From Bacteroidales bacterium (lineage in GTDB: Bacteria; Bacteroidota; Bacteroidia; Bacteroidales; F082), in assembly GCA_024709145.1 (NCBI GenBank), contig JANJXG010000040.1, positions 1 through 64,000 on the forward strand: a stretch of DNA of 64,000 bases, read 5' to 3'. Below the pieces are notes generated by a model. It saw only the letters and a program-made list of their open reading frames with translations. It made no database searches and was not told the origin of the DNA. The position numbers were made by a program, and so were the translations under genes. Below are positions 1-64,000 of this stretch, one piece after another (positions within the stretch are counted from its first letter, which is position 1; each line of letters starts with the position of its first letter).

Positions 1-1577
1 GGGAAGAATACGTTGTTGGATTTGTAATACTCGTATGAAATACCAGCATTAACAGTATGCTTTCCTGAAAAATAGGTAATGTTGTCAGTGATGTTGAGGG
101 TTGAATAATTGAGTTGGTTTGAAGGAGTGAAAGGATCAAAACCGATCGAAGTATAAGTAGCTTCGCCAGCGGCTGACAGAATGTCGATGGTGGGGAAGAT
201 ATCTGTCCTGTATTCACGATCTTCAATTTGCTTATTATAGGTAGCAATAAAATTGTTAAAGAGTTTTGAATTCACGGTTGAGTTTAACTCCACTGCCACT
301 GAACGGGTGTTGTCCTGGATGATGTAACCAGTATTTTGAGGAGAAATAGCATCGGCACGGTTGGTTCTGTTGCCATTTCCAGCTGTGTTGCTGCTGTTGC
401 TGTCGCTGATTCTTTGATCTGCGTCGGAATCATGGTGTGAGTAACGAACAGACAATTTGTTTTTGTCGTTGATGTTATAATCCAAACGGACCAAAAACTT
501 CATACTATTTACTTCGTTATTAAAACCATCAAGGGCGCCAAGATCGCGGCCAAAGTTGGTTTGCATGAAATTAGCAAGGTCCTGCATATCAGCAAGGGTT
601 GTTCTTGAAACGTTGCCGGTAGCACCTGGTTTATCAAGAACCCAATCGAGAGCTGGCACACTGCTCTTAAACTGTTCGGCATTGAGGAAGAAGAACAATT
701 TGTTTTTGATAATTGGTCCGCCAATGCTTAAACCAAAGGTCTTTTCATCAATATTGACAGTGCCAAGATCTTTTCCGGCAACTTTGTTACCTGCAATTCC
801 ATCATTTCTGAAAAGGAAATAACCTGTGCCTGTGAAGTTATTGGTTCCTGAGCGGGTAACTGCATTGATGCTGGCACCTCCAAAACCTGATTGACGCACG
901 TCAAAAGGAGTGATGTTTAACTGGATTTCTTCAAGAGCATCCAAAGAAACGGCTGTTGTTCCTGTGCGACCTCCGGCCTGACTTGAACTTCCAAGGCCGA
1001 ATCCGTTGTTGAAAACCGAACCGTCGATTGTAAAACTGTTGAACCTTGTGTCTTGACCTGCAAATGAACGTCCATTTCCATAGGCATTGTAGGTGAGAAT
1101 GTCGTTAATGGTACGGCCGATGGTTGGCATCGACATGATATTGTTCTGGTTAAAAGAGGCAGCAGCTCCTGTTCTGTCCGAGCTGAAAACGTCGTTTCTG
1201 TTCGAAACCACTTCAACTTCAGATAGTTCGGTTGAGGCTTCAGCAAGTTTAAAGTTAAGGTTGGCCGAAACACCAAGGCTTAGCATTACATTTTCCTGAA
1301 CTTGCTCTTTGAAACCAACAAAGGATACAGTGACCTTGTAAGGTCCGCCAACACGCATGTTGTTAATAATGTAACGACCTTCTTCATTGGAGATCGTTGC
1401 ATAAACAGTACCAGAGGGTTGATGCACTGCAACGATTGTTGCACCCGGAAGTGATTCTTTGCTTAAGGATTCAACCCTACCATTCATAGCTGAACTTGTA
1501 GAACCTTGTCCCATTGCAAACTGCCAGCCAATTACTAAAATCAGCAACAGCAAACTAAAAAGATAACTCTTTTTCAT
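1..1577 (-). CDS. TonB-dependent receptor, Oar-like (C-terminal part beyond the window)
   Basis: Partial gene: 525 complete codons are visible and the 3' end lies left of the window. The product starts with a hydrophobic signal peptide ([18 protein letters not shown]), then a carboxypeptidase-regulatory-like beta-sandwich (about residues 30-110, with the typical NEEGRYII and VGFKEQ phrases), then a plug-like domain and beta-barrel sequence rich in F/Y/N. The phrase [14 protein letters not shown] is typical of Oar-like receptors of the outer membrane. The start at 1577 is supported by a well-spaced promoter just upstream. The substrate cannot be read from the sequence; Oar-type proteins often handle peptides or proteins or act as surface adhesins (family knowledge). 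No SusD-like partner is visible inside the window. Confidence 0.9.
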
Positions 1578-1612
1578 AAAAAGGCAATTTGGTTAATAAA
1601 GTGATTAGGCGC

Positions 1613-1642
1613 CAAAAGTATTACAATTCAACTTTTCATCAA
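1613..1642 (-). promoter_or_regulatory. Bacteroidota-type promoter of the Oar-like receptor
   Basis: On the minus strand a -33 TTG (1640-1642) is followed after 19 bp by the -7 box TACTTTTG (1613-1620), matching the Bacteroidota consensus exactly. Transcription would start near 1606, leaving a leader of about 30 nt before the ATG at 1577. Confidence 0.75.
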
Positions 1643-1706
1643 TTAAGAAATTATTAAGCTTATCTGAGTCTTGATGTAGTAATTTCTTAAACATCTGAAT
1701 AACAGT

Positions 1707-1755
1707 AATATGCACATATTACCTTGTTAATAATTTGTGCATATTTTTTTTTATT
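1707..1755 (+). other. Terminator-like hairpin pointing along the plus strand, without a plus-strand gene
   Basis: AATATGCACA (1707-1716) and its perfect complement (1736-1745) form a 10-bp stem with a 19-nt loop, followed on the plus strand by a long T-rich tract. Both flanking genes are on the minus strand, so this is not an ordinary terminator for either. It lies about 125 nt beyond the stop codon of the riboswitch-controlled receptor and could still form the 3' end of its mRNA as a hairpin without a U-tract. Confidence 0.5.
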
Positions 1756-1869
1756 TTTTTAACAGATGGTTTTATCAACTATCTCATTGATTCTTTGTCG
1801 CTTAAATATGATGTCAGACAGCTTATCTGGATGTGAATCTTCTTTGTTGGATTACATTGTTTTAACAGC

Positions 1870-4443
1870 TTATTCACCAAATTGATAGCGTATACCGGCA
1901 TCCAGTGTTCGTCCGAATGACCAAAAGCCTCTAAATGTTTCAAGGTTGTGACCTGAACCATCTTCACCGTTCAAAATATGTTGAGAATTTAACAGGTTGT
2001 TGACATTGCCAAAAAGCATGAAATGCTCTTTCCCAAGCTTGAACGGATACCGGAAACCTGCGTTAGCCAATGTATAGGATGGAAGTCGGTAAGATTGAGC
2101 TCTGTCGTTTGGATTTTGCCTGCCTGAAGGGTCAAACTGCGCGTATTGCCTGTCGGAGTAGATGGCCTCAACAGTCAATTCTAATGTTTTAAAGAGCTTA
2201 AAATCAAGAGCTAATCCGAATTGAAATTGAGGCTGACCACCTGTAAAAAGTCCTTTGGCGTACACATGAACCGTATCAACAGCTATATCTCTGTCATTGA
2301 ATAAAACAGCTGAAACATCATTTTGCCATTTCCAGCTTCCGGTTGAAATATAACCGCGAAGAGATATTTCCGGTGTCAATCCAGCGTTCAACTCAAGTTC
2401 CAGTCCACGATGTAAGGCACTTAGCCCGCTTACCATTGCGCGGGTTTGTGTTTCATTTTCAAGCTGAATGTATTCGTTGGATAAAAATGAAACATCTTCC
2501 CACAGTGTATAGTAGGCTGAAAAGAGTGCCTGCAGATTTCCGGTTCTGTATTGGTAGCCTCCTTCTAGGGTTTTCACTTTTTCGTTTCGGATGTCTTGAA
2601 CCGGTTGATTTGAAAAATTTCCAAATATGAATTTGTAATAAGGAGCTTTGCTGAAAAAGGCAGCATTTAAAAAGACATGTTGTTGATCTGTAAGAAGATA
2701 GCTTATTCCTGTCTTGATGTCAAATCCGGGCTTTGAAACAGTCTCACTCCATTTATTATCAGGATAATTGTACACATCATGCCGTTTAAACCGATTGTCG
2801 GAGCCACTGGCAGACAGAAAGAAATCTGCATGACCAACATTTGTTTCAACTTGAGTAAAAACAGTTGTTTGATGGAGTAGCGCACCATTATGGATCCGGA
2901 TATAATCACCGTTTTTCTTAACTTGTTCACGTCCTGCAACTCCAGCTATCGACCAGCTGTAATCGTCGATATAAAAATTTCCTCCCAATAAATCAGCAAT
3001 CTGCTGCCTCAGATCAGAGCGAAAGAATCTATAATGAATTCCACTCATCCATTTTGTCGATTTTGAAAGCTTTGTTTCATAACTGGAAATAAGGCCGGTC
3101 CAGATATGACTAGCCAAAAAGTTTGTTTGCACTATTTTACTGTAACCATTCACTTTCTCACCGGATGCAAGCGTAAAAGTATCCGTGTTGGAAGCGTTGT
3201 ATCTGTAAATTCCATGCCAATCGATCTGACCTGTTTCGTCCCTGAATTGGTAAAGATTTACATCATAGCCAAGATTATCATGCCATTTTCCCCCTCCTTT
3301 TCCGGGAGAAAAATAGACTGAAGTTGCCAGCATTCCTTCGCTACCAACAGATAAATAATGATTGAGGGCAGCATGTGGCTTGTGGTAAAAGTTTTCGGAG
3401 CTGTTCTGCAACTCGCCATTCAGAACACCCCATTCTTTGTTATATGTCGGCCCGAATTTATCAACCTCAGCCTTGCTTAGTTTAAGATTTCGCTGGCCAT
3501 GTCTCTCCGGTCCTCCCAGAAGGGTAAATATAACTCTTTGACGTTGATTGATTTCCTTACTAATGTTAAAAAAATATGCCCATCCGTCAACATAGGTTCC
3601 GTCAATATAGCCTTCACCAGTTGTACGTGAACCAAGGAAGGAAACAGACCAACCTTTTTCGTTCAGACCACTTTGATAACTAAAGCTAAGTTTTTTGTTA
3701 CCATAGGATGTGGTTGAAAAGTTAAGACTACCGCCGCGAAGCTTTCCCGCGTCAGTTGTGCGGATATTTACCGTACCACCTACTGAGTTCAGTGCAATCT
3801 TTGAGGCACCGATCCCTCGCTGGATTTGGATGTTCGATGCAACTTCTGTTAATCCCATCCAATTGTTCCAATACACAAGACCGTTTTCAGCACCGTTTAT
3901 TGGAACTCCATTAAGAAGCACGGCAATGTTTTCCTGCTCAAACCCTCTGATGCGCAGGCTGGCATCTCCTGAACCACCTCCTTCACGGACAGCGAAAATT
4001 CCTGGAGAAAAATTCATGATTTCAGGCAAGGGCCTGTCACCCAAACCAGTAATGATATGATCCTGACTGATATTTGTGAATGCGATCGGGTTGTATCGTG
4101 CTGTAGCCTGGTCTACCAAAATGTTGATTTCATCCAGATCAATCATTGTTGGAACCATCTCAATGATAAGATTTGAATGTTGTGACGATATTGTTAGTGT
4201 GATCATCTGCGTCTCATAACCAAGGAAGCGAATTTGTATCTGAGTCGGAAACTCAAAAGCTGTTAATGCAAATCGCCCTTCGACATCAGAAATCGTTCCC
4301 CAACCAGATTTATGTTCTTGAAGTGAAACACCTGTCAATGCTTGCCCACTTTGGGAATCAATGACTTTTCCCTGAATCAAATGTTGTGTAAATGCATGAA
4401 GATAAACAAGCAACATGATAATAAGTAGAGTAAATCGTGTCAT
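1870..4443 (-). CDS. TonB-dependent outer-membrane receptor under FMN riboswitch control (predicted flavin importer)
   Basis: 857 residues from the chosen start. A signal peptide (MTRFTLLIIMLLVYLHAF) is followed by a carboxypeptidase-regulatory-like domain (about 20-105), a plug domain (about 115-225; RIRGFEQENIAVLLNGVPI and GASKIALNSVGGTVNI are typical) and a 22-strand-type barrel to the C-terminus (ends IRYQFGE). An in-frame ATG at 4464 lies directly on the U-tract of the riboswitch terminator, so translation more likely starts at 4443, which also gives a proper signal peptide. The FMN riboswitch immediately upstream predicts expression when FMN is low, so the cargo is probably riboflavin or a related flavin taken up with TonB energy. 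That assignment rests on regulation only; the barrel itself gives no ligand. No inner-membrane flavin transporter or rib biosynthesis gene is adjacent. Confidence 0.9.
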   Translation of the reverse strand: MTRFTLLIIMLLVYLHAFTQHLIQGKVIDSQSGQALTGVSLQEHKSGWGTISDVEGRFALTAFEFPTQIQIRFLGYETQMITLTISSQHSNLIIEMVPTMIDLDEINILVDQATARYNPIAFTNISQDHIITGLGDRPLPEIMNFSPGIFAVREGGGSGDASLRIRGFEQENIAVLLNGVPINGAENGLVYWNNWMGLTEVASNIQIQRGIGASKIALNSVGGTVNIRTTDAGKLRGGSLNFSTTSYGNKKLSFSYQSGLNEKGWSVSFLGSRTTGEGYIDGTYVDGWAYFFNISKEINQRQRVIFTLLGGPERHGQRNLKLSKAEVDKFGPTYNKEWGVLNGELQNSSENFYHKPHAALNHYLSVGSEGMLATSVYFSPGKGGGKWHDNLGYDVNLYQFRDETGQIDWHGIYRYNASNTDTFTLASGEKVNGYSKIVQTNFLASHIWTGLISSYETKLSKSTKWMSGIHYRFFRSDLRQQIADLLGGNFYIDDYSWSIAGVAGREQVKKNGDYIRIHNGALLHQTTVFTQVETNVGHADFFLSASGSDNRFKRHDVYNYPDNKWSETVSKPGFDIKTGISYLLTDQQHVFLNAAFFSKAPYYKFIFGNFSNQPVQDIRNEKVKTLEGGYQYRTGNLQALFSAYYTLWEDVSFLSNEYIQLENETQTRAMVSGLSALHRGLELELNAGLTPEISLRGYISTGSWKWQNDVSAVLFNDRDIAVDTVHVYAKGLFTGGQPQFQFGLALDFKLFKTLELTVEAIYSDRQYAQFDPSGRQNPNDRAQSYRLPSYTLANAGFRYPFKLGKEHFMLFGNVNNLLNSQHILNGEDGSGHNLETFRGFWSFGRTLDAGIRYQFGE

Positions 4444-4464
4444 ATGTTGATGATTTATGGTCAT

Positions 4465-4492
4465 AAAAAATGCCCTGCTAAACTTCAGGGCA
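4465..4492 (-). terminator. Intrinsic terminator of the FMN riboswitch expression platform
   Basis: On the minus strand TGCCCTG and CAGGGCA (4486-4492 and 4471-4477) form a 7-bp stem with an 8-nt loop, followed by six U (4465-4470). The 5' side of this hairpin (4483-4493) is perfectly complementary over 11 nt to the 5' edge of the aptamer (4700-4710), giving an alternative antiterminator pairing. FMN binding should hold the aptamer P1 stem, free the terminator and stop transcription. Confidence 0.9.
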
Positions 4493-4591
4493 GATTAATT
4501 ATAACCAAATCACAATTGGGTAATGGCCCAATATGGTTCACTTCATGCTTTGCCATCATGACGGCAAATACAACAGAATCAAGAAATGGTT

Positions 4592-4713
4592 ATTCTTCTT
4601 CCATCCAGACTTTAACTGTCGGTTCCGGATTTACACCGGCTCAATCCTGCTGTTTCCAGCAAGAGTCGCGGACTTTAACCGCCGATCGGGAATTTCACCC
4701 TGCCCTGAAGAAT
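4592..4713 (-). promoter_or_regulatory. FMN riboswitch (RFN element)
   Basis: Read on the minus strand, the segment contains the conserved RFN core in order: AGGGCAGGGTGAAATTCCC, CGGCGGT, AGTCCGCGA, CCGGTGTAAATCCGG, ACCGACAGTTAAAGTC and GGATG. The closing P1 stem is ATTCTTC (4707-4713) pairing with GAAGAAT (4592-4598). All conserved segments are present with the expected spacing, so the aptamer looks intact. It lies between trxB and the TonB receptor and is followed by an intrinsic terminator, so it should act by transcription termination in response to FMN. Confidence 0.97.
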
Positions 4714-4719
4714 ACCTGG

Positions 4720-4727
4720 CAAAATTA
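4720..4727 (-). promoter_or_regulatory. Putative -7 box of the riboswitch transcript
   Basis: TAATTTTG on the minus strand matches the Bacteroidota -7 consensus TAnnTTTG and lies so that transcription would begin right at the P1 stem of the FMN aptamer (about 4713). No clear TTG is found at the -33 position, so the call rests on the -7 box and its position. Confidence 0.6.
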
Positions 4728-4794
4728 CTTAATTTTTATTTCCGTGTTTAAAATCAGAAATTTGGAAAGGTTCTAAATTACTCAATTCGGATTT

Positions 4795-5751
4795 TTACGA
4801 TACGACACCACTCAGTTTGGTTTTTCGCTGATTAATGTATTCCATTGCGTTCAATGCAGCTACTGTACCATCGGCTACTGCAAGGGTGATTTGTCTGTAT
4901 TTTTTTGCAATTGCATCACCTGCAGCAAACACGCCGTCAATATTAGTATGCATGTTCATATCTGCAATGATCTCCTTCCTTTCGTTCAGTTTAATGCATT
5001 TTCCTTGCAAAAAATCAGTGTTGGCTTCATAGCCAATGAATATGAAGACGCCGTCGAGCTTGATCTCTTTTGATGCTTTTGTATGCAGATTTTCAACTGA
5101 AATCGATTCAAGTTTTTCAGTTCCGTTGAAAGAGTTAATACGTGACTGAAGCATTACTTCAATTTTTGGATTATTCCAAACTTCTTCCTCAGCATGTTTA
5201 AAACCCTGAAAATGATCAAACTGATGAATCAGTGTCACTTTTGTTGCGTATTTTGTGAGTGATACAGCCTCTTCCAGAGCACTGTTTCCACCTCCTACGA
5301 CTGCAATTTCCTTGCCTGTGAAAAAATCGCCATCGCAGGTTGCACAATAGGAGATTCCTCTTCCGCGAAATAAGTCTTCCCCCGGAACATTCAAGCTCCG
5401 TGAGCGGCCTCCAGTGGCCAGAATGATGGTATCAGAGGTGTATCTGCTGCCGTTAGAAAGTGAAACTGATTTCGTTTCTGATTCAAAATCAATGGTTTGT
5501 ATTGAAATGCCCGACTTGATGATGCAGCCAAAGTTTTTAGCCTGCAACCTCATGTTGTTGCTAAGCTCATAGCCCGAAATGTGTTCAAATCCAGGGTAAT
5601 TGGCAATTTCGTGGGTTAAAATCATCTGACCCCCTGCAACCCCGGAGTCAAGAATCAAAACCGAGGCTCTTGCTCTTGAAAGGTAGATGCCAGCTGTTAA
5701 ACCTGCTGGTCCGGCACCGATGATAATTGTATCGTAATGTTTGATATCCAT
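4795..5751 (-). CDS. trxB: Thioredoxin reductase (NADPH)
   Basis: 318 residues, the usual length of low-molecular-weight bacterial thioredoxin reductase. It has the N-terminal FAD dinucleotide-binding motif GAGPAG (12-17), the redox-active CATC motif (Cys136 and Cys139), a second nucleotide-binding motif VVGGGNSALEEA (from 151) for NADPH and the C-terminal FAD-binding segment with DGVFAAGDA. The enzyme passes electrons from NADPH to thioredoxin in the cytoplasm. The gene follows a thioredoxin-like gene on the same strand after about 100 bp, and several further thioredoxins lie within 6 kb, which fits the assignment. The FMN riboswitch downstream belongs to the next gene. Confidence 0.93.
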   Translation of the reverse strand: MDIKHYDTIIIGAGPAGLTAGIYLSRARASVLILDSGVAGGQMILTHEIANYPGFEHISGYELSNNMRLQAKNFGCIIKSGISIQTIDFESETKSVSLSNGSRYTSDTIILATGGRSRSLNVPGEDLFRGRGISYCATCDGDFFTGKEIAVVGGGNSALEEAVSLTKYATKVTLIHQFDHFQGFKHAEEEVWNNPKIEVMLQSRINSFNGTEKLESISVENLHTKASKEIKLDGVFIFIGYEANTDFLQGKCIKLNERKEIIADMNMHTNIDGVFAAGDAIAKKYRQITLAVADGTVAALNAMEYINQRKTKLSGVVS

Positions 5752-5808
5752 ATAAATGAAGCTGAAATGGCGTCCAAAAAAAGAAAATATTGCGATGGTT
5801 TATCATTC

Positions 5809-5850
5809 ATGGGCTGCTTGAATGATTGAAACAAGCAGCCCATTATTTTT
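5809..5850 (+). other. 12-bp hairpin between the thioredoxin-like gene and trxB
   Basis: ATGGGCTGCTTG (5809-5820) pairs perfectly with 5832-5843 around an 11-nt loop. The T-rich tract (TATTTTTAA) is on the plus strand, while the flanking genes are on the minus strand. It sits just beyond the stop codon of the thioredoxin-like gene (5853), so it may still define the 3' end of that mRNA or weaken read-through into trxB. Confidence 0.5.
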
Positions 5851-5852
5851 AA

Positions 5853-6203
5853 TTAAGCCTTACCAAACTCACGGTCGAGAATCGTTGTAATTTGATCGCG
5901 GTTTTGGATGCTGCTGGTTGCGGCTGCAACTTTACCGTCCTTAAAATAGACTGTGAAAGGCAGACCCATAAAATTGCGGCACTCAGGTAAATTGCGGATG
6001 ATCGCTGCTTCAGGAGAACCAAACATCATATCGCGGAATGCAACATGGGTGTATTCATCCTGTAACTCGTCCATCACGCCATAAACGGGAATACACATGG
6101 GGCCCATTCTTCCACAGCATACCATCACATTGGATTCGGTGTTGATGAGTTCTGTCAATTCTGCTGCTGTTGCAACATGTTTTAAAGTTGTTGGTAGTAC
6201 CAT
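5853..6203 (-). CDS. Thioredoxin-like protein with a non-standard cysteine motif
   Basis: 116 residues, thioredoxin-sized, no signal peptide. The fold is suggested by the VMVCC strand, the segment after it (PVYGVMDELQDEY), the cis-proline-type strand GLPFTVYFKDGKV and a C-terminal helix. The usual WCGPC is replaced by CCGRMGPMC, with Cys29, Cys30 and Cys37, so the redox pair, if there is one, has an altered spacing. A further Cys lies in PECRNF. It is immediately upstream of trxB on the same strand and is probably served by it or co-regulated with it. It could instead be a non-redox thioredoxin-fold protein. The family was not recognised beyond the fold. Confidence 0.7.
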   Translation of the reverse strand: MVLPTTLKHVATAAELTELINTESNVMVCCGRMGPMCIPVYGVMDELQDEYTHVAFRDMMFGSPEAAIIRNLPECRNFMGLPFTVYFKDGKVAAATSSIQNRDQITTILDREFGKA

Positions 6204-6332
6204 TTTTTTGATCTTTAAATGTTCATAGTTTGACGGGGCAAAGATCAGAAATTATGCCAAATAGTGATACTAAAGCGATTTAATTTTTATATTTATTTCA
6301 ACTGACAATTACACCCATTCTAAAGTATTGTA

Positions 6333-7094
6333 TTACTGAATGATACGTTTGATTATTCGTAATTTATGAGTGTATTTACCAACTGATTGATTGAAAATCC
6401 CATTATGATCAATGCTGTCATACCTGACAAAACCAGAGGCGTGAATGACATTTTTGCTGTCAGTCAGAATTGCCACATGTGTGATTACTCCCTCTTCATT
6501 GTCAAAAAACGCCAAATCACCGGGAGCAGCCTCGTCAATAAAATCAATAATGACACCATGCTTTGCCTGCTCGTGCGCGTCGCGAGGTAAATTGATGCCG
6601 GCAAGTCCAAAAACGACCTGCGTAAAACCACTGCAATCATATCCAAAAATACTCCTTCCTCCCCATAAATAGGGGCTTCCCAGGGCAGAACGGGCACAAT
6701 CGAGGATAACTGTCTGCTGGGTTTTGACATCCCATGGTGTGTTGGGTAAGTAGAGCCTGGCAGCAGTTGTCAGGTGGTCGGAGCGCCTGATAGCCGATCC
6801 CATGCTGATTGGGATAATCGAGCCGTTTTGGAGTAAAACATTTGCCTGATTCGATTGCAATAAGCTTGCGTATGGTTCTGATTCCGTTGGTGTAAAATGC
6901 AACATATCAGTAATTTGACCTGTTGAGATCCAGCCTTCATACTGATCATGTGTTGTGCGTATCAGTTTCCAGGTTTGATAAGTGTCCAGTACTTCGATCG
7001 TTTCACCAAATAATATCTGATTTACCATTTCAGCTTTTTCAGACGGTGAAAATCTGACAGGCAGTTGAGATAGCTTAGAAATTGCCCATTTCAT
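6333..7094 (-). CDS. NlpC/P60 family (C40) cell-wall peptidase with SH3-like region
   Basis: About 253 residues. The N-terminal half (to about 115) resembles bacterial SH3-type wall-binding domains; the C-terminal half is an NlpC/P60 domain with the catalytic Cys in GYDCSGF (Cys154), the His in THVAIL (His206) and a second His near VIHASG (His218). Such enzymes cleave gamma-D-glutamyl-diaminopimelate bonds in peptidoglycan peptides, often during muropeptide recycling. An earlier in-frame TTG at 7115 was rejected because it overlaps a -7 promoter box; ATG at 7094 follows about 12 nt after the predicted transcription start. No obvious signal peptide is visible at this start, so action on imported muropeptides in the cytoplasm is possible. 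Confidence 0.9.
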   Translation of the reverse strand: MKWAISKLSQLPVRFSPSEKAEMVNQILFGETIEVLDTYQTWKLIRTTHDQYEGWISTGQITDMLHFTPTESEPYASLLQSNQANVLLQNGSIIPISMGSAIRRSDHLTTAARLYLPNTPWDVKTQQTVILDCARSALGSPYLWGGRSIFGYDCSGFTQVVFGLAGINLPRDAHEQAKHGVIIDFIDEAAPGDLAFFDNEEGVITHVAILTDSKNVIHASGFVRYDSIDHNGIFNQSVGKYTHKLRIIKRIIQ

Positions 7095-7112
7095 TGTTTC
7101 AGTTTTATTGTT

Positions 7113-7120
7113 CAAAGATA
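7113..7120 (-). promoter_or_regulatory. Putative -7 box of the NlpC/P60 gene
   Basis: TATCTTTG on the minus strand matches the Bacteroidota -7 consensus. It places the transcript start near 7106 and so selects ATG 7094 over the in-frame TTG at 7115. No good -33 TTG is seen. Confidence 0.5.
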
Positions 7121-7157
7121 ACCAAAGCCCATGTTATATGTAGTTGGGACCAAAAAA

Positions 7158-7187
7158 TTGTTTAACCGGATCAAAACACTAACTTTG
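7158..7187 (+). promoter_or_regulatory. Bacteroidota-type promoter of the 7TM-HD gene
   Basis: TTG at 7158-7160, a 19-bp spacer and TAACTTTG at 7180-7187 match the consensus exactly. Transcription would begin near 7194, only a few nucleotides before the first ATG (7199), so the mRNA has almost no leader if that start is used; ATG 7205 is the alternative. Confidence 0.78.
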
Positions 7188-7198
7188 CGAAAGATCCA

Positions 7199-9256
7199 AT
7201 GATTATGAAAGCTTTGATCAACCATTTGCGGCATCATTATTACAGCTGGTTTAAGATTTTTTCTTTTGCAACGGCTGTCTTCCTTGTGATGTGGTTCCTT
7301 CCGAGGATCGGAAAGTTTCAATATGAATTTCAGCAAGGAAAACCATGGCAGCATGCAACCCTTTACGCCCCGTTTGATTTTGCAATTTACAAGTCGGAAA
7401 GGCAATTGAGAGAGGAAAGGGACCGAATTGTAAACCAAAACTATCCATATTTTGAATTCGATAAGCAAGCAACTGACCGGGGCAAAGACGCTTTGCTCCA
7501 ACTTTTGGATGAGAAACTTCCTGATCAACTTCTGAACCGGCTAAAAACCAGACAACTCACAATTAAGTTATTTGATGTGGTTCAGCAGCGTGGTATCATA
7601 CAGCATCATCGGATCCTCGAACAGGCCGATAAGGATATGAAGATTCAGGTTGTTAAAGAACGTGTAGCATCAGTGTATGCATTGTCTGATTTGTTTACGA
7701 TTTCAACGGCCTATGAATTTGCAAGCAGAGTTGTTGATACAGCAAAATTTGTTGATAGACCATTGATATTGAATATTTTAAGTGATGCATTCACGCAAAA
7801 TCTGGTTTATAATGAAACGATGTCGAAAGAAGAATTGCGGCAATCTCTTGACAAGGTTTCTCCAACTTTTGGAATGCGACAGCAAGGGGAGTTGATCATT
7901 TCAGAAGGGGATTTAATTGATGAGGAAAAATTTGTGGTGTTGAACTCTCTTCGGCTTGAAACCGAGAAGCGAACGGGTGATTTTAAACGAAGCAACACCT
8001 TGCTGTTTGGTCAATTTGTTCTTGTTCTTTCCGTTTTCTCAATTTTGTTTCTTTTTATCAGGCTGTTGAGGAATGAAATTTTCAACGAAATGAAGAAAAT
8101 CAACCTCATTTTATTGTTAATGATTCTAACGATCTTGCCATCTTATTTAATTCTCACCAGAGAAGCTGCACTAGTTTACTTGTTGCCATTTGGCCTGTTG
8201 CCAATCATTTTGATCACATTTTTCGACTCAAGAACAACAGTTCTTGTTCATCTGTTAACCATTTTTCTGGTAGCAATTGTTGTTCCTAATGCGTTTCAAT
8301 TTGCTTTTCTGCAATTGATTGTAGGTTATGTGGTGGTTTTTAGCCTTGATAAACACAGTCGCAGGTTTTACTTTTTTCGCACCTCAGGACTGATTTTTCT
8401 TACATATCTCATTGTTTACATTGGATTTAGCCTCATCCAGGTATCAGAATTCGGCCTGATTGACACTACGATGATCTGGCTGTTTGCCTTAAGTGCCGCA
8501 CTCACCTTACTAGCTTTACCGCTGATTTATTTCTTTGAGCGTATTTTCGGGCAAATAACTGATTTAACCCTTCTCGAACTAAGCAATACCAATAGTCCAT
8601 TGCTAAGAGAGTTGGCATCTAAGGCACCTGGTACTTTTCAACATTCTATGCAGGTAGCAAACTTTGCTGAGGAGGCATTATATGCGATTGGAGGAAACGT
8701 TATGCTTGCCCGAACCGGTGCGTTGTATCATGACATTGGTAAAATGCAAAATCCATATTATTTCATTGAAAATCAGATGGGAAGCTATAATCCTCACGAT
8801 GATATAACACCTGTTGAAAGCGCAGGGATTATCATTGATCATGTAATATTTGGTATAGAAATGGCAAGGAAGGCAAAGTTACCCGAACAAATTATCGATT
8901 TTATCCGAACACATCACGGGACAAGCCGGGTAAACTATTTTTACGTGATGCAACAACGTCAATTCCCTGGTTTGCATATCGATGAGAGAGATTTCAGGTA
9001 TAAAGGACCTGTGCCATTCTCTAAAGAAACTGCGGTGGTGATGATGTCAGACTCTGTTGAAGCAGCCTCAAGAAGTATGAAAGCTCCCACAGAACAAAAA
9101 ATCAACGATCTTGTTGAGAATATAATTGCTAAGCAAGTTGAAACACAACAGTTTATCAACTCAAACATTACTTTTAGAGAAATTACTACCGTGAAAAGTA
9201 TTTTAAAGAAAAAGCTGCTTAATAGCTACCATGTCAGAATTGCTTATCCTGAATAA
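7199..9256 (+). CDS. 7TM receptor-type membrane HD phosphohydrolase (PgpH/YqfF-like)
   Basis: 685 residues. A first transmembrane segment (about 20-36) is followed by a large extracytoplasmic region (about 40-255), a block of seven hydrophobic segments (about 265-465) and a cytoplasmic HD domain. The metal-binding residues include FQHSMQV (about 481) and the HDIGK motif (about 509-513), with further His in ESAGIIIDHV and RTHHGTSRV. This is the architecture of PgpH, a phosphodiesterase that hydrolyses cyclic di-AMP in Listeria (family knowledge); activity here is inferred. The gene has its own promoter and overlaps the end of the convergent wbqC-like gene by 23 bp. A YbbR/CdaR-like gene, whose relatives act in c-di-AMP synthesis, is about 20 kb away in this window. 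Confidence 0.92.
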   Translation: MIMKALINHLRHHYYSWFKIFSFATAVFLVMWFLPRIGKFQYEFQQGKPWQHATLYAPFDFAIYKSERQLREERDRIVNQNYPYFEFDKQATDRGKDALLQLLDEKLPDQLLNRLKTRQLTIKLFDVVQQRGIIQHHRILEQADKDMKIQVVKERVASVYALSDLFTISTAYEFASRVVDTAKFVDRPLILNILSDAFTQNLVYNETMSKEELRQSLDKVSPTFGMRQQGELIISEGDLIDEEKFVVLNSLRLETEKRTGDFKRSNTLLFGQFVLVLSVFSILFLFIRLLRNEIFNEMKKINLILLLMILTILPSYLILTREAALVYLLPFGLLPIILITFFDSRTTVLVHLLTIFLVAIVVPNAFQFAFLQLIVGYVVVFSLDKHSRRFYFFRTSGLIFLTYLIVYIGFSLIQVSEFGLIDTTMIWLFALSAALTLLALPLIYFFERIFGQITDLTLLELSNTNSPLLRELASKAPGTFQHSMQVANFAEEALYAIGGNVMLARTGALYHDIGKMQNPYYFIENQMGSYNPHDDITPVESAGIIIDHVIFGIEMARKAKLPEQIIDFIRTHHGTSRVNYFYVMQQRQFPGLHIDERDFRYKGPVPFSKETAVVMMSDSVEAASRSMKAPTEQKINDLVENIIAKQVETQQFINSNITFREITTVKSILKKKLLNSYHVRIAYPE

Positions 9257-9863
9257 TTGGGATGCTGACTGATTTAAGGTAGGGCAAACTTGCGGGGCCA
9301 AGATTGAATAGCAAGTCAATTATACTTAGATTTCCCATAAATGGAAATCGATCCGAAAAAACCTGAATATATTTGTCTTGACCAATTGCTACGCGTTGAG
9401 GTTTATTGAAGTAGTGCCTAAAATCGTCGACACCAGCTGCCAATTTCCATTCCTCGCTGTAGATTAATTCAATATTTACTTTTAATAGTTTGATAATGAG
9501 TTTAATAGAAGACTCATTCACATCGATGAGACGATGATACTTCTGATTAAAGAATGATACGAAATTTTCCTCATAAAAATCAAAAAACGGCGACTTTCTA
9601 TAAGCAGAGAAAATGGCTCTCAGGTGTTGCTTTTGCCAAATATTATTCTCTATTAAGGTTATTTCTCCGGTCTTGGTGTGATTTCCAAAAGTCCTGATGA
9701 CTGGAATACTAAGATTCAGCATACCGTTTGCTGATTGAATCTGACACCTGTTCCTGAGTGTTTGTTTTGGAAAAGTCTCATGCTTTTCAAGAATGATCTC
9801 AGGGTAACGAACAGCAAGTGCCATCCAGCCAATGGGAGGAAAGTAGGCCGAGGGAAGTAGCAT
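9234..9863 (-). CDS. WbqC-like family protein
   Basis: 209 residues from the chosen ATG. It has the family's hallmarks: an N-terminal SAYFPPIGWMALA segment, the RNRCQI and LNLSIPV strands and a central EENFVSFFNQKY region. WbqC-like proteins are widespread in Bacteroidota and were first noted in O-antigen clusters; their biochemical role is not settled. The open frame extends upstream to 9950, but a well-formed promoter at 9886-9916 lies inside that extension and the extension runs over a terminator, so 9863 is the start. The 3' end overlaps the convergent HD-domain gene by 23 bp. Confidence 0.85.
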   Translation of the reverse strand: MLLPSAYFPPIGWMALAVRYPEIILEKHETFPKQTLRNRCQIQSANGMLNLSIPVIRTFGNHTKTGEITLIENNIWQKQHLRAIFSAYRKSPFFDFYEENFVSFFNQKYHRLIDVNESSIKLIIKLLKVNIELIYSEEWKLAAGVDDFRHYFNKPQRVAIGQDKYIQVFSDRFPFMGNLSIIDLLFNLGPASLPYLKSVSIPIIQDKQF

Positions 9864-9885
9864 CGGATGAAAAATGATTAGCTGG

Positions 9886-9916
9886 CAAAGATAAACTATT
9901 GAAAAATGGTAAGCAA
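9886..9916 (-). promoter_or_regulatory. Bacteroidota-type promoter of the WbqC-like gene
   Basis: Minus-strand TTG (9914-9916), a 20-bp spacer and TATCTTTG (9886-9893). It places the transcript start near 9879, about 16 nt before ATG 9863, and thereby fixes the gene start. Confidence 0.7.
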
Positions 9917-9947
9917 TAAAAAAGGCTGCCCTCCCGGGGCAGCCTTT
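9917..9947 (-). terminator. Intrinsic terminator after the thioredoxin gene
   Basis: An 11-bp perfect stem AAAGGCTGCCC (9921-9931) with its complement at 9937-9947 is followed on the minus strand by a run of T (plus-strand A at 9917-9923). It ends transcription of the two tandem thioredoxin genes just before the WbqC promoter. Confidence 0.9.
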
Positions 9948-9965
9948 CATTGAATCTAATTATAA

Positions 9966-10319
9966 TTAGTTTTTTAGCAATACGTCGTTAATAGCCTGAC
10001 GAAGCGTTTCTTTGGGTAGCGCTCCCATTGCCATTTGGGGCTGTCCGTCTTTGGGACAAAAAAGTAACGAAGGAATACTGCGTATACCGAAAGCTCCGGC
10101 AAGTTCGGTCTGATCTTCAGTATCTATTTTATAGATGTTAATTTTGCCATCATACTCTTTGGAGAGTTCTTCCAAAATGGGAGCAACCATTTTACAAGGT
10201 TGGCACCAATCAGCATAAAAATCGATCAGACATGGCAATTCGCCTTCAAACTTCCAATCTTTATTTTGTTCGTAATTAAATACTTTTGTCAAAAAAGTGT
10301 CTTTTGTTAAATGTTCCAT
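9966..10319 (-). CDS. trxA: Thioredoxin (cytoplasmic)
   Basis: 117 residues with a complete thioredoxin fold: the active site ADWCQPCKMVAP (Cys39, Cys42), the cis-proline in IRSIPSLLF and the glycine-rich C-terminal part. No signal peptide is visible, so it should act in the cytoplasm as a substrate of TrxB, whose gene is about 4 kb away. The active site has Gln in place of the common Gly (CQPC), a frequent variant in this phylum. The gene lies 18 bp downstream of a closely similar lipoprotein thioredoxin gene; the two share phrases such as KEYDGK, IYKID and RSIPS, so they are a tandem duplication with separate cell addresses. Confidence 0.93.
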   Translation of the reverse strand: MEHLTKDTFLTKVFNYEQNKDWKFEGELPCLIDFYADWCQPCKMVAPILEELSKEYDGKINIYKIDTEDQTELAGAFGIRSIPSLLFCPKDGQPQMAMGALPKETLRQAINDVLLKN

Positions 10320-10337
10320 TTTATATAAATTTAGGTA

Positions 10338-10820
10338 TTATTTCTTATTAACTAATTGTTCATCAATAATTTGACGATACATTTCTTCAGTAAGTGCTCC
10401 AGCCTGCATCATTGGTTGTCCGGTTTTGGGAATAAACAGGATGCTTGGAATGCTTCTCACCTGAAATACACCGGCAAGTTTTTGTTCTTTGTCGACATCA
10501 ATCTTATAGATTTTAAGTTTACCATCATATTCTTTTGCAAGCTTATCCATTATTGGAGCAATTTTGCGACAGGGTGCACACCAATCGGCATAAAAATCAA
10601 CGATAGCTGGAACATCACCAACAAAAACAAAGTTTTGTGGATTGGTTTCAAAATTCCACACCTTTTCGATAAACGTTTCATAGGTGAGATATTCTATAAG
10701 TCCTCCCTCTTTCGAAACGGAAGTAGATGGTTTGGTTTCAGCTTGTTTACCTGTTGTGTTGGAACAGGCTGTTGTTAAGACGATAACGGCTGTAAAGGCA
10801 AGAAGAATGTTTTTGATCAT
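10338..10820 (-). CDS. Lipoprotein thioredoxin (periplasm-facing)
   Basis: 160 residues. The N-terminus is a lipoprotein signal peptide with lipobox LTTAC (Cys19), then a Ser/Thr/Lys-rich linker of about 20 residues and a thioredoxin domain with ADWCAPCRKIAP (Cys81, Cys84) and a cis-proline in VRSIPSILF. It is thus probably tethered to a membrane facing the periplasm and acts in disulfide reduction or exchange there. It is the first gene of a two-gene unit with the cytoplasmic thioredoxin downstream (18-bp gap), to which it is clearly related. Its electron donor cannot be read from this locus. Confidence 0.9.
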   Translation of the reverse strand: MIKNILLAFTAVIVLTTACSNTTGKQAETKPSTSVSKEGGLIEYLTYETFIEKVWNFETNPQNFVFVGDVPAIVDFYADWCAPCRKIAPIMDKLAKEYDGKLKIYKIDVDKEQKLAGVFQVRSIPSILFIPKTGQPMMQAGALTEEMYRQIIDEQLVNKK

Positions 10821-10844
10821 GTGTTTACAAGGTTAAATTTCGGG

Positions 10845-10852
10845 CAAAAATA
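10845..10852 (-). promoter_or_regulatory. Putative -7 box of the tandem thioredoxin genes
   Basis: TATTTTTG on the minus strand, about 25 nt before ATG 10820. There is no clear -33 TTG at the expected distance. Confidence 0.45.
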
Positions 10853-10883
10853 AAAATTAAATCGCTTTATTATCACTTTTTTT

Positions 10884-10891
10884 TAATTTTG
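10884..10891 (+). promoter_or_regulatory. Putative -7 box of the zinc-ribbon gene
   Basis: TAATTTTG on the plus strand, 12 nt before the ATG at 10903. No clear -33 TTG is found. Confidence 0.4.
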
Positions 10892-10902
10892 CCTCAAATT
10901 TT

Positions 10903-11352
10903 ATGCCACAATCATTTCTTTCAAAACAAATGGATTTTAACACGAAAACAAGTAAAATAGATGTTGAGGATGAGGAGCCATTCCTAAAAATGCTTGCAGA
11001 CCATAAATGGAAGGATGGATTTGTGTGCAGGAAATGTGGCCACGACAACTATTGCAAAGGGAAGAAGCCCCATTCCCGTAGGTGTACAAGGTGTAAGACA
11101 GAAGAATCAGCTACAGCCAATACTATTTTTCACCGATGCAAAATGCCTTTGAATGAGGCTATTGACCTGGCTCGCCTGGTGTGCCTTCAGCCCGGAATAT
11201 CAACCTACGAACTTTCGCGGCAGATGGATCGCAGGCAAATGACTTGTTGGAAGTTTAAGGTTAAAATATTGGAGTGTCTGGAAAGCCCTGACAAAGTGTC
11301 TGTTCTTAAACGTTTTCTTGATCATCAAGATAGTTCTGCTGACATTTCCTGA
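10903..11352 (+). CDS. Stand-alone transposase-type zinc-ribbon protein (IS1595-like N-terminal domain)
   Basis: 149 residues. The centre has two CxxC pairs (CRKCGH and CTRCK, spaced about 20 residues) forming a zinc ribbon of the kind found at the N-terminus of IS1595/ISXO2 transposases, followed by the helical segment that normally links it to the DDE domain (ANTIFHRCKMPLNEAIDLA, then STYELSRQM). The DDE catalytic domain is absent: the frame stops where it would begin, and the next gene lies 7 bp away on the other strand. No terminal inverted repeats or target duplication are visible. It may be a transposase remnant or a domesticated DNA-binding protein; its intact frame and own promoter box favour the latter. 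Confidence 0.75.
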   Translation: MPQSFLSKQMDFNTKTSKIDVEDEEPFLKMLADHKWKDGFVCRKCGHDNYCKGKKPHSRRCTRCKTEESATANTIFHRCKMPLNEAIDLARLVCLQPGISTYELSRQMDRRQMTCWKFKVKILECLESPDKVSVLKRFLDHQDSSADIS

Positions 11353-11358
11353 CAAAGG

Positions 11359-11784
11359 TTATTTGCACCATCTGGTATATTCGTTGGTATTCGGTCTTCC
11401 AAGCGCTTCAGCCTTAAGGTAGTAGAAGCAAGCCGTTTTTCGGTCCTGCAAATAGTCATAAATCGAAGCGATGTTAAAATAAGCATCTGCATATTCTGGG
11501 TTTAACTCGATGGCTTTTTTGTAATCCTCCAAAGCCCCCTCCACATTTTTGAGGTTTCTCTTGCAGGCAGCTCTGTAATAATGGGCTTCGGCTGACCTTG
11601 GATTATACTTAACTGCTTTCTCCAATTCAGCCAAAGCCTGTTCATGTCTGGCTTGATAAATGAAATCAACACCACGATCCAAATGTAACCTCGATTTGTT
11701 TTCGTTCACACCACAACCTATCAGAAGCAAACTTAAACAGAGCATTATTGTAAGTGAAATCGTGGTATAAGTATATTTTTTCAT
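11359..11784 (-). CDS. TPR-repeat lipoprotein
   Basis: 141 residues with a lipoprotein signal peptide ending in LIGC (Cys24) and about three tetratricopeptide repeats (AEAHYYRAACKRNLKNVE, then ALEDYKKAIELNPEYADAYF and the following helix pair). Such small TPR lipoproteins serve as protein-protein interaction modules at the envelope; the partner is not known. It is the last gene of a leftward run that starts at dapF, 13 bp after the phosphohexomutase gene, so it is probably co-transcribed. Confidence 0.85.
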   Translation of the reverse strand: MKKYTYTTISLTIMLCLSLLLIGCGVNENKSRLHLDRGVDFIYQARHEQALAELEKAVKYNPRSAEAHYYRAACKRNLKNVEGALEDYKKAIELNPEYADAYFNIASIYDYLQDRKTACFYYLKAEALGRPNTNEYTRWCK

Positions 11785-11797
11785 AGCTTAATTAGGT

Positions 11798-13141
11798 TTA
11801 TTGAAAGGCCTGAATCAAAGATGAGGCTGTCTGTACAATATCCTTCAGCTTTTCCTTGTTTTTTGCTTCAGCAATAAATCGAAGGTAAGGTTCTGTATTC
11901 GAAGATCTTACATTGAACCAATAATCCTCATAATCCAGCCTATACCCATCGAAATCCAGTATTCTCTTTGGTTTTTCGATTCCCTTGAAATAATTAACAA
12001 CTGCATCAATTGCAGCTTTTTTGTCTGTTACATGATAATTTATTTCACCGCTGTTAAAATAAGGTGATATGTTGGCAATTAGCTGAGAGAGATTAAAACC
12101 AGAACTTTTAAATGTATTTAGCAAGTCAATGACGATAAGTGCTGCCAAAAGACCGGAGTCGGAGTAAAAGAAATCCTTAAAATAATAGTGACCAGCAAGT
12201 TCGCCTCCGAAAAGTCCGTCAATCTCTCTGAGTTTCGAGGCTCCGTAGGCCCTGCCTACCCGCCACGTTTCTACCTGAGTACCGAATTGTGCCAAATATT
12301 CGCCAACTGCGTTTGAACTACGGATGTCTTGTAACACACGGCCCTCCCGACCTTGATATTCAAAGAAATAGTGTCCCATCAGGGCAATTATGAGATCAGG
12401 TGATACAAAACGACCATTTTCATCAATAAACATCACCCGGTCGGCATCGCCGTCGAATATCAATCCAAAATCACATTGCCGGTTGATGACAAGTTGTTTG
12501 ATTTGCTCCTGATTTTCGGGTTCAAGCGGGTTGGGTTCGTGGCCAGGAAAACTTCCATCAGCGATGTCATTGATATAATAAGCTTGATTTCCAATGAGTT
12601 GTTTTATGTAGAGGGAAGCCATTCCATTGCTGCAATCCACACCAAAGCGAATATTGTCGTAAGTCTTAACATATTTATTCAGAAATGAGAGGTAATCAGT
12701 CTGGGGATGACAAGAGTTGATTTTTCCTTTTGGCTTGGTTAATTTAATGGGTTCATGCTCACACAGATATTCCAGTTTTTGAAGGCCTGTTTCGTAACCA
12801 ACCGGTAAAACCCCGGCAGCTGAGATTTTCAACCCGTTGTGATTTTTCGGATTGTGTGAGGCAGTTATCATTACAGATCCATCGTAATTATATTTTCCTG
12901 TAGCCCAGTAAATTAATGGTGTAGTTGTGAGCCCTGCATCATCAACATCCGCACCAGCATCGGTTATTCCGCTTGAAAGTGCTTCGAATATACTGTCGGA
13001 TGACTGTCTGATATCTCTTCCGACCAGAATTTTTTGAGCACCAAGAATTTCTGGTAAGTAGAAGCCAATTCTGTAAATAATTTCTACATCGAGATCAACT
13101 TCCCATAAACCTCTGATATCATATGCTTTAAATGCTTTCAT
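11798..13141 (-). CDS. Phosphomannomutase/phosphoglucomutase
   Basis: 447 residues, typical of the alpha-D-phosphohexomutase superfamily. The four domains are marked by the phosphoserine loop TASHNPKNHNG (Ser95), the magnesium loop DGDADR (230-235), the sugar-binding loop GGELAGHYY (312-320) and the C-terminal phosphate-binding loop RSSNTEPYLR. It interconverts hexose 6- and 1-phosphates, supplying GDP-mannose or UDP-glucose precursors for surface polysaccharides. Mannose versus glucose preference cannot be decided from the motifs. The gene is separated from mltG by a single base, so the two are surely co-transcribed. Confidence 0.93.
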   Translation of the reverse strand: MKAFKAYDIRGLWEVDLDVEIIYRIGFYLPEILGAQKILVGRDIRQSSDSIFEALSSGITDAGADVDDAGLTTTPLIYWATGKYNYDGSVMITASHNPKNHNGLKISAAGVLPVGYETGLQKLEYLCEHEPIKLTKPKGKINSCHPQTDYLSFLNKYVKTYDNIRFGVDCSNGMASLYIKQLIGNQAYYINDIADGSFPGHEPNPLEPENQEQIKQLVINRQCDFGLIFDGDADRVMFIDENGRFVSPDLIIALMGHYFFEYQGREGRVLQDIRSSNAVGEYLAQFGTQVETWRVGRAYGASKLREIDGLFGGELAGHYYFKDFFYSDSGLLAALIVIDLLNTFKSSGFNLSQLIANISPYFNSGEINYHVTDKKAAIDAVVNYFKGIEKPKRILDFDGYRLDYEDYWFNVRSSNTEPYLRFIAEAKNKEKLKDIVQTASSLIQAFQ

Positions 13142-13142
13142 A

Positions 13143-14231
13143 TTATTTTTTTATATTCAGCCGATCAAGGGCTTTGCGGTATCTGGATGCATTTCGTTCA
13201 TGCTCGGCATAAGTTTCTGCAAAGGTATGATAACCTGACAAATCTTCTCTAGCGCAAAAAAAGAAGTAGGAATGGCTGCGATGATTGAGCACTGCGTCGA
13301 TAGAAGCAATTCCCGGAATGCATATCGGACCCGGAGGTAAACCTGTGTGTAAATAAGTGTTGTAAGGCGATTCGATCGATTTGTGCTTGTCGAGCACGCG
13401 TCTGATCTCAAAATCACCAGAAGCAAAAACGAGTGTAGGATCAGCTTGCAATGGCCACCCTTTTTTAAGCCTGTTGATGTAAACACCGGCCATCGTTTCT
13501 TTTTCAGTGTTCTTATTGGTTTCTTTCTCTATAATCGATGCCAAAGTGATCACTTCATTTTTTGTGAATCCAATTGATTTGGCTTTTTGAAGTCTTTCGG
13601 AATTCCAGAACCTGAGATTTTCTTCTGCCATTCGCATGACAAATCGCTCCTCAGTGGTTGTCCAGTAAAATTGGTAGGTGTTCGGGATAAATAACCCCGG
13701 AATCGTATATTTATTATACCCTAGTTTTGACAAAAAAACTTCGTCTGAGAGGATATTTACGATTCCAGCTGAATCAACCTCCAGTTGCGCAGCAATTCTA
13801 CCGGCAAGTTGAGGGACATCGCGCATATTATTGAACGTTACCATCACAGGTGTTTGTGCTCCAGATCTGAGTAATCTGACTAATTCAAGATTATTCATTT
13901 GATGGTGAATGATATAGCGCCCAGGCTTTACGAGTTGTGGATATCTCATCCACTGACTAACAATTTCAAAATCTGCTGGCCGGATCAAAATCTGTTTCGA
14001 TATCAGGTTGTTTTTAATCTCTGTATAATCAGAACCGGAACGGATATAAAAATCTGTTGGCTGTTGATTTGTGGTAACAATATTTGGTTGAAGAAACAGA
14101 TGGTACCCAGCTATGACAATGGATCCAAAAATCAACAAGAATAAAAATACCGACCAAAGAAAAATTCTGAGACCAAGCCCTTTTTTTTTCTTTTTAATTT
14201 TATCAGGGTGGAATACTTGTTCAGGATTCAT
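13143..14231 (-). CDS. mltG: Endolytic murein transglycosylase
   Basis: 362 residues. A basic N-terminal cytoplasmic tail is followed by one transmembrane helix (about 21-43), a LysM-like region and the YceG/MltG catalytic domain with the signature ITLASIIEKET (catalytic Glu235), LQADPTLVFA and SPYNTYLHTGLPPGPI. MltG cleaves nascent glycan strands within the chain at the outer face of the inner membrane and so sets glycan length. The start overlaps the preceding acetyltransferase gene by 11 bp and the stop almost touches the phosphohexomutase gene, indicating a tight operon of cell-wall and precursor functions. Confidence 0.95.
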   Translation of the reverse strand: MNPEQVFHPDKIKKKKKGLGLRIFLWSVFLFLLIFGSIVIAGYHLFLQPNIVTTNQQPTDFYIRSGSDYTEIKNNLISKQILIRPADFEIVSQWMRYPQLVKPGRYIIHHQMNNLELVRLLRSGAQTPVMVTFNNMRDVPQLAGRIAAQLEVDSAGIVNILSDEVFLSKLGYNKYTIPGLFIPNTYQFYWTTTEERFVMRMAEENLRFWNSERLQKAKSIGFTKNEVITLASIIEKETNKNTEKETMAGVYINRLKKGWPLQADPTLVFASGDFEIRRVLDKHKSIESPYNTYLHTGLPPGPICIPGIASIDAVLNHRSHSYFFFCAREDLSGYHTFAETYAEHERNASRYRKALDRLNIKK

Positions 14232-14775
14232 GATTTTCCCTCAGGTTGAAATCGAAATTATTTAATTGATATTGAAACTGATCGATAAATTGTCCATTAA
14301 ACTTTAGCCAACCGGTATGTCTGCCTGTTTGCTTATATTGAAGGGATTCGAACAGCCTAATACTTGATAGGTTGTTCTCCGAAATCCTGCAAAAAACCTG
14401 ATATAAACCCAAAACCTCAAAACAATACTTTTCAGTCAACCTGACAGCCATTTTCCCAAATCCCTTTGATTGGTAGCCTGATGAGATATAAATGCCAATT
14501 CCTGCCCTTAGGTGCTGTGCATCAAATTCATATACATCAGATGTGCCGATTGTTACTTTTTCCCCATTTTTATCAACATCTATCATAAACCTGATTTGTT
14601 TGCCAGCATAAATATCCTGACTGTTGAGAATAAACTGTTCAATTTCGAAATTACTGATTGGGAGCAACCTTTCGCTTACATTCCAGATTGACAAATCGTT
14701 TTCCCATCGATACAACAAAGCAGCATCAGCCGGCTCGATGGCCCTCAGACTTATTTCTTCTTTTGAAATAAACAT
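14221..14775 (-). CDS. GNAT-family N-acetyltransferase (RimJ/RimL type)
   Basis: 184 residues with the N-terminal ISLRAIEPADAALLYRW segment typical of RimL-like GNAT enzymes and the acetyl-CoA pyrophosphate loop in YQSKGFGKMAVRL (Q-x-x-G-x-G form). The acceptor is unknown; candidates are protein N-termini, amino acids or small metabolites. It lies between dapF (50-bp gap) and mltG (11-bp overlap) in the same transcription direction, so a role linked to wall or amino-sugar metabolism is possible but not shown. Confidence 0.87.
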   Translation of the reverse strand: MFISKEEISLRAIEPADAALLYRWENDLSIWNVSERLLPISNFEIEQFILNSQDIYAGKQIRFMIDVDKNGEKVTIGTSDVYEFDAQHLRAGIGIYISSGYQSKGFGKMAVRLTEKYCFEVLGLYQVFCRISENNLSSIRLFESLQYKQTGRHTGWLKFNGQFIDQFQYQLNNFDFNLRENHES

Positions 14776-14825
14776 ATATCAGCTAGCAATTTTAATTTCA
14801 GCTTAAAACATCGTCAAGAGAGAAG

Positions 14826-15620
14826 TCACTTTAAATCGATTTCACCTTTAAAAACCATTTCAACAGGACCCTTTAGAACAATATCTTTGAATCCATGCTT
14901 CGATTTAGTTAAACTTACCTTTAACACACCACCTTTGGTTGTGATACAGACTTCATCTTTGTTATACCATAGTGAAGCAGCAATTGCTGCAGCCGTGACA
15001 CCTGTGCCACAGGAAAGCGTCTCGTTTTCTACTCCACGTTCATAGGTTCTTAGATGTATTTGATCTCCAATTAGTTCCATAAAGTTAACATTGATGCCTT
15101 TTGGCCCAAATCTTTCATCGTATCTGATTCGTTTTCCATTTGAGTAAACATCGAAATCTGACAGCTTGTCAGTTTTCAGCACATAATGTGGCGAGCCTGT
15201 GTTAACGATCAGGGATTGGTCCGCTAATTCCCAATTTTCAACATTTTTCATTGTAATTTCAACATCAAACAACTGTTCATCTGTTTGTTTGACAAATGAT
15301 TGATGCACCCCGTCAAAAGCCAGAAATTCAGATTTGGCTCCCGTAATCTTTTCAAAAAAAGCAAAAGCAGCTGCCGAACGGCCTCCATTACCACACATAC
15401 TTCCTTCAAAACCATCTGAATTATAATAGATCATCCTAAAATCAACATCTTGGAAAGGTTCAATTGTGATCAGACCATCAGCACCAATCCCCAAATGCCT
15501 GTCGCACAAATGGGCAATATCAGAGGCCTTCAGATTGATTTTACACCCGAATAGATTGATCATGATGAAATCATTTCCGGCGCCATGAAACTTATAAAAT
15601 GCTATCTTGTTGTGAATCAT
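14826..15620 (-). CDS. dapF: Diaminopimelate epimerase
   Basis: 264 residues. Both catalytic cysteines are in their family contexts: SMCGNGGR (Cys76) and TLSCGTGVTAAA (Cys204). The N-terminal FHGAGNDF motif is also diagnostic. The enzyme converts LL- to meso-diaminopimelate, the cross-linking residue of peptidoglycan and the precursor of lysine. It is the first gene of the leftward operon that also carries mltG, consistent with wall synthesis. Length and motifs are normal. Confidence 0.95.
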   Translation of the reverse strand: MIHNKIAFYKFHGAGNDFIMINLFGCKINLKASDIAHLCDRHLGIGADGLITIEPFQDVDFRMIYYNSDGFEGSMCGNGGRSAAAFAFFEKITGAKSEFLAFDGVHQSFVKQTDEQLFDVEITMKNVENWELADQSLIVNTGSPHYVLKTDKLSDFDVYSNGKRIRYDERFGPKGINVNFMELIGDQIHLRTYERGVENETLSCGTGVTAAAIAASLWYNKDEVCITTKGGVLKVSLTKSKHGFKDIVLKGPVEMVFKGEIDLK

Positions 15621-15692
15621 TTACATGAAAATGAAGCTGTTAATAAAAGTTAAGCAAGTTGTAAATCTTAAACTATGGTTCACTTTTTGCAG

Positions 15693-15700
15693 CAAATTTA
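15693..15700 (-). promoter_or_regulatory. Putative -7 box of the dapF operon
   Basis: TAAATTTG on the minus strand, about 70 nt before the dapF ATG. No good -33 TTG at the expected distance. Confidence 0.45.
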
Positions 15701-15814
15701 GCAGGTTTTCTTCCGATGGTGTGAATTCACCGGACAAAACTTAACATGAATTAACAGGATTTATAAAACTAAAGTAATTAAACATCGTTTTTAAGGAAAT
15801 TAAATCGTAAAACT

Positions 15815-17293
15815 ATGAACAACGGATTGAAAAACTTTGCATTTGGATTGTTAGGCGGTTTCATTGTTTTAGCTATTTACCTGATCGTTTTTTCGTCTAA
15901 GGGAGGCCAGGGTGACCTTGACCAGAAGGCTGAAGCCAGAATGTCGGTTCAGCCTGAAGGTGTAAAAATGTATCAAACCCAATTTAGTGCTTTACCTCAG
16001 GATATTAGTTTTGTTGAAGCCGCAGAAAGCACTGTAAATGCTGTGGTGCACATTCGTACAGAGATTAAACAAAGAAGCAGTTCGTACGATGATTTTTTTG
16101 GCTCCTTGCGCGAATATCTATACGGGAGTCCTTATCATGGTAATTCCAGGAGTCTGGTTGGCTTTGGATCAGGTGTTGTATTATCCGACGACGGGTATAT
16201 TGTCACCAACAACCATGTGGTTGAAGGGGCCGACAATATTGAAGTTACATTTAATGACAAACGTAAAATGAAAGCTGTTGTAGTTGGGACTGACCCAACA
16301 ACAGACATCGCGCTCATTAAGGTGGAAAGCAATAACTTACCATTTCTTGTATTCGGAAACTCTGACAACGTAAAGATTGGAGAGTGGGTGCTGGCTGTTG
16401 GAAATCCTTTCAACCTTACATCAACGGTTACAGCCGGGATTGTAAGCGCCAAAGCCAGAAACATCAATATATTGGGGAATGGTTCTTCAGTCGATTCTTT
16501 TATCCAGACTGATGCTGTAATCAATCGAGGCAATAGTGGCGGGGCTCTGGTGAATACCAACGGTGAACTGGTCGGTATCAATGCAGCTATCGCCTCCAGA
16601 ACAGGCGTATATGAAGGTTACTCATTTGCGATTCCGGCCAATATCGTCAAAAAAGTTGTTGATGACATCATCCGTTTTGGAGAGCCCCAGCGTGCTTACC
16701 TCGGAGTAGAAATTAGGGAAATGGACGAAGAGCTTGCTAAAGAGGCCGGAGAGGCTGAGATAAAGGGTGTATATGTTGCCCGTGTTGTTGAAAACGGTGG
16801 TGCAGAAGCAGCCGGAATCAAAGCTGGTGATGTGATTCTGGAAGTGAATGAAAGGCAGGTAAATACCCTGGCTCAGTTATTGGAGGCGGTTGGACAATAC
16901 CGTCCGGGAGAAACAGTAAGTGTTGTAGCACTACGCGATGGAAAAAAATTCACTAAAGAAGTCAAACTGCGCAATCAGGATGGCACAACAGAAGTAAAAA
17001 AACGTGAAGAGTTTTTCTACAATGCTGATCTGGGAGTTACACTTGAAAGACTACGCGATGCAGATAAATCCTCATACGGAATCACACACGGACTGAAAAT
17101 CACTGAAGTCAAAGATGGCGTTTTACGCAGGGGTGGAATTGGAAAAGACTTTATTATCCTTCAGATCAATGGTCAGAAAGTTGACAATAAAAGTGACTTA
17201 GAGCGTGCTTTAAATGGAAATGGTAATCGTTCTGTAAGGGTTCAAGGGATGTATCCAAATGGAATGAAAATAAGTTTTGAATTTATTCAATAA
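15815..17293 (+). CDS. htrA: HtrA/DegP-family periplasmic serine protease
   Basis: 492 residues. A single N-terminal hydrophobic segment (about 8-27) serves as signal or anchor. The trypsin-like domain has the full catalytic triad: His134 in TNNHVV, Asp164 in TTDIALIKV and Ser241 in RGNSGGAL. Two PDZ domains follow (about 280-375 and 400-490). Such proteases degrade or refold damaged envelope proteins. The gene is transcribed toward rpoD, about 180 bp apart, and diverges from dapF. No clear -7 box was found in front of it. Confidence 0.95.
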   Translation: MNNGLKNFAFGLLGGFIVLAIYLIVFSSKGGQGDLDQKAEARMSVQPEGVKMYQTQFSALPQDISFVEAAESTVNAVVHIRTEIKQRSSSYDDFFGSLREYLYGSPYHGNSRSLVGFGSGVVLSDDGYIVTNNHVVEGADNIEVTFNDKRKMKAVVVGTDPTTDIALIKVESNNLPFLVFGNSDNVKIGEWVLAVGNPFNLTSTVTAGIVSAKARNINILGNGSSVDSFIQTDAVINRGNSGGALVNTNGELVGINAAIASRTGVYEGYSFAIPANIVKKVVDDIIRFGEPQRAYLGVEIREMDEELAKEAGEAEIKGVYVARVVENGGAEAAGIKAGDVILEVNERQVNTLAQLLEAVGQYRPGETVSVVALRDGKKFTKEVKLRNQDGTTEVKKREEFFYNADLGVTLERLRDADKSSYGITHGLKITEVKDGVLRRGGIGKDFIILQINGQKVDNKSDLERALNGNGNRSVRVQGMYPNGMKISFEFIQ

Positions 17294-17475
17294 TTTAGAA
17301 TAATTTTAAATAACTTGCGTTTGTTTTGAAAATCAGTTTGTTTAGACATTTTGTAGCTGATTTTTTGTGAGTAATCTGGTAATCAATAACTTGTGATTAT
17401 GAAGAAAAACCGGGGGAATAGATTACACCTTAAAAGTGTCAAATTTAATGAACTATCCATTCTAAATTACTCCAA

Positions 17476-18342
17476 ATGAGGCAACTGAAGATATCTAAAT
17501 CAATAACTAACAGAGAGACTGCATCGCTCGACAAATATCTGCAGGACATCGGAAAAGAAATGATGATCACTGCCGATGAAGAGGTTGAGTTGGCTCGCAA
17601 GATACGTAACGGTGACCAGCAGGCCCTCGAAAGGTTGGTAAATGCTAACCTGAGGTTTGTAGTTTCTGTAGCAAAACAATATCAAAACCAAGGACTTAGC
17701 CTTCCTGATTTAATCAATGAAGGCAACCTTGGTCTCATCAAAGCTGCCCGTAGGTTTGACGAAACCAGGGGATTCAAGTTTATCTCTTATGCAGTTTGGT
17801 GGATCAGGCAATCCATTTTGCAGGCTCTTGCCGAGCAATCAAGGATTATTCGGTTACCACTAAATCAAGTCGGCTCCTTAAACAAAATAAAGAAGGCTTC
17901 TTCCAGACTTGAGCAGGAATTTGAACGCACACCGTCTACTGACGAAATTGCTGAACAGCTTGATATTCCGGAATCAAAGATCGAATCTGCACTCAAAATC
18001 AATACCCGTTATATCAGCATGGATGCACCGTTAAAGGTGGATGATGATGTGATGTTTCTTGATCAGTATGTACCAGAAGATGTTGAAGAGACTGATGATC
18101 CATTAATGCGTGAATCGCTTGGCAGCGAAATACAACGCTCGCTTGCCTCACTCAGTGAGAAAGAAAGAGACGTAATCAATATGTATTATGGTATCGGCAT
18201 GAATCATGGCTATACCTTGGAAGAAATCGGAGCCAAATTCGATCTCACCCGCGAGCGAGTGAGACAAATCAAAGAAAAGGCAATACGGAGGTTGAAACAT
18301 ACTGCAAGAAACCGATTACTAAAGGCCTATCTTGGGCAGTAG
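17476..18342 (+). CDS. rpoD: Primary sigma factor RpoD (Bacteroidota type)
   Basis: 288 residues, much shorter than the proteobacterial factor and lacking the long region 1.1, as is usual in this phylum. Regions 1.2 (DKYLQDIG), 2 ([19 protein letters not shown], then [16 protein letters not shown] for -7 recognition and melting), 3 and 4 ([18 protein letters not shown] helix-turn-helix) are all present. As the housekeeping sigma factor it would recognise the TTG/TAnnTTTG promoters found across this window. A strong intrinsic terminator follows the gene. Confidence 0.96.
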
Positions 18343-18360
18343 GTTTTTCTAAGTAGCTGT

Positions 18361-18394
18361 AAAGGAAGAATATAAGTGTTCTTCCTTTATTTTT
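18361..18394 (+). terminator. Intrinsic terminator after rpoD
   Basis: AAAGGAAGAA (18361-18370) and its perfect complement (18379-18388) with an 8-nt loop, followed by ATTTTT. A 10-bp stem 19 bp beyond the rpoD stop codon. Confidence 0.85.
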
Positions 18395-18426
18395 AATGGT
18401 TTCCGAAAACGATTGCGGAAATGTTC

Positions 18427-18434
18427 TATTTTTG
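18427..18434 (+). promoter_or_regulatory. Putative -7 box of the GAPDH gene
   Basis: TATTTTTG matches the -7 consensus and would start transcription near 18441. This excludes the in-frame ATG at 18413 as the translation start. The -33 element is not clear. Confidence 0.5.
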
Positions 18435-18487
18435 CCAAAAGCAAGTTAAAAAGCAAACATGGAAAGTTTTCATTAAAAAGAAGCACG

Positions 18488-19933
18488 ATGGAAAAATTTA
18501 ACAATTCTGTAAAATCCTGGATTGAAATGGAAAAGGCAGCTGCCGAATTGATCAATTTGGTGAGCAAACTTTGGTATGAAAAATCGATTGAACTGATCTT
18601 ACTCCGTTCGGTGTTGGTCAACCGTGGCTCCGGCAAAATTCTGAACAAGCACATCAGAGCCGAAACAATTTTAAAAAAACCTGTAAGAGTTGAAGACTCC
18701 TTGTTGATCGCCAAGGCTATTTATGAAGAAAATATTGCGCCCGCCAGGATCGATATTGGAAGACTTAATGCTGAATGGACTGATGAGAAAGATCAATTTG
18801 GTTCGGTGAATGCATTTGTAAAATCAAAACTTAAGGCCTTTATTGATGCGCCACCCAGGAGTTTGAAAACTCAAGATGTTGTATTATATGGCTTTGGAAG
18901 AATCGGGCGACTTTTAGCAAGGGAACTTGTTTTATTTGCAGGAAATGGGTCTCATCTGCGTTTGCGCGCCATTGTAACCCGCAGCAATTCTCCGGAAGAT
19001 ATTAAAAAGAGGGTTTCGCTCTTTCGAAAAGATTCTGTTCATGGTCCTTTTCCGGGTGTTGCCAATGAGGACTTAGAAAATTCGGCCATGATAGTCAATG
19101 GTCAGATCATCCATTTTATTGCTGCAAACCAACCCGAAGAACCAGATTATACGAAATTTGGTATCAGTGATGCTTTGGTTATCGACAATACGGGGACATT
19201 CAGAGACAGGGAAAATCTTTCCAGGCACTTAAGTGCGAAAGGAGCAGCCAAAGTTTTACTTACGGCCCCTGGCAAAGGTGATATACCCAACATTGTTTAT
19301 GGAGTGAATCAAAACATGGTTTCTGTCGATGAGGAAACAGTTTTTTCTGCTGCTTCCTGCACAACAAATGCCATCGTTCCTGGTTTGGAAATCATTGAAA
19401 AGAACTACGGCATTAAGAAAGGACACATCGAAACAATTCATGCCTATACAAATGATCAAAATCTTCTGGATAACTTCCATAAAAAGACCAGACGGGGTCG
19501 GTCGGCACCATTGAATATGGTGATTACAGAAACAGGTGCCGGCTCAGCAGCAGCCAAGGCAATTCCTGCGTTAAAAGGCAAACTTACCTCCAACGCAGTC
19601 AGGGTGCCGGTGCCGAATATGTCGTTGGCAATTTTGACTGCAGAGGTTGAAAAGAAGGTAGATGTTGAAGCAGTGAATGCGCTATTTTTAGATGCTTCGC
19701 TGCGCGGAACACTGATCGAACAAATTCGTTATTCCAATTCAACTGAATTTGTATCCTCTGACGGAATTGGTGATTCATGTCCGTGCATTTTTGACAGTCC
19801 TGCAACAATAGTTTCAGAAGACGGACACACCATTGTGGCTTACCTTTGGTATGACAACGAATTTGGATACACAAGCCAGGTAGTGCGGCTCGCACGACAC
19901 ATTTCTAAGGTGAAAAGCTATCGGTATTACTAA
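18488..19933 (+). CDS. gap: Glyceraldehyde-3-phosphate dehydrogenase, long form
   Basis: 481 residues from the chosen ATG. The N-terminal extension of about 125 residues is helical and precedes the Rossmann domain, which starts at YGFGRIGRLLARE (from 134). The catalytic Cys is Cys291 in SAASCTTNAIVP, with the usual HAYTNDQ segment after it and the conserved WYDNEFGY motif near the C-terminus. Standard enzymes have about 335 residues; this extended class is known in Bacteroidota and some other bacteria. It oxidises glyceraldehyde 3-phosphate in glycolysis or works in reverse in gluconeogenesis. The longer frame from 18413 was rejected because a -7 box lies inside it. Confidence 0.9.
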   Translation: MEKFNNSVKSWIEMEKAAAELINLVSKLWYEKSIELILLRSVLVNRGSGKILNKHIRAETILKKPVRVEDSLLIAKAIYEENIAPARIDIGRLNAEWTDEKDQFGSVNAFVKSKLKAFIDAPPRSLKTQDVVLYGFGRIGRLLARELVLFAGNGSHLRLRAIVTRSNSPEDIKKRVSLFRKDSVHGPFPGVANEDLENSAMIVNGQIIHFIAANQPEEPDYTKFGISDALVIDNTGTFRDRENLSRHLSAKGAAKVLLTAPGKGDIPNIVYGVNQNMVSVDEETVFSAASCTTNAIVPGLEIIEKNYGIKKGHIETIHAYTNDQNLLDNFHKKTRRGRSAPLNMVITETGAGSAAAKAIPALKGKLTSNAVRVPVPNMSLAILTAEVEKKVDVEAVNALFLDASLRGTLIEQIRYSNSTEFVSSDGIGDSCPCIFDSPATIVSEDGHTIVAYLWYDNEFGYTSQVVRLARHISKVKSYRYY

Positions 19934-19951
19934 AAAATCTGACGCGCTACC

Positions 19952-19977
19952 AAAGCCGGTATATCCGGCTTTTTTTC
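19952..19977 (+). terminator. Intrinsic terminator after the GAPDH gene
   Basis: AAAGCCGG (19952-19959) pairs with CCGGCTTT (19965-19972) around a 5-nt loop and runs into a T-tract, 18 bp beyond the stop codon. Confidence 0.9.
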
Positions 19978-20035
19978 TTGAATTCGACAATCAGCAGCAA
20001 GTCTTAAAATTAATTTTCAGTCAAAACGGATTTGA

Positions 20036-21697
<1,662 letters not shown>

Positions 21698-21750
21698 TTT
21701 TAGCTGTTCTTTTTTGCTATCTATCATGATTTGGGCCATTCATCGACACA

Positions 21751-21778
21751 TTGCCTACGGTTTTTATTCCTACTTTTG
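21751..21778 (+). promoter_or_regulatory. Promoter of yidC
   Basis: TTG (21751-21753) and TACTTTTG (21771-21778). The 17-bp spacer is shorter than the usual 19-21, but the -7 box is perfect and lies 22 nt before ATG 21801. Confidence 0.55.
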
Positions 21779-21800
21779 CAGCTGTTTTTAAATTATCTTC

Positions 21801-23723
21801 ATGAACAGAGATACAATTATTGGATTTATCCTGATAGCACTCATTTTGGTTGGTTACTCAATCTGGATGACACCTTCCAAAGAAGAAATGGCAGCACGCC
21901 AATATAAACATGATTCGATTGTTCAGGCAAAGCTTCAGCAGCGCAAGACCGATTCGATCCGCATGGCTGAAGAGATGGCAAGCCTTCAGACAAAGCAAGA
22001 AGAGGTTGTGAATAATCTCGTGTTAACTGATTCAGCATCAGCGTTCAGGGATTTGCAGGATCGTTTTGGTTTTTTTGCTGTTTCAGGTTCTGGAGTAGAG
22101 GAGCTGCTTGAAGTTGAATCCAATCAACTTAAGCTTACTTTCTCCTCCAAAGGGGGATTTATTCAAAAGATTGAGTTAAAGAATTATCAAACCTGGGATA
22201 CTCTCCCCTTGGTAATTTATGACCCATCAACGGCAAAGCTCGATTTGTCTTTTTTTAGCAGAAACCGGACAATCAATACTTCAGCACTCTTTTTTAAACC
22301 ATTTATTAATGGAAAACCGTTTGATGGCAATCAGTTACCAGCTGCTCTTCATGACAGTCTGACCATTAGTTTCAGAGCTTTTGCTTCTGAAAACGAAATT
22401 GCTGATGCAAACAAGTACCTCGCTTTCGATTATACTATTTATCCTGATGATTATAAAGTGGGTTTTGCAATCGACTTCAAAGGGATGAACAATGTATTGG
22501 CATCCAACACGAGTTTTGTAAATCTTGATTGGACCGTAGATCTTCTGAATCAGGAACGGGCTGTTGATCGTTTTAATGGGCCGACGATTTACTTCAAACA
22601 TCTGAATGATGAAGTTGATTACCTCTCAGAGACAAAAAGCGATGAAAAAAGTATCCAAACAAGGGTTAAATGGATTTCATTTAAGCAGCAGTTTTTTAGT
22701 TCAGCATTGGTAGCAGGGGATTATTTCGAAAATGCTGACCTGAGGACATTTGACAAAGAGCAACCTTCTAGTACAAGATATATGAAGTCAGCCGGAGCAT
22801 CGATGGATCTTCCGGTCAATCCGGCTGCTTTTGAGAAAATTCCAATGTTCTTTTACTTTGGTCCCAACAGTTATAAAGAACTCAAATCTTATGACCTTGA
22901 TCTCGAACGTCAGATTCCTTTGGGATGGGGTTTCTTTTTATTGGCCTGGATCAACATATACCTCGTTATACCTGTGTTTAATATTTTGGGAAGCTTTGGG
23001 TGGAATTATGGTATCGTCATTCTTGTGCTTACCATAATTCTTAAAATGTTTCTTCTTCCGATTGCATACAAAACTTACACCTCCTCGGCTAAAATGCGTG
23101 TACTCAAGCCTGAAGTTGATGAGATAAATGCTAAGTTTCCAAAGCAGGAAGACGCCATGAAAAAGCAACAGGCAATCATGAGCCTGTATAAAAGGGCAGG
23201 AGCAAATCCAATGTCGGGTTGTATTCCCATGCTGCTCCAGATGCCTATCCTGATTGCCATGTTCCGTTTTTTTCCATCTAGTATCGAGCTCAGGCAGAAA
23301 TCATTCCTTTGGGCGCATGACTTATCAAGCTACGACAGTATTTTCGATCTGCCTTTCAATATCCCGTTCTATGGGTCACATGTGAGTCTTTTTACTTTGT
23401 TAATGACAATCTCAACAATCATATATACCCATCTGAATAATCAGATGATGGGAAGCCAAAGTAATCAGCTTCCGGGAATGAAGACGATGATGTATTTGAT
23501 GCCGGTTATGTTTTTGGGCTTATTCAACAATTATGCTTCAGGCTTGAGTTATTATTATTTACTCGCTAACCTCATCACTTTTGCCCAAATGTACTTATTC
23601 AGGTTTGCAATTAATGAAGACAAACTTCGTTTGAAGATTGAAGAAAACAAGAAAAAGCCAGTCAAAAAATCAGCCTTTCAGCAAAGATTGGAAGAGGCTG
23701 CGCGTCAGAGAGGCATGAAATAA
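21801..23723 (+). CDS. yidC: Membrane protein insertase YidC
   Basis: 640 residues. One N-terminal transmembrane helix (about 5-22) is followed by a large periplasmic domain (to about 365) and the conserved C-terminal core with five transmembrane helices, including GWGFFLLAWINIYLVIPVFN, the NPMSGCIPMLLQMPILIAMF segment and a basic C-terminal tail. YidC inserts and folds inner-membrane proteins alone or with SecYEG. The truncated-globin gene starts 8 bp downstream and is probably co-transcribed. Confidence 0.96.
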   Translation: MNRDTIIGFILIALILVGYSIWMTPSKEEMAARQYKHDSIVQAKLQQRKTDSIRMAEEMASLQTKQEEVVNNLVLTDSASAFRDLQDRFGFFAVSGSGVEELLEVESNQLKLTFSSKGGFIQKIELKNYQTWDTLPLVIYDPSTAKLDLSFFSRNRTINTSALFFKPFINGKPFDGNQLPAALHDSLTISFRAFASENEIADANKYLAFDYTIYPDDYKVGFAIDFKGMNNVLASNTSFVNLDWTVDLLNQERAVDRFNGPTIYFKHLNDEVDYLSETKSDEKSIQTRVKWISFKQQFFSSALVAGDYFENADLRTFDKEQPSSTRYMKSAGASMDLPVNPAAFEKIPMFFYFGPNSYKELKSYDLDLERQIPLGWGFFLLAWINIYLVIPVFNILGSFGWNYGIVILVLTIILKMFLLPIAYKTYTSSAKMRVLKPEVDEINAKFPKQEDAMKKQQAIMSLYKRAGANPMSGCIPMLLQMPILIAMFRFFPSSIELRQKSFLWAHDLSSYDSIFDLPFNIPFYGSHVSLFTLLMTISTIIYTHLNNQMMGSQSNQLPGMKTMMYLMPVMFLGLFNNYASGLSYYYLLANLITFAQMYLFRFAINEDKLRLKIEENKKKPVKKSAFQQRLEEAARQRGMK

Positions 23724-23731
23724 AATCAGGA

Positions 23732-24097
23732 ATGGAGTTAAGTTATTACGAACGCATCGGTAGAGATAATCTCAGGTTGCTAATTAGCCACTTTTACGAA
23801 GCTGTCAAGGTCGATCCTGTACTTTTACCAATGTATCCGGGTGACCTTGAAGCTGCTGAGCTCAGGTTGTTTTTATTTCTAGTACAATATCTTGGCGGAC
23901 CATCTACCTACTCAGAACGGCGTGGCCATCCGCGGCTACGAATGCGACATGTAACCTTTCCGATTGACGAAAACGCAAAGGAACACTGGCTGCATTGTAT
24001 GAAACAAGCCATGGACCAGGTGGCGATGGATGATGAAAGCAGGGCCTTTTTATGGAGTTACTTTACCTATACAGCGAACTTCCTGAAGAACAGATAA
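23732..24097 (+). CDS. Truncated haemoglobin (group II-like globin)
   Basis: 121 residues. It aligns with two-over-two globins in layout: an N-terminal YYERIGRDNLRLLISHFYEAV helix pair, a proximal region with GHPRLRMRHVTFPID (RMRH carrying the probable haem-ligating His) and the C-terminal WLHCMKQAMDQV and YFTYTANFL helices. Such globins bind oxygen or NO and are linked to redox protection. It follows yidC by 8 bp, an operon link without an obvious functional reason, and ends in a bidirectional terminator. Confidence 0.88.
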   Translation: MELSYYERIGRDNLRLLISHFYEAVKVDPVLLPMYPGDLEAAELRLFLFLVQYLGGPSTYSERRGHPRLRMRHVTFPIDENAKEHWLHCMKQAMDQVAMDDESRAFLWSYFTYTANFLKNR

Positions 24098-24124
24098 AAA
24101 AAGCGGCCTTAGCCGCTTTTTTTA
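24097..24124. terminator. Bidirectional intrinsic terminator between convergent genes
   Basis: AAAGCGGC (24100-24107) and GCCGCTTT (24112-24119) with a 4-nt loop, flanked by A-runs on one side and T-runs on the other, so it can work on both strands: for the globin gene and for the convergent gene ending at 24122. Confidence 0.9.
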
Positions 24125-24655
24125 TTTTGAGTCACCAGTAAAATAGTCTTCCTTTTCTGCAAATAAAACATTGAAAGTTGTCAGGCTTCCATAAATCCTG
24201 GTAATATACTGCTGTAAGTCAATTTTTTCATCTTCGCTGAGGTCTGAAGCATTGATTTTTTGTTCCATAACCCGAAGTCTGTCACGTACCATAACTATTT
24301 TGTGAAAAAAAGTATCAATCGGTACTTCTTTTGGCTTGAGATTTTTATCTCCGGGCTGCATCAACAGTGTACCATTTTTCCACTTTGATCCAATGTGCAC
24401 AACCTCCTGAATATCTGAAAATTTCCTGATTATTCTTGTAAAGACTTTTTCTACTTTTTCAAAACTCAGCAAATCAGTTTCACTGCTAACGAAATCGAGC
24501 ACTTCGAGCCCCTGAAACGAGCGGAGCAATGTTTTTGTTCCATAATCAAGAAATGTAATTTCATAACTGTCGGTATAAACCTGAATAACAACTCCTTTAC
24601 CGTATTGAGGGTGCTTTACCCTCGAACCGATTCCCAATGTTAACTCGTTTGACAT
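24122..24655 (-). CDS. Conserved hypothetical protein with N-terminal Tudor/SH3-like motif
   Basis: 177 residues, cytoplasmic, no signal peptide or membrane helix. The first 60 residues (GSRVKHPQYGKGVVIQVY, YEITFLDYGTKTL) resemble the small beta-barrel found at the C-terminus of UvrD-type helicases and related nucleic-acid-associated proteins. The rest is charged and helical (KVEKVFTRIIRKF; DRLRVMEQKINASDLSEDEK). I do not recognise the full-length family and assign no function. Confidence 0.7.
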   Translation of the reverse strand: MSNELTLGIGSRVKHPQYGKGVVIQVYTDSYEITFLDYGTKTLLRSFQGLEVLDFVSSETDLLSFEKVEKVFTRIIRKFSDIQEVVHIGSKWKNGTLLMQPGDKNLKPKEVPIDTFFHKIVMVRDRLRVMEQKINASDLSEDEKIDLQQYITRIYGSLTTFNVLFAEKEDYFTGDSK

Positions 24656-24722
24656 ACAATTGAAATAGATTAATTATTTGCAAAATAACCATTTTTTTAA
24701 CAGATAATTGTGTAATCCGGTC

Positions 24723-24757
24723 AAAAAAAAACGGCTGCAGCTATGACTGCAGCCGTT
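24723..24757 (-). terminator. Intrinsic terminator after the repeat-containing T9SS gene
   Basis: AACGGCTGCAG (24730-24740) and its perfect complement (24747-24757) with a 6-nt loop; on the minus strand the hairpin is followed by eight T. It lies 20 bp beyond the stop codon at 24777. Confidence 0.9.
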
Positions 24758-24776
24758 GAAATAGCTTTGTGCCTGT

Positions 24777-27518
24777 TTAGTGTTGAACCATGATTTTTTG
24801 AACTGTTTTTGATTCATTTGATGTAACACTAAGGAAGTATACACCATTGGGAAGTTCAGCAGTTGAAATTCTGAATTCTTTCATTGATCTGGCATCAACT
24901 TTTTGCAGGAGAACCTGAGTATTAAACCTGTCAGTCAATTTTAATGTGAATGTATCATTGGCTAATTCATCAAACCTTACAGTTACATTGTCCCGTGCTG
25001 GATTGGGGAAGACACTGAAAGTCATTGGAAGCGGCGTAATTGTGAAATAATTATTGCTTTCATCAAAAATTAATGACGAATATATACTCTCAATTCTGAT
25101 CTTATAAAAAGCATGGGCATCCGTTCCAAGCGGTATATTCCAAACCCAGGTTGATCCAATGACGGATGTTGCGAGCGATGTAACAGATGTTGGTGCCGCA
25201 TCGTCAATTAAAAATATATTCACGGGTTCTGGAATATTGTCAATCCATGAAATCAGGTAACCTTGATTGGTATAGAGTATTTCATTGCCATTAGGTTGCA
25301 GCACTTCAATGGTCCCGCCAGGGGTATCAGCAAGACTAAAATCGAAATTACTGAAATCAGAAACACTGGCCGAGAAAGCGGTTACTCGGATATAATAGTC
25401 ATCACCAACAACATAAGTGAGTTCAGGAATGTCCCATACCCAGGTTGATCCTTCGTAGTTTGATACAAGCGTTGCCAGAAAATTACCTGGAGCTGTGCCA
25501 CCTTTGTACAATTCAATGTTAACCGGACCTGTGGCAAAATCAGAAGTCCATGAAATTAGGTATTCATTTCCTCTTAGCCATACGATACCATTCAGTGAAG
25601 GCTGCAAAACTTCAAGGGTACCTCCTGTGGGGTAGGCAATGATATCAAAAGAAGCGCCACTGTCTTGAACACTTGCATCATTGCTTGCACGTACCTGAAT
25701 TGTGTAGGCTCCTAATGCTAAGCCTGAAGGGACATTCCAAACCAGCGTAGATCCAACAACATCATTACCAAGCAAAACATTTCCGGGTTGAAGATAAACA
25801 TCTACCGGTCCGGGAACATTATCGTTCCAGCTGATCAGATATGAAGTCCCGCGTACGATATCCATTCCAGAAGTATTTGGTTGCAATACTTCGATGAAAG
25901 TGTTTTCGGGGTTGGTTAACAATGTGAAGAAGTTCGTGCTTTGGCCTGTGATTTCACCACTTTGATCGGCAACGATCACCTTGTAAGAAGCTGTTGTTGA
26001 AAGACTCCCGAGTATTGACCATACGTGTGTTGAACCAACAACATCAAGTGCTATGTCCATTGTATGGCGGGTAACTCTCAGGTTGTTAAAATAAAGAACT
26101 CTTTGTAGGTCGCTTGATGATTGGGCTTCGGTGTAAAAACGAATTGCGTCAGGAGCAGCTGTGATTGTAAAATTTTGATCATAAGTTTCAACACCATCGC
26201 GGCCGGTTCCGTATACACGAAGGGTTTCTTCGTCGACCATTTCAAAATTGAGATCCATGGCATTGTTTCCAAAATTGTTAAACATGGTCCCGCCTGTAAT
26301 GCTCACGGGAGCCACATCACCAGCCACATTAATGCGTAGAATTTCGGTGCCCAAAACGCCGCCTGAGTAAAGGATAATTCCTTTATCGCCCTCGCCGGCA
26401 GCGCCTGAGGCCCAATGAAAAGCCCAATCGAGAGAAAGTGTGCTACCTACTTCGAGTGGGGTTGATAATTCGCGGTCAGCCTTAACGAAATTTAAGGTAG
26501 AGGTGGTAGGATTGCTGTATGCACGAATTCCAAAAGAGGGATTGTCCATACCTGTAATTCCTGCCAGTGAAGGGTCACCTATAAAGTAGTCAGAAACACC
26601 GCCTGAACCATCATCCCCGTCGGAGATGTCCCACGGCTCAAAGCCTGATCCTTCGTTGTCACCATCAGCCCAGATTCCACCATAATTTCCGGCATCGTCA
26701 GAAGCAATTGTGAAAGGTTCTGTGCTATACAATTCCAAATCAACGTTTCCTGGAACATCATCAATCCATGAAATCAGGTATTGGGTTCCGCGAACCAACT
26801 TCAATCCTGCTTCATCAGGTTGTAGCACATCAATGTATGCTCCAGATGGTGAAATGCTGATAGTGAAATACTGGTCGCTAATGTCAGTTTTTGAGTTATC
26901 GTTATTGCTTGTGATTTTGACCTTGTACTTGGTTCCGGCCACAGTGTTATTTGGGATCGTCCACAAATAGGTTGAGGCGGGTGCTGCGCCTGCAATTAAT
27001 GTGGTGACAGGCAGCGCTAAATTTGTATAATCAATCAGTTCAAGTTTAAAACTACCTCCCAAATCTGTGTCCCAGGAAATCAGATAAGTAGAATTATTGA
27101 GCCAGTTAATACCTGTTGCATTCGGCTGTTGCAAACTCACATAGGTTCCGGGTGCTGATTCTGCCAGTTCAAAAACTTCACTATCATCAGTATAACTTGC
27201 AGATACAGTGCTTGTTACTCTAATGATATAATTATCACCAGGGGTATAAACAAGCTCATCGATATACCAGGAGTAAGTTGAATTTACAGTTGAGGCAACG
27301 ATGGGTGTAACCACATTTCCAGTGAGATTTACTAAATCTATTTTAACAGGCTGGGTAAAATTAGTGTTCCATGAAATCAGCTTCGTTGAACCGATCACCC
27401 ATACATCTCCAAGTTGGGGCTGCAATACTTCCACAAATGGTTGGGCTGTTGATGAAACTCCGATGAGTAGCAACAAAGCCACGAGTGCTGTTTTTGCGCG
27501 AGAGAATAAATGTTTCAT
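24777..27518 (-). CDS. T9SS-secreted protein with six Kre9/KNH-like repeats, one split by an inserted domain
   Basis: 913 residues with a signal peptide (about 1-25) and a type A T9SS sorting domain at the C-terminus (about 835-913; FSVFPNPARDNV then NGVYFLSV and QKIMVQH). Between them are six repeats of about 90 residues with the signature VLQP...YLISW...VWxIP, resembling the Ser/Thr-rich Kre9/KNH family: 29-118, 126-222, 228-264 plus 487-533, 541-627, 634-730 and 737-826. The third repeat is interrupted by about 220 residues (265-486) rich in Gly/Asp/Asn (WDISDGDDGSGG, FGIRAYSNP, YFNNLRV) that look like a separate jelly-roll-type domain. It is a surface or secreted protein, perhaps binding polysaccharide; no catalytic motif was recognised. 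Confidence 0.87.
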   Translation of the reverse strand: MKHLFSRAKTALVALLLLIGVSSTAQPFVEVLQPQLGDVWVIGSTKLISWNTNFTQPVKIDLVNLTGNVVTPIVASTVNSTYSWYIDELVYTPGDNYIIRVTSTVSASYTDDSEVFELAESAPGTYVSLQQPNATGINWLNNSTYLISWDTDLGGSFKLELIDYTNLALPVTTLIAGAAPASTYLWTIPNNTVAGTKYKVKITSNNDNSKTDISDQYFTISISPSGAYIDVLQPDEAGLKLVRGTQYLISWIDDVPGNVDLELYSTEPFTIASDDAGNYGGIWADGDNEGSGFEPWDISDGDDGSGGVSDYFIGDPSLAGITGMDNPSFGIRAYSNPTTSTLNFVKADRELSTPLEVGSTLSLDWAFHWASGAAGEGDKGIILYSGGVLGTEILRINVAGDVAPVSITGGTMFNNFGNNAMDLNFEMVDEETLRVYGTGRDGVETYDQNFTITAAPDAIRFYTEAQSSSDLQRVLYFNNLRVTRHTMDIALDVVGSTHVWSILGSLSTTASYKVIVADQSGEITGQSTNFFTLLTNPENTFIEVLQPNTSGMDIVRGTSYLISWNDNVPGPVDVYLQPGNVLLGNDVVGSTLVWNVPSGLALGAYTIQVRASNDASVQDSGASFDIIAYPTGGTLEVLQPSLNGIVWLRGNEYLISWTSDFATGPVNIELYKGGTAPGNFLATLVSNYEGSTWVWDIPELTYVVGDDYYIRVTAFSASVSDFSNFDFSLADTPGGTIEVLQPNGNEILYTNQGYLISWIDNIPEPVNIFLIDDAAPTSVTSLATSVIGSTWVWNIPLGTDAHAFYKIRIESIYSSLIFDESNNYFTITPLPMTFSVFPNPARDNVTVRFDELANDTFTLKLTDRFNTQVLLQKVDARSMKEFRISTAELPNGVYFLSVTSNESKTVQKIMVQH

Positions 27519-27552
27519 ATTGGTAGAATTGAATTGTTATTGATTTTTTTGA

Positions 27553-29079
27553 TTATTTCTTGATTAATTTTTTCGAAAAAACTTGTGATTCTGATCTTAC
27601 ACTTAAAATGTAGCTACCTGAAATGAGATTTGACAAATCAATTGATTTTTCGGTTATGTTTTCAGTAAGAGAAAATGCCACTTCAGAAATAATTTTTTGT
27701 CCCGATAAGGTATGTAATATTATCTCAAATGATTGATTTGCGAAATCTGAAACTGAAATATGCAGCATGTCAGTTACCGGATTAGGCCAAATCAAAACAA
27801 CATTATCGTGCATGTTTTGCAATCCCACTAATAAAGAAACATATTTCGCATAAGCCTGATATCCTGTAAAAAACAAATTTTTTGAACCATAAGAATAGTT
27901 CAACTCGAGAAGTCCATCATTGATTTGTTCCCAGGTGCTTCCATTCCATGTAAAGTAATCGCTTCCAGTAGTATTGCCATCTTCATCAAAAACATTATTC
28001 AGTAAGTCTTGATTAACCCATTGATTACCAATCCATAACTGAGAAATGGATGAAAGAATACTTCCAAATTGATTGTAAGTATAGAATGAGTTTGAGAAGT
28101 TGAGCCATTGTGTTGTCTGCCAGGTTTGGTGAAGTGCTGATTCCAGTTCACCGGCAGAAGTGTAAGTGTAACTAAGTTTATCACTAAAAATCCATCCACT
28201 TCCCAGCCACGATTTTCCGATATATTGACTAATGTTGAGCTGGCTGTCGTAGGTAAATTCTTCGCGATATACTTTTTGCCAGGCGTCCATACTCCACACC
28301 TGATATTCAGCGGTTGCCTGAGTATTATTGGTATTATAAGTAAACTCCAGATATTGCTCGTTCAGCCAATAAACTTCGTTCCACTTTTGACGTGTGAGGT
28401 TGAGTAAATTGTTGTTTGCATCATAAACCAATAATTCGTAAAAATCATTTACCCATTGGCCTTCAAACCAATTTTCACGAAGTGTTGCAACAATATTCCC
28501 TACCACATCTAAACTATTATTTATGCGATAATTATTCAGCCATTGACCACTTTCCCAATTTTGCCATGTGGAAGTCAAAATTTGAAAATTATCGTAAGTA
28601 TGAGTAACTTTTGTTGCGTTTGACCAGGATCCGGCTGACCAAATCTGTGTTGTTACAGAGCTAACATTTCCTTGACTATCGTAGCTGCGGCTTTCCATGG
28701 CACGATTGACCCAACTTCCATTTTCAAGCTGTTTTGTAATAGTTACCAAAAGTTTACCATTGTTGTTGTGAAGGAATGTATGTCGTTTTGGATTTTCAGT
28801 TGTAGAATAGATGATGATCGTATCAGGTAAAAACGTAACCTGATCCATCAATTTTTGATTATCTCGTTTATTGAAAGCGTTTATTTTAGAAGCATCAGTT
28901 TCCTGAATAATTCGGCTTACTGCAGATGAATTCCAAACCTGAGACAAATTATGAAGAATATCAGCCTTAAATATATCTTGCTTATTCTCAATTTTGGAAT
29001 CATCTGTTTGGGCGCAAACATAGATTCCCCGAGTAAGCATTACGAAAAGCAAAAGAAAAGCTGGTAAAACTACCTTCAT
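27553..29079 (-). CDS. T9SS-secreted protein of ten 29-residue W-rich (YD-like) repeats
   Basis: 508 residues from the chosen ATG. The longer frame starts at 29115, but ATG 29079 gives a normal signal peptide (MKVVLPAFLLLFVMLTRG). The centre is built from about ten consecutive units of almost exactly 29 residues, each with the pattern Y-D/N-x-x-x-N ... W-x-x-x-x-W-x-N (for example TYDNFQIL, WQNWESGQWLNN). This resembles RHS/YD repeats but with a double-Trp spacing. The C-terminus is a T9SS type A domain (IWPNPVTDMLHI ... SGSYILSV ... SKKLIKK). It is a secreted or surface-attached structural protein of unknown role. It lies 35 bp upstream of the next T9SS gene and may be co-transcribed with it. 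Confidence 0.85.
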   Translation of the reverse strand: MKVVLPAFLLLFVMLTRGIYVCAQTDDSKIENKQDIFKADILHNLSQVWNSSAVSRIIQETDASKINAFNKRDNQKLMDQVTFLPDTIIIYSTTENPKRHTFLHNNNGKLLVTITKQLENGSWVNRAMESRSYDSQGNVSSVTTQIWSAGSWSNATKVTHTYDNFQILTSTWQNWESGQWLNNYRINNSLDVVGNIVATLRENWFEGQWVNDFYELLVYDANNNLLNLTRQKWNEVYWLNEQYLEFTYNTNNTQATAEYQVWSMDAWQKVYREEFTYDSQLNISQYIGKSWLGSGWIFSDKLSYTYTSAGELESALHQTWQTTQWLNFSNSFYTYNQFGSILSSISQLWIGNQWVNQDLLNNVFDEDGNTTGSDYFTWNGSTWEQINDGLLELNYSYGSKNLFFTGYQAYAKYVSLLVGLQNMHDNVVLIWPNPVTDMLHISVSDFANQSFEIILHTLSGQKIISEVAFSLTENITEKSIDLSNLISGSYILSVRSESQVFSKKLIKK

Positions 29080-29271
29080 TTGACTGTAATTTACAATAAA
29101 ACAATATTTTCCCAATTCTTATTATCAAGAATTATACCGCAAATTACTTACAATTAACTATGTGCTGAAAATGAAGCACAAATGTGCCAATTCCGGAATC
29201 GCAAAGTTGCTGAGATTTCCATTTTTTGGAAATGTTTTCCTGAATTGAGGTAGTGAAAAAAGAAAGGGTCA

Positions 29272-29877
29272 TTAATGTTGATTCTGTATTGGAAAGTCAG
29301 CTAACAATTCTGAAATTTTCTTTACCTGACCTGAAAGATCGGTTTTACCGTCATTTAGAATAACGAAGTGGCTTAAAGGTATTTTCACTTCATCCGGCCA
29401 TTGTTTTTGCATTCTTAACCGAATGGATGCCTCGTCGGTATGATCACGAAGCATGATTCTGGCAAGTCTTAAGTGTTCAGGTGCCGATATATAAATGACG
29501 CAATCAAAATCAAGGTTTCGGTTCTTTTCAAATAAAATTGCCGCTTCATAAATTGTAAAAGGATAATTTCGACGTTGCAAAAGCCACTCGCTGTATTTCT
29601 TTTTTACCTCGGGATGAATTCTTTCCTCAACAAACGCCAGTGAATCAGCATCGTTAAATATATGATCTGCGAGTCGTTTTTTATTCAGAACCCCATCGTT
29701 TGAATAAATTTGGGCTCCAAACCTTTCGATCATCTGTATTTTGATGGCTGGCAACTGGTAAGCATCTTTGGCGATCAAATCAGCATAAAAAACAGGTACG
29801 TTTAGCTCTTCAAAGAGCTTGCAAACCAATGTCTTGCCGCTGCCAATATTGCCGGTCACAGCTACTTTCAGGCTCAT
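29272..29877 (-). CDS. coaE: Dephospho-CoA kinase
   Basis: 201 residues. P-loop GNIGSGKT (9-16), the VPVFYADLIAKDAY segment that follows it, ERIHPEV for substrate binding and the LID region with LRLARIMLRD are all typical. It catalyses the last step of coenzyme A synthesis, phosphorylating dephospho-CoA. It overlaps the end of the ybbR-like gene by 4 bp (ATGA), so the two are translationally coupled. The cluster DUF1573-yajC-ybbR-coaE is a recurring order in Bacteroidota. Confidence 0.95.
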   Translation of the reverse strand: MSLKVAVTGNIGSGKTLVCKLFEELNVPVFYADLIAKDAYQLPAIKIQMIERFGAQIYSNDGVLNKKRLADHIFNDADSLAFVEERIHPEVKKKYSEWLLQRRNYPFTIYEAAILFEKNRNLDFDCVIYISAPEHLRLARIMLRDHTDEASIRLRMQKQWPDEVKIPLSHFVILNDGKTDLSGQVKKISELLADFPIQNQH

Positions 29878-30851
29878 TGAGGCAAAATATATTCAATTTG
29901 ATTAGGTTCGATGCGAATGTTTTTAATTTTTCCCGGTTGCTCCAAGAGCCTAACGCCCAGAAACTTTTGTCTGGCAGCCAACCCGTTTGTATCAAGTTGA
30001 AGGTAAAACTGGTCTTCAGTAATGAGTTTATAGTCTCTGAGAGCAACAGAATATATCACGTTGACAACAGTCGGGAAAACTTTAATCTTCAGCTTTCCAG
30101 GTTTACTAATCTTTATTGGAATTGAGGCTTCCGTGAATTTTTCAACTGTAAAGGTTGCCGACACAAATTTGCTTTTCACTTGTAAAACCATTGGGTCGAA
30201 ATCCAAAGGCAATTCGGATGTAAAAGTTTCACTCACATTTGTTGCCTGAAAAAGCTTGGTTGGGATATATCTGATGGTATCCAGGACAGAAGACGGTCCA
30301 AAAATATTAAGACTATCGGGAATTACTCTTGCTTCGCCATAAAGGTTAAACTGATCTTTGAAAGCTAAACGATGCAGCACTTTAACTGGAACTTTTTTCC
30401 CGCTTAGCAGCTCAGCAGTAAAGTAGACATCGCCATCTTGCAGTTGTAAATCGTTTTCATCGACTGCAAAAACGGATCCAAGGTAAGTTCGCAGGCTTGC
30501 TGAGGTTATGTAAAAGGTATTCTGATTTTGTTTTCTGACAACCAATTGATCCAATGGCACACTTACCACATTTTGATCTTTAGAGGCTGGCAACAAAGCA
30601 AGGAGTTTAAAACCTCTTGCACTGATAGTCAGGTTAATGGTGTGTTGTGATTGTGAGGCGGAAAGCCAGTATTCAGCTGGTGGAGAAGTTAAACTGATTT
30701 TTACCTGAAGGTTTTCAGTGTAGGTATCAGCTAGTTTGACAAAAAGCCAAAGAACGGTGGAAAATGCCAGAAAGAAGAGAAAAGCGCGCAATCTCCTTTT
30801 TTTTGGGGCGTCCACCCGCAAGCTTAATTCGGATGATTGGTTTATGGCCAT
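29874..30851 (-). CDS. YbbR-like (CdaR-like) membrane-anchored protein
   Basis: 325 residues. A basic N-terminus (KKRRLRAF) precedes one transmembrane helix (about 22-40); the rest is extracytoplasmic and consists of two to three YbbR-type beta domains (ILNLTISARGF-like strands near 75, PVKVLHRL near 175, PIKISKPGKLKIKV near 245). In Firmicutes the YbbR protein CdaR regulates the c-di-AMP cyclase CdaA; here the cyclase gene is not adjacent, so the role is inferred by family only. It overlaps coaE by 4 bp. A terminator lies between yajC and this gene, which may reduce its transcription from the upstream promoter. Confidence 0.88.
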   Translation of the reverse strand: MAINQSSELSLRVDAPKKRRLRAFLFFLAFSTVLWLFVKLADTYTENLQVKISLTSPPAEYWLSASQSQHTINLTISARGFKLLALLPASKDQNVVSVPLDQLVVRKQNQNTFYITSASLRTYLGSVFAVDENDLQLQDGDVYFTAELLSGKKVPVKVLHRLAFKDQFNLYGEARVIPDSLNIFGPSSVLDTIRYIPTKLFQATNVSETFTSELPLDFDPMVLQVKSKFVSATFTVEKFTEASIPIKISKPGKLKIKVFPTVVNVIYSVALRDYKLITEDQFYLQLDTNGLAARQKFLGVRLLEQPGKIKNIRIEPNQIEYILPQ

Positions 30852-30873
30852 AGAAGAAAAAATCTTGCTTATT

Positions 30874-30908
30874 GAAAAAACAACAGGCCGTCAAAGTTTG
30901 ACGGCCTG
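30874..30908 (-). terminator. Intrinsic terminator between yajC and the ybbR-like gene
   Basis: CAGGCCGTCAAA (30884-30895) and its perfect complement (30897-30908) form a near-perfect 25-nt palindrome; on the minus strand it is followed by TTGTTTTTT. It lies 9 bp after the yajC stop codon in the restored frame and about 23 bp before the ybbR start. Confidence 0.87.
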
Positions 30909-30916
30909 ATAAAGGA

Positions 30917-31242
30917 TTATTTCGCCAGGCCAACCTGTGTGTTGTCCGAGATGATGGCACTTTTTTCGACCATAAGTTTGTTGCCACCTTCTACTTCGAG
31001 GAGGATCGTGGTTTCTTTTACTTCAGCGATTTTGCCGTGAATACCGCCAATGGTAATCACCTTATCACCTTTTTCAAAGCTTCACGGAATTTTCGTTGTT
31101 CTTTGGCTTTTTTCATTTGTGGTCTGATAAAGAAAAAGTAAAAGACCACCATAATAAGAATGAGGGGCAGGAACGACATCAATCCACCGGCTTCCTGTCC
31201 TTCGGCCGGAGGTGCAAACAATAAAATGTTAAGCATATTCAT
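30917..31242 (-). pseudogene. yajC: YajC, Sec translocon accessory subunit, interrupted by a one-base frameshift
   Basis: The first 61 codons (31242-31057) encode the YajC N-terminus: short lumenal segment, one transmembrane helix ([18 protein letters not shown]) and the charged [17 protein letters not shown] region, then a premature TGA. The rest of a normal YajC ([19 protein letters not shown] and onward) is intact in the -1 frame from 31069 down to a TAA at 30917, with no further stop, and would give about 108 residues. The break is at an A-run (31070-31074 on the plus strand, five bases instead of six). The likely causes are a sequencing indel or a recent mutation; a programmed -1 shift at AAA-AAG would also restore the frame. 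YajC assists SecDF in protein export. Confidence 0.88.
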
Positions 31243-31251
31243 AGGGATAAA

Positions 31252-31722
31252 TTAAAAAGATTCGGGTGTAGCTACCTGAGCCTTCAGGCGCAGGATCGTT
31301 GTTTGAGGTTTACCGTTTGTTATGACCGTGATTGTTTTGTTTTGAATTCCACGCTGACCCTCAGAATTGAAAGTGACTTCAAGTTTGCCTTCAGCTCCCG
31401 GTTTTATCGGTTCTTTGGTGTATTTACTTGCAGTACAACCACAACTCGCACTCACAGAACTAACGATCAGGTCGGCGTTGCCTTTATTGGTAAACTTAAA
31501 AATATGAACCACTTTCTCGCCTTGTATGAGCTTGCCAAAATCGTGCTCAGTATTATTGAAACTGATCTCTGCCAGTGCGTTGTTGGAGCTTTCGGTAGCT
31601 GATTTCGGATTGTTTATTAAGGCAGGATTGCGTTCTGATGGGGATTGCTCACATGAAACAAATAAGACAACACCCAGAAGCAGGGTTTGTAACTGATTTT
31701 TAAAAAAGGTAAATGTTACCAT
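31252..31722 (-). CDS. DUF1573 lipoprotein
   Basis: 156 residues. A lipoprotein signal peptide ends in LFVSC (Cys24), followed by a DUF1573 domain with its signature strands: EHDFGKLIQGEKV, FKFTNKGNADLIV, SASCGCTAS and PIKPGAEGKLEVTFNS. The domain is an ASPM/Hydin-like beta sandwich, common in Bacteroidota; its function is unknown. An in-frame TTG at 31725 is not needed, since ATG 31722 follows directly. It is the first gene of the unit leading into yajC (9-bp gap), driven by a well-formed promoter. Confidence 0.9.
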   Translation of the reverse strand: MVTFTFFKNQLQTLLLGVVLFVSCEQSPSERNPALINNPKSATESSNNALAEISFNNTEHDFGKLIQGEKVVHIFKFTNKGNADLIVSSVSASCGCTASKYTKEPIKPGAEGKLEVTFNSEGQRGIQNKTITVITNGKPQTTILRLKAQVATPESF

Positions 31723-31753
31723 CAAACAACGAATTTTATTTTCCTCTCGCTTG

Positions 31754-31783
31754 CAAAAGTAGGAAAATTTGGTGAAGCAGCAA
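31754..31783 (-). promoter_or_regulatory. Bacteroidota-type promoter of the DUF1573-yajC unit
   Basis: Minus-strand TTG (31781-31783), a 19-bp spacer and TACTTTTG (31754-31761): an exact consensus match. The transcript would start near 31747, about 25 nt before ATG 31722. Confidence 0.78.
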
Positions 31784-31788
31784 GCCGT

Positions 31789-32973
31789 CTAATTTCCGCT
31801 TCCGAAAATGGTTACTGATCCTCTGTAAACTTCATTACTCTTAAAACCTTCGCATTGAAGCACATAGAAATAAACGCCATCACTTAAACCTTCGCCTCCC
31901 CAATCATTGTTATAATTACCCGACTCGTAAACTTTTCGTCCGTGGCGATTGAAAATAACCAGTGAAGTCTTTTTATAATAATCACCAAGCGGTCTGATGG
32001 CACCATCAGCTGAGATGGATTTCATTGGATTGTCGTCGATTTCCTCAGCAGAGCCTTCGGTAATTACAAGCACATCATTGATGTTATCGCCATTTGGTGT
32101 GATGATATTTGGAATGTTCAACCTGATAGGAAGAACCTTTACATCTTTGAAATAAACTGTATCGCAGCCATATTGGTTAAAAACAGTTAATGCCACTGTG
32201 TAGTCATCAATTTCAGTATAGGTATGCATTGGGGTAGGCAAATCAATCCTGGGACTGTTATCACCCATTTCCCAAAATTGACTGTTTACCTGAACTGAAT
32301 CAGCAGATTTGTTTACGAATTCAAAGTTTACATAAGGTTTTTGGATAAAGGCAGTATCAGGATCGGCAAGTATTTCGATGACAGGATTGGGGTAAGCTTT
32401 CGTAAAGACAGAATCCGTTTGAATACAACCATTCGGATCAAAAACCTGAACATAATACCACAAATGAGCCTTTAATCCAATTGCCAGAGATGGATCACCC
32501 GGGGCAATCTGAATTGGCCTGACATCCCATGCTATGATATAGGGTCCCCCTTGACCGCTTGCAAACGCTTTTACCATGGCAGTATTTCCATTGTCGTTGT
32601 CGCCATTGGTGCAGGTCAGCTGCATTTGCTCGAAAGAGATTTCCGCAACCGGAAAAACCTCAACAATAAAAGGCTCGCTGATGCATTCTTCCAGGGTTTG
32701 ATTATCGGTAATTTTGACAGTTATTGATTGATTTGCAATAGCATCAAAAGTTATAACGGATGTCGTCAGTCCATTGTAAGACCATTCATAGCTGAAATTT
32801 GAACCCTGCGGCGCTTCCAAAACGACTGAAGTGCCAGAACATACAGGCATTTGCTGCTGGCTGGTGATTGTACACTCGGGTTGGGCAAGGATATCCTCGT
32901 GTGACAATAACAGACAAAACAGAATCAGCATGAAGATTTTGAGATACAAACGGGATTTTCCAAAATTCGACAT
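31789..32973 (-). CDS. T9SS type B secreted protein with PKD-like and gliding-motility C-terminal domains
   Basis: 394 residues. A signal peptide (about 1-31, ending ILAQ) is followed by Ig-like beta domains, a PKD-like domain (about 225-280; FWEMGDNSPR, HTYTEIDDYTVALTV) and a CHU_C-type gliding-motility-associated C-terminal domain with IITPNGDNINDVL, IFNRHGRKVY and SDGVYFYVL. This C-terminus is the type B signal for export by the T9SS, after which the protein is attached or released at the cell surface. No enzymatic motif is visible. It lies between a CoA-binding-protein gene and DUF1573, on the same strand as both. Confidence 0.88.
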   Translation of the reverse strand: MSNFGKSRLYLKIFMLILFCLLLSHEDILAQPECTITSQQQMPVCSGTSVVLEAPQGSNFSYEWSYNGLTTSVITFDAIANQSITVKITDNQTLEECISEPFIVEVFPVAEISFEQMQLTCTNGDNDNGNTAMVKAFASGQGGPYIIAWDVRPIQIAPGDPSLAIGLKAHLWYYVQVFDPNGCIQTDSVFTKAYPNPVIEILADPDTAFIQKPYVNFEFVNKSADSVQVNSQFWEMGDNSPRIDLPTPMHTYTEIDDYTVALTVFNQYGCDTVYFKDVKVLPIRLNIPNIITPNGDNINDVLVITEGSAEEIDDNPMKSISADGAIRPLGDYYKKTSLVIFNRHGRKVYESGNYNNDWGGEGLSDGVYFYVLQCEGFKSNEVYRGSVTIFGSGN

Positions 32974-33029
32974 AGCAAAAGGTAACCTTATTGTGTTGAA
33001 TGGTAATAAATTACTTGATCATACTTCCA

Positions 33030-33392
33030 TTAAAAAGTCCCACTGCTTAACATGACCAAAGTACAGTCCTGAACGGTTTCAATGCCGTTTTGTTGTGCAA
33101 GCAATAAAAAAGCCTGATTTTCGGTACCCGGGTTGAAAATAATCCTTTTGGGTTTAAGTGAAATAAGGTGGTTGACATACCCTTCCTGACGCATTGGATT
33201 GAGATACAGCGAAACTGTATCAATAGTTAATTTAGTCGGAATTTCTATGAGGATCTCGGTGCTGTCGATCATGCCTTTCCGGTTACCTACAGCAACAACC
33301 TTATGGCCATATGCGTTTAATTTTCTGACAGCCATAAAAGAGAACCTCTCAGGTTTGGCAGAAGCGCCCAAAACTAAAACTGTTTCTTTCAT
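33030..33392 (-). CDS. CoA-binding domain protein (YccU-like)
   Basis: 120 residues forming a single Rossmann-type CoA_binding domain: VLVLGASAKPERFSFMAVRKL at the N-terminus, GHKVVAVGNRK, the VSLYLNP strand and IIFNPGTEN. Small stand-alone members of this family bind CoA or nucleotides; the physiological role is not established. It lies about 50 bp downstream of a KAS III-like gene on the same strand, which may indicate a link to acyl-CoA metabolism. Confidence 0.87.
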   Translation of the reverse strand: MKETVLVLGASAKPERFSFMAVRKLNAYGHKVVAVGNRKGMIDSTEILIEIPTKLTIDTVSLYLNPMRQEGYVNHLISLKPKRIIFNPGTENQAFLLLAQQNGIETVQDCTLVMLSSGTF

Positions 33393-33443
33393 TTTATTGA
33401 GCTTGTATGATGTAACCGACGAAATGTCAGGTTTTATCAGTTT

Positions 33444-34520
33444 TTATTGTTTGTAGACAAAAGCATTAATATTCATTCCGGCGCCAACCGAGGCAAACAG
33501 GAGCATATCTCCTGAATTAATTTTATGATTTTCCAGCTGATTTTTCAGAATCATGTCATAAAGTGTTGGGACGGTTGCAACAGAACTGTTTCCTAATGTT
33601 TGAATGTTCATCGGCATCATCTCAGCAGTGTTCACACGAAGTTGATATTGCCTGAAAAACCGCTGCACAATCGCTTCATCCATTTTTTCATTGGCCTGGT
33701 GAATCAGGATTTTTTTCAAATCATGGATTGATATTCCCGAACGATCCATGGCAAGTTTCATTGCCAAAGGAACCTGAGTGAGAGAATATTCATAGATTTT
33801 TCTACCTAACATTTTGATATATTTAATGTTAGGATCATGATCAGGAGAATTTGATTTGCCAAAGTACAGATAACCAACTTCTTCGTCAGTATGAGAGGCA
33901 AAAGAAAAGGACAATAATCCTCTTTGCTGGTCTTCCTCAAGTGCTTCGACAACGGCTGCACCAGCGCCATCGCTGAAAATCATTGTATCTCTGTCGTATT
34001 TATCCACTACTCTTGAGAGGGTCTCACTACCAATAACAAGGCATTTTCGGGCCATTCCTGAACGGATAAAAGCATGAGCCTGAATCATTCCCTGGACCCA
34101 ACCCGGACAACCGAAAATGATATCATAAGGAATGCACGACGGATTTTTAATGCCTAAGGTGTTTTTTACCCGTGATGCGATACTTGGGAGGATATCGGTT
34201 TGGATACTGTCGGGCATAACATTTCCGAAATTGTGGGCCACAATGATCTGATCGATGGTTTCGGGGTCAACACCAGATGTTTTAATCGCTTCAAGAGCTG
34301 CTTTGGCGGCCATATCAGCATTGTTGACAGTTGGTTCAGCCCACCTTCTTTCGTAGATACCTGTGATATCACGAAATTTCCTGGTAACTTCTTCTCCCGA
34401 AGAATCGACGAGGCTATGATCTTTTTCAAAAAACACCTGTTTTGTAAAAGCTGCATTGCTAATAACCGTCGGAGGAATAAAACTTCCAGTTCCGGTAATT
34501 ACAGTGTTCAGATAGCTCAT
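33444..34520 (-). CDS. 3-oxoacyl-ACP synthase III (FabH-like)
   Basis: 358 residues, somewhat longer than typical FabH (about 320). The catalytic triad is complete: Cys138 in FGCPGWVQG, His274 in LIHQANEK and Asn311 in TLGNSSVA. The enzyme condenses an acyl-CoA starter with malonyl-ACP. It is not inside a fatty-acid gene cluster here, so it may be either the housekeeping initiator or a paralogue for a specialised lipid or pigment. A CoA-binding-protein gene lies downstream. No convincing promoter box was found in front of it. Confidence 0.9.
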   Translation of the reverse strand: MSYLNTVITGTGSFIPPTVISNAAFTKQVFFEKDHSLVDSSGEEVTRKFRDITGIYERRWAEPTVNNADMAAKAALEAIKTSGVDPETIDQIIVAHNFGNVMPDSIQTDILPSIASRVKNTLGIKNPSCIPYDIIFGCPGWVQGMIQAHAFIRSGMARKCLVIGSETLSRVVDKYDRDTMIFSDGAGAAVVEALEEDQQRGLLSFSFASHTDEEVGYLYFGKSNSPDHDPNIKYIKMLGRKIYEYSLTQVPLAMKLAMDRSGISIHDLKKILIHQANEKMDEAIVQRFFRQYQLRVNTAEMMPMNIQTLGNSSVATVPTLYDMILKNQLENHKINSGDMLLFASVGAGMNINAFVYKQ

Positions 34521-34683
34521 TATTATAAATTATGTTAGTTAACAGTTGCAGAGTAAATTAGCCATTTTAATCCTTTATGAATGGATAAAAATACGGTCGC
34601 CAAAGGTAGTTTGTTTATTTATTAGATAGCTATAATTTTTCAATCTAAGTAAGTAATTCCTGTAAATACGCCTCAAAGTATGT

Positions 34684-34691
34684 TAATTTTG
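34684..34691 (+). promoter_or_regulatory. Putative -7 box of the BNR/PKD T9SS gene
   Basis: TAATTTTG, about 94 nt before ATG 34785. No -33 TTG at the expected distance. Confidence 0.4.
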
Positions 34692-34784
34692 CCGTTAGTT
34701 TTTTTAGATTGACGTTAAACTGGATGACATATCAGTGTGAATATGAAAGCCGGATATTTGAAATGCATTAAACAGAAGAATGAT

Positions 34785-37700
34785 ATGAAATTTACTTTGA
34801 AGACTTCGCTCATCGTTTTACTATTGGTTTTGTTTGTCAGAGTGGGATTTGCTCAACAAGCTGACACAGCTGATTTTCCGTATTGGATCGAAATGATGCA
34901 GGATGAAAAAGCCAACTTTTTTGAAACGAGGACTGCTTTTGAAAAATACTGGCAAAACCGTGAAATTACCAAAGGCAGTGGATATAAACCATTTAAGCGA
35001 TGGGAGTACATGATGCAACAACGCGTTGATAATCAAGGTAACCGACCTGCCGCAAACCGCGAGATGAAGGCTTTGCAAAGAATTAAAGACCAAAATCAGG
35101 TTTTAAGTGCCGGAAAAGGTGAATGGACTGCACTTGGACCATTCACTGTTCCATCTGGCTACAATGGTTATCGGGGATTAGGACGTTTAAATGCCATTGG
35201 GTTTGATCCTTCGAATCCGGATAAGTTGTATGTTGGAGCCCCGGCCGGAGGTTTATGGATGACAGAAAATCATGGTGGAAGCTGGCAAGTTTTAACTGAC
35301 CATCTTCCTACTTTGGGTGTTTCTTCTATTGCAATAGACCGCACAAATTCATCAGTTATCATGATAGGAACAGGCGACCGGGATGCTGGTGATGCTCCCG
35401 GACTTGGTGTTTGGCGGAGTATTGACGGAGGAGTGAACTGGGAGAGCTGGAGTAATGGTATCGGTGAGGCTACGGTCGGCAGGCTTGTTCAGGATCCGGA
35501 AGAGGCTCAAATTTTCCTGGCTGCTGCCAGTAACGGTCTGTATCGCTCAACCGATGGCGGTGCCAGTTGGATAAGATCCAGGACAGGAAATTTCAAGGAA
35601 GTCGTTTTTCATCCAACCAACAGAATGATTGTATATGCAGCATCGGGGGGTGTTTTCTACAGGTCAACAGATAATGGTGAAACATTTACCTCCATCTCAA
35701 ATGGTTTACCCGGTGGTTCGAGAGCTGTGATTGGTGTGTCAACTGCATCACCTGACATAGTGTATTGCCTGATCACCAATTCTGAATCCTTCAAAGGATT
35801 ATACAGGTCGCTGGATGCAGGCTTGTCGTTTGAAATGAGATCAAATTCGCCAAACATCATGTCGTGGGATTGTAACGGCGGAAGTGGTGGTCAGGCCTGG
35901 TATGACCTTGATATTGCTGTTGATCCAATGGATGCAAACAACGTAATCGCAGGCGGTGTCAATAGCTTCAAATCGACTGATGGTGGTCTGAACTGGACAA
36001 TCAGGTCGCATTGGTATGGCGGTTGCGGAGTGCAATCTGTTCATGCTGATTTGCATATTTTGGAATATAACCCACTGAACAACCGACTATATGTCGGTAA
36101 TGATGGTGGATTCTACTGGACTGAAAATGGCGGTGTTAACTGGACAGAGATTTCAAATGGATTGGTCATTAGTCAGGCATACAAAATTGGACAAAGCCAA
36201 ACGAAACCAAACTTTGTCATCAACGGATATCAGGATAATGGAACAAGTGTCATCAACAACAGCAATTGGTTTGCAGTAGGTGGAGGTGATGGAATGGAAT
36301 GTGCTTATGATCCCCAGGATGAAAGATATAGCTACTCAACCGTTTATTATGGGGAAATCACCAGGATTTTTAACAACAACGGGCAAGGCACCATTGCAGG
36401 CAATGGGACGAATGGGATTACAGAAGAAGGTGGATGGGTAACACCTTTTCTAATTGATCATTTCGACGGTAATACCATGTTCGTCGGATATAAAAATGTT
36501 TGGAGAAGTAATAACATCAAAGCCAGCAGCACTGGTGGAGTAGATTGGGAAAAAATCAGCGCTTTCGGAAATACCAACCTCGATCAAATGGATCAATCCC
36601 GTGTCAACACCAACCTATTATATGCGTCATCTGGCAACAGACTTTATTTAACAGAGAATGCAAAATCTTCACAAGTCAGCTGGGAGGTTTTAACACCAAT
36701 GCTTCCGACAACTTCTGCCATCACAGCCATAGAGGCTCATCCCACGGATGAAAATGTTGTCTACATAGCCCAGCAAAGCCGGATTTTCAAATCATCGGAT
36801 AAAGGTCATACCTGGTCTGAGATATCTGCAAATTTGCTAGATATTCAAATCAGCACCATTGCCATTTATCGCAACAGCAATGAGGGAATTTACCTCGGAA
36901 CAGATATTGGTGTTTTTTATCGGGAATCGGGAATGGAAAACTGGATGTTATACAGTGACGGTTTACCTGCCAGCGTGAAGGTTACAGAAATCGAAATTTA
37001 CTATGATCCCTTGAATCCGCAAAATGATCTTGTAAGAGCAGGAACCTATGGACGCGGCTTGTGGAGCGCTTCGCCTGTTGTAGGTGCTGTTACGGCAAAT
37101 TTTCAGGCATCGGTTTCTATACTTAGTGCAGGCTGCATGGTTGATTTTACTGATTTGACACAGGGTACACCTTTCACCTGGGAGTGGACTTTTGAAGGCG
37201 GGAATCCGGCCTCCAGCCAGCTCCAGCACCCTCAAGACATCCAGTATAGCACAGAGGGCTCCTTCGATGTGACACTCACTGTTACCAATTCATTGGGAAG
37301 TGATACTTATGTTTGTGAAGATTGCATCACGGTTGGACCGGCAGCTAATCCAACGGTGAATTTTGAAGCTACCTCAACTCAGGGTTGTGCCGGACTCATT
37401 GTTTATTTTAATGACCTGACAGAAAATTGTCCTGAAATGTGGATTTGGGATTTCACACCTACATCGGTTACCTATCTTGAGGGTACATCTAATTTGTCGC
37501 AGAATCCTGTTGTCAGATTTGAAGAGAATACGCACTATGATGTTCGGCTGACCGCATCTAACAGCAATGGAGTCAACACTTTACTTAAGGAAGATTTCGT
37601 TCAGCTGGGTGGTTATCCCTTGCCTTATTCAGAAGATTTTGAAGACGGAACTTTGACAACGAAATCGTGGCTGATCAACAATCCTGACAACGGGAAAACA

Positions 37701-38417
37701 TGGACTTTGCAGCAATTACAAAATGATAACCAAGTGGTTTGGATGAATTTTTTCAATTATACTTCCTTCCAGCAACGCGATTATCTTATAAGTCCGCCAC
37801 TCGATTTAACAGGCGTCGAAAATGCATCTCTTTCCTTTCAATATGCTTATTCCCAACGTTATGCACAGGTTGATTCACTCATTATCAGTATTTCCGCCGA
37901 CTGCGGTAATACATGGCAACGTGTTTATGCCAATGGTCCTGATGGACAGGGTATTTTTGAGACAGCGCAACCATCGATAACATCTTTTGTGCCTCTGACC
38001 GATGAAGACTGGTGCTTTGCCGGTAGTTACGGAGCAGACTGCCCGGTCATTGACCTGAACGATTATGTTGGATTAACAGGCATCAAAATCCGATTTGAGA
38101 CCTATAATCAGTACGGAAATAATCTTTACCTGGATCAGGTTATTGTTTCATCCTACACATCCGTAGTGGATAATGATGTAAATGATGCTCTATTTAGCTT
38201 TTATCCAAATCCGGCTGGAAGTACACTAACAATTTCTACATCAGACGCATTTGTAGGTAAAGTGATACAAATCAGTGACTTGAATGGCAAAGTTGTTAGA
38301 AAGACTGTACTTTCTGACAAAACAGTTAATTTGTCTCTTACCGATTTGAAAAGTGGAGTGTATACGATTGGAATCAACGGAGAGTCAAAAAGTCTTAAGA
38401 AACTTCTGGTTCAATAA
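34785..38417 (+). CDS. Large T9SS-secreted protein: BNR/sortilin-like propeller, two PKD domains, jelly roll
   Basis: 1210 residues from ATG 34785, chosen over 34737 because it gives a signal peptide (MKFTLKTSLIVLLLVLFVRVGFAQ). Residues about 85-755 hold many BNR/Asp-box motifs (SxDxGxxW forms such as STDGGASW, STDGGLNW, SSDKGHTW), predicting one or more beta-propellers. Two PKD-like domains follow (about 764-850 and 855-940; WEWTFEGGNPASS), then a jelly-roll adhesion-like domain (about 942-1125; YLISPPLDLTG, EDWCFAGSYGADC) and a type A T9SS domain (FYPNPAGSTL ... LKKLLVQ). It is exported to the surface; propellers of this kind often bind glycans or proteins. True sialidase activity is not indicated. 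The next gene shares its C-terminal half. Confidence 0.88.
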   Translation: MKFTLKTSLIVLLLVLFVRVGFAQQADTADFPYWIEMMQDEKANFFETRTAFEKYWQNREITKGSGYKPFKRWEYMMQQRVDNQGNRPAANREMKALQRIKDQNQVLSAGKGEWTALGPFTVPSGYNGYRGLGRLNAIGFDPSNPDKLYVGAPAGGLWMTENHGGSWQVLTDHLPTLGVSSIAIDRTNSSVIMIGTGDRDAGDAPGLGVWRSIDGGVNWESWSNGIGEATVGRLVQDPEEAQIFLAAASNGLYRSTDGGASWIRSRTGNFKEVVFHPTNRMIVYAASGGVFYRSTDNGETFTSISNGLPGGSRAVIGVSTASPDIVYCLITNSESFKGLYRSLDAGLSFEMRSNSPNIMSWDCNGGSGGQAWYDLDIAVDPMDANNVIAGGVNSFKSTDGGLNWTIRSHWYGGCGVQSVHADLHILEYNPLNNRLYVGNDGGFYWTENGGVNWTEISNGLVISQAYKIGQSQTKPNFVINGYQDNGTSVINNSNWFAVGGGDGMECAYDPQDERYSYSTVYYGEITRIFNNNGQGTIAGNGTNGITEEGGWVTPFLIDHFDGNTMFVGYKNVWRSNNIKASSTGGVDWEKISAFGNTNLDQMDQSRVNTNLLYASSGNRLYLTENAKSSQVSWEVLTPMLPTTSAITAIEAHPTDENVVYIAQQSRIFKSSDKGHTWSEISANLLDIQISTIAIYRNSNEGIYLGTDIGVFYRESGMENWMLYSDGLPASVKVTEIEIYYDPLNPQNDLVRAGTYGRGLWSASPVVGAVTANFQASVSILSAGCMVDFTDLTQGTPFTWEWTFEGGNPASSQLQHPQDIQYSTEGSFDVTLTVTNSLGSDTYVCEDCITVGPAANPTVNFEATSTQGCAGLIVYFNDLTENCPEMWIWDFTPTSVTYLEGTSNLSQNPVVRFEENTHYDVRLTASNSNGVNTLLKEDFVQLGGYPLPYSEDFEDGTLTTKSWLINNPDNGKTWTLQQLQNDNQVVWMNFFNYTSFQQRDYLISPPLDLTGVENASLSFQYAYSQRYAQVDSLIISISADCGNTWQRVYANGPDGQGIFETAQPSITSFVPLTDEDWCFAGSYGADCPVIDLNDYVGLTGIKIRFETYNQYGNNLYLDQVIVSSYTSVVDNDVNDALFSFYPNPAGSTLTISTSDAFVGKVIQISDLNGKVVRKTVLSDKTVNLSLTDLKSGVYTIGINGESKSLKKLLVQ

Positions 38418-38432
38418 TATAATACCCAGGAC

Positions 38433-38476
38433 AAAAAGAAAGGTTTTGCAGGATTTCAGGCAAAACCTTTCTTTTT
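38433..38476 (+). terminator. Strong intrinsic terminator between the two T9SS genes
   Basis: A perfect 17-bp stem (38433-38449 with 38460-38476) around a 10-nt loop. The 3' arm itself ends in a T-rich tract, as expected for a terminator, 16 bp after the stop codon. The next gene starts from its own promoter box. Confidence 0.9.
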
Positions 38477-38480
38477 AATC

Positions 38481-38488
38481 TATATTTG
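38481..38488 (+). promoter_or_regulatory. Putative -7 box of the second PKD T9SS gene
   Basis: TATATTTG, immediately after the terminator and 20 nt before ATG 38508. The -33 region overlaps the terminator stem and shows no TTG. Confidence 0.45.
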
Positions 38489-38507
38489 CAACCCAAACAT
38501 ACATCAG

Positions 38508-41402
38508 ATGAAATACTTAGATTTTTTTAGATTCTTCCTGTTCGTTATTCTTTTCACAGTTATTTCAGGAAATCTTTCAGCACAAGAAGTTTTCAAAGGC
38601 AAGGCAGAAGCTTTTTCGAAACGAAACATCCGTCAAATGTTGGATGAAGACAGCCTATACAGAACCCTTTATCAGGAAAGTTACAAAAAACCAAATCCGG
38701 TTATTTATTCTCCGGTTATTGAAGTTAACCCTTCTGAAGTTACAGATTCAGAGATACTTACTGCCACACCTGATTACAGGCTTCAACAGAACTCCCCGAT
38801 GCCCGACACCACTTTTGATGCCCTCTACGATTCCGGAAATTCTATTCCGCCAGATGTAAATGGTGCTCCCGGTCCTGATCATTTGATGGTTACGCTAAAC
38901 ACTGAAGTCAGAATCCAGGACCGTATAGGGACAGAAATCAACACCTTATCATTAGGACTGTTTTGGAATAGCCTACCCGGCGGTAATACCTTTGATCCTA
39001 AAATTTTATATGATTTTGAAGAGGACCGGTGGATTTTTGTTACCTGCGCAGGAAGTACGCCAGGCGATAGCAGGATATACATGGGTGTTTCAGCCAATTC
39101 CGATCCAACGGGTGATTGGTTTTTATATTCCTACATTGCAGATCCTCAAAACGAAGTTTGGTTTGATTATCCAAGCATGGGCTTTAACGGTAAATGGATT
39201 GTGGTGTCGGGAAATATGTTTGGCAACGGAAATTACCGCACTGTCTACGTTTTTGATAAACAGGCGATGTATAACGGAGATGCTGAGCCACAATTTACAC
39301 GTTTTTCTACCACGCAGGGATTTACGCTGGTGCCAGCCATCACTTATGATGCCGGCGAGGAAAATATTTACCTCGTTTCGGCTGCCAATGGCAATCAGGG
39401 TGGAATGGGATATATCACTCTGTTTAAGGTTCAGGGAGCTGTGGATAACCCGCAATTCAGTCTGGTTGGCCAGATTGGCACAAATCAGCCCTGGGCTGGT
39501 GGTGTGGGAGGCAGTGGTGATTTTTTACCGCAACTTGGTTCCGATCAATTGATCAATGCTGTTGATCACCGAATGGAGAATGTGATTTTCAGGAACAACA
39601 AAATCTGGGCAGTTCACCATGTTTTTTTGCCGGCTGACAATCCAACAAGAGCTGCAGTTCAATGGTGGAATATAAGCCCGGAAGGCAGTATCATCCAAAG
39701 GGGGCGTGTTGACGATCCTTCCGGGACGATGTCTTATGCATTTGCGACAGTGGCAGTTAACCATTTTGAAGATATGATTATCGGACACGGTATTTTTTCT
39801 GCCAACCAATTCGCCGGAGCCGGATATTCTTATAAAGCCAATGCAGATCCTGATAACTCCATCAGAATGCCTTACCAGTATAAAGAAGGTCTTGCCCCTT
39901 ATTATAAAACCTTTGGCGGAGGACGAAATCGCTGGGGCGATTACAGCGCTACCATGCTTGATCCTGTGAATAGTGTCGATTTTTGGGTCTTACAGGAATA
40001 TGCTGAGCTCCCTTCAGGCGGAGATCGTTGGGGTACGTGGTGGGCCTATGTTAAAATACCATTCGCTCCTGAAGCAAATTTTGCTGCCAGCCAAACAACC
40101 ATTCCACTGGGTGAAAGCATTGATTTTACTGATCTTTCTGTTGGTGTTCCTCAAAATTGGAGCTGGACTTTCGAAGGAGCAAATCCAACGAATTCGAACC
40201 TTCAGAATCCATCAGGAGTGAATTACCCTGTTGAAGGAACTTTTGATGTCAGCCTTAACGTAAACAATGATTTTGGTAGCAGTACTTTTGTTTTGGAAAA
40301 CTATATTACTGTTAGTGCGAGTTTGTTGCCGGATGTAGCCTTTTCGGCTGATAAGGACATTGTATGCACCAATGAAGTTGTTACTTTTACTGATGAAACA
40401 CTTTATATGCCAGTAAGTTGGGAGTGGACATTTACCCCTTCAACAGTAACATTTGTCAACGGAACGGATCAGTTTTCTCAAAATCCTCAAGTTGTTTTCA
40501 ACGAAGCGGCTTCGTACTCTGTAACTTTATCAACCAACAATTTGAATGGCAACGCTGTTGAAACAAAGTTTGATTTTGTCAAAGCAGGCGGTATGATGGT
40601 TCCTTTGGTCGAGCAGTTTAACGAGCAGGGATTTGAGTCCAATCAATGGAAACGAGTTAACCCGGATTTAAAAATGACATGGGAAATTACAGAAGTACAG
40701 GGTCTTACGGAAACAAATCAGGCTGCTTTTGTTGATTTTCTTCATTATTATGCCATTGGCGAACGCGACCGATTGGTAAGCCCGCCACTGGATTTAAGAA
40801 ATTTCCAGAACATGTCACTTGGTTTTAAACATGCTTATGCACGAAGAATTCCCCAAATTGCAGACTCACTGATTGTTTTAATATCAGATAATTGCGGGCA
40901 ATCCTGGACGCGACTCTTTGCTGATGCTGAGAATGGAACAGGTAATTTCGCAACACATCCGCAATCAGAAGGTTTTGTTCCGGTTGTCAGGGAAGATTGG
41001 TGTGGTGCCGGTTATGGTGCACCATGCCAGCAACTTGATATTTCAAACTGGGCTGGTAAATCGGATGTACTCATCGCATTCGAAACCTGGAGTGGTTACG
41101 GAAATCCTTTGTATATTACTGATATCGAAGTTAGTGCAACAGTTGGGAATAATTCGCAATTGCAGACTGGAAAGTTAATCCTTCAGCCCAATCCGGCCAA
41201 AGGGGTCGTTACCGTTCAAATGTCAGGGTTTACCAAATTAGATGAAGTTTCCGTTTATTCGACTGAAGGAAAGAGAATAATTCAACAGAAAAATTTTCTG
41301 AACGGATCGCAATTGAATATCTCATCTTTAAAGTCAGGGCTTTATCACATCGAATTGCGCCATGGTAATGAAACGATTCAGAAAAAACTTGTAGTAGAAT
41401 AG
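38508..41402 (+). CDS. T9SS-secreted protein: unknown N-terminal domain, two PKD domains, jelly roll
   Basis: 964 residues with a signal peptide (about 1-25, ending LSAQ). Residues about 95-510 form a large beta-rich domain (PPDVNGAPGPDHLMVTLN, DFEEDRWIFV, NRWGDYSATMLDP) that I do not assign to a family. Two PKD-like domains follow (about 521-605 and 607-690), then a jelly-roll domain (about 694-880; RLVSPPLDLRN, EDWCGAGYGAPC) and a T9SS type A domain (LQPNPAKGVV ... GLYHIELR ... KKLVVE). The part after residue 520 is clearly homologous to the same region of the upstream gene, while the N-terminal halves differ. A surface or secreted role is likely; no catalytic residues were recognised. Confidence 0.87.
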   Translation: MKYLDFFRFFLFVILFTVISGNLSAQEVFKGKAEAFSKRNIRQMLDEDSLYRTLYQESYKKPNPVIYSPVIEVNPSEVTDSEILTATPDYRLQQNSPMPDTTFDALYDSGNSIPPDVNGAPGPDHLMVTLNTEVRIQDRIGTEINTLSLGLFWNSLPGGNTFDPKILYDFEEDRWIFVTCAGSTPGDSRIYMGVSANSDPTGDWFLYSYIADPQNEVWFDYPSMGFNGKWIVVSGNMFGNGNYRTVYVFDKQAMYNGDAEPQFTRFSTTQGFTLVPAITYDAGEENIYLVSAANGNQGGMGYITLFKVQGAVDNPQFSLVGQIGTNQPWAGGVGGSGDFLPQLGSDQLINAVDHRMENVIFRNNKIWAVHHVFLPADNPTRAAVQWWNISPEGSIIQRGRVDDPSGTMSYAFATVAVNHFEDMIIGHGIFSANQFAGAGYSYKANADPDNSIRMPYQYKEGLAPYYKTFGGGRNRWGDYSATMLDPVNSVDFWVLQEYAELPSGGDRWGTWWAYVKIPFAPEANFAASQTTIPLGESIDFTDLSVGVPQNWSWTFEGANPTNSNLQNPSGVNYPVEGTFDVSLNVNNDFGSSTFVLENYITVSASLLPDVAFSADKDIVCTNEVVTFTDETLYMPVSWEWTFTPSTVTFVNGTDQFSQNPQVVFNEAASYSVTLSTNNLNGNAVETKFDFVKAGGMMVPLVEQFNEQGFESNQWKRVNPDLKMTWEITEVQGLTETNQAAFVDFLHYYAIGERDRLVSPPLDLRNFQNMSLGFKHAYARRIPQIADSLIVLISDNCGQSWTRLFADAENGTGNFATHPQSEGFVPVVREDWCGAGYGAPCQQLDISNWAGKSDVLIAFETWSGYGNPLYITDIEVSATVGNNSQLQTGKLILQPNPAKGVVTVQMSGFTKLDEVSVYSTEGKRIIQQKNFLNGSQLNISSLKSGLYHIELRHGNETIQKKLVVE

Positions 41403-41428
41403 TTTTTCTTGAAGATTGCTGATCAAGG

Positions 41429-41458
41429 GCCGGAAACTACCAATTTCCGGCTTTTTTT
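41429..41458 (+). terminator. Intrinsic terminator after the second PKD T9SS gene
   Basis: GCCGGAAA (41429-41436) pairs with TTTCCGGC (41444-41451) and is followed by seven T. Confidence 0.9.
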
Positions 41459-41587
41459 GTCCTAATCCTACGCATTGAATACTTATGTCGTTCTTTTTCG
41501 CTTGATAATTTAATTTACACCGGGTGCCTGATTTGCTGTTTGATCCTTTTCCTTCCTACAGATTTTAAGCAAGGGAAACGAAAAGCT

Positions 41588-41618
41588 TTGTGAATTCCCG
41601 TTAACTTTAATAATTTTG
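41588..41618 (+). promoter_or_regulatory. Bacteroidota-type promoter of the S9 peptidase gene
   Basis: TTG (41588-41590), a 20-bp spacer and TAATTTTG (41611-41618). The transcript would start near 41625, about 50 nt before ATG 41674. Confidence 0.72.
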
Positions 41619-41673
41619 AGCATTCTTTTAATCGTTGGACAGTGTTCCATTTTCATTCACCTAGTCTTCATTT

Positions 41674-44457
41674 ATGAAAACAGCATTGCGACTCATTTTT
41701 CTGTTGATTTTCGCGCACCTTTTCTCCTATAAAATTCAGGCCCAGCATTGCAAGCCACTTAGTTATGATGAGTATGACCAATGGTATGATCTAACAAATC
41801 CAGTGATTTCTGAGAATGGTAATTATGTAATGTGGGAACGAAATCCTCAGAAAGGAGATGGGTCGATAATCATTTACAGGCTTGACAACCAGCATTATGA
41901 TACTATACATAGAGCATATAGTGCCTCGTTTTTAGCTAAAGGAACAGGTCTTGTCTTCAAAATAAAACCACCTTCAGATAGTTTGCGAAGGCAGCAACTT
42001 GCTGGGATTAAAAAGGAAAAGCAATTGAAAGACTCATTGGGTGTGTGGCTCTTTACAGCAGATACTCTGATGAAATTCGCACAGGTTAAGTCCTATCACT
42101 TGCCCGGGAATGGTGATTTATTGGGAATCTGGCATGAGGAAGGATATCATCCAAACAAGGACTCAATTCAGGATACGACCTTAAAGAAAAAGGCTTCTCG
42201 AAAAAAAGCGCTGAAAAAAGATGTAAAAATGTCAATGATCGAAATTGTAAACATCCGAAACGGTGGTGTAACAGCTTTCGATAGCATAAGTAGTTTTTCA
42301 ATTTCTGAGGAAAAGGATAAAACCCTGATGGTTAAACAATTGACTGATAGCATTGATTCTGTGCAGGTTAATCGCTATTACAAGGATGGTCAAATTACCT
42401 CCGTTTTTAACGGCAGGGGCAAGGTGATACAACTTGCTATGAGTAAATTTGGTGATCAAGCCGCGTTTTTGTTTAGCCCCGACACAAGTGAACGAAAGTT
42501 GTATCAACTTGTTTATGAGCAGGAAGGCAAAAGTACAAGAACTTTGGTTGATACTTTGTCAACATGGCTTGGTGGAAAATTGACTGTAAGTCAGCATCAG
42601 GCCGTTCAGTTTTCGGAAGATGGTACTGCGATTTATTTTGGAGTTAGCCTTAAGCCCGAACCAAGGAAAAAAGATAGTTTGACGGAAGATGAAAAAGTAA
42701 GCCTCGATATCTGGAATTGGAAAGATGGCCGTATTCAGTCTCAACAACTCAAAGAACTTGAAAAAGATCAGAAATCTTCCTTCAGAGCTGTTTATTATCC
42801 CCGCAAAGACCTTGTGTTTCAATTGGCTGACGATAGCGTTCCTGAACTGCGACTTGAATTAAAACTTCATCAATCAAAAATATTAGGATTCAATTATTTA
42901 CCTTATCAGCACCTTTCCAGCTGGGAGCAATCAAGGTATGCCGATGTCTACCTGATTGACAGAGAACGAAATACAAGAAAGATTCTGCTAGAAAAACATT
43001 CCTCCCTGCTGTTTCTTTCGCCGGAGGGCGGATTTTTACTGTATTATCATCAAAATGACAGCTCGTGGTATTGTATCAATACTGAAAATTACGAACGTAA
43101 ACGACTGACCTGGAACACGACGGATATTTTTTATCAGGACGACAACGATGTTCCGAACGAAGCCTCTGCTTATGGTTTTGCCGGCTGGAAAAACGATAAC
43201 GAAGCAATTGTATACAGCAAGCGGCATTTGTGGTTATTGAATCTTAAGGAAGGTGGTGTCGCAAAACCTCTAACAAAAGATTCGGAGCTGGATCTGGTCT
43301 ATCGGTTTATCCGACTTGACAAAGATGCTGAGTTGCTGCCAGCTGAAATGTACCTTTCCACATATAACAGAACAACAAAGGCTTCCGGATTCGCAAAACT
43401 CAGCCTGAAAACCGGAAACACCAGGATTTTGGAATCGGGTTTTGGTTGGCATTCCGGATTGGCAAAAGCAAAAGAAGCCGAAGTTTTTATTTTTCGAAAG
43501 GAAAGTTTTGAATTGTATCCTGATTTGTATGTTACACTCAATGAGTGGGAAAAGAAAGATAAAATCAGCCATACCAATCCTCAGCAAAAAGATTTTTGCT
43601 GGGGTAGTGTCGAACTTGTCAGCTGGAGATCATTCAACGGTGACAGTTTGCAAGGATTACTTTACTATCCTGCAACATTTACAGCTGATAGCAGTTATCC
43701 GATGATAGTGTATTTCTATGAAACTCATAGTGATAATCTTTTCCGGCATTTTGGTCCGCGGCCATCAAGGTCAACAATTAACATTGCGGATTATACGAGC
43801 AGGGGATATTTTGTTTTCACACCTGATATTCGTTACAGAGCTCCTTTGCCCGGACAAAGTTCCTACGATGCCATCTTGAGTGGAACGCAAAGCATGCTTG
43901 AACGGGTTCCTCAAATTGATCAACACCGGATGGGATTACAGGGACAAAGCTGGGGAGGCTATCAAACTGCCTGGCTTGTTACACGTACAAATCTTTTTAA
44001 AGCCGCAATGGCCGGAGCACCTGTAAGCAACATGACCAGCGCCTATGGTGGTATACGTTGGGAAAGTGGAATGGTCAGGTCTTTTCAGTATGAAGAAGGT
44101 CAAAGTCGCATCGGTGCCAGTTTGTGGGAGAATCAACAGGCCTATATTGAAAACTCGCCACTTTTTTATGCTGACAGGGTTGAGACTCCTTTATTGATGA
44201 TGTCCAACGATCAGGATGGTGCTGTTCCGTGGTATCAAGGTATCGAGTTTTACAATGCCTTGCGCAGGTTGGGTAAGCCGGTCTGGATGCTTGTTTATAA
44301 CAATGCGCCCCATAATCTGATCAGAAGAGCTGATTCAATGGATCTTACGATGCGAATGCAACAGTTTTTCGATCATTACCTCAAAGGCTACCCCATGCCA
44401 CCCTGGATGTCGAAAGGGATACCGGCTGTTAGAAAAGGCAAGGATTTTGGCTTCTGA
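41674..44457 (+). CDS. Secreted prolyl-oligopeptidase-family (S9) serine peptidase
   Basis: 927 residues. A signal peptide (MKTALRLIFLLIFAHLFS, cut after about 24) is followed by a long beta-propeller-type region (to about 650) with low overall similarity and a C-terminal alpha/beta-hydrolase domain. The catalytic triad is Ser759 in GQSWGGY, Asp848 in SNDQDGAVP and His880 in NNAPHNL. The triad order and the GxSxGGY motif place it in family S9, whose members release dipeptides or cut short peptides. It should act in the periplasm or at the surface, in keeping with the other peptidases of the window. It has its own promoter. Confidence 0.92.
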   Translation: MKTALRLIFLLIFAHLFSYKIQAQHCKPLSYDEYDQWYDLTNPVISENGNYVMWERNPQKGDGSIIIYRLDNQHYDTIHRAYSASFLAKGTGLVFKIKPPSDSLRRQQLAGIKKEKQLKDSLGVWLFTADTLMKFAQVKSYHLPGNGDLLGIWHEEGYHPNKDSIQDTTLKKKASRKKALKKDVKMSMIEIVNIRNGGVTAFDSISSFSISEEKDKTLMVKQLTDSIDSVQVNRYYKDGQITSVFNGRGKVIQLAMSKFGDQAAFLFSPDTSERKLYQLVYEQEGKSTRTLVDTLSTWLGGKLTVSQHQAVQFSEDGTAIYFGVSLKPEPRKKDSLTEDEKVSLDIWNWKDGRIQSQQLKELEKDQKSSFRAVYYPRKDLVFQLADDSVPELRLELKLHQSKILGFNYLPYQHLSSWEQSRYADVYLIDRERNTRKILLEKHSSLLFLSPEGGFLLYYHQNDSSWYCINTENYERKRLTWNTTDIFYQDDNDVPNEASAYGFAGWKNDNEAIVYSKRHLWLLNLKEGGVAKPLTKDSELDLVYRFIRLDKDAELLPAEMYLSTYNRTTKASGFAKLSLKTGNTRILESGFGWHSGLAKAKEAEVFIFRKESFELYPDLYVTLNEWEKKDKISHTNPQQKDFCWGSVELVSWRSFNGDSLQGLLYYPATFTADSSYPMIVYFYETHSDNLFRHFGPRPSRSTINIADYTSRGYFVFTPDIRYRAPLPGQSSYDAILSGTQSMLERVPQIDQHRMGLQGQSWGGYQTAWLVTRTNLFKAAMAGAPVSNMTSAYGGIRWESGMVRSFQYEEGQSRIGASLWENQQAYIENSPLFYADRVETPLLMMSNDQDGAVPWYQGIEFYNALRRLGKPVWMLVYNNAPHNLIRRADSMDLTMRMQQFFDHYLKGYPMPPWMSKGIPAVRKGKDFGF

Positions 44458-44496
44458 CCCATTTGATTTGTTTGTCACAATGCAAGAGAATAACAC

Positions 44497-44504
44497 TATC
44501 TTTG
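44497..44504 (+). promoter_or_regulatory. Putative -7 box of the DEAD-box helicase gene
   Basis: TATCTTTG; a TTG at 44472-44474 lies 22 bp upstream, slightly too far. Transcription near 44510 leaves about 14 nt before the TTG start codon at 44524. Confidence 0.5.
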
Positions 44505-44523
44505 TGTTCTAAAAACTTATTCA

Positions 44524-45759
44524 TTGACTTTCAACGATTTTAATTTAGCCGATCCTGTGATGGAAGGCATCGAAGCGATGGGTTATGAGAAGCCCAGCCC
44601 TATTCAGGAGGCTGCGATACCTATCATTCTTGGCGGCCATGATTTAATTGCCTGTGCCCAAACAGGCACTGGTAAAACAGCTGCTTTTCTTTTGCCACTG
44701 ATTCATCGTTTATTAGGCGACCATGAAGCAGACGACAGTATTCAAGCTCTTGTCATTGCACCCACGCGAGAACTTGCTATTCAGATCGACCAGCAGCTCG
44801 AAGGATTTTCTTATTTTGCCAATACGAGCTCAATTGCCGTGTATGGCGGAGGAACAGGGGCAGGTTTTGATCAGGAGAAAAAAGCATTGCAACGTGGAGC
44901 ACAGGTAATTGTAGCAACGCCCGGAAGGCTGATTTCCCACCTCAACCTGGGTTATGTTGATTTCTCAAACCTGAAATATCTGATCCTTGATGAAGCCGAC
45001 CGCATGCTTGATATGGGATTTCTGCCCGATATCTTAAAAATATTGAGTCACTTACCTGTCAAAAGGCAAACTCTGCTTTTCTCGGCAACCATGCCGGAAG
45101 GGATCAGACGTTTGACCGATAGAATCTTAATTGCACCAAAACAGGTAAATCTGGCTGTTTCAAAACCAGCCGAGAATGTTTTGCAGGCTGCCTATCTGGT
45201 TTATGACCAGCAGAAAATTGCCCTGATCGAAAGCCTGATCGAAGGAAAAGACCTGCCGCTTGTACTCATTTTTGCCTCAACAAAAGCCGGTGTAAAAGAA
45301 GTTGAATCCATTCTCAAACGTAAAAAATTTAACGTAAGCGCCATACATTCCGACCTTGAACAAGAGCAACGATCTGATGTGATGAACCGTTTCCGAAGCA
45401 GAGAACTTCAGATTCTGGTTGCAACTGATATCGTTTCAAGAGGTATTGATGTGGATGATATCAGTTTGGTAATCAATTACAATGTGCCAGGTGATGCCGA
45501 GGATTATGTTCACCGCGTCGGTAGAACAGCACGAGCAGAAAAAAGTGGTGTAGCCCTCACTTTCATTAACGAAAAAGAGATGGGAAAGTTTAAGCGAATT
45601 GAAGCTTTTTTGGGATCAACAATCCGAAAACTCCTTCTGCCTGTTCACATTGGTGAAGGCCCGTCAATTGAATCCTATGAAAGATCAGGGAATTTTAGAA
45701 AAAATTTCATCGGTAACTCACGGGGAAAGGGAGGCCAAAGGCGTAACAACAATAGGTAG
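44524..45759 (+). CDS. DEAD-box RNA helicase with a TTG start codon
   Basis: 411 residues. All core motifs are present: the Q motif with its upstream aromatic residue (FNLADPVMEGIEAMGYEKPSPIQ), GTGKT (48-52), PTRELA, DEAD (156-159), SAT, ARGxD-type SRGIDVDD and HRVGRTAR, followed by a short basic, Gly/Arg/Asn-rich tail. The start codon is TTG: no ATG lies between the promoter box and the Q motif, and the first in-frame ATG (44560) would remove the Q-motif phenylalanine. Such helicases act in ribosome assembly or RNA turnover, especially in the cold. Confidence 0.93.
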   Translation: MTFNDFNLADPVMEGIEAMGYEKPSPIQEAAIPIILGGHDLIACAQTGTGKTAAFLLPLIHRLLGDHEADDSIQALVIAPTRELAIQIDQQLEGFSYFANTSSIAVYGGGTGAGFDQEKKALQRGAQVIVATPGRLISHLNLGYVDFSNLKYLILDEADRMLDMGFLPDILKILSHLPVKRQTLLFSATMPEGIRRLTDRILIAPKQVNLAVSKPAENVLQAAYLVYDQQKIALIESLIEGKDLPLVLIFASTKAGVKEVESILKRKKFNVSAIHSDLEQEQRSDVMNRFRSRELQILVATDIVSRGIDVDDISLVINYNVPGDAEDYVHRVGRTARAEKSGVALTFINEKEMGKFKRIEAFLGSTIRKLLLPVHIGEGPSIESYERSGNFRKNFIGNSRGKGGQRRNNNR

Positions 45760-45767
45760 ATACCAGG

Positions 45768-46577
45768 CTATTCTTCAACCGGAAAGACTTTAAAATATTT
45801 CTTTGTTTTATCAAGCATCTCATTGTGAACGAGTGAGTTGCTCGCTATGATATCTTTACCGAATATTCCATCCGGCTCGCCATTGAAGTCAGTGATTTTT
45901 CCACCGGCTCTCTCGACAATTAATGTTCCCGCTGCAACATCCCAGGGATGAAGGCCATACTCATAGAAAAGTTCAAACCTTCCACAGGCAACATAAGCCA
46001 AATCCAGTGCTGCTGAACCAAGCCTCCGTATGCCACGTGTTTGCCGCATTAATTCATTAAAAAGTTGGAGGTAGGAAGTCATCCGGCTAAAATCATTGTA
46101 AGGAAAGCCAGTGGCCAAAAGGCTCTGATTCAACCACTTTGCTTTACTGACATGAATAACTTTCCCGTTACAAAAAGCCAGACCGTCTTTCCAGGCATAA
46201 AAACACTCTTTGCTGTTAACTTCCAGTACAACGGCTGAAACGATGTTGCCATCCTCCATCAATGCGATACTGATACTGAAGAGGGGCAAACCGTGAACAA
46301 AATTGGTTGTGCCGTCCAATGGATCAATAATCCAGTTCAGATTTCCTTTTAATGATGTCCCGCTTTCCTCAGCAATGAAACCGGCATCAGGTAACAATTT
46401 TGACAATCCATTGATAATCAATTTCTCAGATTGTTTATCAACATAGGATACCATATCATGAAGACCTTTCTCCTCGATATCATGAACCTCAAGTCTGCCT
46501 TTGTTTTTCCTGATAAATGCAGCAGCTTTCTGCGCAATTTCCACAACAGATAGTGTGATTTGTTCGTATGACAGCAT
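45768..46577 (-). CDS. Inositol-monophosphatase family phosphatase
   Basis: 269 residues from ATG 46577. Metal-binding motifs are complete: FIAEESG (Glu70, Glu71), WIIDPLDGTTNF (85-93) and the C-terminal PWDVAAG. Family members hydrolyse inositol phosphate, 3'-phosphoadenosine 5'-phosphate or fructose 1,6-bisphosphate; the motif set fits the SuhB/inositol-phosphatase branch best. The open frame extends upstream to 46787, but that part overlaps the EamA gene in another frame and has no family similarity. The true start lies 2 bp after the EamA stop, so the genes form one unit. It converges on the helicase gene with an 8-bp gap. Confidence 0.9.
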   Translation of the reverse strand: MLSYEQITLSVVEIAQKAAAFIRKNKGRLEVHDIEEKGLHDMVSYVDKQSEKLIINGLSKLLPDAGFIAEESGTSLKGNLNWIIDPLDGTTNFVHGLPLFSISIALMEDGNIVSAVVLEVNSKECFYAWKDGLAFCNGKVIHVSKAKWLNQSLLATGFPYNDFSRMTSYLQLFNELMRQTRGIRRLGSAALDLAYVACGRFELFYEYGLHPWDVAAGTLIVERAGGKITDFNGEPDGIFGKDIIASNSLVHNEMLDKTKKYFKVFPVEE

Positions 46578-46579
46578 GA

Positions 46580-47482
46580 TTATTTTTTTAAAACCAAGCG
46601 CCGGACATCCGGGCCAAATTGTTGAAGTAAGATTCCTGAAACGATCAGGATCAATCCCAGAACGGTACTGGGTAGAATGGGTTCGCCAACGAAAAGCCGT
46701 ATAAAAAAGAGCGCAATAAAGGGCGATAAAAAAATCAAGTTGCTGACTCTTGCTGTGTTGGCTGCTTTTTTGAGTGCCAGAAGCCAAAAAACAAATGTAA
46801 TCCCCATTTCGAATAAACCAATGTACCCGGCTCCAATCAGTGCTTTGCTTCCGGGTAGTTTAATTCCGGATGTAATTAACAGATAAAGTGTTATATAGGC
46901 ACCTCCAAAAACCATATTCATGAAAATTTTTACCAAAGCCTCTCTTTTATCTTTCAGGTTGATTATCCAGTAGAGCGCCCACAAAAAGGCACTGCCCACT
47001 GCCAACGTTACGCCGTACGCATTGCTAAATTCCAATGAAAAAACCTGACCCTTTGTGCTGATAACCCAGAGACCGGCAAAACTTGTCAGGATTGCCGTAA
47101 ATCCAATAATTCCAATGCGTTGACCCAGTAGTGGCACAGACAATATGACCAAAATCACCGGCCAGCTGTAGTTAAGTACTCCGGCTTCCTGAGCCTGAAG
47201 CAATTCATAAGCTTTAAATAACACGAGGTAGTAGGCAAAGGGATTCAGGAAACCCAGGATGGCAGATAGCAGGATTTCTTTTTTTGACTGCGCGAGAACT
47301 TTTTGGTATCCGGTTAAAATCAAAACAAGAAAACCAAGAGCAAACACTGCAAACAATGAAGACCAGAATAAAAGCTGGTCGAAAGCAATGTGGTTAAGTG
47401 TTAGCTTAAAAGCTGAGCTCATTGTCGACCAGAAAGCCACAGCCAGCAATGCGAAAAATATAGATTGATGTGATTTTTTCAT
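46580..47482 (-). CDS. EamA/DMT-family transporter
   Basis: 300 residues with about ten hydrophobic segments arranged as two EamA repeats of five helices each, beginning IFFALLAVAFWSTMSSAFKL; the pattern AYELLQAQEAGVLNYSWPVI is typical of the drug/metabolite transporter superfamily. The substrate is unknown; relatives export amino acids or other small metabolites. It is the first gene of a two-gene unit with the inositol-phosphatase-like gene. A -7 box lies right at the start codon, so the mRNA may be almost leaderless. Confidence 0.9.
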   Translation of the reverse strand: MKKSHQSIFFALLAVAFWSTMSSAFKLTLNHIAFDQLLFWSSLFAVFALGFLVLILTGYQKVLAQSKKEILLSAILGFLNPFAYYLVLFKAYELLQAQEAGVLNYSWPVILVILSVPLLGQRIGIIGFTAILTSFAGLWVISTKGQVFSLEFSNAYGVTLAVGSAFLWALYWIINLKDKREALVKIFMNMVFGGAYITLYLLITSGIKLPGSKALIGAGYIGLFEMGITFVFWLLALKKAANTARVSNLIFLSPFIALFFIRLFVGEPILPSTVLGLILIVSGILLQQFGPDVRRLVLKK

Positions 47483-47486
47483 CCGG

Positions 47487-47494
47487 CAAAAATA
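47487..47494 (-). promoter_or_regulatory. Putative -7 box of the EamA gene
   Basis: TATTTTTG on the minus strand, only 4 bp upstream of the ATG at 47482. It would give a nearly leaderless mRNA; no -33 TTG is seen. Confidence 0.35.
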
Positions 47495-47544
47495 AGCTTT
47501 TAACCAGGTAAATTTTCCGGTTTAATGCATGGATTAAGAATACC

Positions 47545-47997
47545 TTACTCTTTATGTTTTGTATCAATCATAATGGTAACTGGGCCATCATTGATGAGCT
47601 TTATTTTCATCATGGCCCCAAAGGAGCCGGTTTTAATCTTTGTAGGTATTAGCTCTTGCAGTTTTTCGACAAATAAATGATAGAGTAGAACAGCTTTTTC
47701 GGGCCTGGCTGCCCGGATATAACTGGGTCTGTTCCCTTTTTTTGTGGAAGCGTGCAAGGTAAACTGGCTTACTATGAGCACTTCACCTTTTGTTTCCTGC
47801 ACATCAAGGTTCATGATGCCATTGTGATCAGAAAAAATTCTTAATCTGGCAATTTTTCCACAAAGCCAAGCTATATCATCTTCATTATCAGCCTCTTCGA
47901 TACCAAGGAATATCAACATTCCCTTGCCTGTTTCAGCAAAAATTTCATGATTGACTGAAACAGAAGCTGAATCTGTTCGTTGGATAACAGCACGCAT
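47545..47997 (-). CDS. dtd: D-aminoacyl-tRNA deacylase
   Basis: 150 residues, the normal length. It carries both family signatures: SQFTLHAST and the Gly-cisPro motif NDGPVTI near the C-terminus. Dtd removes D-amino acids (and glycine from tRNA-Ala) wrongly attached to tRNA. It stands alone, divergent from pdxJ by about 60 bp and with a 60-bp gap to the EamA gene downstream. Confidence 0.95.
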   Translation of the reverse strand: MRAVIQRTDSASVSVNHEIFAETGKGMLIFLGIEEADNEDDIAWLCGKIARLRIFSDHNGIMNLDVQETKGEVLIVSQFTLHASTKKGNRPSYIRAARPEKAVLLYHLFVEKLQELIPTKIKTGSFGAMMKIKLINDGPVTIMIDTKHKE

Positions 47998-48032
47998 ACT
48001 TAGTTAATCGGTTTAATACGGCTGCAATTTAG

Positions 48033-48040
48033 TACTTTTG
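48033..48040 (+). promoter_or_regulatory. Putative -7 box of pdxJ
   Basis: TACTTTTG at this position would start transcription near 48047 and so excludes the in-frame start at 48038 in favour of ATG 48056. Confidence 0.5.
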
Positions 48041-48055
48041 CTGCAAATTACGAAT

Positions 48056-48772
48056 ATGACCCGATTAAGCGTTAACATCAATAAGGTTGCTACTTTGCGC
48101 AATGCCCGGGGTGGGAATGTGCCTGATGTGCAGAAATTTGCAGTTGACTGCCAAAGGTATGGAGCTGAAGGTATTACGGTACATCCGAGGCCGGATCAAA
48201 GGCACATCACATTCAGAGATGTTGCTTTACTGAAGCCATTGATCAGTACAGAGTTTAATATTGAAGGCAATCCGTCAGAAGATTTCATCAAACTTGTTCT
48301 GGATACGAATCCTGATCAGGTGACACTCGTTCCTGACGATCCAGGTCAGCTTACCTCTGATCATGGATGGAATACCATACGGCACAAACAATTTTTGAGA
48401 GAGGTGATTCAACGTTTTCATGATCAGGGAATCAGGGTTTCGATATTTGTTGATGCTGATGTTGAGATGGTTAAACATGCTGTTGAAACCGGAACTGATC
48501 GGATTGAACTTTATACTGAACCTTATGCAACCAACTTTCCATTGAACCCACAGGGTGCAATTACAAATTTTGTACTGGCTGCAAAGGAAGCTGCCCTTCT
48601 TGGTCTCGGGATCAATGCCGGTCATGACCTCAGTTTAGCAAATTTGAAGTACTTCTCCGACCACATTCCTGACTTACTCGAGGTTTCAATTGGGCATGCG
48701 CTGATAAGCGAGGCTCTTTATTTCGGAATCGAAAACACCATCCAAATGTACAGAAGGCAGTTGATGAAATGA
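48056..48772 (+). CDS. pdxJ: Pyridoxine 5'-phosphate synthase
   Basis: 238 residues, as usual for PdxJ. Diagnostic segments are LSVNINKVATLRNARG at the N-terminus, GITVHPRPDQRHI, FNIEGNPSEDFI, DQVTLVPD, RIELYTEPYA and NAGHDL. It condenses 1-deoxyxylulose 5-phosphate with 3-amino-2-oxopropyl phosphate in the DXP-dependent vitamin B6 pathway. The start at 48056 is chosen because the family sequence begins with TRLSVN and a -7 box overlaps the earlier in-frame start. It overlaps the tsaA-like gene by 4 bp (ATGA). Confidence 0.95.
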   Translation: MTRLSVNINKVATLRNARGGNVPDVQKFAVDCQRYGAEGITVHPRPDQRHITFRDVALLKPLISTEFNIEGNPSEDFIKLVLDTNPDQVTLVPDDPGQLTSDHGWNTIRHKQFLREVIQRFHDQGIRVSIFVDADVEMVKHAVETGTDRIELYTEPYATNFPLNPQGAITNFVLAAKEAALLGLGINAGHDLSLANLKYFSDHIPDLLEVSIGHALISEALYFGIENTIQMYRRQLMK

Positions 48773-49215
48773 GGATGACAACTTTTTCGCCCATCGGAAC
48801 GATCCATACACAGTTTACCGATCCTTTGGCTATGCCTGTTCAGTCAACCTTTGCCGAAAAAAGCATGATGGCCATGGCAGAAATTCGGGATGTCTTCATT
48901 GATGGACTTGTTGGTTTAGAGCATTTTACACATATCATCCTCGTGTATCAATTTCACCAGGCAAAAACGCCGGTTCTCATGCAACAAACCAATCTGACTG
49001 ATCATGAATATGGAGTTTTTGCTACCCGAAATGCAAATAGACCCAATGCCATCGGAATTTCAATTGTCGAGTTAGTCAAAGTGGACGGAAATAAAATATA
49101 TTTTAACCATGCTGATATGCTGGATGGCTCACCTTTGCTGGACATCAAACCGTTTATTCCTGCCTTTGATCACCGTGAGGAGGCTGGCAACGGCTGGCTG
49201 GAAAAAAGCATTTAG
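48769..49215 (+). CDS. tsaA: TsaA/TrmO-like tRNA methyltransferase-family protein
   Basis: 148 residues, equal to the catalytic beta-barrel of the UPF0066/TrmO family and shorter than E. coli TrmO (about 235), so it is the single-domain form. Signatures are FSPIGTIHTQF at the N-terminus, GLEHFTHIILVYQFH and ATRNANRPNAIGIS. TrmO uses S-adenosylmethionine to N6-methylate threonylcarbamoyl-adenosine at tRNA position 37; for short forms the substrate is less certain. It is translationally coupled to pdxJ by a 4-bp overlap. Confidence 0.9.
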   Translation: MRMTTFSPIGTIHTQFTDPLAMPVQSTFAEKSMMAMAEIRDVFIDGLVGLEHFTHIILVYQFHQAKTPVLMQQTNLTDHEYGVFATRNANRPNAIGISIVELVKVDGNKIYFNHADMLDGSPLLDIKPFIPAFDHREEAGNGWLEKSI

Positions 49216-49225
49216 CTAACCTGGA

Positions 49226-50425
49226 TTAAAAATCGTCGTTGAGCAACCGTTTTTCACCTGATAAAGCTTGGATGGCTGAAATCTCCTGACTCACTTCGAT
49301 CACTCCCTGGTAATTATTGTCTGAGTCGCGCAGAGCAAAGTATTGAATCAGAATTTTTTGTCCCTTCATATTGATCCAGAATGAGGCCTCGTTTTTCCGT
49401 CCATTGCGGAAGTTTTCAATGATTTGGCGGACAATATGAACACTTTCGGGTGGGTGACAATTGTGAACATCGCGACCGATAATAGCCTTGCTTCTTGGAA
49501 AAATACGATGCGGAGGTTGAGAAAAAAACCTGACTTTATCCTGAGCGTCAACAAAGGTTAAATCAACAGGAAGATGGTTAAAGATAAGGATAAGCTGCTG
49601 TAAATTAACAAGTCCTGTTCCCATATCTATATACCCATCCAATAGATTGGTTTCATTCGGTTCCGGGAAGCCAATCAAGCTGTCAGGTTGAAAATAGGGA
49701 AATCCGATGGCCATGCATTCCGGGAGCAGGGTATTAAGCAGTTCGGAGTCAATGGTAGAATGGATGTAATGAAACAATATTTTTTCCTCCCGCAACCTGA
49801 TGGCATAAATATTAAAATAGAGGTCACCAATGTGTTTGTTGAATGTCTTCAACTCAAAATTGCCAGCATTCAGCAGCTGTTTCACTTCTTTCATTTGCGT
49901 CCGAATGTCGTCATGAAAAGACCACATCATCTGCAGGCACCGAAAATTTGACCAATGCTTTTCGAGATGCGGAAAAACGATATTTTCTTTGATCGCATAA
50001 TAGGATTCAAACTGCTGGATGGTATCAAAGTCGTCAGCGGCTTTCTCGATCAGGCTGGGAGTTGCATGTTGATTGAGTTCTTTAATGATCAACTTAAATT
50101 GTGCCATTAACTCAATGAGCCTACGATTGTTTTGCTGCATAACCCAGATCAAACTGTTGGTTTCAGCGGCTACATCAGGGATATTTTGAAGTGTTTTACC
50201 TAAGACATTTAAAAATTTATTGGTTGCGATTTTTAGTTTAGGTAAAGGATGATTTTCCCGCATCAATCTGTCAATCAGGTTTATAATATCTTCAGGCTGG
50301 GTTTGGTTAATAATTCTATCATGTTTTTTTATCTGATAAACAGCATTTTGCTGATGCATTACGGCCATGAAAACTTCGTAGAGGCCATCAACCCGTATTT
50401 GTTGGTGATTTGAAATTTCTGACAT
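49226..50425 (-). CDS. DUF438 / hemerythrin-like / PAS sensor protein
   Basis: 399 residues, no signal peptide. An N-terminal helical DUF438-type region (about 20-90) is followed by a hemerythrin-like helical bundle (about 100-240; YYAIKENIVFPHLEKHW and SFHDDIRTQMKE supply candidate iron ligands) and a C-terminal PAS domain (about 275-390; LTFVDAQDKVRFFS, GRDVHNCHPPES, then YFALRDSDNNYQGVIEV). The His in NCHPP is a known haem ligand in related PAS domains (family knowledge). It probably senses oxygen, NO or redox state, or handles iron; it has no output kinase or DNA-binding domain. It is convergent with tsaA and is transcribed in the same direction as the M49 peptidase gene upstream (16 bp). 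Confidence 0.85.
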   Translation of the reverse strand: MSEISNHQQIRVDGLYEVFMAVMHQQNAVYQIKKHDRIINQTQPEDIINLIDRLMRENHPLPKLKIATNKFLNVLGKTLQNIPDVAAETNSLIWVMQQNNRRLIELMAQFKLIIKELNQHATPSLIEKAADDFDTIQQFESYYAIKENIVFPHLEKHWSNFRCLQMMWSFHDDIRTQMKEVKQLLNAGNFELKTFNKHIGDLYFNIYAIRLREEKILFHYIHSTIDSELLNTLLPECMAIGFPYFQPDSLIGFPEPNETNLLDGYIDMGTGLVNLQQLILIFNHLPVDLTFVDAQDKVRFFSQPPHRIFPRSKAIIGRDVHNCHPPESVHIVRQIIENFRNGRKNEASFWINMKGQKILIQYFALRDSDNNYQGVIEVSQEISAIQALSGEKRLLNDDF

Positions 50426-50440
50426 GGTAGGATGGAGGAA

Positions 50441-52423
50441 CTAGTCGTTGATAAGAGGAAGAAATGAATAATTTCTGCTGTAATAGAGCATTTGTGCTGC
50501 AAAATCATCCGGATAGGAGATACTTACGTCCACAATTTTACCATCTTGTCTTTTAAGCTCTAGTTGTGGTTGAATAAATCCGGCAAAGGGCGCAATACCA
50601 AGCGATTTCCAGCGAGCCAATACCTCCTGATGAAGTAAAGGATCAATTTTTACTCCATAATTTTCAACCAGCTCACGGGCAGCTGCATAGTCTCCTTCTG
50701 ACTTGATTCGCTGAACCTCATTCAGCAGTATACCAAAAAGATGCCGCAATGCCTGATAGTCATTGATACGTAAATATGTCTTACTATCCAATTGAACTTT
50801 CTCGACTATATCTTGCTCCAGACCTTTTTCAAAAACCCAGGACGCTATCAGCTGCCTGTTTCGCATGTGACTCTCTTCGAGCACCTTACCAGGTTCAACT
50901 CTTACCAACTGTCGGATTAAACCGCCTACCATAAAACTGTCGTAGGCTGCTTTGGCAGTTTCAGGGTCGTCAATTAATCCGGCTTCAATCAATTTCGGAT
51001 CTGCGATAAAATACAGTGCAACGAGGTCTGCTCTGGCTTCCTCTATGGTATTGGAATAACTTTGAAGAGTTTCCTTTGGGGTGCCAACACCAGCCATCAG
51101 TTGTCCACTTCCATGTCCAATCACCTCATGTAAGCCTGTATGTAGTTTTGAAGCCAAAGCCCCAAACGCTTTGATTCTTTTCTGTTGATCGGGCAGAAAA
51201 AATGCCTCCAAGCTTCCGTTTGTTTTGGATGCCATTTCATATGCTTCTTCAATGTTTCCGAGGCTGACTGATTTTGAACCAAATTCAGACCTGATCCAAT
51301 CGGCATTGGGCAAATTAACACCAATCGGGGACGAAGGAGCATTGTCACCGGCCTCCACAACTGTATTAATTACCTTGTAACTTACACCTGCAGCATCCTG
51401 TCGCTTATGCTTTTCTTCAATCGGGGAGTGTTTTTCAAACCATGCTGCTAAAGCGCTGATTTGGCTGAAACGATTGCTGGATTCAACATCCCGAATGGAT
51501 ACCACAGACTGCCATGTGCCATGATAACCCAGCGGGTCGCCATACACTTCAATAAATCCATTCACGAAATCCACCATTGAATCTGTATCTTTCACCCAAT
51601 CAATACTGTAAGCATCAAAGATTGCCAAATCACCACTTTCGTAGAACGTAATAAGCTTGGTGATTATTTCTTTTTGGAGATCGTTGTCGGCATACTGCTT
51701 TGCTTTTTCGAGTTGGATAACTATCTTGCGTATTGCCTTACCATACCTGCCGTCAGCTTTGTAGACAACTTCTTTTATTTGACCATTTTCCTTTATAAGT
51801 TTGCTGTTCAAACCCCAGGAAACAGGGCGAAGTGGATCAGGATTTATTTTAGATTGATAGAAATCAACCACTTCCTGCTGTGTTAAGTTTTCGTAGAAAT
51901 TACAGGATGAACCTGCAACAAGATCAGTGCCATCAGCCTGTTCCACTCTTTTGGGTGACACATTTGGGTTAAATAACTGGTCCGAGAGGAAGTCAATCAG
52001 TTCTTTCTTCGAAAGTGAATTAAAATCCGGAAGCTGCGATTCCGGAATAGAATGCAGAACAACTTCAAACCACTTTTGACTAAAGGAGGGACTTAGTTTT
52101 TCAGTGGAATAATGATGATGAATGCCATTCGAAAACCAGAATTGCTTTAGATATTGGTAAAAACGGATTGCTTCTTCCGCGTGACTGTTGTGATCAATAT
52201 GTGTATAAACTAATTCCAGTACATTTCTAATCAATAAGTTATATTTATAGTTTTGATCATATACAATGTCTCTGCCTGACAGTGCAGCCTGATAAAGATA
52301 CCAGATCATGCACTTTTGATTGTATTCAAGTTTTTCAAAACCATCAACATAATACCTTAAGATACGGATGTCGGCAAACTGTTCTGTTTGCCATTTAAAA
52401 TCATATGGAGCTTTTGTTGTCAT
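50441..52423 (-). CDS. Dipeptidyl peptidase III (family M49)
   Basis: 660 residues. The hallmark zinc motif HEVIGH (His432, Glu433, His437 region) and the second motif EEARAD (from about 461) that gives the third zinc ligand are both present, which defines family M49. DPP III releases dipeptides from the N-terminus of short peptides. There is no clear signal peptide, so it probably acts in the cytoplasm. An in-frame TTG at 52429 was set aside for ATG 52423, which lies about 10 nt beyond a predicted transcript start. The DUF438/PAS gene follows after 15 bp and may be co-transcribed. Confidence 0.93.
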   Translation of the reverse strand: MTTKAPYDFKWQTEQFADIRILRYYVDGFEKLEYNQKCMIWYLYQAALSGRDIVYDQNYKYNLLIRNVLELVYTHIDHNSHAEEAIRFYQYLKQFWFSNGIHHHYSTEKLSPSFSQKWFEVVLHSIPESQLPDFNSLSKKELIDFLSDQLFNPNVSPKRVEQADGTDLVAGSSCNFYENLTQQEVVDFYQSKINPDPLRPVSWGLNSKLIKENGQIKEVVYKADGRYGKAIRKIVIQLEKAKQYADNDLQKEIITKLITFYESGDLAIFDAYSIDWVKDTDSMVDFVNGFIEVYGDPLGYHGTWQSVVSIRDVESSNRFSQISALAAWFEKHSPIEEKHKRQDAAGVSYKVINTVVEAGDNAPSSPIGVNLPNADWIRSEFGSKSVSLGNIEEAYEMASKTNGSLEAFFLPDQQKRIKAFGALASKLHTGLHEVIGHGSGQLMAGVGTPKETLQSYSNTIEEARADLVALYFIADPKLIEAGLIDDPETAKAAYDSFMVGGLIRQLVRVEPGKVLEESHMRNRQLIASWVFEKGLEQDIVEKVQLDSKTYLRINDYQALRHLFGILLNEVQRIKSEGDYAAARELVENYGVKIDPLLHQEVLARWKSLGIAPFAGFIQPQLELKRQDGKIVDVSISYPDDFAAQMLYYSRNYSFLPLIND

Positions 52424-52439
52424 AAGCAATAATCTGCAG

Positions 52440-52447
52440 CAAATTTA
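52440..52447 (-). promoter_or_regulatory. Putative -7 box of the M49 peptidase gene
   Basis: TAAATTTG on the minus strand; the transcript start near 52433 fits ATG 52423. No -33 TTG. Confidence 0.45.
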
Positions 52448-52485
52448 GCCAAAATGCTAATGAGTCATGGAAGTTGGCATTTTGG

Positions 52486-52519
52486 AAAAAAAACACCGGC
52501 CGAATTTAACAGCCGGTGT
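52486..52519 (-). terminator. Intrinsic terminator after the M3 peptidase gene
   Basis: ACACCGGC (52493-52500) and its complement (52512-52519) with an 11-nt loop; on the minus strand the hairpin runs into eight T (52486-52493). About 20 bp beyond the stop codon. Confidence 0.87.
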
Positions 52520-52539
52520 CTTTATTAAATTGTATCGTA

Positions 52540-54648
52540 TTATCTCAAACCCCTTTTCTTCAGCAGAGCATTTTGGTCGGGTTCTTTGCCGCGGAAAGCG
52601 ACATAGAGTGCCATCGGATCTTCTGTTCCACCCTTTTCAAGAATATTTTTACGGAATAAAGCGGCAGTTTCCTGGTCAAACAAACTCTTTTCCTTAAAAG
52701 CCTCAAAGGCATCGGCGTCAAGTACTTCTGACCAGATGTAACTGTAATAACCAGCAGAATATCCACCCGAAAAGACGTGACTAAAATAAGTGCTTCTGTA
52801 TCTGACAACGATTTCAGGAATGATGCCTGTTTTGGCAAGTGATTCTTTTTCAAAACTTTCAACATCGAGTTCAACATTGGTTGTCACCGTATGCCAATGC
52901 ATATCAAGAATCGCGGCTGCCAGAAATTCTGTCATGGCAAAGCCTTGATTAAATGTGCCGCTATTGATCATTTTTTGAACAAGGGCATCTGGAATCAGCT
53001 CATTGGTTTGGTGATGTCTTGCAAAAAGAGCAAGAACTTCTGGTTCAGGAGCCCAGTTTTCCATGATTTGCGATGGTAGTTCAACAAAATCGCGTGGCAC
53101 AGAAGTGCCGCTCAGGCTGCTGTATGTGGTGTTGGCAAGTAACCCATGGAGTGCATGACCAAATTCGTGGAAGATGGTTTCAACTTCATCCCAACTGAGC
53201 AAGGCTGGTTGGTCACCTTGAGGTGCTGTAAAATTATAATTTGTTGTTATAATGGGTGTTACCTTTTTGCCATTGTCAACATATTCCTTTCGGAAACTGC
53301 TCATCCAGGCACCTCCACGTTTACTTTCACGTGGATAATAGTCCATATAAAGTATCCCGATGTGTGTTTGATCCGCTTCCTGAACTTCATAAACTTCCAC
53401 ATCCGGATGATACTTTGGCAGGTCGTTTCTTTGTATAAATTTCAAACCCCATAATTTGTTTGCTACTGCAAAAACACCATCTCTCACATTTTCGAGCTTA
53501 AAATATGGTCGCAGTTGTTCTTCATCCAGATCAAATTTTTCTTTTCTTAATTTCTCAGCATAGTACCACCAATCCCAGGGTTCAAGCTTGAAATTACTAC
53601 CAGTTTTGTTAATCATTGCCTGGAGCTGAGATGCTTCTCTGGTTGCCATTTCAACGGCTGGTTTCATCAGCTTATCCAAAAATGCGTTAACAGTAGCCGG
53701 GTTGCCGGCCATATTTTGCTCAAGAATAAAATCAGCATGGGTTTCGTATCCCAGCAATTTTGCTCTTTCATAACGTAAGGCAACTGTTCGGCTGATGATT
53801 TTCTTGTTGTCGTATTCGTCGTCGTGGTTGCCTCTTGATATGTAGGCCTTAAAGATTTGCTCACGTAAGGCACGGTTGTCGGCAAACTGCAGAAAGGGGA
53901 AAATGCTGGGGCTATGCAAGGTGAACATCCATTTGCCTTCTTTCCCTACTTTTGCAGCGGCACCGGCGGCAGCAAGTTTCATATTGTCCGGTAATCCTGT
54001 AAGTTGGCTGCTATCGTCTACAATCAGCTGGTACTTATTGGTTTCTGCCAGGAGATTTTCGCCAAAACGAAGCGAAAGAATCGATAATTCTTCGTTGACT
54101 TTACGCAATTTTTCCTGGTCATCAAGGTTTAGGTTTGCGCCACCACGGACGAATCTCTTATAGGTTTTTTCCAGAAGCATGGCTTGTTCTGGATTTAATG
54201 AGAGCTGATCACGCATATCATAAACCGCCTTGATTCGCTTAAACAAAACAGGGTTCAGGCTGATATCATCGTTGTGTTTTGACATGAGCGGAGATAGCGT
54301 CCTTGCAATGGACTGCATTGAATCGTTTGTTAGCGATCCATTCAAATTAAAGAAAACGCTGCTTACTTTTGTCAACAATGCTCCGCTTTTTTCAAGAGCT
54401 TCAATGGTATTGGAGAAATCAGCCGGATTTACATTATTAGTAATATCCTCTATTTCAATCATTTGATCACGCATTCCCTGTTCAAACGCTGGCAAATAGT
54501 CACCCAACTCAATGCTTTCAAAGGGCGGAATTTCATAGGGTGTTGTGTAATCTGTGAGCAGGGGATTTACTCGTTCCATGGTCTTTGTGGTTTGTTTGCA
54601 GGCAGCCAGCTGGAGCATAACTACGGCAAATATCAGAATTTTTCTCAT
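52540..54648 (-). CDS. dcp: M3-family metallopeptidase (peptidyl-dipeptidase Dcp-like), lipoprotein
   Basis: 702 residues. The zinc-binding motif HEFGH (His494, Glu495, His498) and the adjacent LSGTSVPRDFVELPSQIMENW segment identify family M3. The N-terminus is a lipoprotein signal peptide with lipobox QLAAC (Cys17), so the enzyme is membrane-tethered and faces the periplasm. Peptidyl-dipeptidases remove C-terminal dipeptides, and oligopeptidase A-like members cut short peptides internally; the full sequence fits Dcp. It works in the same direction as the M49 peptidase gene downstream but is separated from it by a terminator. Confidence 0.92.
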   Translation of the reverse strand: MRKILIFAVVMLQLAACKQTTKTMERVNPLLTDYTTPYEIPPFESIELGDYLPAFEQGMRDQMIEIEDITNNVNPADFSNTIEALEKSGALLTKVSSVFFNLNGSLTNDSMQSIARTLSPLMSKHNDDISLNPVLFKRIKAVYDMRDQLSLNPEQAMLLEKTYKRFVRGGANLNLDDQEKLRKVNEELSILSLRFGENLLAETNKYQLIVDDSSQLTGLPDNMKLAAAGAAAKVGKEGKWMFTLHSPSIFPFLQFADNRALREQIFKAYISRGNHDDEYDNKKIISRTVALRYERAKLLGYETHADFILEQNMAGNPATVNAFLDKLMKPAVEMATREASQLQAMINKTGSNFKLEPWDWWYYAEKLRKEKFDLDEEQLRPYFKLENVRDGVFAVANKLWGLKFIQRNDLPKYHPDVEVYEVQEADQTHIGILYMDYYPRESKRGGAWMSSFRKEYVDNGKKVTPIITTNYNFTAPQGDQPALLSWDEVETIFHEFGHALHGLLANTTYSSLSGTSVPRDFVELPSQIMENWAPEPEVLALFARHHQTNELIPDALVQKMINSGTFNQGFAMTEFLAAAILDMHWHTVTTNVELDVESFEKESLAKTGIIPEIVVRYRSTYFSHVFSGGYSAGYYSYIWSEVLDADAFEAFKEKSLFDQETAALFRKNILEKGGTEDPMALYVAFRGKEPDQNALLKKRGLR

Positions 54649-54682
54649 GAGAATTGTGGTTTTGGCCAGTAAAATTAACCAG

Positions 54683-54709
54683 CAAACCTAAAACTAAACT
54701 TCAAAGTTA
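54683..54709 (-). promoter_or_regulatory. Two candidate -7 boxes of the M3 peptidase gene
   Basis: TAGGTTTG (54683-54690) and TAACTTTG (54702-54709) on the minus strand both fit the -7 consensus, 35-60 nt before ATG 54648. Neither has a clear -33 TTG, so either may be used. Confidence 0.4.
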
Positions 54710-54782
54710 AGTTTTAGGCCTGCCTAATTAAGCGAACGGAAGCTTTCCTGTTCCGTTTTACTGTCAATTCAATTCCAATAAG

Positions 54783-55382
54783 TTATTTTTTGAATTTTAT
54801 ACCGCAACCAATTGCTTTTGTAGAGGCAACAGCCACGTCTTTTCCCTGAAGCAAAGCATCAACAGCTGCTTCAACATAGCGTTCTGACGTTGAGGCGGCA
54901 TCTTCGTAATTGTTGTCGATGGCACCAATATATTTTACAATCAAGTCATCTTTCTCTTTTTGAAGCACATAAACATGAGGGGTTCGTGTTGCTCCGTATT
55001 GTTTGGCAACTTTTTGGTCAGTATCGAGTAAATAGTGGTAGGGCAGCCTTTTTTCTTTGCTTCTTTCGATCATTTTCGAAAAACTGTCCTTTGGTTGTAC
55101 AAGAGAATCATTGGGGTTTAAGGCGATAACCGGATAACCAAGTGGGCGGTATTTGTTACTCAGTGCGATTTTACGATCTTCATAAGCAACAGAATAGGGA
55201 CAACTATTACAAGTAAAAATGATGATAAACCCTTTTGCATCAGGGAAATCCGTCATCGACACCATGTTACCATCCACATTTAGTAGTTTAAAATCAGTAG
55301 CTTTGCTTCCAGGTGAGTAACCCTGGGAGTAACCAATAACGATGAAAAACATCATTACGCTCGATAGAAAAACTTTTTTCAT
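54783..55382 (-). CDS. Secreted redoxin-family (AhpC/TSA-like) protein
   Basis: 199 residues with a signal peptide (about 1-19). The redoxin fold is recognised from FKLLNVDGNMVSMTDF and the FTCNSCPYSVAYEDR segment with Cys58 and Cys61 as a CxxC pair, then VIALNPND and the TPHVYVL strand with cis-proline. Members resemble thiol-disulfide reductases or peroxiredoxin-like enzymes of the periplasm. The start overlaps the end of the TlpA-like gene by 4 bp, so the two are translationally coupled and probably work together in envelope thiol chemistry. Confidence 0.88.
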   Translation of the reverse strand: MKKVFLSSVMMFFIVIGYSQGYSPGSKATDFKLLNVDGNMVSMTDFPDAKGFIIIFTCNSCPYSVAYEDRKIALSNKYRPLGYPVIALNPNDSLVQPKDSFSKMIERSKEKRLPYHYLLDTDQKVAKQYGATRTPHVYVLQKEKDDLIVKYIGAIDNNYEDAASTSERYVEAAVDALLQGKDVAVASTKAIGCGIKFKK

Positions 55383-55891
55383 TGTTTGTGAGTGTTTAAG
55401 AGTTTAAGAATGATTTGATTAAGTTCATCAAAAGTATATTGTCCTTCTTTGAAAATCCTTTGGTGCCCGAAAAGAATCAGCGTGGCTGGTATGGCACCTG
55501 TCCAGTTTGAATCTATTTGAGAAATCCATTTATTTGCATCTGGTTCGTATAAGTGAATTACCTGTGATTTAAGTTGATTTCTTTCAATGAAAGGAATCAG
55601 ACGGGTCTCCTTCATCCGCTGAAAGTCGAGGCTTGCCAGCATTACTTTAACTTTTTGATCTTTAAAAGTTTCATGAATTTTTTCAAAATAGGGTAGTTCC
55701 TCAACGCACGGGGCACACCAGGTAGCCCAAAAATTAATGACAAGGATGCTGTCATTTTTGTTTTGAAAGAAACCTGAAAATGTATTGAAGTCAACAGTCC
55801 GGACAGTTGCATCTTGTCCGGTTAGCCGCCCTGACAAAGACAACATGCTTATCAAAAGTAAAATTCTACCGGGTTTGATTAAATATTCCAT
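55379..55891 (-). CDS. TlpA/ResA-like thiol-disulfide oxidoreductase
   Basis: 170 residues from ATG 55891. The N-terminus has a hydrophobic signal/anchor (RILLLISMLSLSG) and the thioredoxin domain carries VINFWATWCAPCVEELP (Cys59, Cys62) with a cis-proline strand in GAIPATLILF. Proteins of this type reduce apocytochrome c or other periplasmic thiols. An earlier in-frame ATG (55918) adds a Cys-rich stretch that is unlike the family. It is coupled to the redoxin gene and lies just downstream, across a terminator, of the System II cytochrome c assembly gene, a sensible functional neighbour. Confidence 0.9.
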   Translation of the reverse strand: MEYLIKPGRILLLISMLSLSGRLTGQDATVRTVDFNTFSGFFQNKNDSILVINFWATWCAPCVEELPYFEKIHETFKDQKVKVMLASLDFQRMKETRLIPFIERNQLKSQVIHLYEPDANKWISQIDSNWTGAIPATLILFGHQRIFKEGQYTFDELNQIILKLLNTHKQ

Positions 55892-55966
55892 GAAGACTAA
55901 ACAGCAGCATTTGGTCAAATGTTCAACTTAGTATAGAGATTATTGTGACACAAGTCAAATCAGGCT

Positions 55967-56005
55967 AAAAAAAATCCCGGAAACCTGGTCAGGTTGTCCG
56001 GGATT
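55967..56005 (-). terminator. Intrinsic terminator after the CcsB-CcsA gene
   Basis: AATCCCGG (55973-55980) pairs with CCGGGATT (55998-56005), with an inner AACCT/AGGTT stem; on the minus strand eight T follow. It lies 18 bp beyond the stop codon at 56023. Confidence 0.87.
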
Positions 56006-56022
56006 CAAGAATGTTACATAAC

Positions 56023-59000
56023 TTATTTTCTATCAGGCAGATACTGGAATTTTCTTTCATTAACGTAGGCCCATACAGCCACCAGAGTTATTATTGCGAC
56101 TGTATAATACACAAAAGTTGGTACAGGAACGGGGTCACCTGCAGCGTAGGAATGCAACCCTGAAAGGTAATAATTTACGCCAAAGTAGGTCATAATAACG
56201 CTCGAAAAACCCACAAGGCTAAAGAGGCTGAAATTATAGTCAGTTTTCAATCCTGGTGTATAGCCCATGTGTGCAATGAAGGTGTAAACCAACACTGTAA
56301 CCAAAGCCCAGGTTTCTTTTGGATCCCAGCCCCAATATCTTCCCCAGGATTCATTGGCCCAAATTCCACCTAAAAAGGTTCCGATTGTGAGCAAATACAA
56401 ACCGATGATGATGGTTCGCTCATTGATGTAGTTTAACTCTTTAATGCGTTGCTGCAAATTGCCAAAATTGGATTGATTTTTCAAAATCATCAAGATCAGG
56501 TTGATAAAACCAAGTAAAGCACCCAAAGCCAAAAGGCCGTAACTTGCAGTGATAACCGAAACATGGATTGTGAGCCAGTATGACTTAAGTACGGGCACAA
56601 GGTTGGTAATTTCGGGATCCATCCATGAAAGATGGGCCACCATCAGAATGATGGAAGCCAGAATGGATGTAGCAGCTATTGTCATCTGAGATTTGCGGGA
56701 GAAGATCAACCCGGCCAATACTGTTACCCAACCAATGTAAATCATTGATTCGTAGCCATTACTCCAGGGGGCTCTGCCGGAGATGTACCATCGCATGCCC
56801 AAACCAAGTGTTTGAAAAACGAAAAAGATGATGATCAAAGCATAGAAAACCTTTAGTGCCTTATCAATCCAGGATTTCGGATTAAATATGTTCATGAAAA
56901 CAAGGATAAGCATCAGCAGGCCGGCTAACCCAAAATATTTCCCCAAGCGATCAAAAATCATCATCTTATTGTAAGAAATTTCTGCCTTGATTTTTCCTTC
57001 TGAAGGTATAATATCCTTGCCATATTTGGCCTGATAATCTTTAATGCCTTGAACTAAAAGATTGGCGTTTTTGGTATCTCCTGATGCTAATGCATTAAAA
57101 TAGAAAGGTATTACTTCTGCTATAAATCCAGAATCTTCTTTGTTTAAACCACTTAACTTTGATCCCGGATGAAACCATGGGTTGTGAGAGTCACGCGGGT
57201 CAGGAAGTATTTTCAATAATTCGCCGGTGTAAACCATATAGGCTATGTTAACACGCTCATCAACAGCTATCACATCGTTATCGAATTTACTTCTTTCAGC
57301 AGGTTTTTTGGCATAAGCCTGACTAACAAGATCACGCAACTTATATCCTCCACCTTGTTGAAAATCAAGCATATCAGTAAATGAAGCATGACTTTCAGAC
57401 AATTTGAGCAAAGATTTCAGCTCAGGATGTGAGACTTTGATCATTTTGACCGACTGCCATTTTTCGGGTTCAAGCTGCATGCCCAACATCACCTGATCGG
57501 GATTCATCCCGTTAAGGCTGGTTTTTCGGCTGATTTTACGAAGCATTTCACTCGAAAGCGTATTCATAGGCTTCATTCGGCCATCGTTGTCCTGAACCAT
57601 AATGCTGCCAAAAGCAGCAGCCTGATCGGCATCGATTACTTTCAGTTGCGAAACATCAACAGAACCATGCTGATGTTGTTGAGCCTGGAGACTAATTCCA
57701 CCCATCATCAGGAGGATGAGGAGAAATTTGGCAGATTGTGATGATTTATTTAATATCCTACCAAGCAGAGCAAAGCGGGTATTTTTCACGAACAATGCCA
57801 GCATCATTCCAAGAGTCATCAGAAAATAACCAAGGTAGGTGACCCATGTCCCAAGACCATCTTTATTTACCGAAAGCACAGTGCCCTTTTCATCTTTGTC
57901 ATAAGAAGATTGGAAAAAGCGATAGCCTTTGTAATTCAGCACATTATTCATAAAGATCCTGTATGGCTTCTGCAAATTCTCAGCTTTATCGATCAGGGTA
58001 ACTTCACTGGCATAGGAAGCAGGGCTATTGGAACCTGGATAACGTTCGAGTTGAAAATCATTCAGTTGAATAGAGAACGGTATATCGATAATTTTGGCTC
58101 CATACATCATTTTCACCTCCAATCCATTGATGCTGAAAACATTGGTTTCTCCCAGATAGCCTTTACCACCGCGCAGGGCAACGGTTTTCTTCTCATTACC
58201 TGAAGAAACTTCCACCATCATGGCGTTCATAAAATTCATGTCTTTACCTTTATAGGTGGTGTAATCAAGTTTACCGTTTTCATACATTTCTGTCAATACA
58301 ATACGCAGATCCCCAATGCTGTACAGCTTACGCATCTCGAAGGGATGCCAGTTTCCGGCGGGCAGCGTATCAGTTGTTCCCCCCATCATTGCCATTGCGA
58401 TGAGGTCGGCTGGGGGATTAATCATTAGCTGACCATTTTTATAACTGAGTTTGACAGATTCGTTAGCTGATACCTGATCAAAGGCAAACTGATACTGCAT
58501 AAAAGGTCTTTGTTCGCCTTGTTTAAGAATCAGATTGGTGCGCCCGCTGTTACCCGATGATACTACCATAATTACATAGGGTGAACCTTCTCCGGGCTGA
58601 CCTTTTACGAGCACTTCCTGGGCATTTGGGATATACCTTACTGATTTGAAACTGACTTTTTTCCCATTGACAGAGGCTTTGTCTTTGTAAGCTTTTGCAG
58701 ATAATGAAGACATGATCACAGCCTGATCAGTATATGTCATCTGGCTTCCATCATGCACCTCAGCCATCACATAAGCCATGTCAGAGAGCATCGTGCTTTC
58801 TGCTTCGCCTTCACGAATACTCATTATGCCCTCATAACCAATGAATCGTGTAATTCCGGAACCAATCAGGATAACTGCAAAGGAAACATGGAAGGTGAAA
58901 AGAACCAACTTTTCCTTACGCCACATTTTGTACTTAAAAATATTCCCGATCAGATTAATACAGAGTAATACCAGGAGTGCTTCGAACCAGGTGGCATTGT

Positions 59001-59133
59001 AAACCACGGCTTTAGCCCCTTCTGTGCCAAAATCATTCTCAATAAAGGTGGCTACGCCGATGGAAACAGCAAAGGCCAAAACCATCAGACCCATCAACTC
59101 CATCGAGATTAGAGTGTTGAATATTCGCTTCAT
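56023..59133 (-). CDS. Fused CcsB-CcsA cytochrome c assembly protein (System II)
   Basis: 1036 residues from ATG 59133. The N-terminal half is ResB/CcsB-like: transmembrane helices near 10-28, 45-60 and 72-92, then a large periplasmic part and a helix near 445. A periplasmic linker of about 250 residues leads to the CcsA half with eight or so helices and the haem-handling WGRYWGWDPKETWAL motif near the C-terminus. The protein carries haem across the membrane and attaches it to apocytochrome c. Fusion of the two halves is known in Bacteroidota and epsilonproteobacteria. Earlier in-frame ATGs (59178, 59163) were set aside because a -7 box lies at 59176-59183 and the hydrophobic ResB start fits 59133. 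Confidence 0.92.
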   Translation of the reverse strand: MKRIFNTLISMELMGLMVLAFAVSIGVATFIENDFGTEGAKAVVYNATWFEALLVLLCINLIGNIFKYKMWRKEKLVLFTFHVSFAVILIGSGITRFIGYEGIMSIREGEAESTMLSDMAYVMAEVHDGSQMTYTDQAVIMSSLSAKAYKDKASVNGKKVSFKSVRYIPNAQEVLVKGQPGEGSPYVIMVVSSGNSGRTNLILKQGEQRPFMQYQFAFDQVSANESVKLSYKNGQLMINPPADLIAMAMMGGTTDTLPAGNWHPFEMRKLYSIGDLRIVLTEMYENGKLDYTTYKGKDMNFMNAMMVEVSSGNEKKTVALRGGKGYLGETNVFSINGLEVKMMYGAKIIDIPFSIQLNDFQLERYPGSNSPASYASEVTLIDKAENLQKPYRIFMNNVLNYKGYRFFQSSYDKDEKGTVLSVNKDGLGTWVTYLGYFLMTLGMMLALFVKNTRFALLGRILNKSSQSAKFLLILLMMGGISLQAQQHQHGSVDVSQLKVIDADQAAAFGSIMVQDNDGRMKPMNTLSSEMLRKISRKTSLNGMNPDQVMLGMQLEPEKWQSVKMIKVSHPELKSLLKLSESHASFTDMLDFQQGGGYKLRDLVSQAYAKKPAERSKFDNDVIAVDERVNIAYMVYTGELLKILPDPRDSHNPWFHPGSKLSGLNKEDSGFIAEVIPFYFNALASGDTKNANLLVQGIKDYQAKYGKDIIPSEGKIKAEISYNKMMIFDRLGKYFGLAGLLMLILVFMNIFNPKSWIDKALKVFYALIIIFFVFQTLGLGMRWYISGRAPWSNGYESMIYIGWVTVLAGLIFSRKSQMTIAATSILASIILMVAHLSWMDPEITNLVPVLKSYWLTIHVSVITASYGLLALGALLGFINLILMILKNQSNFGNLQQRIKELNYINERTIIIGLYLLTIGTFLGGIWANESWGRYWGWDPKETWALVTVLVYTFIAHMGYTPGLKTDYNFSLFSLVGFSSVIMTYFGVNYYLSGLHSYAAGDPVPVPTFVYYTVAIITLVAVWAYVNERKFQYLPDRK

Positions 59134-59175
59134 ATTTATTAAACAAATTGATTTATAGTGCATTGAAAAACTGTT

Positions 59176-59183
59176 CAAAAATA
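59176..59183 (-). promoter_or_regulatory. Putative -7 box of the CcsB-CcsA gene
   Basis: TATTTTTG on the minus strand; the predicted transcript start near 59169 excludes an upstream ATG at 59178. No -33 TTG. Confidence 0.4.
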
Positions 59184-59390
59184 ATCAAAAGCCACTGCAC
59201 AGGCGTTGCCGGTAAGGAGAATGCCGTCATTTGAGGTGTTAAAAAAACTTAAACAGAAAAGGGGTAATTAATTACCAGAAAGTTACACCAAGCTACAGCT
59301 GTGTATCAAGGCTGCTCTGGAAAAGGAAGTATAAGATTTAAAAAATGACTAAAACAATCCTGCATGTATAATCAAGCCGTCCGTTATCTT

Positions 59391-60461
59391 TTATAAATCC
59401 TTGATAAGCACATCAATAGCGCCCACTCCGAATTTACTCATGCTAGCCATTCTGTTGTTTATCCCTTCAAAGCTATCAAGTGCTTTGACAATGGCATTCT
59501 TCAAGACTCCATTGCCAACACCATGAATGTACGTCACCTTAAAATACTCGTTCATGATGGCACTTTGAAGTGTTTTATGGAAATAATCAAGCTGAATTTT
59601 GAACATATCATGGCTAGATAAGCCTGCAATGTTGTCGATGAGCTCACCAATGTGTAAATCAACAATGGCTTCGCCCGGATTTTTACGATGTTTGTCGATC
59701 AGTGCTTTTTCTTTGATGATCTGAGGTTTATTTTCTTGTACAATCTGATCATATTTGCCTTGAATCCCTTGCTGATCAACTGATTTTAGGTTTGTCAAAC
59801 GTTGAAGTTGCACCAGAACAGCTTTTTCACCAATGATTTGGACAGGGCTGTAACTCCCTTCTTTGAAAAACCTGGCTGGCTTCAACTCAAAGTTGGCATG
59901 CAGCGGCAGGTAAGTATCCTCAACATTGTTGGTAAGGAGAATGGCTTGAACGAGTCCTTGCGACCAGATATTCAGGTCTTCACGCGAAATAGTTTCTATC
60001 AATACTTTTGAAAAGGGATTCAGAAAACCATGATCCAGACTATCTAATTTTTGGTTTTCGTTCAATGCAAAGTTGTAATAAAGCGGAAATGGACTGTGGT
60101 TAATAAAAACGACATCGAGCAAACCAGTCAGAATCCATTGCTGTTCATGTGGGACAAATGCCAGGTAAAAACCTTCAGGCTCAGGGTCTTTTGCAAAACG
60201 TCTTAAACTTTCACGCCGACTTGCCTCAGCCTGCCTTGCTGTTTCTGTCTCTTTTGCAAGAATTTCTTTCTGCAAGGTTTCTTGTTTAGATTCTGCTCTG
60301 GAATCAACTTCAGCCGGAATGAGCTCATGCATCATGACCGGAATTTCAAATCCATCCTCGATGGCAACTAAGGCCATTTTGCTATCTGTAATTTTAACGA
60401 TGACGCCACCACCAACATCATTCAAAAATCGTACTTTATCTCCGGCTTTAAATCGTAGCAT
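59391..60461 (-). CDS. DUF2027 protein with C-terminal Smr domain
   Basis: 356 residues from ATG 60461. An N-terminal beta-barrel-like region (KAGDKVRFLNDVGGGVIVKI) resembles the small-domain start of MutS2-type proteins. A coiled, Glu/Lys-rich segment (about 58-95) leads to a DUF2027 beta domain (about 105-220) and a C-terminal Smr domain (about 270-356) with VDLHIGEL, YIHGVGNGVLKNAI and the terminal GAIDVLIKDL strand. Smr domains cut or bind branched DNA or mRNA. The combination is a Bacteroidota family of unknown function. The -7 box at 60480-60487 rules out the earlier in-frame ATG at 60482. Confidence 0.9.
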   Translation of the reverse strand: MLRFKAGDKVRFLNDVGGGVIVKITDSKMALVAIEDGFEIPVMMHELIPAEVDSRAESKQETLQKEILAKETETARQAEASRRESLRRFAKDPEPEGFYLAFVPHEQQWILTGLLDVVFINHSPFPLYYNFALNENQKLDSLDHGFLNPFSKVLIETISREDLNIWSQGLVQAILLTNNVEDTYLPLHANFELKPARFFKEGSYSPVQIIGEKAVLVQLQRLTNLKSVDQQGIQGKYDQIVQENKPQIIKEKALIDKHRKNPGEAIVDLHIGELIDNIAGLSSHDMFKIQLDYFHKTLQSAIMNEYFKVTYIHGVGNGVLKNAIVKALDSFEGINNRMASMSKFGVGAIDVLIKDL

Positions 60462-60479
60462 GCTTCTTTCTTTTGGCTG

Positions 60480-60487
60480 CAAAGATA
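60480..60487 (-). promoter_or_regulatory. Putative -7 box of the DUF2027-Smr gene
   Basis: TATCTTTG on the minus strand, about 19 nt before ATG 60461; it overlaps the alternative upstream start. No -33 TTG. Confidence 0.5.
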
Positions 60488-60590
60488 GGTCAAATGACAG
60501 TTAAGCAGGTATTCCGCCAGAACGAACAGCATATCAACCAGCGAAAAGAATATAAGAAACGGGAAGTTCTAAAGGAGGAAGATATGTTAA

Positions 60591-62516
60591 TTACATGATT
60601 ATTAGTAATTTAATCGAATAAGATTTATCTTTCGCCAAAAGTTTGATGACATAGAATCCAGGGGTAAGAAAATGAAGGTCAAGTAGATTTTCAGGGTGTA
60701 TTTGCCTTGATTCAGCTGTCATCAGTTTGCCACTCATGTCATGAATTTGAATTTGTCCATCAAAGACATGATTTTCGGGATGGGAAAGAGTAAAAACTCC
60801 CTTCCCTGGATTAGGACTGATCGACCACTGATTTTCATGGAATTTTTGATTAATTCCGACGTAATGGGTGCTGAAACTGAAGCCTTCGGACCATACACTT
60901 TCTTGATTTTCAATGCAATATGATTTGACATAAAAAATGTAGGAAGTCTGAGGCGAAAGTGTATCAAGCACAAGCAGATTGGTATCAACCTCAACAATTA
61001 CCCCTTCGCCGGCAATGGTATCTTCAAGCGCACGACCCCACCAAACCTTCCAATCTGAAATTTGAACTGCTGAAACCCAGCGTAGCGTGGAAGTATATTC
61101 ACTTAATTCGCTGATACTTAGACTAAGTGGTGGTGGACAAGTTGAAAATAACTGAAATATAGCTGTTAAAGATCTATTCGCTTCAGCGATAAAACTGTAA
61201 TTTGATTCATAGGAAACGACCTGATTGTTCTCGGTCCAGGCAACAAATTCATAGCCTTCATTTGGAACAGCCTGAAGTGAAACAGGACTGCCATGAGTAA
61301 AGCTTCCACCACCGCTTACAATGCCATAATCATCTTGATTTGTCTGAATATCAATAATATAGGTATTGATTAAAAACCTTGCGGTTAGCTGATAGTCAGA
61401 TGCCGGCATCTGAAAAGTGTAATTTGGCTGATCACTCACGATGGTACTGCCTTGTGTCCAGTTCACAAAATGAAAACCAGTGGCGGGAATTGCTGTTGCA
61501 ACAACTGTTTGATTGTAATGGTAATTACCACCGCCCGTCACACTGCCTCCGGTTGGAGGATTGGCGTTGAGACTCAGATTGTAGTTGATTAATTCGAAAT
61601 TTGCCCACAGGTCAAGATCACTGTCCGGCATCTGGAATGAGTAGGATGGAAGTGAAGAAACCTGAACCCCGTTAATCGTCCATTTACTAAAAGAGTAGCC
61701 AAGAGCTGGAACAGCTTGTACAGTAACAGTCTGACCATAGTTATAAATACCTGATCCATTGGTAGATCCTCCTTGTGTTGGAAGCGGGTGCGTGAGAACT
61801 TGATAAGATTTTGGCGTAAAATTGGCTTGAAGACTAGCATGGGAATTGGGCATGATAAAAGCAAGGTTGGGGCCGCTCCCGATGTTTTGACCGTTCTGAG
61901 TCCAGCTTGAGAAAAGAAATCCCGGTTCAGGGGTAGCTTGCAGCTGAATTAGCTGACCGGGTAAATAATTGCCGGCACCGGTGGAAGTTCCGCCGTTTGA
62001 AGGCACGTTTTCAATGCTTAGATCCCATGTTTGCAGCAGGACAGTATTTGTGTAATTCACAGGAAGCAATCCCTGACTCCCACCAACTTTACTCCCCGGC
62101 TGAAAAATCAAGCTGACGTCACCAATAGCGATACGATTGAATAAAATATTAACTACCAATGTGTTACTTGTCATGTTTACCGGATTTCCCGGGTTGCTCC
62201 ACTGAAGGCTGAGCAGATTGCCTGAAACATTGGAAGAAACATTAGACACAGCAACAGGTTCAACTCCGGCAAATTGAAGTTTTGAGGGATCAAACCCAAT
62301 ATAAAAACTAAAACTACTGATGGAAAAGAAACCAACACCCTGCATCTTTAACGGTACAGAAATCGTTGATACAATATTTTGTGAATCAATAGAATACTCA
62401 TTATTCTTGCTAACTATTGAACCAAAATTCTGCTGGCTTACAGCCACATTGCCCAGGAGCGATAGTGTTGCAATAAACAAGTTTAGGTAGAATCGAAATA
62501 GATTAGTTTGATGCAT
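60591..62516 (-). CDS. T9SS-secreted protein: cohesin-like domain, four InlB-type B repeats, FN3-like domain
   Basis: 641 residues from ATG 62516 (an in-frame ATG at 62534 is less likely, because the signal peptide FYLNLFIATLSLLGN fits better from 62516). After a cohesin-like N-terminal beta domain (about 30-160; FYIGFDPSKLQF, SLQWSNPGNP), four repeats of about 75 residues (165-465) share GGxxxGxGxYxxGxxVxxxAxPxxGxxFxxW and end in FxMP-type strands, the pattern of InlB B-repeat/bacterial-repeat domains. An FN3-like domain with SPQTSYIFYVKSYC follows, then a T9SS type A domain (ISPNPGKGVFTL ... GFYVIKLL). It is a surface-exposed or secreted adhesin-like protein. Confidence 0.87.
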   Translation of the reverse strand: MHQTNLFRFYLNLFIATLSLLGNVAVSQQNFGSIVSKNNEYSIDSQNIVSTISVPLKMQGVGFFSISSFSFYIGFDPSKLQFAGVEPVAVSNVSSNVSGNLLSLQWSNPGNPVNMTSNTLVVNILFNRIAIGDVSLIFQPGSKVGGSQGLLPVNYTNTVLLQTWDLSIENVPSNGGTSTGAGNYLPGQLIQLQATPEPGFLFSSWTQNGQNIGSGPNLAFIMPNSHASLQANFTPKSYQVLTHPLPTQGGSTNGSGIYNYGQTVTVQAVPALGYSFSKWTINGVQVSSLPSYSFQMPDSDLDLWANFELINYNLSLNANPPTGGSVTGGGNYHYNQTVVATAIPATGFHFVNWTQGSTIVSDQPNYTFQMPASDYQLTARFLINTYIIDIQTNQDDYGIVSGGGSFTHGSPVSLQAVPNEGYEFVAWTENNQVVSYESNYSFIAEANRSLTAIFQLFSTCPPPLSLSISELSEYTSTLRWVSAVQISDWKVWWGRALEDTIAGEGVIVEVDTNLLVLDTLSPQTSYIFYVKSYCIENQESVWSEGFSFSTHYVGINQKFHENQWSISPNPGKGVFTLSHPENHVFDGQIQIHDMSGKLMTAESRQIHPENLLDLHFLTPGFYVIKLLAKDKSYSIKLLIIM

Positions 62517-62618
62517 TCTGAAGAATATCTGCACACAAAAATAAGTACATTTTAGCTTTTTTAGTATTGATTAACTTTTTCTGACGATTTTACTGCTGTT
62601 TTATGTGGTTAACTTCCT

Positions 62619-62626
62619 TAATCTTG
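62619..62626 (+). promoter_or_regulatory. Weak -7 box of the DUF5686 gene
   Basis: TAATCTTG, one mismatch to TAnnTTTG, about 15 nt before ATG 62641. No -33 TTG. Confidence 0.3.
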
Positions 62627-62640
62627 CAAAAAAATCCACC

Positions 62641-64000
62641 ATGCGATTCACTGTACTCCTCGCTGTTTTTCTAACTTTGTTTGCTGAAGTGACTGAATCA
62701 CAAATTGTTGAAGGAACTATAACCAACAACCAGGGAAAAGCAGTACCCTATGCCTCCATATATGTAGCTTCATTAAAAAAGGGGACTACAGCCAATGAAT
62801 CAGGACAATACATTTTACCACTTACACCTGGAAATTATGAATTGAGTTTTCAGTACCTGGGTTACCAAACAGTGAATGTTAAGGTCAGTCTGGGTGAATC
62901 CAATTTACTTATTGATGTCACACTTCAACCGCAGGATTACCTCTTGCCGGAGGTTATTATTACCTCAACTGGCGAAGATCCTGCTTATTATGTGATGCGA
63001 AAAGCGATTGGAATGAGCCAGTATTATCAAAATCAACTTGATGGTTATGAGGCTAGTGTGTATCTGAAAGGAAGCGGCTACGCCACGAAAATCCCCATGC
63101 TGATGAAGAAACAACTTAAAGAGCAGGGTATTGAAGAGGGCAAACATTATGTTACTGAAACGATGTCAGAAATCATGCATAAGAAAGGTGAGCCCTTGCA
63201 AACCAGGGTGATTTCGACCCGAAGCAGCTTGCCGGGTAGCGACAATGACCCCATGCAATTCATGACTCTAAGTTTGTATAATGACAAGGAAGGCCTGATC
63301 AGCCCTTTAGGCAAAGACGCATTTGCAGTGTACCGATATAAGCTGGACGGAACATTTATGGAAGATTTTCATACGATATATAAAATCAAGGTAATACCAA
63401 AAAGAAAAGGCAATGATTTGTACAGTGGCTGGATTTTTATCAGAGACGGTTCGTGGAGTATCCACTCAGTACAACTAAGTTTGAATCAAAGGATGTTTGA
63501 TGTTACAATCAATCAGGTTTATCAGTCAGTCAGTCAAATGGTTTGGATGCCTGTGAGCCATGATTATGACGTGAAAGTGAATTTCATGGGTGTTAATTTT
63601 TCATTCAAGTACCTGGTCTCAATAAGCGATTACAAGATCAGGCTTAACAAGCAGTTAGATCATGCATTTTATGCCAGGCTATCGGAGGAGGATTACCCCA
63701 AGCAAGAGAATTTAACTGAAGGTACAGTTCACATTACCGAGTCAAAGGAAATACGTAAGGTTAACGAAACCCAACAAAAAATTGCTTCTTTATTTGAGCA
63801 GAACAGTCTCAATAACAAGGAAATGAGAGAATTGAATAGACTCATTAAACTCGAAGCAAGGGAACAAAATCAAAAACCAAATTTGGAAATCAAGTCGCGA
63901 AACACCATCATGGATGATAGTGCCAGGAAAAGACCCTCAGAATATTGGCAGCAAAACAGGCCGGTTCCTTTGACTCAGTCGGAGAAAACGGGCTTTTTGG
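62641..64000 (+). CDS. DUF5686 / carboxypeptidase-regulatory-like outer-membrane protein (C-terminal part beyond the window)
   Basis: Partial gene: 453 codons are visible and the frame is open to the right edge. A signal peptide (MRFTVLLAVFLTLFAEV) precedes a carboxypeptidase-regulatory-like domain (about 20-105; VEGTITNNQGKAVPYASI, NESGQYILPL, FQYLGYQTV) and the beginning of a DUF5686 region (LPEVIITSTGEDPAYYVMRKAI, then YEASVYLKGSG, WMPVSHDYDVKV). Family members end in an outer-membrane barrel, which would lie beyond the window. The function of the family is unknown. It diverges from the InlB-repeat T9SS gene. Confidence 0.88.
   Translation, partial: MRFTVLLAVFLTLFAEVTESQIVEGTITNNQGKAVPYASIYVASLKKGTTANESGQYILPLTPGNYELSFQYLGYQTVNVKVSLGESNLLIDVTLQPQDYLLPEVIITSTGEDPAYYVMRKAIGMSQYYQNQLDGYEASVYLKGSGYATKIPMLMKKQLKEQGIEEGKHYVTETMSEIMHKKGEPLQTRVISTRSSLPGSDNDPMQFMTLSLYNDKEGLISPLGKDAFAVYRYKLDGTFMEDFHTIYKIKVIPKRKGNDLYSGWIFIRDGSWSIHSVQLSLNQRMFDVTINQVYQSVSQMVWMPVSHDYDVKVNFMGVNFSFKYLVSISDYKIRLNKQLDHAFYARLSEEDYPKQENLTEGTVHITESKEIRKVNETQQKIASLFEQNSLNNKEMRELNRLIKLEAREQNQKPNLEIKSRNTIMDDSARKRPSEYWQQNRPVPLTQSEKTGFL

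Follow-up and report, generated by a model that had tools for sequence, protein, structure and literature searches.

A riboswitch and a receptor gene near a contig end

The window, the whole stretch of 64,000 nucleotides analysed here, contains only one Rfam match above a gathering score: a complete FMN riboswitch aptamer (RFN element, RF00050) on the minus strand at 4716..4589, aligned by cmscan over the full length of the model (1-138) with 115.6 bits (E 3.1e-26) against a gathering score of 66.2 bits. A first-pass annotation of this DNA had placed a complete aptamer at 4592-4713, which the full-length match bears out with slightly wider bounds (4589-4716), and a search of the genome returned no other FMN riboswitch. 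Downstream of the aptamer is an intrinsic terminator (4465..4493, minus strand), whose stem at 4471-4492 has 7 pairs, 5 of them GC, around an 8-nt loop and is followed by the T run TTTTTT (4465-4470); the hairpin folds at -12.4 kcal/mol. Its competing 5' arm (4483-4493) is perfectly complementary over 11 nt to the aptamer 5' strand (4700..4710, minus strand; P1 plus the AGGGC segment), a pairing that the same annotation had pointed out and that is exact in the sequence. It is the longest complement present, with a computed duplex energy of -25.8 kcal/mol, and none of 200 shuffled leaders contained one equally long. The aptamer strand is the left half of a possible antiterminator, and as far as the sequence can tell, these elements meet what is required of an expression platform coupled to the base helix of the aptamer. 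At low cellular FMN, the aptamer 5' strand would pair with the terminator 5' arm, permitting read-through and production of the receptor, and at high FMN the ligand would close the P1 helix and release the terminator, ending transcription before the receptor gene; this response to the ligand is inferred. Across 23 leaders that join an RFN element to a TonB-dependent receptor (TBDR), a scan recovered a terminator-like hairpin in 19 (4 lack one) and complementarity of its 5' arm to the aptamer 5' edge in 15 (absent in 8).

The gene directly behind the switch (open reading frame 4464..1870, minus strand, 864 aa) encodes a TBDR with an N-terminal carboxypeptidase-regulatory-like domain (CarbopepD_reg_2, PF13715), a plug (PF07715) and a TonB_dep_Rec beta-barrel (PF00593), all above the Pfam cut-off. 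Its first ATG, at 4464, abuts the terminator T run, and because the 12 closest homologues among the matches listed align only from query residue 7-16, the start is more probably the ATG at 4443, giving a predicted protein of 857 aa (1870..4443). By eye, the N-terminus of the 857-aa form is signal-peptide-like, and the segment DLDEINIL between the N-terminal domain and the plug is TonB-box-like. The presence of plug and barrel satisfies the domain criterion for a TonB-dependent transporter. The structural model (pLDDT 66.8, pTM 0.65, with much of the plug below pLDDT 50) matches TBDRs, which were the only proteins among the matches listed in our fold searches; dependence of transport on TonB is itself an inference. 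The receptor falls below the cut-off of the SusC/RagA model TIGR04056 (54.5 against 368.25 bits), and no SusD was found among the downstream genes that were run through Pfam, some neighbours being outside that scan.

All flanking genes described here are on the same strand. The next gene downstream (3..1577) is an open reading frame for an Oar-like TBDR, of which the first 525 aa precede the cut at the contig start; the same Oar-like cluster, a member of which in genome G103 matches PF25183 and PF13620, follows the receptor in 11 of 23 other neighbourhoods. Upstream are a thioredoxin reductase gene, trxB (4795..5751; TIGR01292, 347.7 bits, cut-off 343.45), a conserved 116-aa protein without a Pfam match (5853..6203) and an NlpC/P60 protein (6333..7115; PF00877). 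Genome G099 has a 60%-identical trxB and a 73%-identical copy of the 116-aa protein at the same places, before an RFN-controlled riboflavin (rib) operon. The NlpC/P60 gene is likewise common to receptor and rib loci: in 7 of 40 loci, 2 of these 7 being rib loci, a homologue ends at most 280 nt from the aptamer.

Riboswitch targets and riboflavin synthesis in Bacteroidales

A vitamin riboswitch directly upstream of a TBDR is conserved across relatives of this locus. In a sample of 198 Bacteroidales genomes, in which only 4 candidate homologues per genome were scored, all 12 homologues of at least 550 residues and at least 41% identity lie, among the matches listed, directly behind the RFN element of their own genome, as the gene studied here does. 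Seven of 10 named relatives also carry an RFN element above the cut-off; one more has an aptamer truncated at a contig edge (59.9 bits, below the cut-off), and two (L066 and L067, dropped) start inside the receptor gene and cannot be scored. Counted by assembly, 8 that carry separate names show the linkage. Homologues lacking the switch and accompanied by other genes, which the first-pass annotation had named as grounds for refutation, occur among the matches listed only in a sister group of at most 36% identity. Of these 17 receptors without RFN, 15 are found, among the matches listed, in genomes with a match to the lumazine synthase RibH (RibH+ genomes); one of the 17, L052 in genome G044, has almost no upstream DNA, and G044 as a whole is without an RFN element. 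A branch with 100/100 support separates 24 receptors, 21 with RFN and 3 unlabelled (including L068, with the truncated aptamer), and 35 alignment columns conserved among the RFN receptors hold other residues in the sister group.

Counting RFN elements only above the cut-off (which leaves out G136, at 26.6 bits), we find them in 40 of the 198 genomes, before a TBDR in 16 and before ribB or a ribD operon in 24, the rib genes of G186, G195, G110 and G080 being assigned from Pfam. By family the receptor arrangement occurs in 13 and the rib arrangement in 19, with 3 families on both lists. The division follows RibH without exception: a match is present in all 24 RFN-rib genomes and in none of the 16 RFN-TBDR genomes. 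Put the other way, 16 of 38 RibH-less genomes (those missing from the RibH match list) have the RFN-receptor pair, against none of the 160 RibH+ genomes (Fisher p 1.6e-13, without correction for descent). RibB, too, was without a match in all 15 receptor genomes tested. The comparison of rib gene presence that had been proposed as a check gives the expected outcome, and the best reading is that the receptor bearers are riboflavin auxotrophs, a reading that rests on RibH and RibB, with RibD and RibE outside the genome-wide search. Since 22 of the 38 RibH-less genomes have no RFN-receptor, other flavin routes exist.

Nearly all of these genomes are drafts, our own in 148 contigs, so that rib genes might be missing through incompleteness and the linkage might come from chimeric contigs. 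However, our genome is 99.35% complete, 14 of the 15 receptor genomes reach 90% completeness or more, RibF is retained in every one of the 15, and the linkage is repeated in the 8 separately named assemblies; we give an artefact of assembly or binning almost no credence.

Within a single genus, the loci of G180 and G076 resemble each other in their flanks and their aptamers are 91% identical, and what these parts enclose is a rib operon in one genome and a receptor in the other. In G050 a receptor has been recruited separately, and in G148 an Oar-like receptor stands behind the switch. From such sequence comparisons we consider it probable that Bacteroidales without riboflavin synthesis have repeatedly placed an importer behind the synthesis riboswitch by in-place cassette exchange, in three lineages (the main group, G050 and the Oar-like G148), and that these receptors form the first sequence-defined class of TonB-dependent flavin receptors. 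That the operon stood behind the switch first and the receptor took its place, and not the reverse, is an inferred direction.

Cargo and route of uptake

The best explanation of the locus, to which we assign a probability of roughly 85% in the absence of transport or expression data, is a riboswitch-repressed, TonB-driven flavin importer of a riboflavin auxotroph. The first-pass annotation had likewise predicted an outer-membrane flavin importer, and the RFN linkage together with the absence of RibH and RibB matches supports it; the inference is strong, but remains one because transport and the response to FMN lack measurement. A flavin, most probably riboflavin, would cross the outer membrane through the receptor, pass from the periplasm to the cytoplasm by an inner-membrane carrier, and be converted by RibF to FMN and FAD, closing the regulatory loop. 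Riboflavin is small enough to pass porins, and an active route is therefore not strictly needed.

The receptor's fold does not discriminate between substrates: BtuB, PirA, FoxA, FhuA and PqqU lie within about 2 Z units of one another as matches to the model. An unrelated cargo such as iron, a glycan or a peptide, placed under FMN control for some other reason (flavin-dependent use of the cargo, for example), is compatible with this. Such a cargo would nonetheless leave unexplained both the exchange in place and the way receptor and rib targets divide with RibH status, and three receptor lineages would have had to do the same; we regard it as improbable.

The choice between riboflavin, FMN and FAD is unproven, and here the genes downstream bear on the question. 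A type I phosphodiesterase/nucleotide pyrophosphatase of secreted appearance, forming one cluster, occurs behind the receptor in 9 of 24 neighbourhoods (once as a fragment), a PhoD-like phosphatase in 4 and a GDPD in 2 (Pfam assignments rest on two, one and one cluster members, respectively), and contig C95 of our own genome carries phosphodiesterase, PhoD, GDPD and PAP2 genes following the end of an Oar-like gene. FAD can be cut by phosphodiesterases of this kind, and the receptor might accordingly take up FAD or FMN, with these secreted-looking enzymes releasing FMN and riboflavin either before the cargo is taken up or afterwards. Against this, phosphodiesterases of the same cluster lie near RFN-less receptors in RibH+ genomes (G099, G040 and G067); homologues at E < 1e-90 are present in 10 of 24 RFN-rib genomes as well as in 10 of 16 RFN-TBDR genomes; the Oar-phosphodiesterase pair is on a different contig from the RFN element in two genomes, G098 and G158; and no phosphodiesterase was seen in the DNA inspected behind the receptor in G158, G119, G005, G124 and L063. 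The case for phosphodiesterase and PhoD as flavin-specific genes is weakened by their occurrence beside other receptors, and as a flavin hint the phosphodiesterase and phosphatase neighbours are only suggestive. We consider uptake of FAD or FMN in place of free riboflavin unlikely, though a possibility to be kept in mind.

A riboflavin precursor, such as 6,7-dimethyl-8-ribityllumazine, could in principle be imported and converted by a remaining RibE, which would fit the missing RibH and RibB (RibE being outside the search). Yet with both RibB and RibH absent from all 15 receptor genomes tested, most of the pathway is gone, and free lumazine is not known as a usual nutrient; this reading seems to us very improbable.

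Returning to riboflavin as the most probable cargo, the inner-membrane step is inferred and no carrier was identified. ECF-type RibU was rejected as the partner, its family PF12822 being without a match in all 20 genomes tested, our own included. PnuC/PnuX was also set aside: PF04973 matches occur in 17 of 20 genomes, but not in our own. Because the loci inspected have NadR-like ATPase neighbours (an adjoining ATPase gene, NadR-kinase-domain-like by eye, in each of the 4 inspected out of 12 loci, namely L135, L137, L142 and L145, and assigned to AAA_28 in L135) and none of the 12 contains an Rfam riboswitch, we take them for nicotinamide-riboside transporters. A nucleoside symporter at the G126 locus fails as a general partner, being present in 14 of 40 genomes and absent from our own; in the 13 other genomes it is on a different contig from the RFN element or, in the case of G195, at a distance of about 1.5 Mb from it. 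No Rfam family was found in any of the 8 symporter loci scanned out of these 14, but the stretches were short and missed even the known RFN element of G126.

Relation to known vitamin receptors and flavin regulons

In the open-access literature we found no earlier report of an RFN-controlled flavin TBDR, and the word "TonB" does not occur in the main texts of three accounts of riboflavin regulation and transport (PMC3766115, PMC4418817, PMC6593275). The riboflavin transporters described in the portions of these papers available to us act at the inner membrane, leaving outer-membrane capture by Gram-negative auxotrophs open. With dissolved riboflavin at 0.2-5 pM in natural waters, according to a table in PMC7609354, it would be worthwhile to capture the vitamin actively. 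The RFN-receptor pair would serve as a gene marker of riboflavin auxotrophy in metagenomes.

By fold, the first Foldseek match was PqqU/YncD (PDB 9c4o; E 8.3e-27), a TBDR for PQQ and so also a cofactor transporter. Identity is only 13%, however, and because in a second structural comparison PqqU (Z 23.6) was level with many siderophore receptors, the match gives no hint of cargo; PqqU was dropped as a meaningful closest fold. The top of that second comparison was BtuB (Z 25.6), the vitamin B12 receptor, which is under cobalamin-riboswitch control as far as the sections of PMC5317091 at hand state and is likewise a riboswitch-linked vitamin TBDR. Unlike BtuB, with which it shares about 15% identity, the present receptor has an extra N-terminal CarbopepD_reg_2 domain, and it scores far below the NCBIfam BtuB models TIGR01779 (36 against a cut-off of 599.7 bits) and NF007926 (28.9 against 836).

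A precedent for the arrangement is OMthi (BT2390), the thiamine TBDR linked to a TPP riboswitch in Bacteroidetes (PMC5613172, PMC5317091, as far as available): in both, a vitamin riboswitch lies near a TBDR gene whose product serves, in our case by inference, to obtain a cofactor vitamin, although vitamin and riboswitch differ. The available parts of PMC5613172 describe, for Bacteroides thetaiotaomicron, a growth phenotype of OMthi in a synthesis mutant, no effect of OMthi deletion alone and little change with thiamine in the OMthi transcript adjoining the riboswitch, so an adjacent riboswitch does not ensure strong control. Thiamine synthesis is present in that species too and is controlled by TPP switches; behind the RFN element, by contrast, the receptor and the synthesis genes are mutually exclusive here.

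FMN riboswitch regulons, as presented in the parts of PMC3766115, PMC4418817 and PMC6593275 available to us, comprise rib genes and inner-membrane riboflavin transporters, and PMC3766115 states that FMN riboswitches are absent from Bacteroidaceae. The aptamer family is the same here, and the RibH+ genomes of our sample have the familiar targets, a rib operon or ribB. The RFN-receptor pair would offer an experiment set up by nature, with one sensor retained and a different function placed behind it, probably through the exchange of a "make" operon for a "take" gene, and it differs from the known FMN regulons in that the target is an outer-membrane receptor.

What stands behind the FMN riboswitch

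Among the 198 genomes sampled from the order, 41 have a match to the FMN riboswitch aptamer (RFN, RF00050), one per genome and 40 of them over the gathering cut-off of 66.2 bits. These 40 divide exactly into 16 that precede a TonB-dependent receptor and 24 that precede riboflavin synthesis genes (ribD operon, 16; ribB or ribBA, 8). RibH (PF00885), without a match in 38 of the 198 genomes, is lacking in all 16 genomes of the receptor set and present in all 24 of the synthesis set, and RibB (PF00926), tested in 37 genomes, is matched in 0/15 of the former and 22/22 of the latter. RibF is present in all 15 receptor-set genomes tested; one genome, G148, was outside the RibB and RibF tests. An RFN-receptor arrangement thus occurs in 16/38 RibH-less versus 0/160 RibH-positive genomes (Fisher 1.6e-13, kinship ignored). 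Because the sampled genomes are related to each other, we also counted by family: 13 have the receptor and 19 the synthesis genes, with three in both lists (f1, f9 and f77, the window's own family included). The ribD operons were recognized by RibH 3-4 kb behind the aptamer (16/16) and by RibB (15/16); RibD was identified by Pfam in G110 only, and in the others RibD and RibE were assigned by eye. Across the phylum, 28 of 395 sampled genomes have an RFN over the cut-off, own included, and the 9 inspected of the other 27 were all ribB- or ribD-operon-like (Pfam on three). Four genomes without RibH and RibB (G124, G005, G158, G119) have two RibF-type FAD synthetase matches each.

The linkage also appears when the receptor is the starting point. 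At most four candidates per genome were scored in the same 198 genomes and the best ones listed; among these, 12 homologues besides the window gene align over 550 residues or more with an identity of at least 41%, and all 12 come immediately after the RFN of their own genome. Two more at 36% identity (G050:C68 and G126:C40) likewise stand directly behind RFN; a different receptor of G046, with only a short local match (162 residues at 46%), was excluded. In a collection of named genomes, ten relatives were found (labelled Bacteroidales, Bacteroidetes or Bacteroidia; one Lentimicrobiaceae), seven with RFN over the cut-off; of the other three, two begin inside the receptor gene and one, L068, has a truncated RFN at the contig edge (59.9 bits). 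Given these labels, the window is assigned to the Bacteroidales. The first-pass annotation had read the receptor as a flavin importer from the window alone; both its placement behind RFN elsewhere and the comparison with ribB and ribH uphold that reading, which is now well supported by comparative evidence going beyond the original observation.

Receptor lineages and exchange in place

In a tree of 45 receptors, rooted by midpoint only, a branch with 100/100 support separates 24 sequences, 21 with RFN and three unlabelled, L068 among them. The G126 receptor lies within this group on a long branch (support 93/94), making its placement less sure. On the other side are 17 receptors without RFN, one with RFN (G050), a receptor of G117, and second receptors of G076 and G180. 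An Rfam scan of the 17 RFN-less sister loci revealed no riboswitch (L052 has almost no upstream DNA); 15/17 of their genomes have no RFN match and 15/17 are RibH-positive. In RibH-less G148 (L087, contig C157), RFN at 2501-2620 directly precedes an Oar-like receptor (2755-3258; 168 aa before the contig ends); over 156 residues this receptor is 42% identical to the Oar-like gene that lies downstream at other loci. Counting the main group, G050 and this Oar-like gene, the sequences indicate that three receptor lineages came under RFN.

Two genomes of one genus, G180 and G076, both carry an NlpC/P60 homologue (proteins 80% identical), followed by 94 nt at 94% and then 155 nt at 91% identity covering the aptamer. 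Behind it, G180 has 3.6 kb with ribDEBAH and G076 2.8 kb with the receptor, payloads without similarity save for a 217-nt receptor match to the second, downstream receptor; beyond them, identity resumes at 89% over 2.06 kb. RibH and RibB are both matched in G180 and neither in G076. In G099, homologues of the window's 116-aa gene (73%) and trxB (60%) stand directly before RFN, with a rib operon next. In these comparisons the payload thus changed while the switch and its neighbourhood persisted; the data do not show the direction. Loss of synthesis is the usual evolutionary course. G117 (L096, contig C7) has an RFN-rib operon (RFN 2501-2625) and a sister-group receptor at 9953-11425, 7.3 kb downstream, a possible intermediate of such an exchange.

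The window locus, its leader and its neighbours

All genes of the window locus are on the minus strand: NlpC/P60 (7115-6333) is the most upstream, followed by the 116-aa gene (6203-5853), trxB (5751-4795), the aptamer (4716-4589; 115.6 bits, full model; sole RFN match in the 3.8-Mb genome), a terminator (4493-4465; 7-pair hairpin, then six T), the receptor, whose ORF spans 4464-1870 with 4443 as the more probable start, and an Oar-like receptor cut off by the contig end after its first 525 aa (1577-3). The first-pass annotation's description of aptamer, receptor, terminator hairpin and an 11-nt perfect complement between the terminator 5' arm and the aptamer 5' strand proved correct. The two-arm duplex folds at -25.8 kcal/mol against -12.4 for the terminator hairpin alone; because it is the stronger, the leader fits a model in which FMN would close the aptamer base helix, disrupt this antiterminator and let the terminator form. 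FMN-dependent termination is thus the likely mode, inferred and not shown. A scan of 23 RFN-receptor leaders found a terminator-like hairpin in 19, an aptamer-5' complement on its 5' arm in 15, and a complement longer than shuffle expectation (p < 0.05) in 10; the corresponding counts are 10, 6 and 7 for 16 ribD leaders, and 1, 1 and 3 for eight ribB leaders. At L105, the stretch from RFN to receptor contains a sub-threshold trpB motif match (RF04312; 2667-2760, 44.1 bits, gathering 59) that overlaps the terminator region and is probably due to chance.

Downstream of the receptor, 24 neighbourhoods, own included, have an Oar-like receptor in at least 12, a type I phosphodiesterase in at least nine (one a fragment), PhoD in at least four and GDPD in at least two, lower bounds because several contigs end early. 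Another contig of the window's genome, C95 (L181, 1-5798), starts within an Oar-like gene (last 557 aa) and continues with GDPD, a phosphodiesterase (nucleotide pyrophosphatase), PhoD and PAP2; it is therefore probably the continuation of the window locus, though the contigs were not joined. Phosphodiesterase and phosphatase could free riboflavin from FAD, but this is merely a lead, since the phosphodiesterase also stands near RFN-less receptors in RibH-positive genomes (G099, L182; G040, L183; G067, L187) and is about equally common in both sets (10/24 RFN-rib, 10/16 RFN-receptor genomes). PhoD, too, is found beside the RFN-less receptor of G040, and in G040 and G099 a 642-665-aa protein (DUF5017 in G099) lies between receptor and phosphodiesterase.

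Of the transporter-like genes noted behind the receptor, described next, none recurs. In the 1.5-Mb genome G126 (L075, contig C40), RFN (2501-2621) and receptor (2623-4983) are followed, 24-51 nt behind the receptor, by a PF03825 nucleoside/H+ symporter (5007-6311), a candidate flavin carrier for that lineage; in G158 an ABC ATPase gene follows the receptor at 258 nt, and in G124 and G005 an MFS-like gene lies farther off (by eye). An EamA-type permease gene (PF00892) at 46580-47482 of the window has no visible flavin link.

Cargo and precedents

A receptor model of middling quality (11 sequences; pLDDT 66.8, pTM 0.65) retrieved a TonB-dependent receptor in every match listed. The best Foldseek match listed was PqqU with PQQ; a second aligner put BtuB on top of its listed matches, with 50 within 2.4 Z. 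The model supports the family assignment and is uninformative on cargo.

We found no description of a flavin TonB-dependent receptor in the open-access literature searched; most subscription journals were not covered, and an earlier report is not excluded. The available portions of PMC6041382 and PMC5816637, which mention both FMN riboswitches and TonB, describe none; PMC4418817 does not mention TonB or the outer membrane, nor does a review of TonB-dependent transporter substrates (PMC11658791) mention riboflavin or flavin. As far as its accessible text goes, PMC3766115 gives the FMN riboswitch as absent from Bacteroidaceae and its targets as rib genes and transporters. Precedents are the thiamine receptors linked to TPP riboswitches, according to what was available of PMC5613172, PMC5317091 and PMC10409787. 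For one of these, OMthi of B. thetaiotaomicron, the accessible part of PMC5613172 reports that loss in a thiamine-synthesis mutant raises the thiamine requirement about tenfold and that the transcript changes little with thiamine. The arrangement described here follows the same plan as these known pairs of vitamin riboswitch and receptor, but, by inference, for another vitamin; what is new is that vitamin, together with the swap of synthesis for uptake under a single switch.
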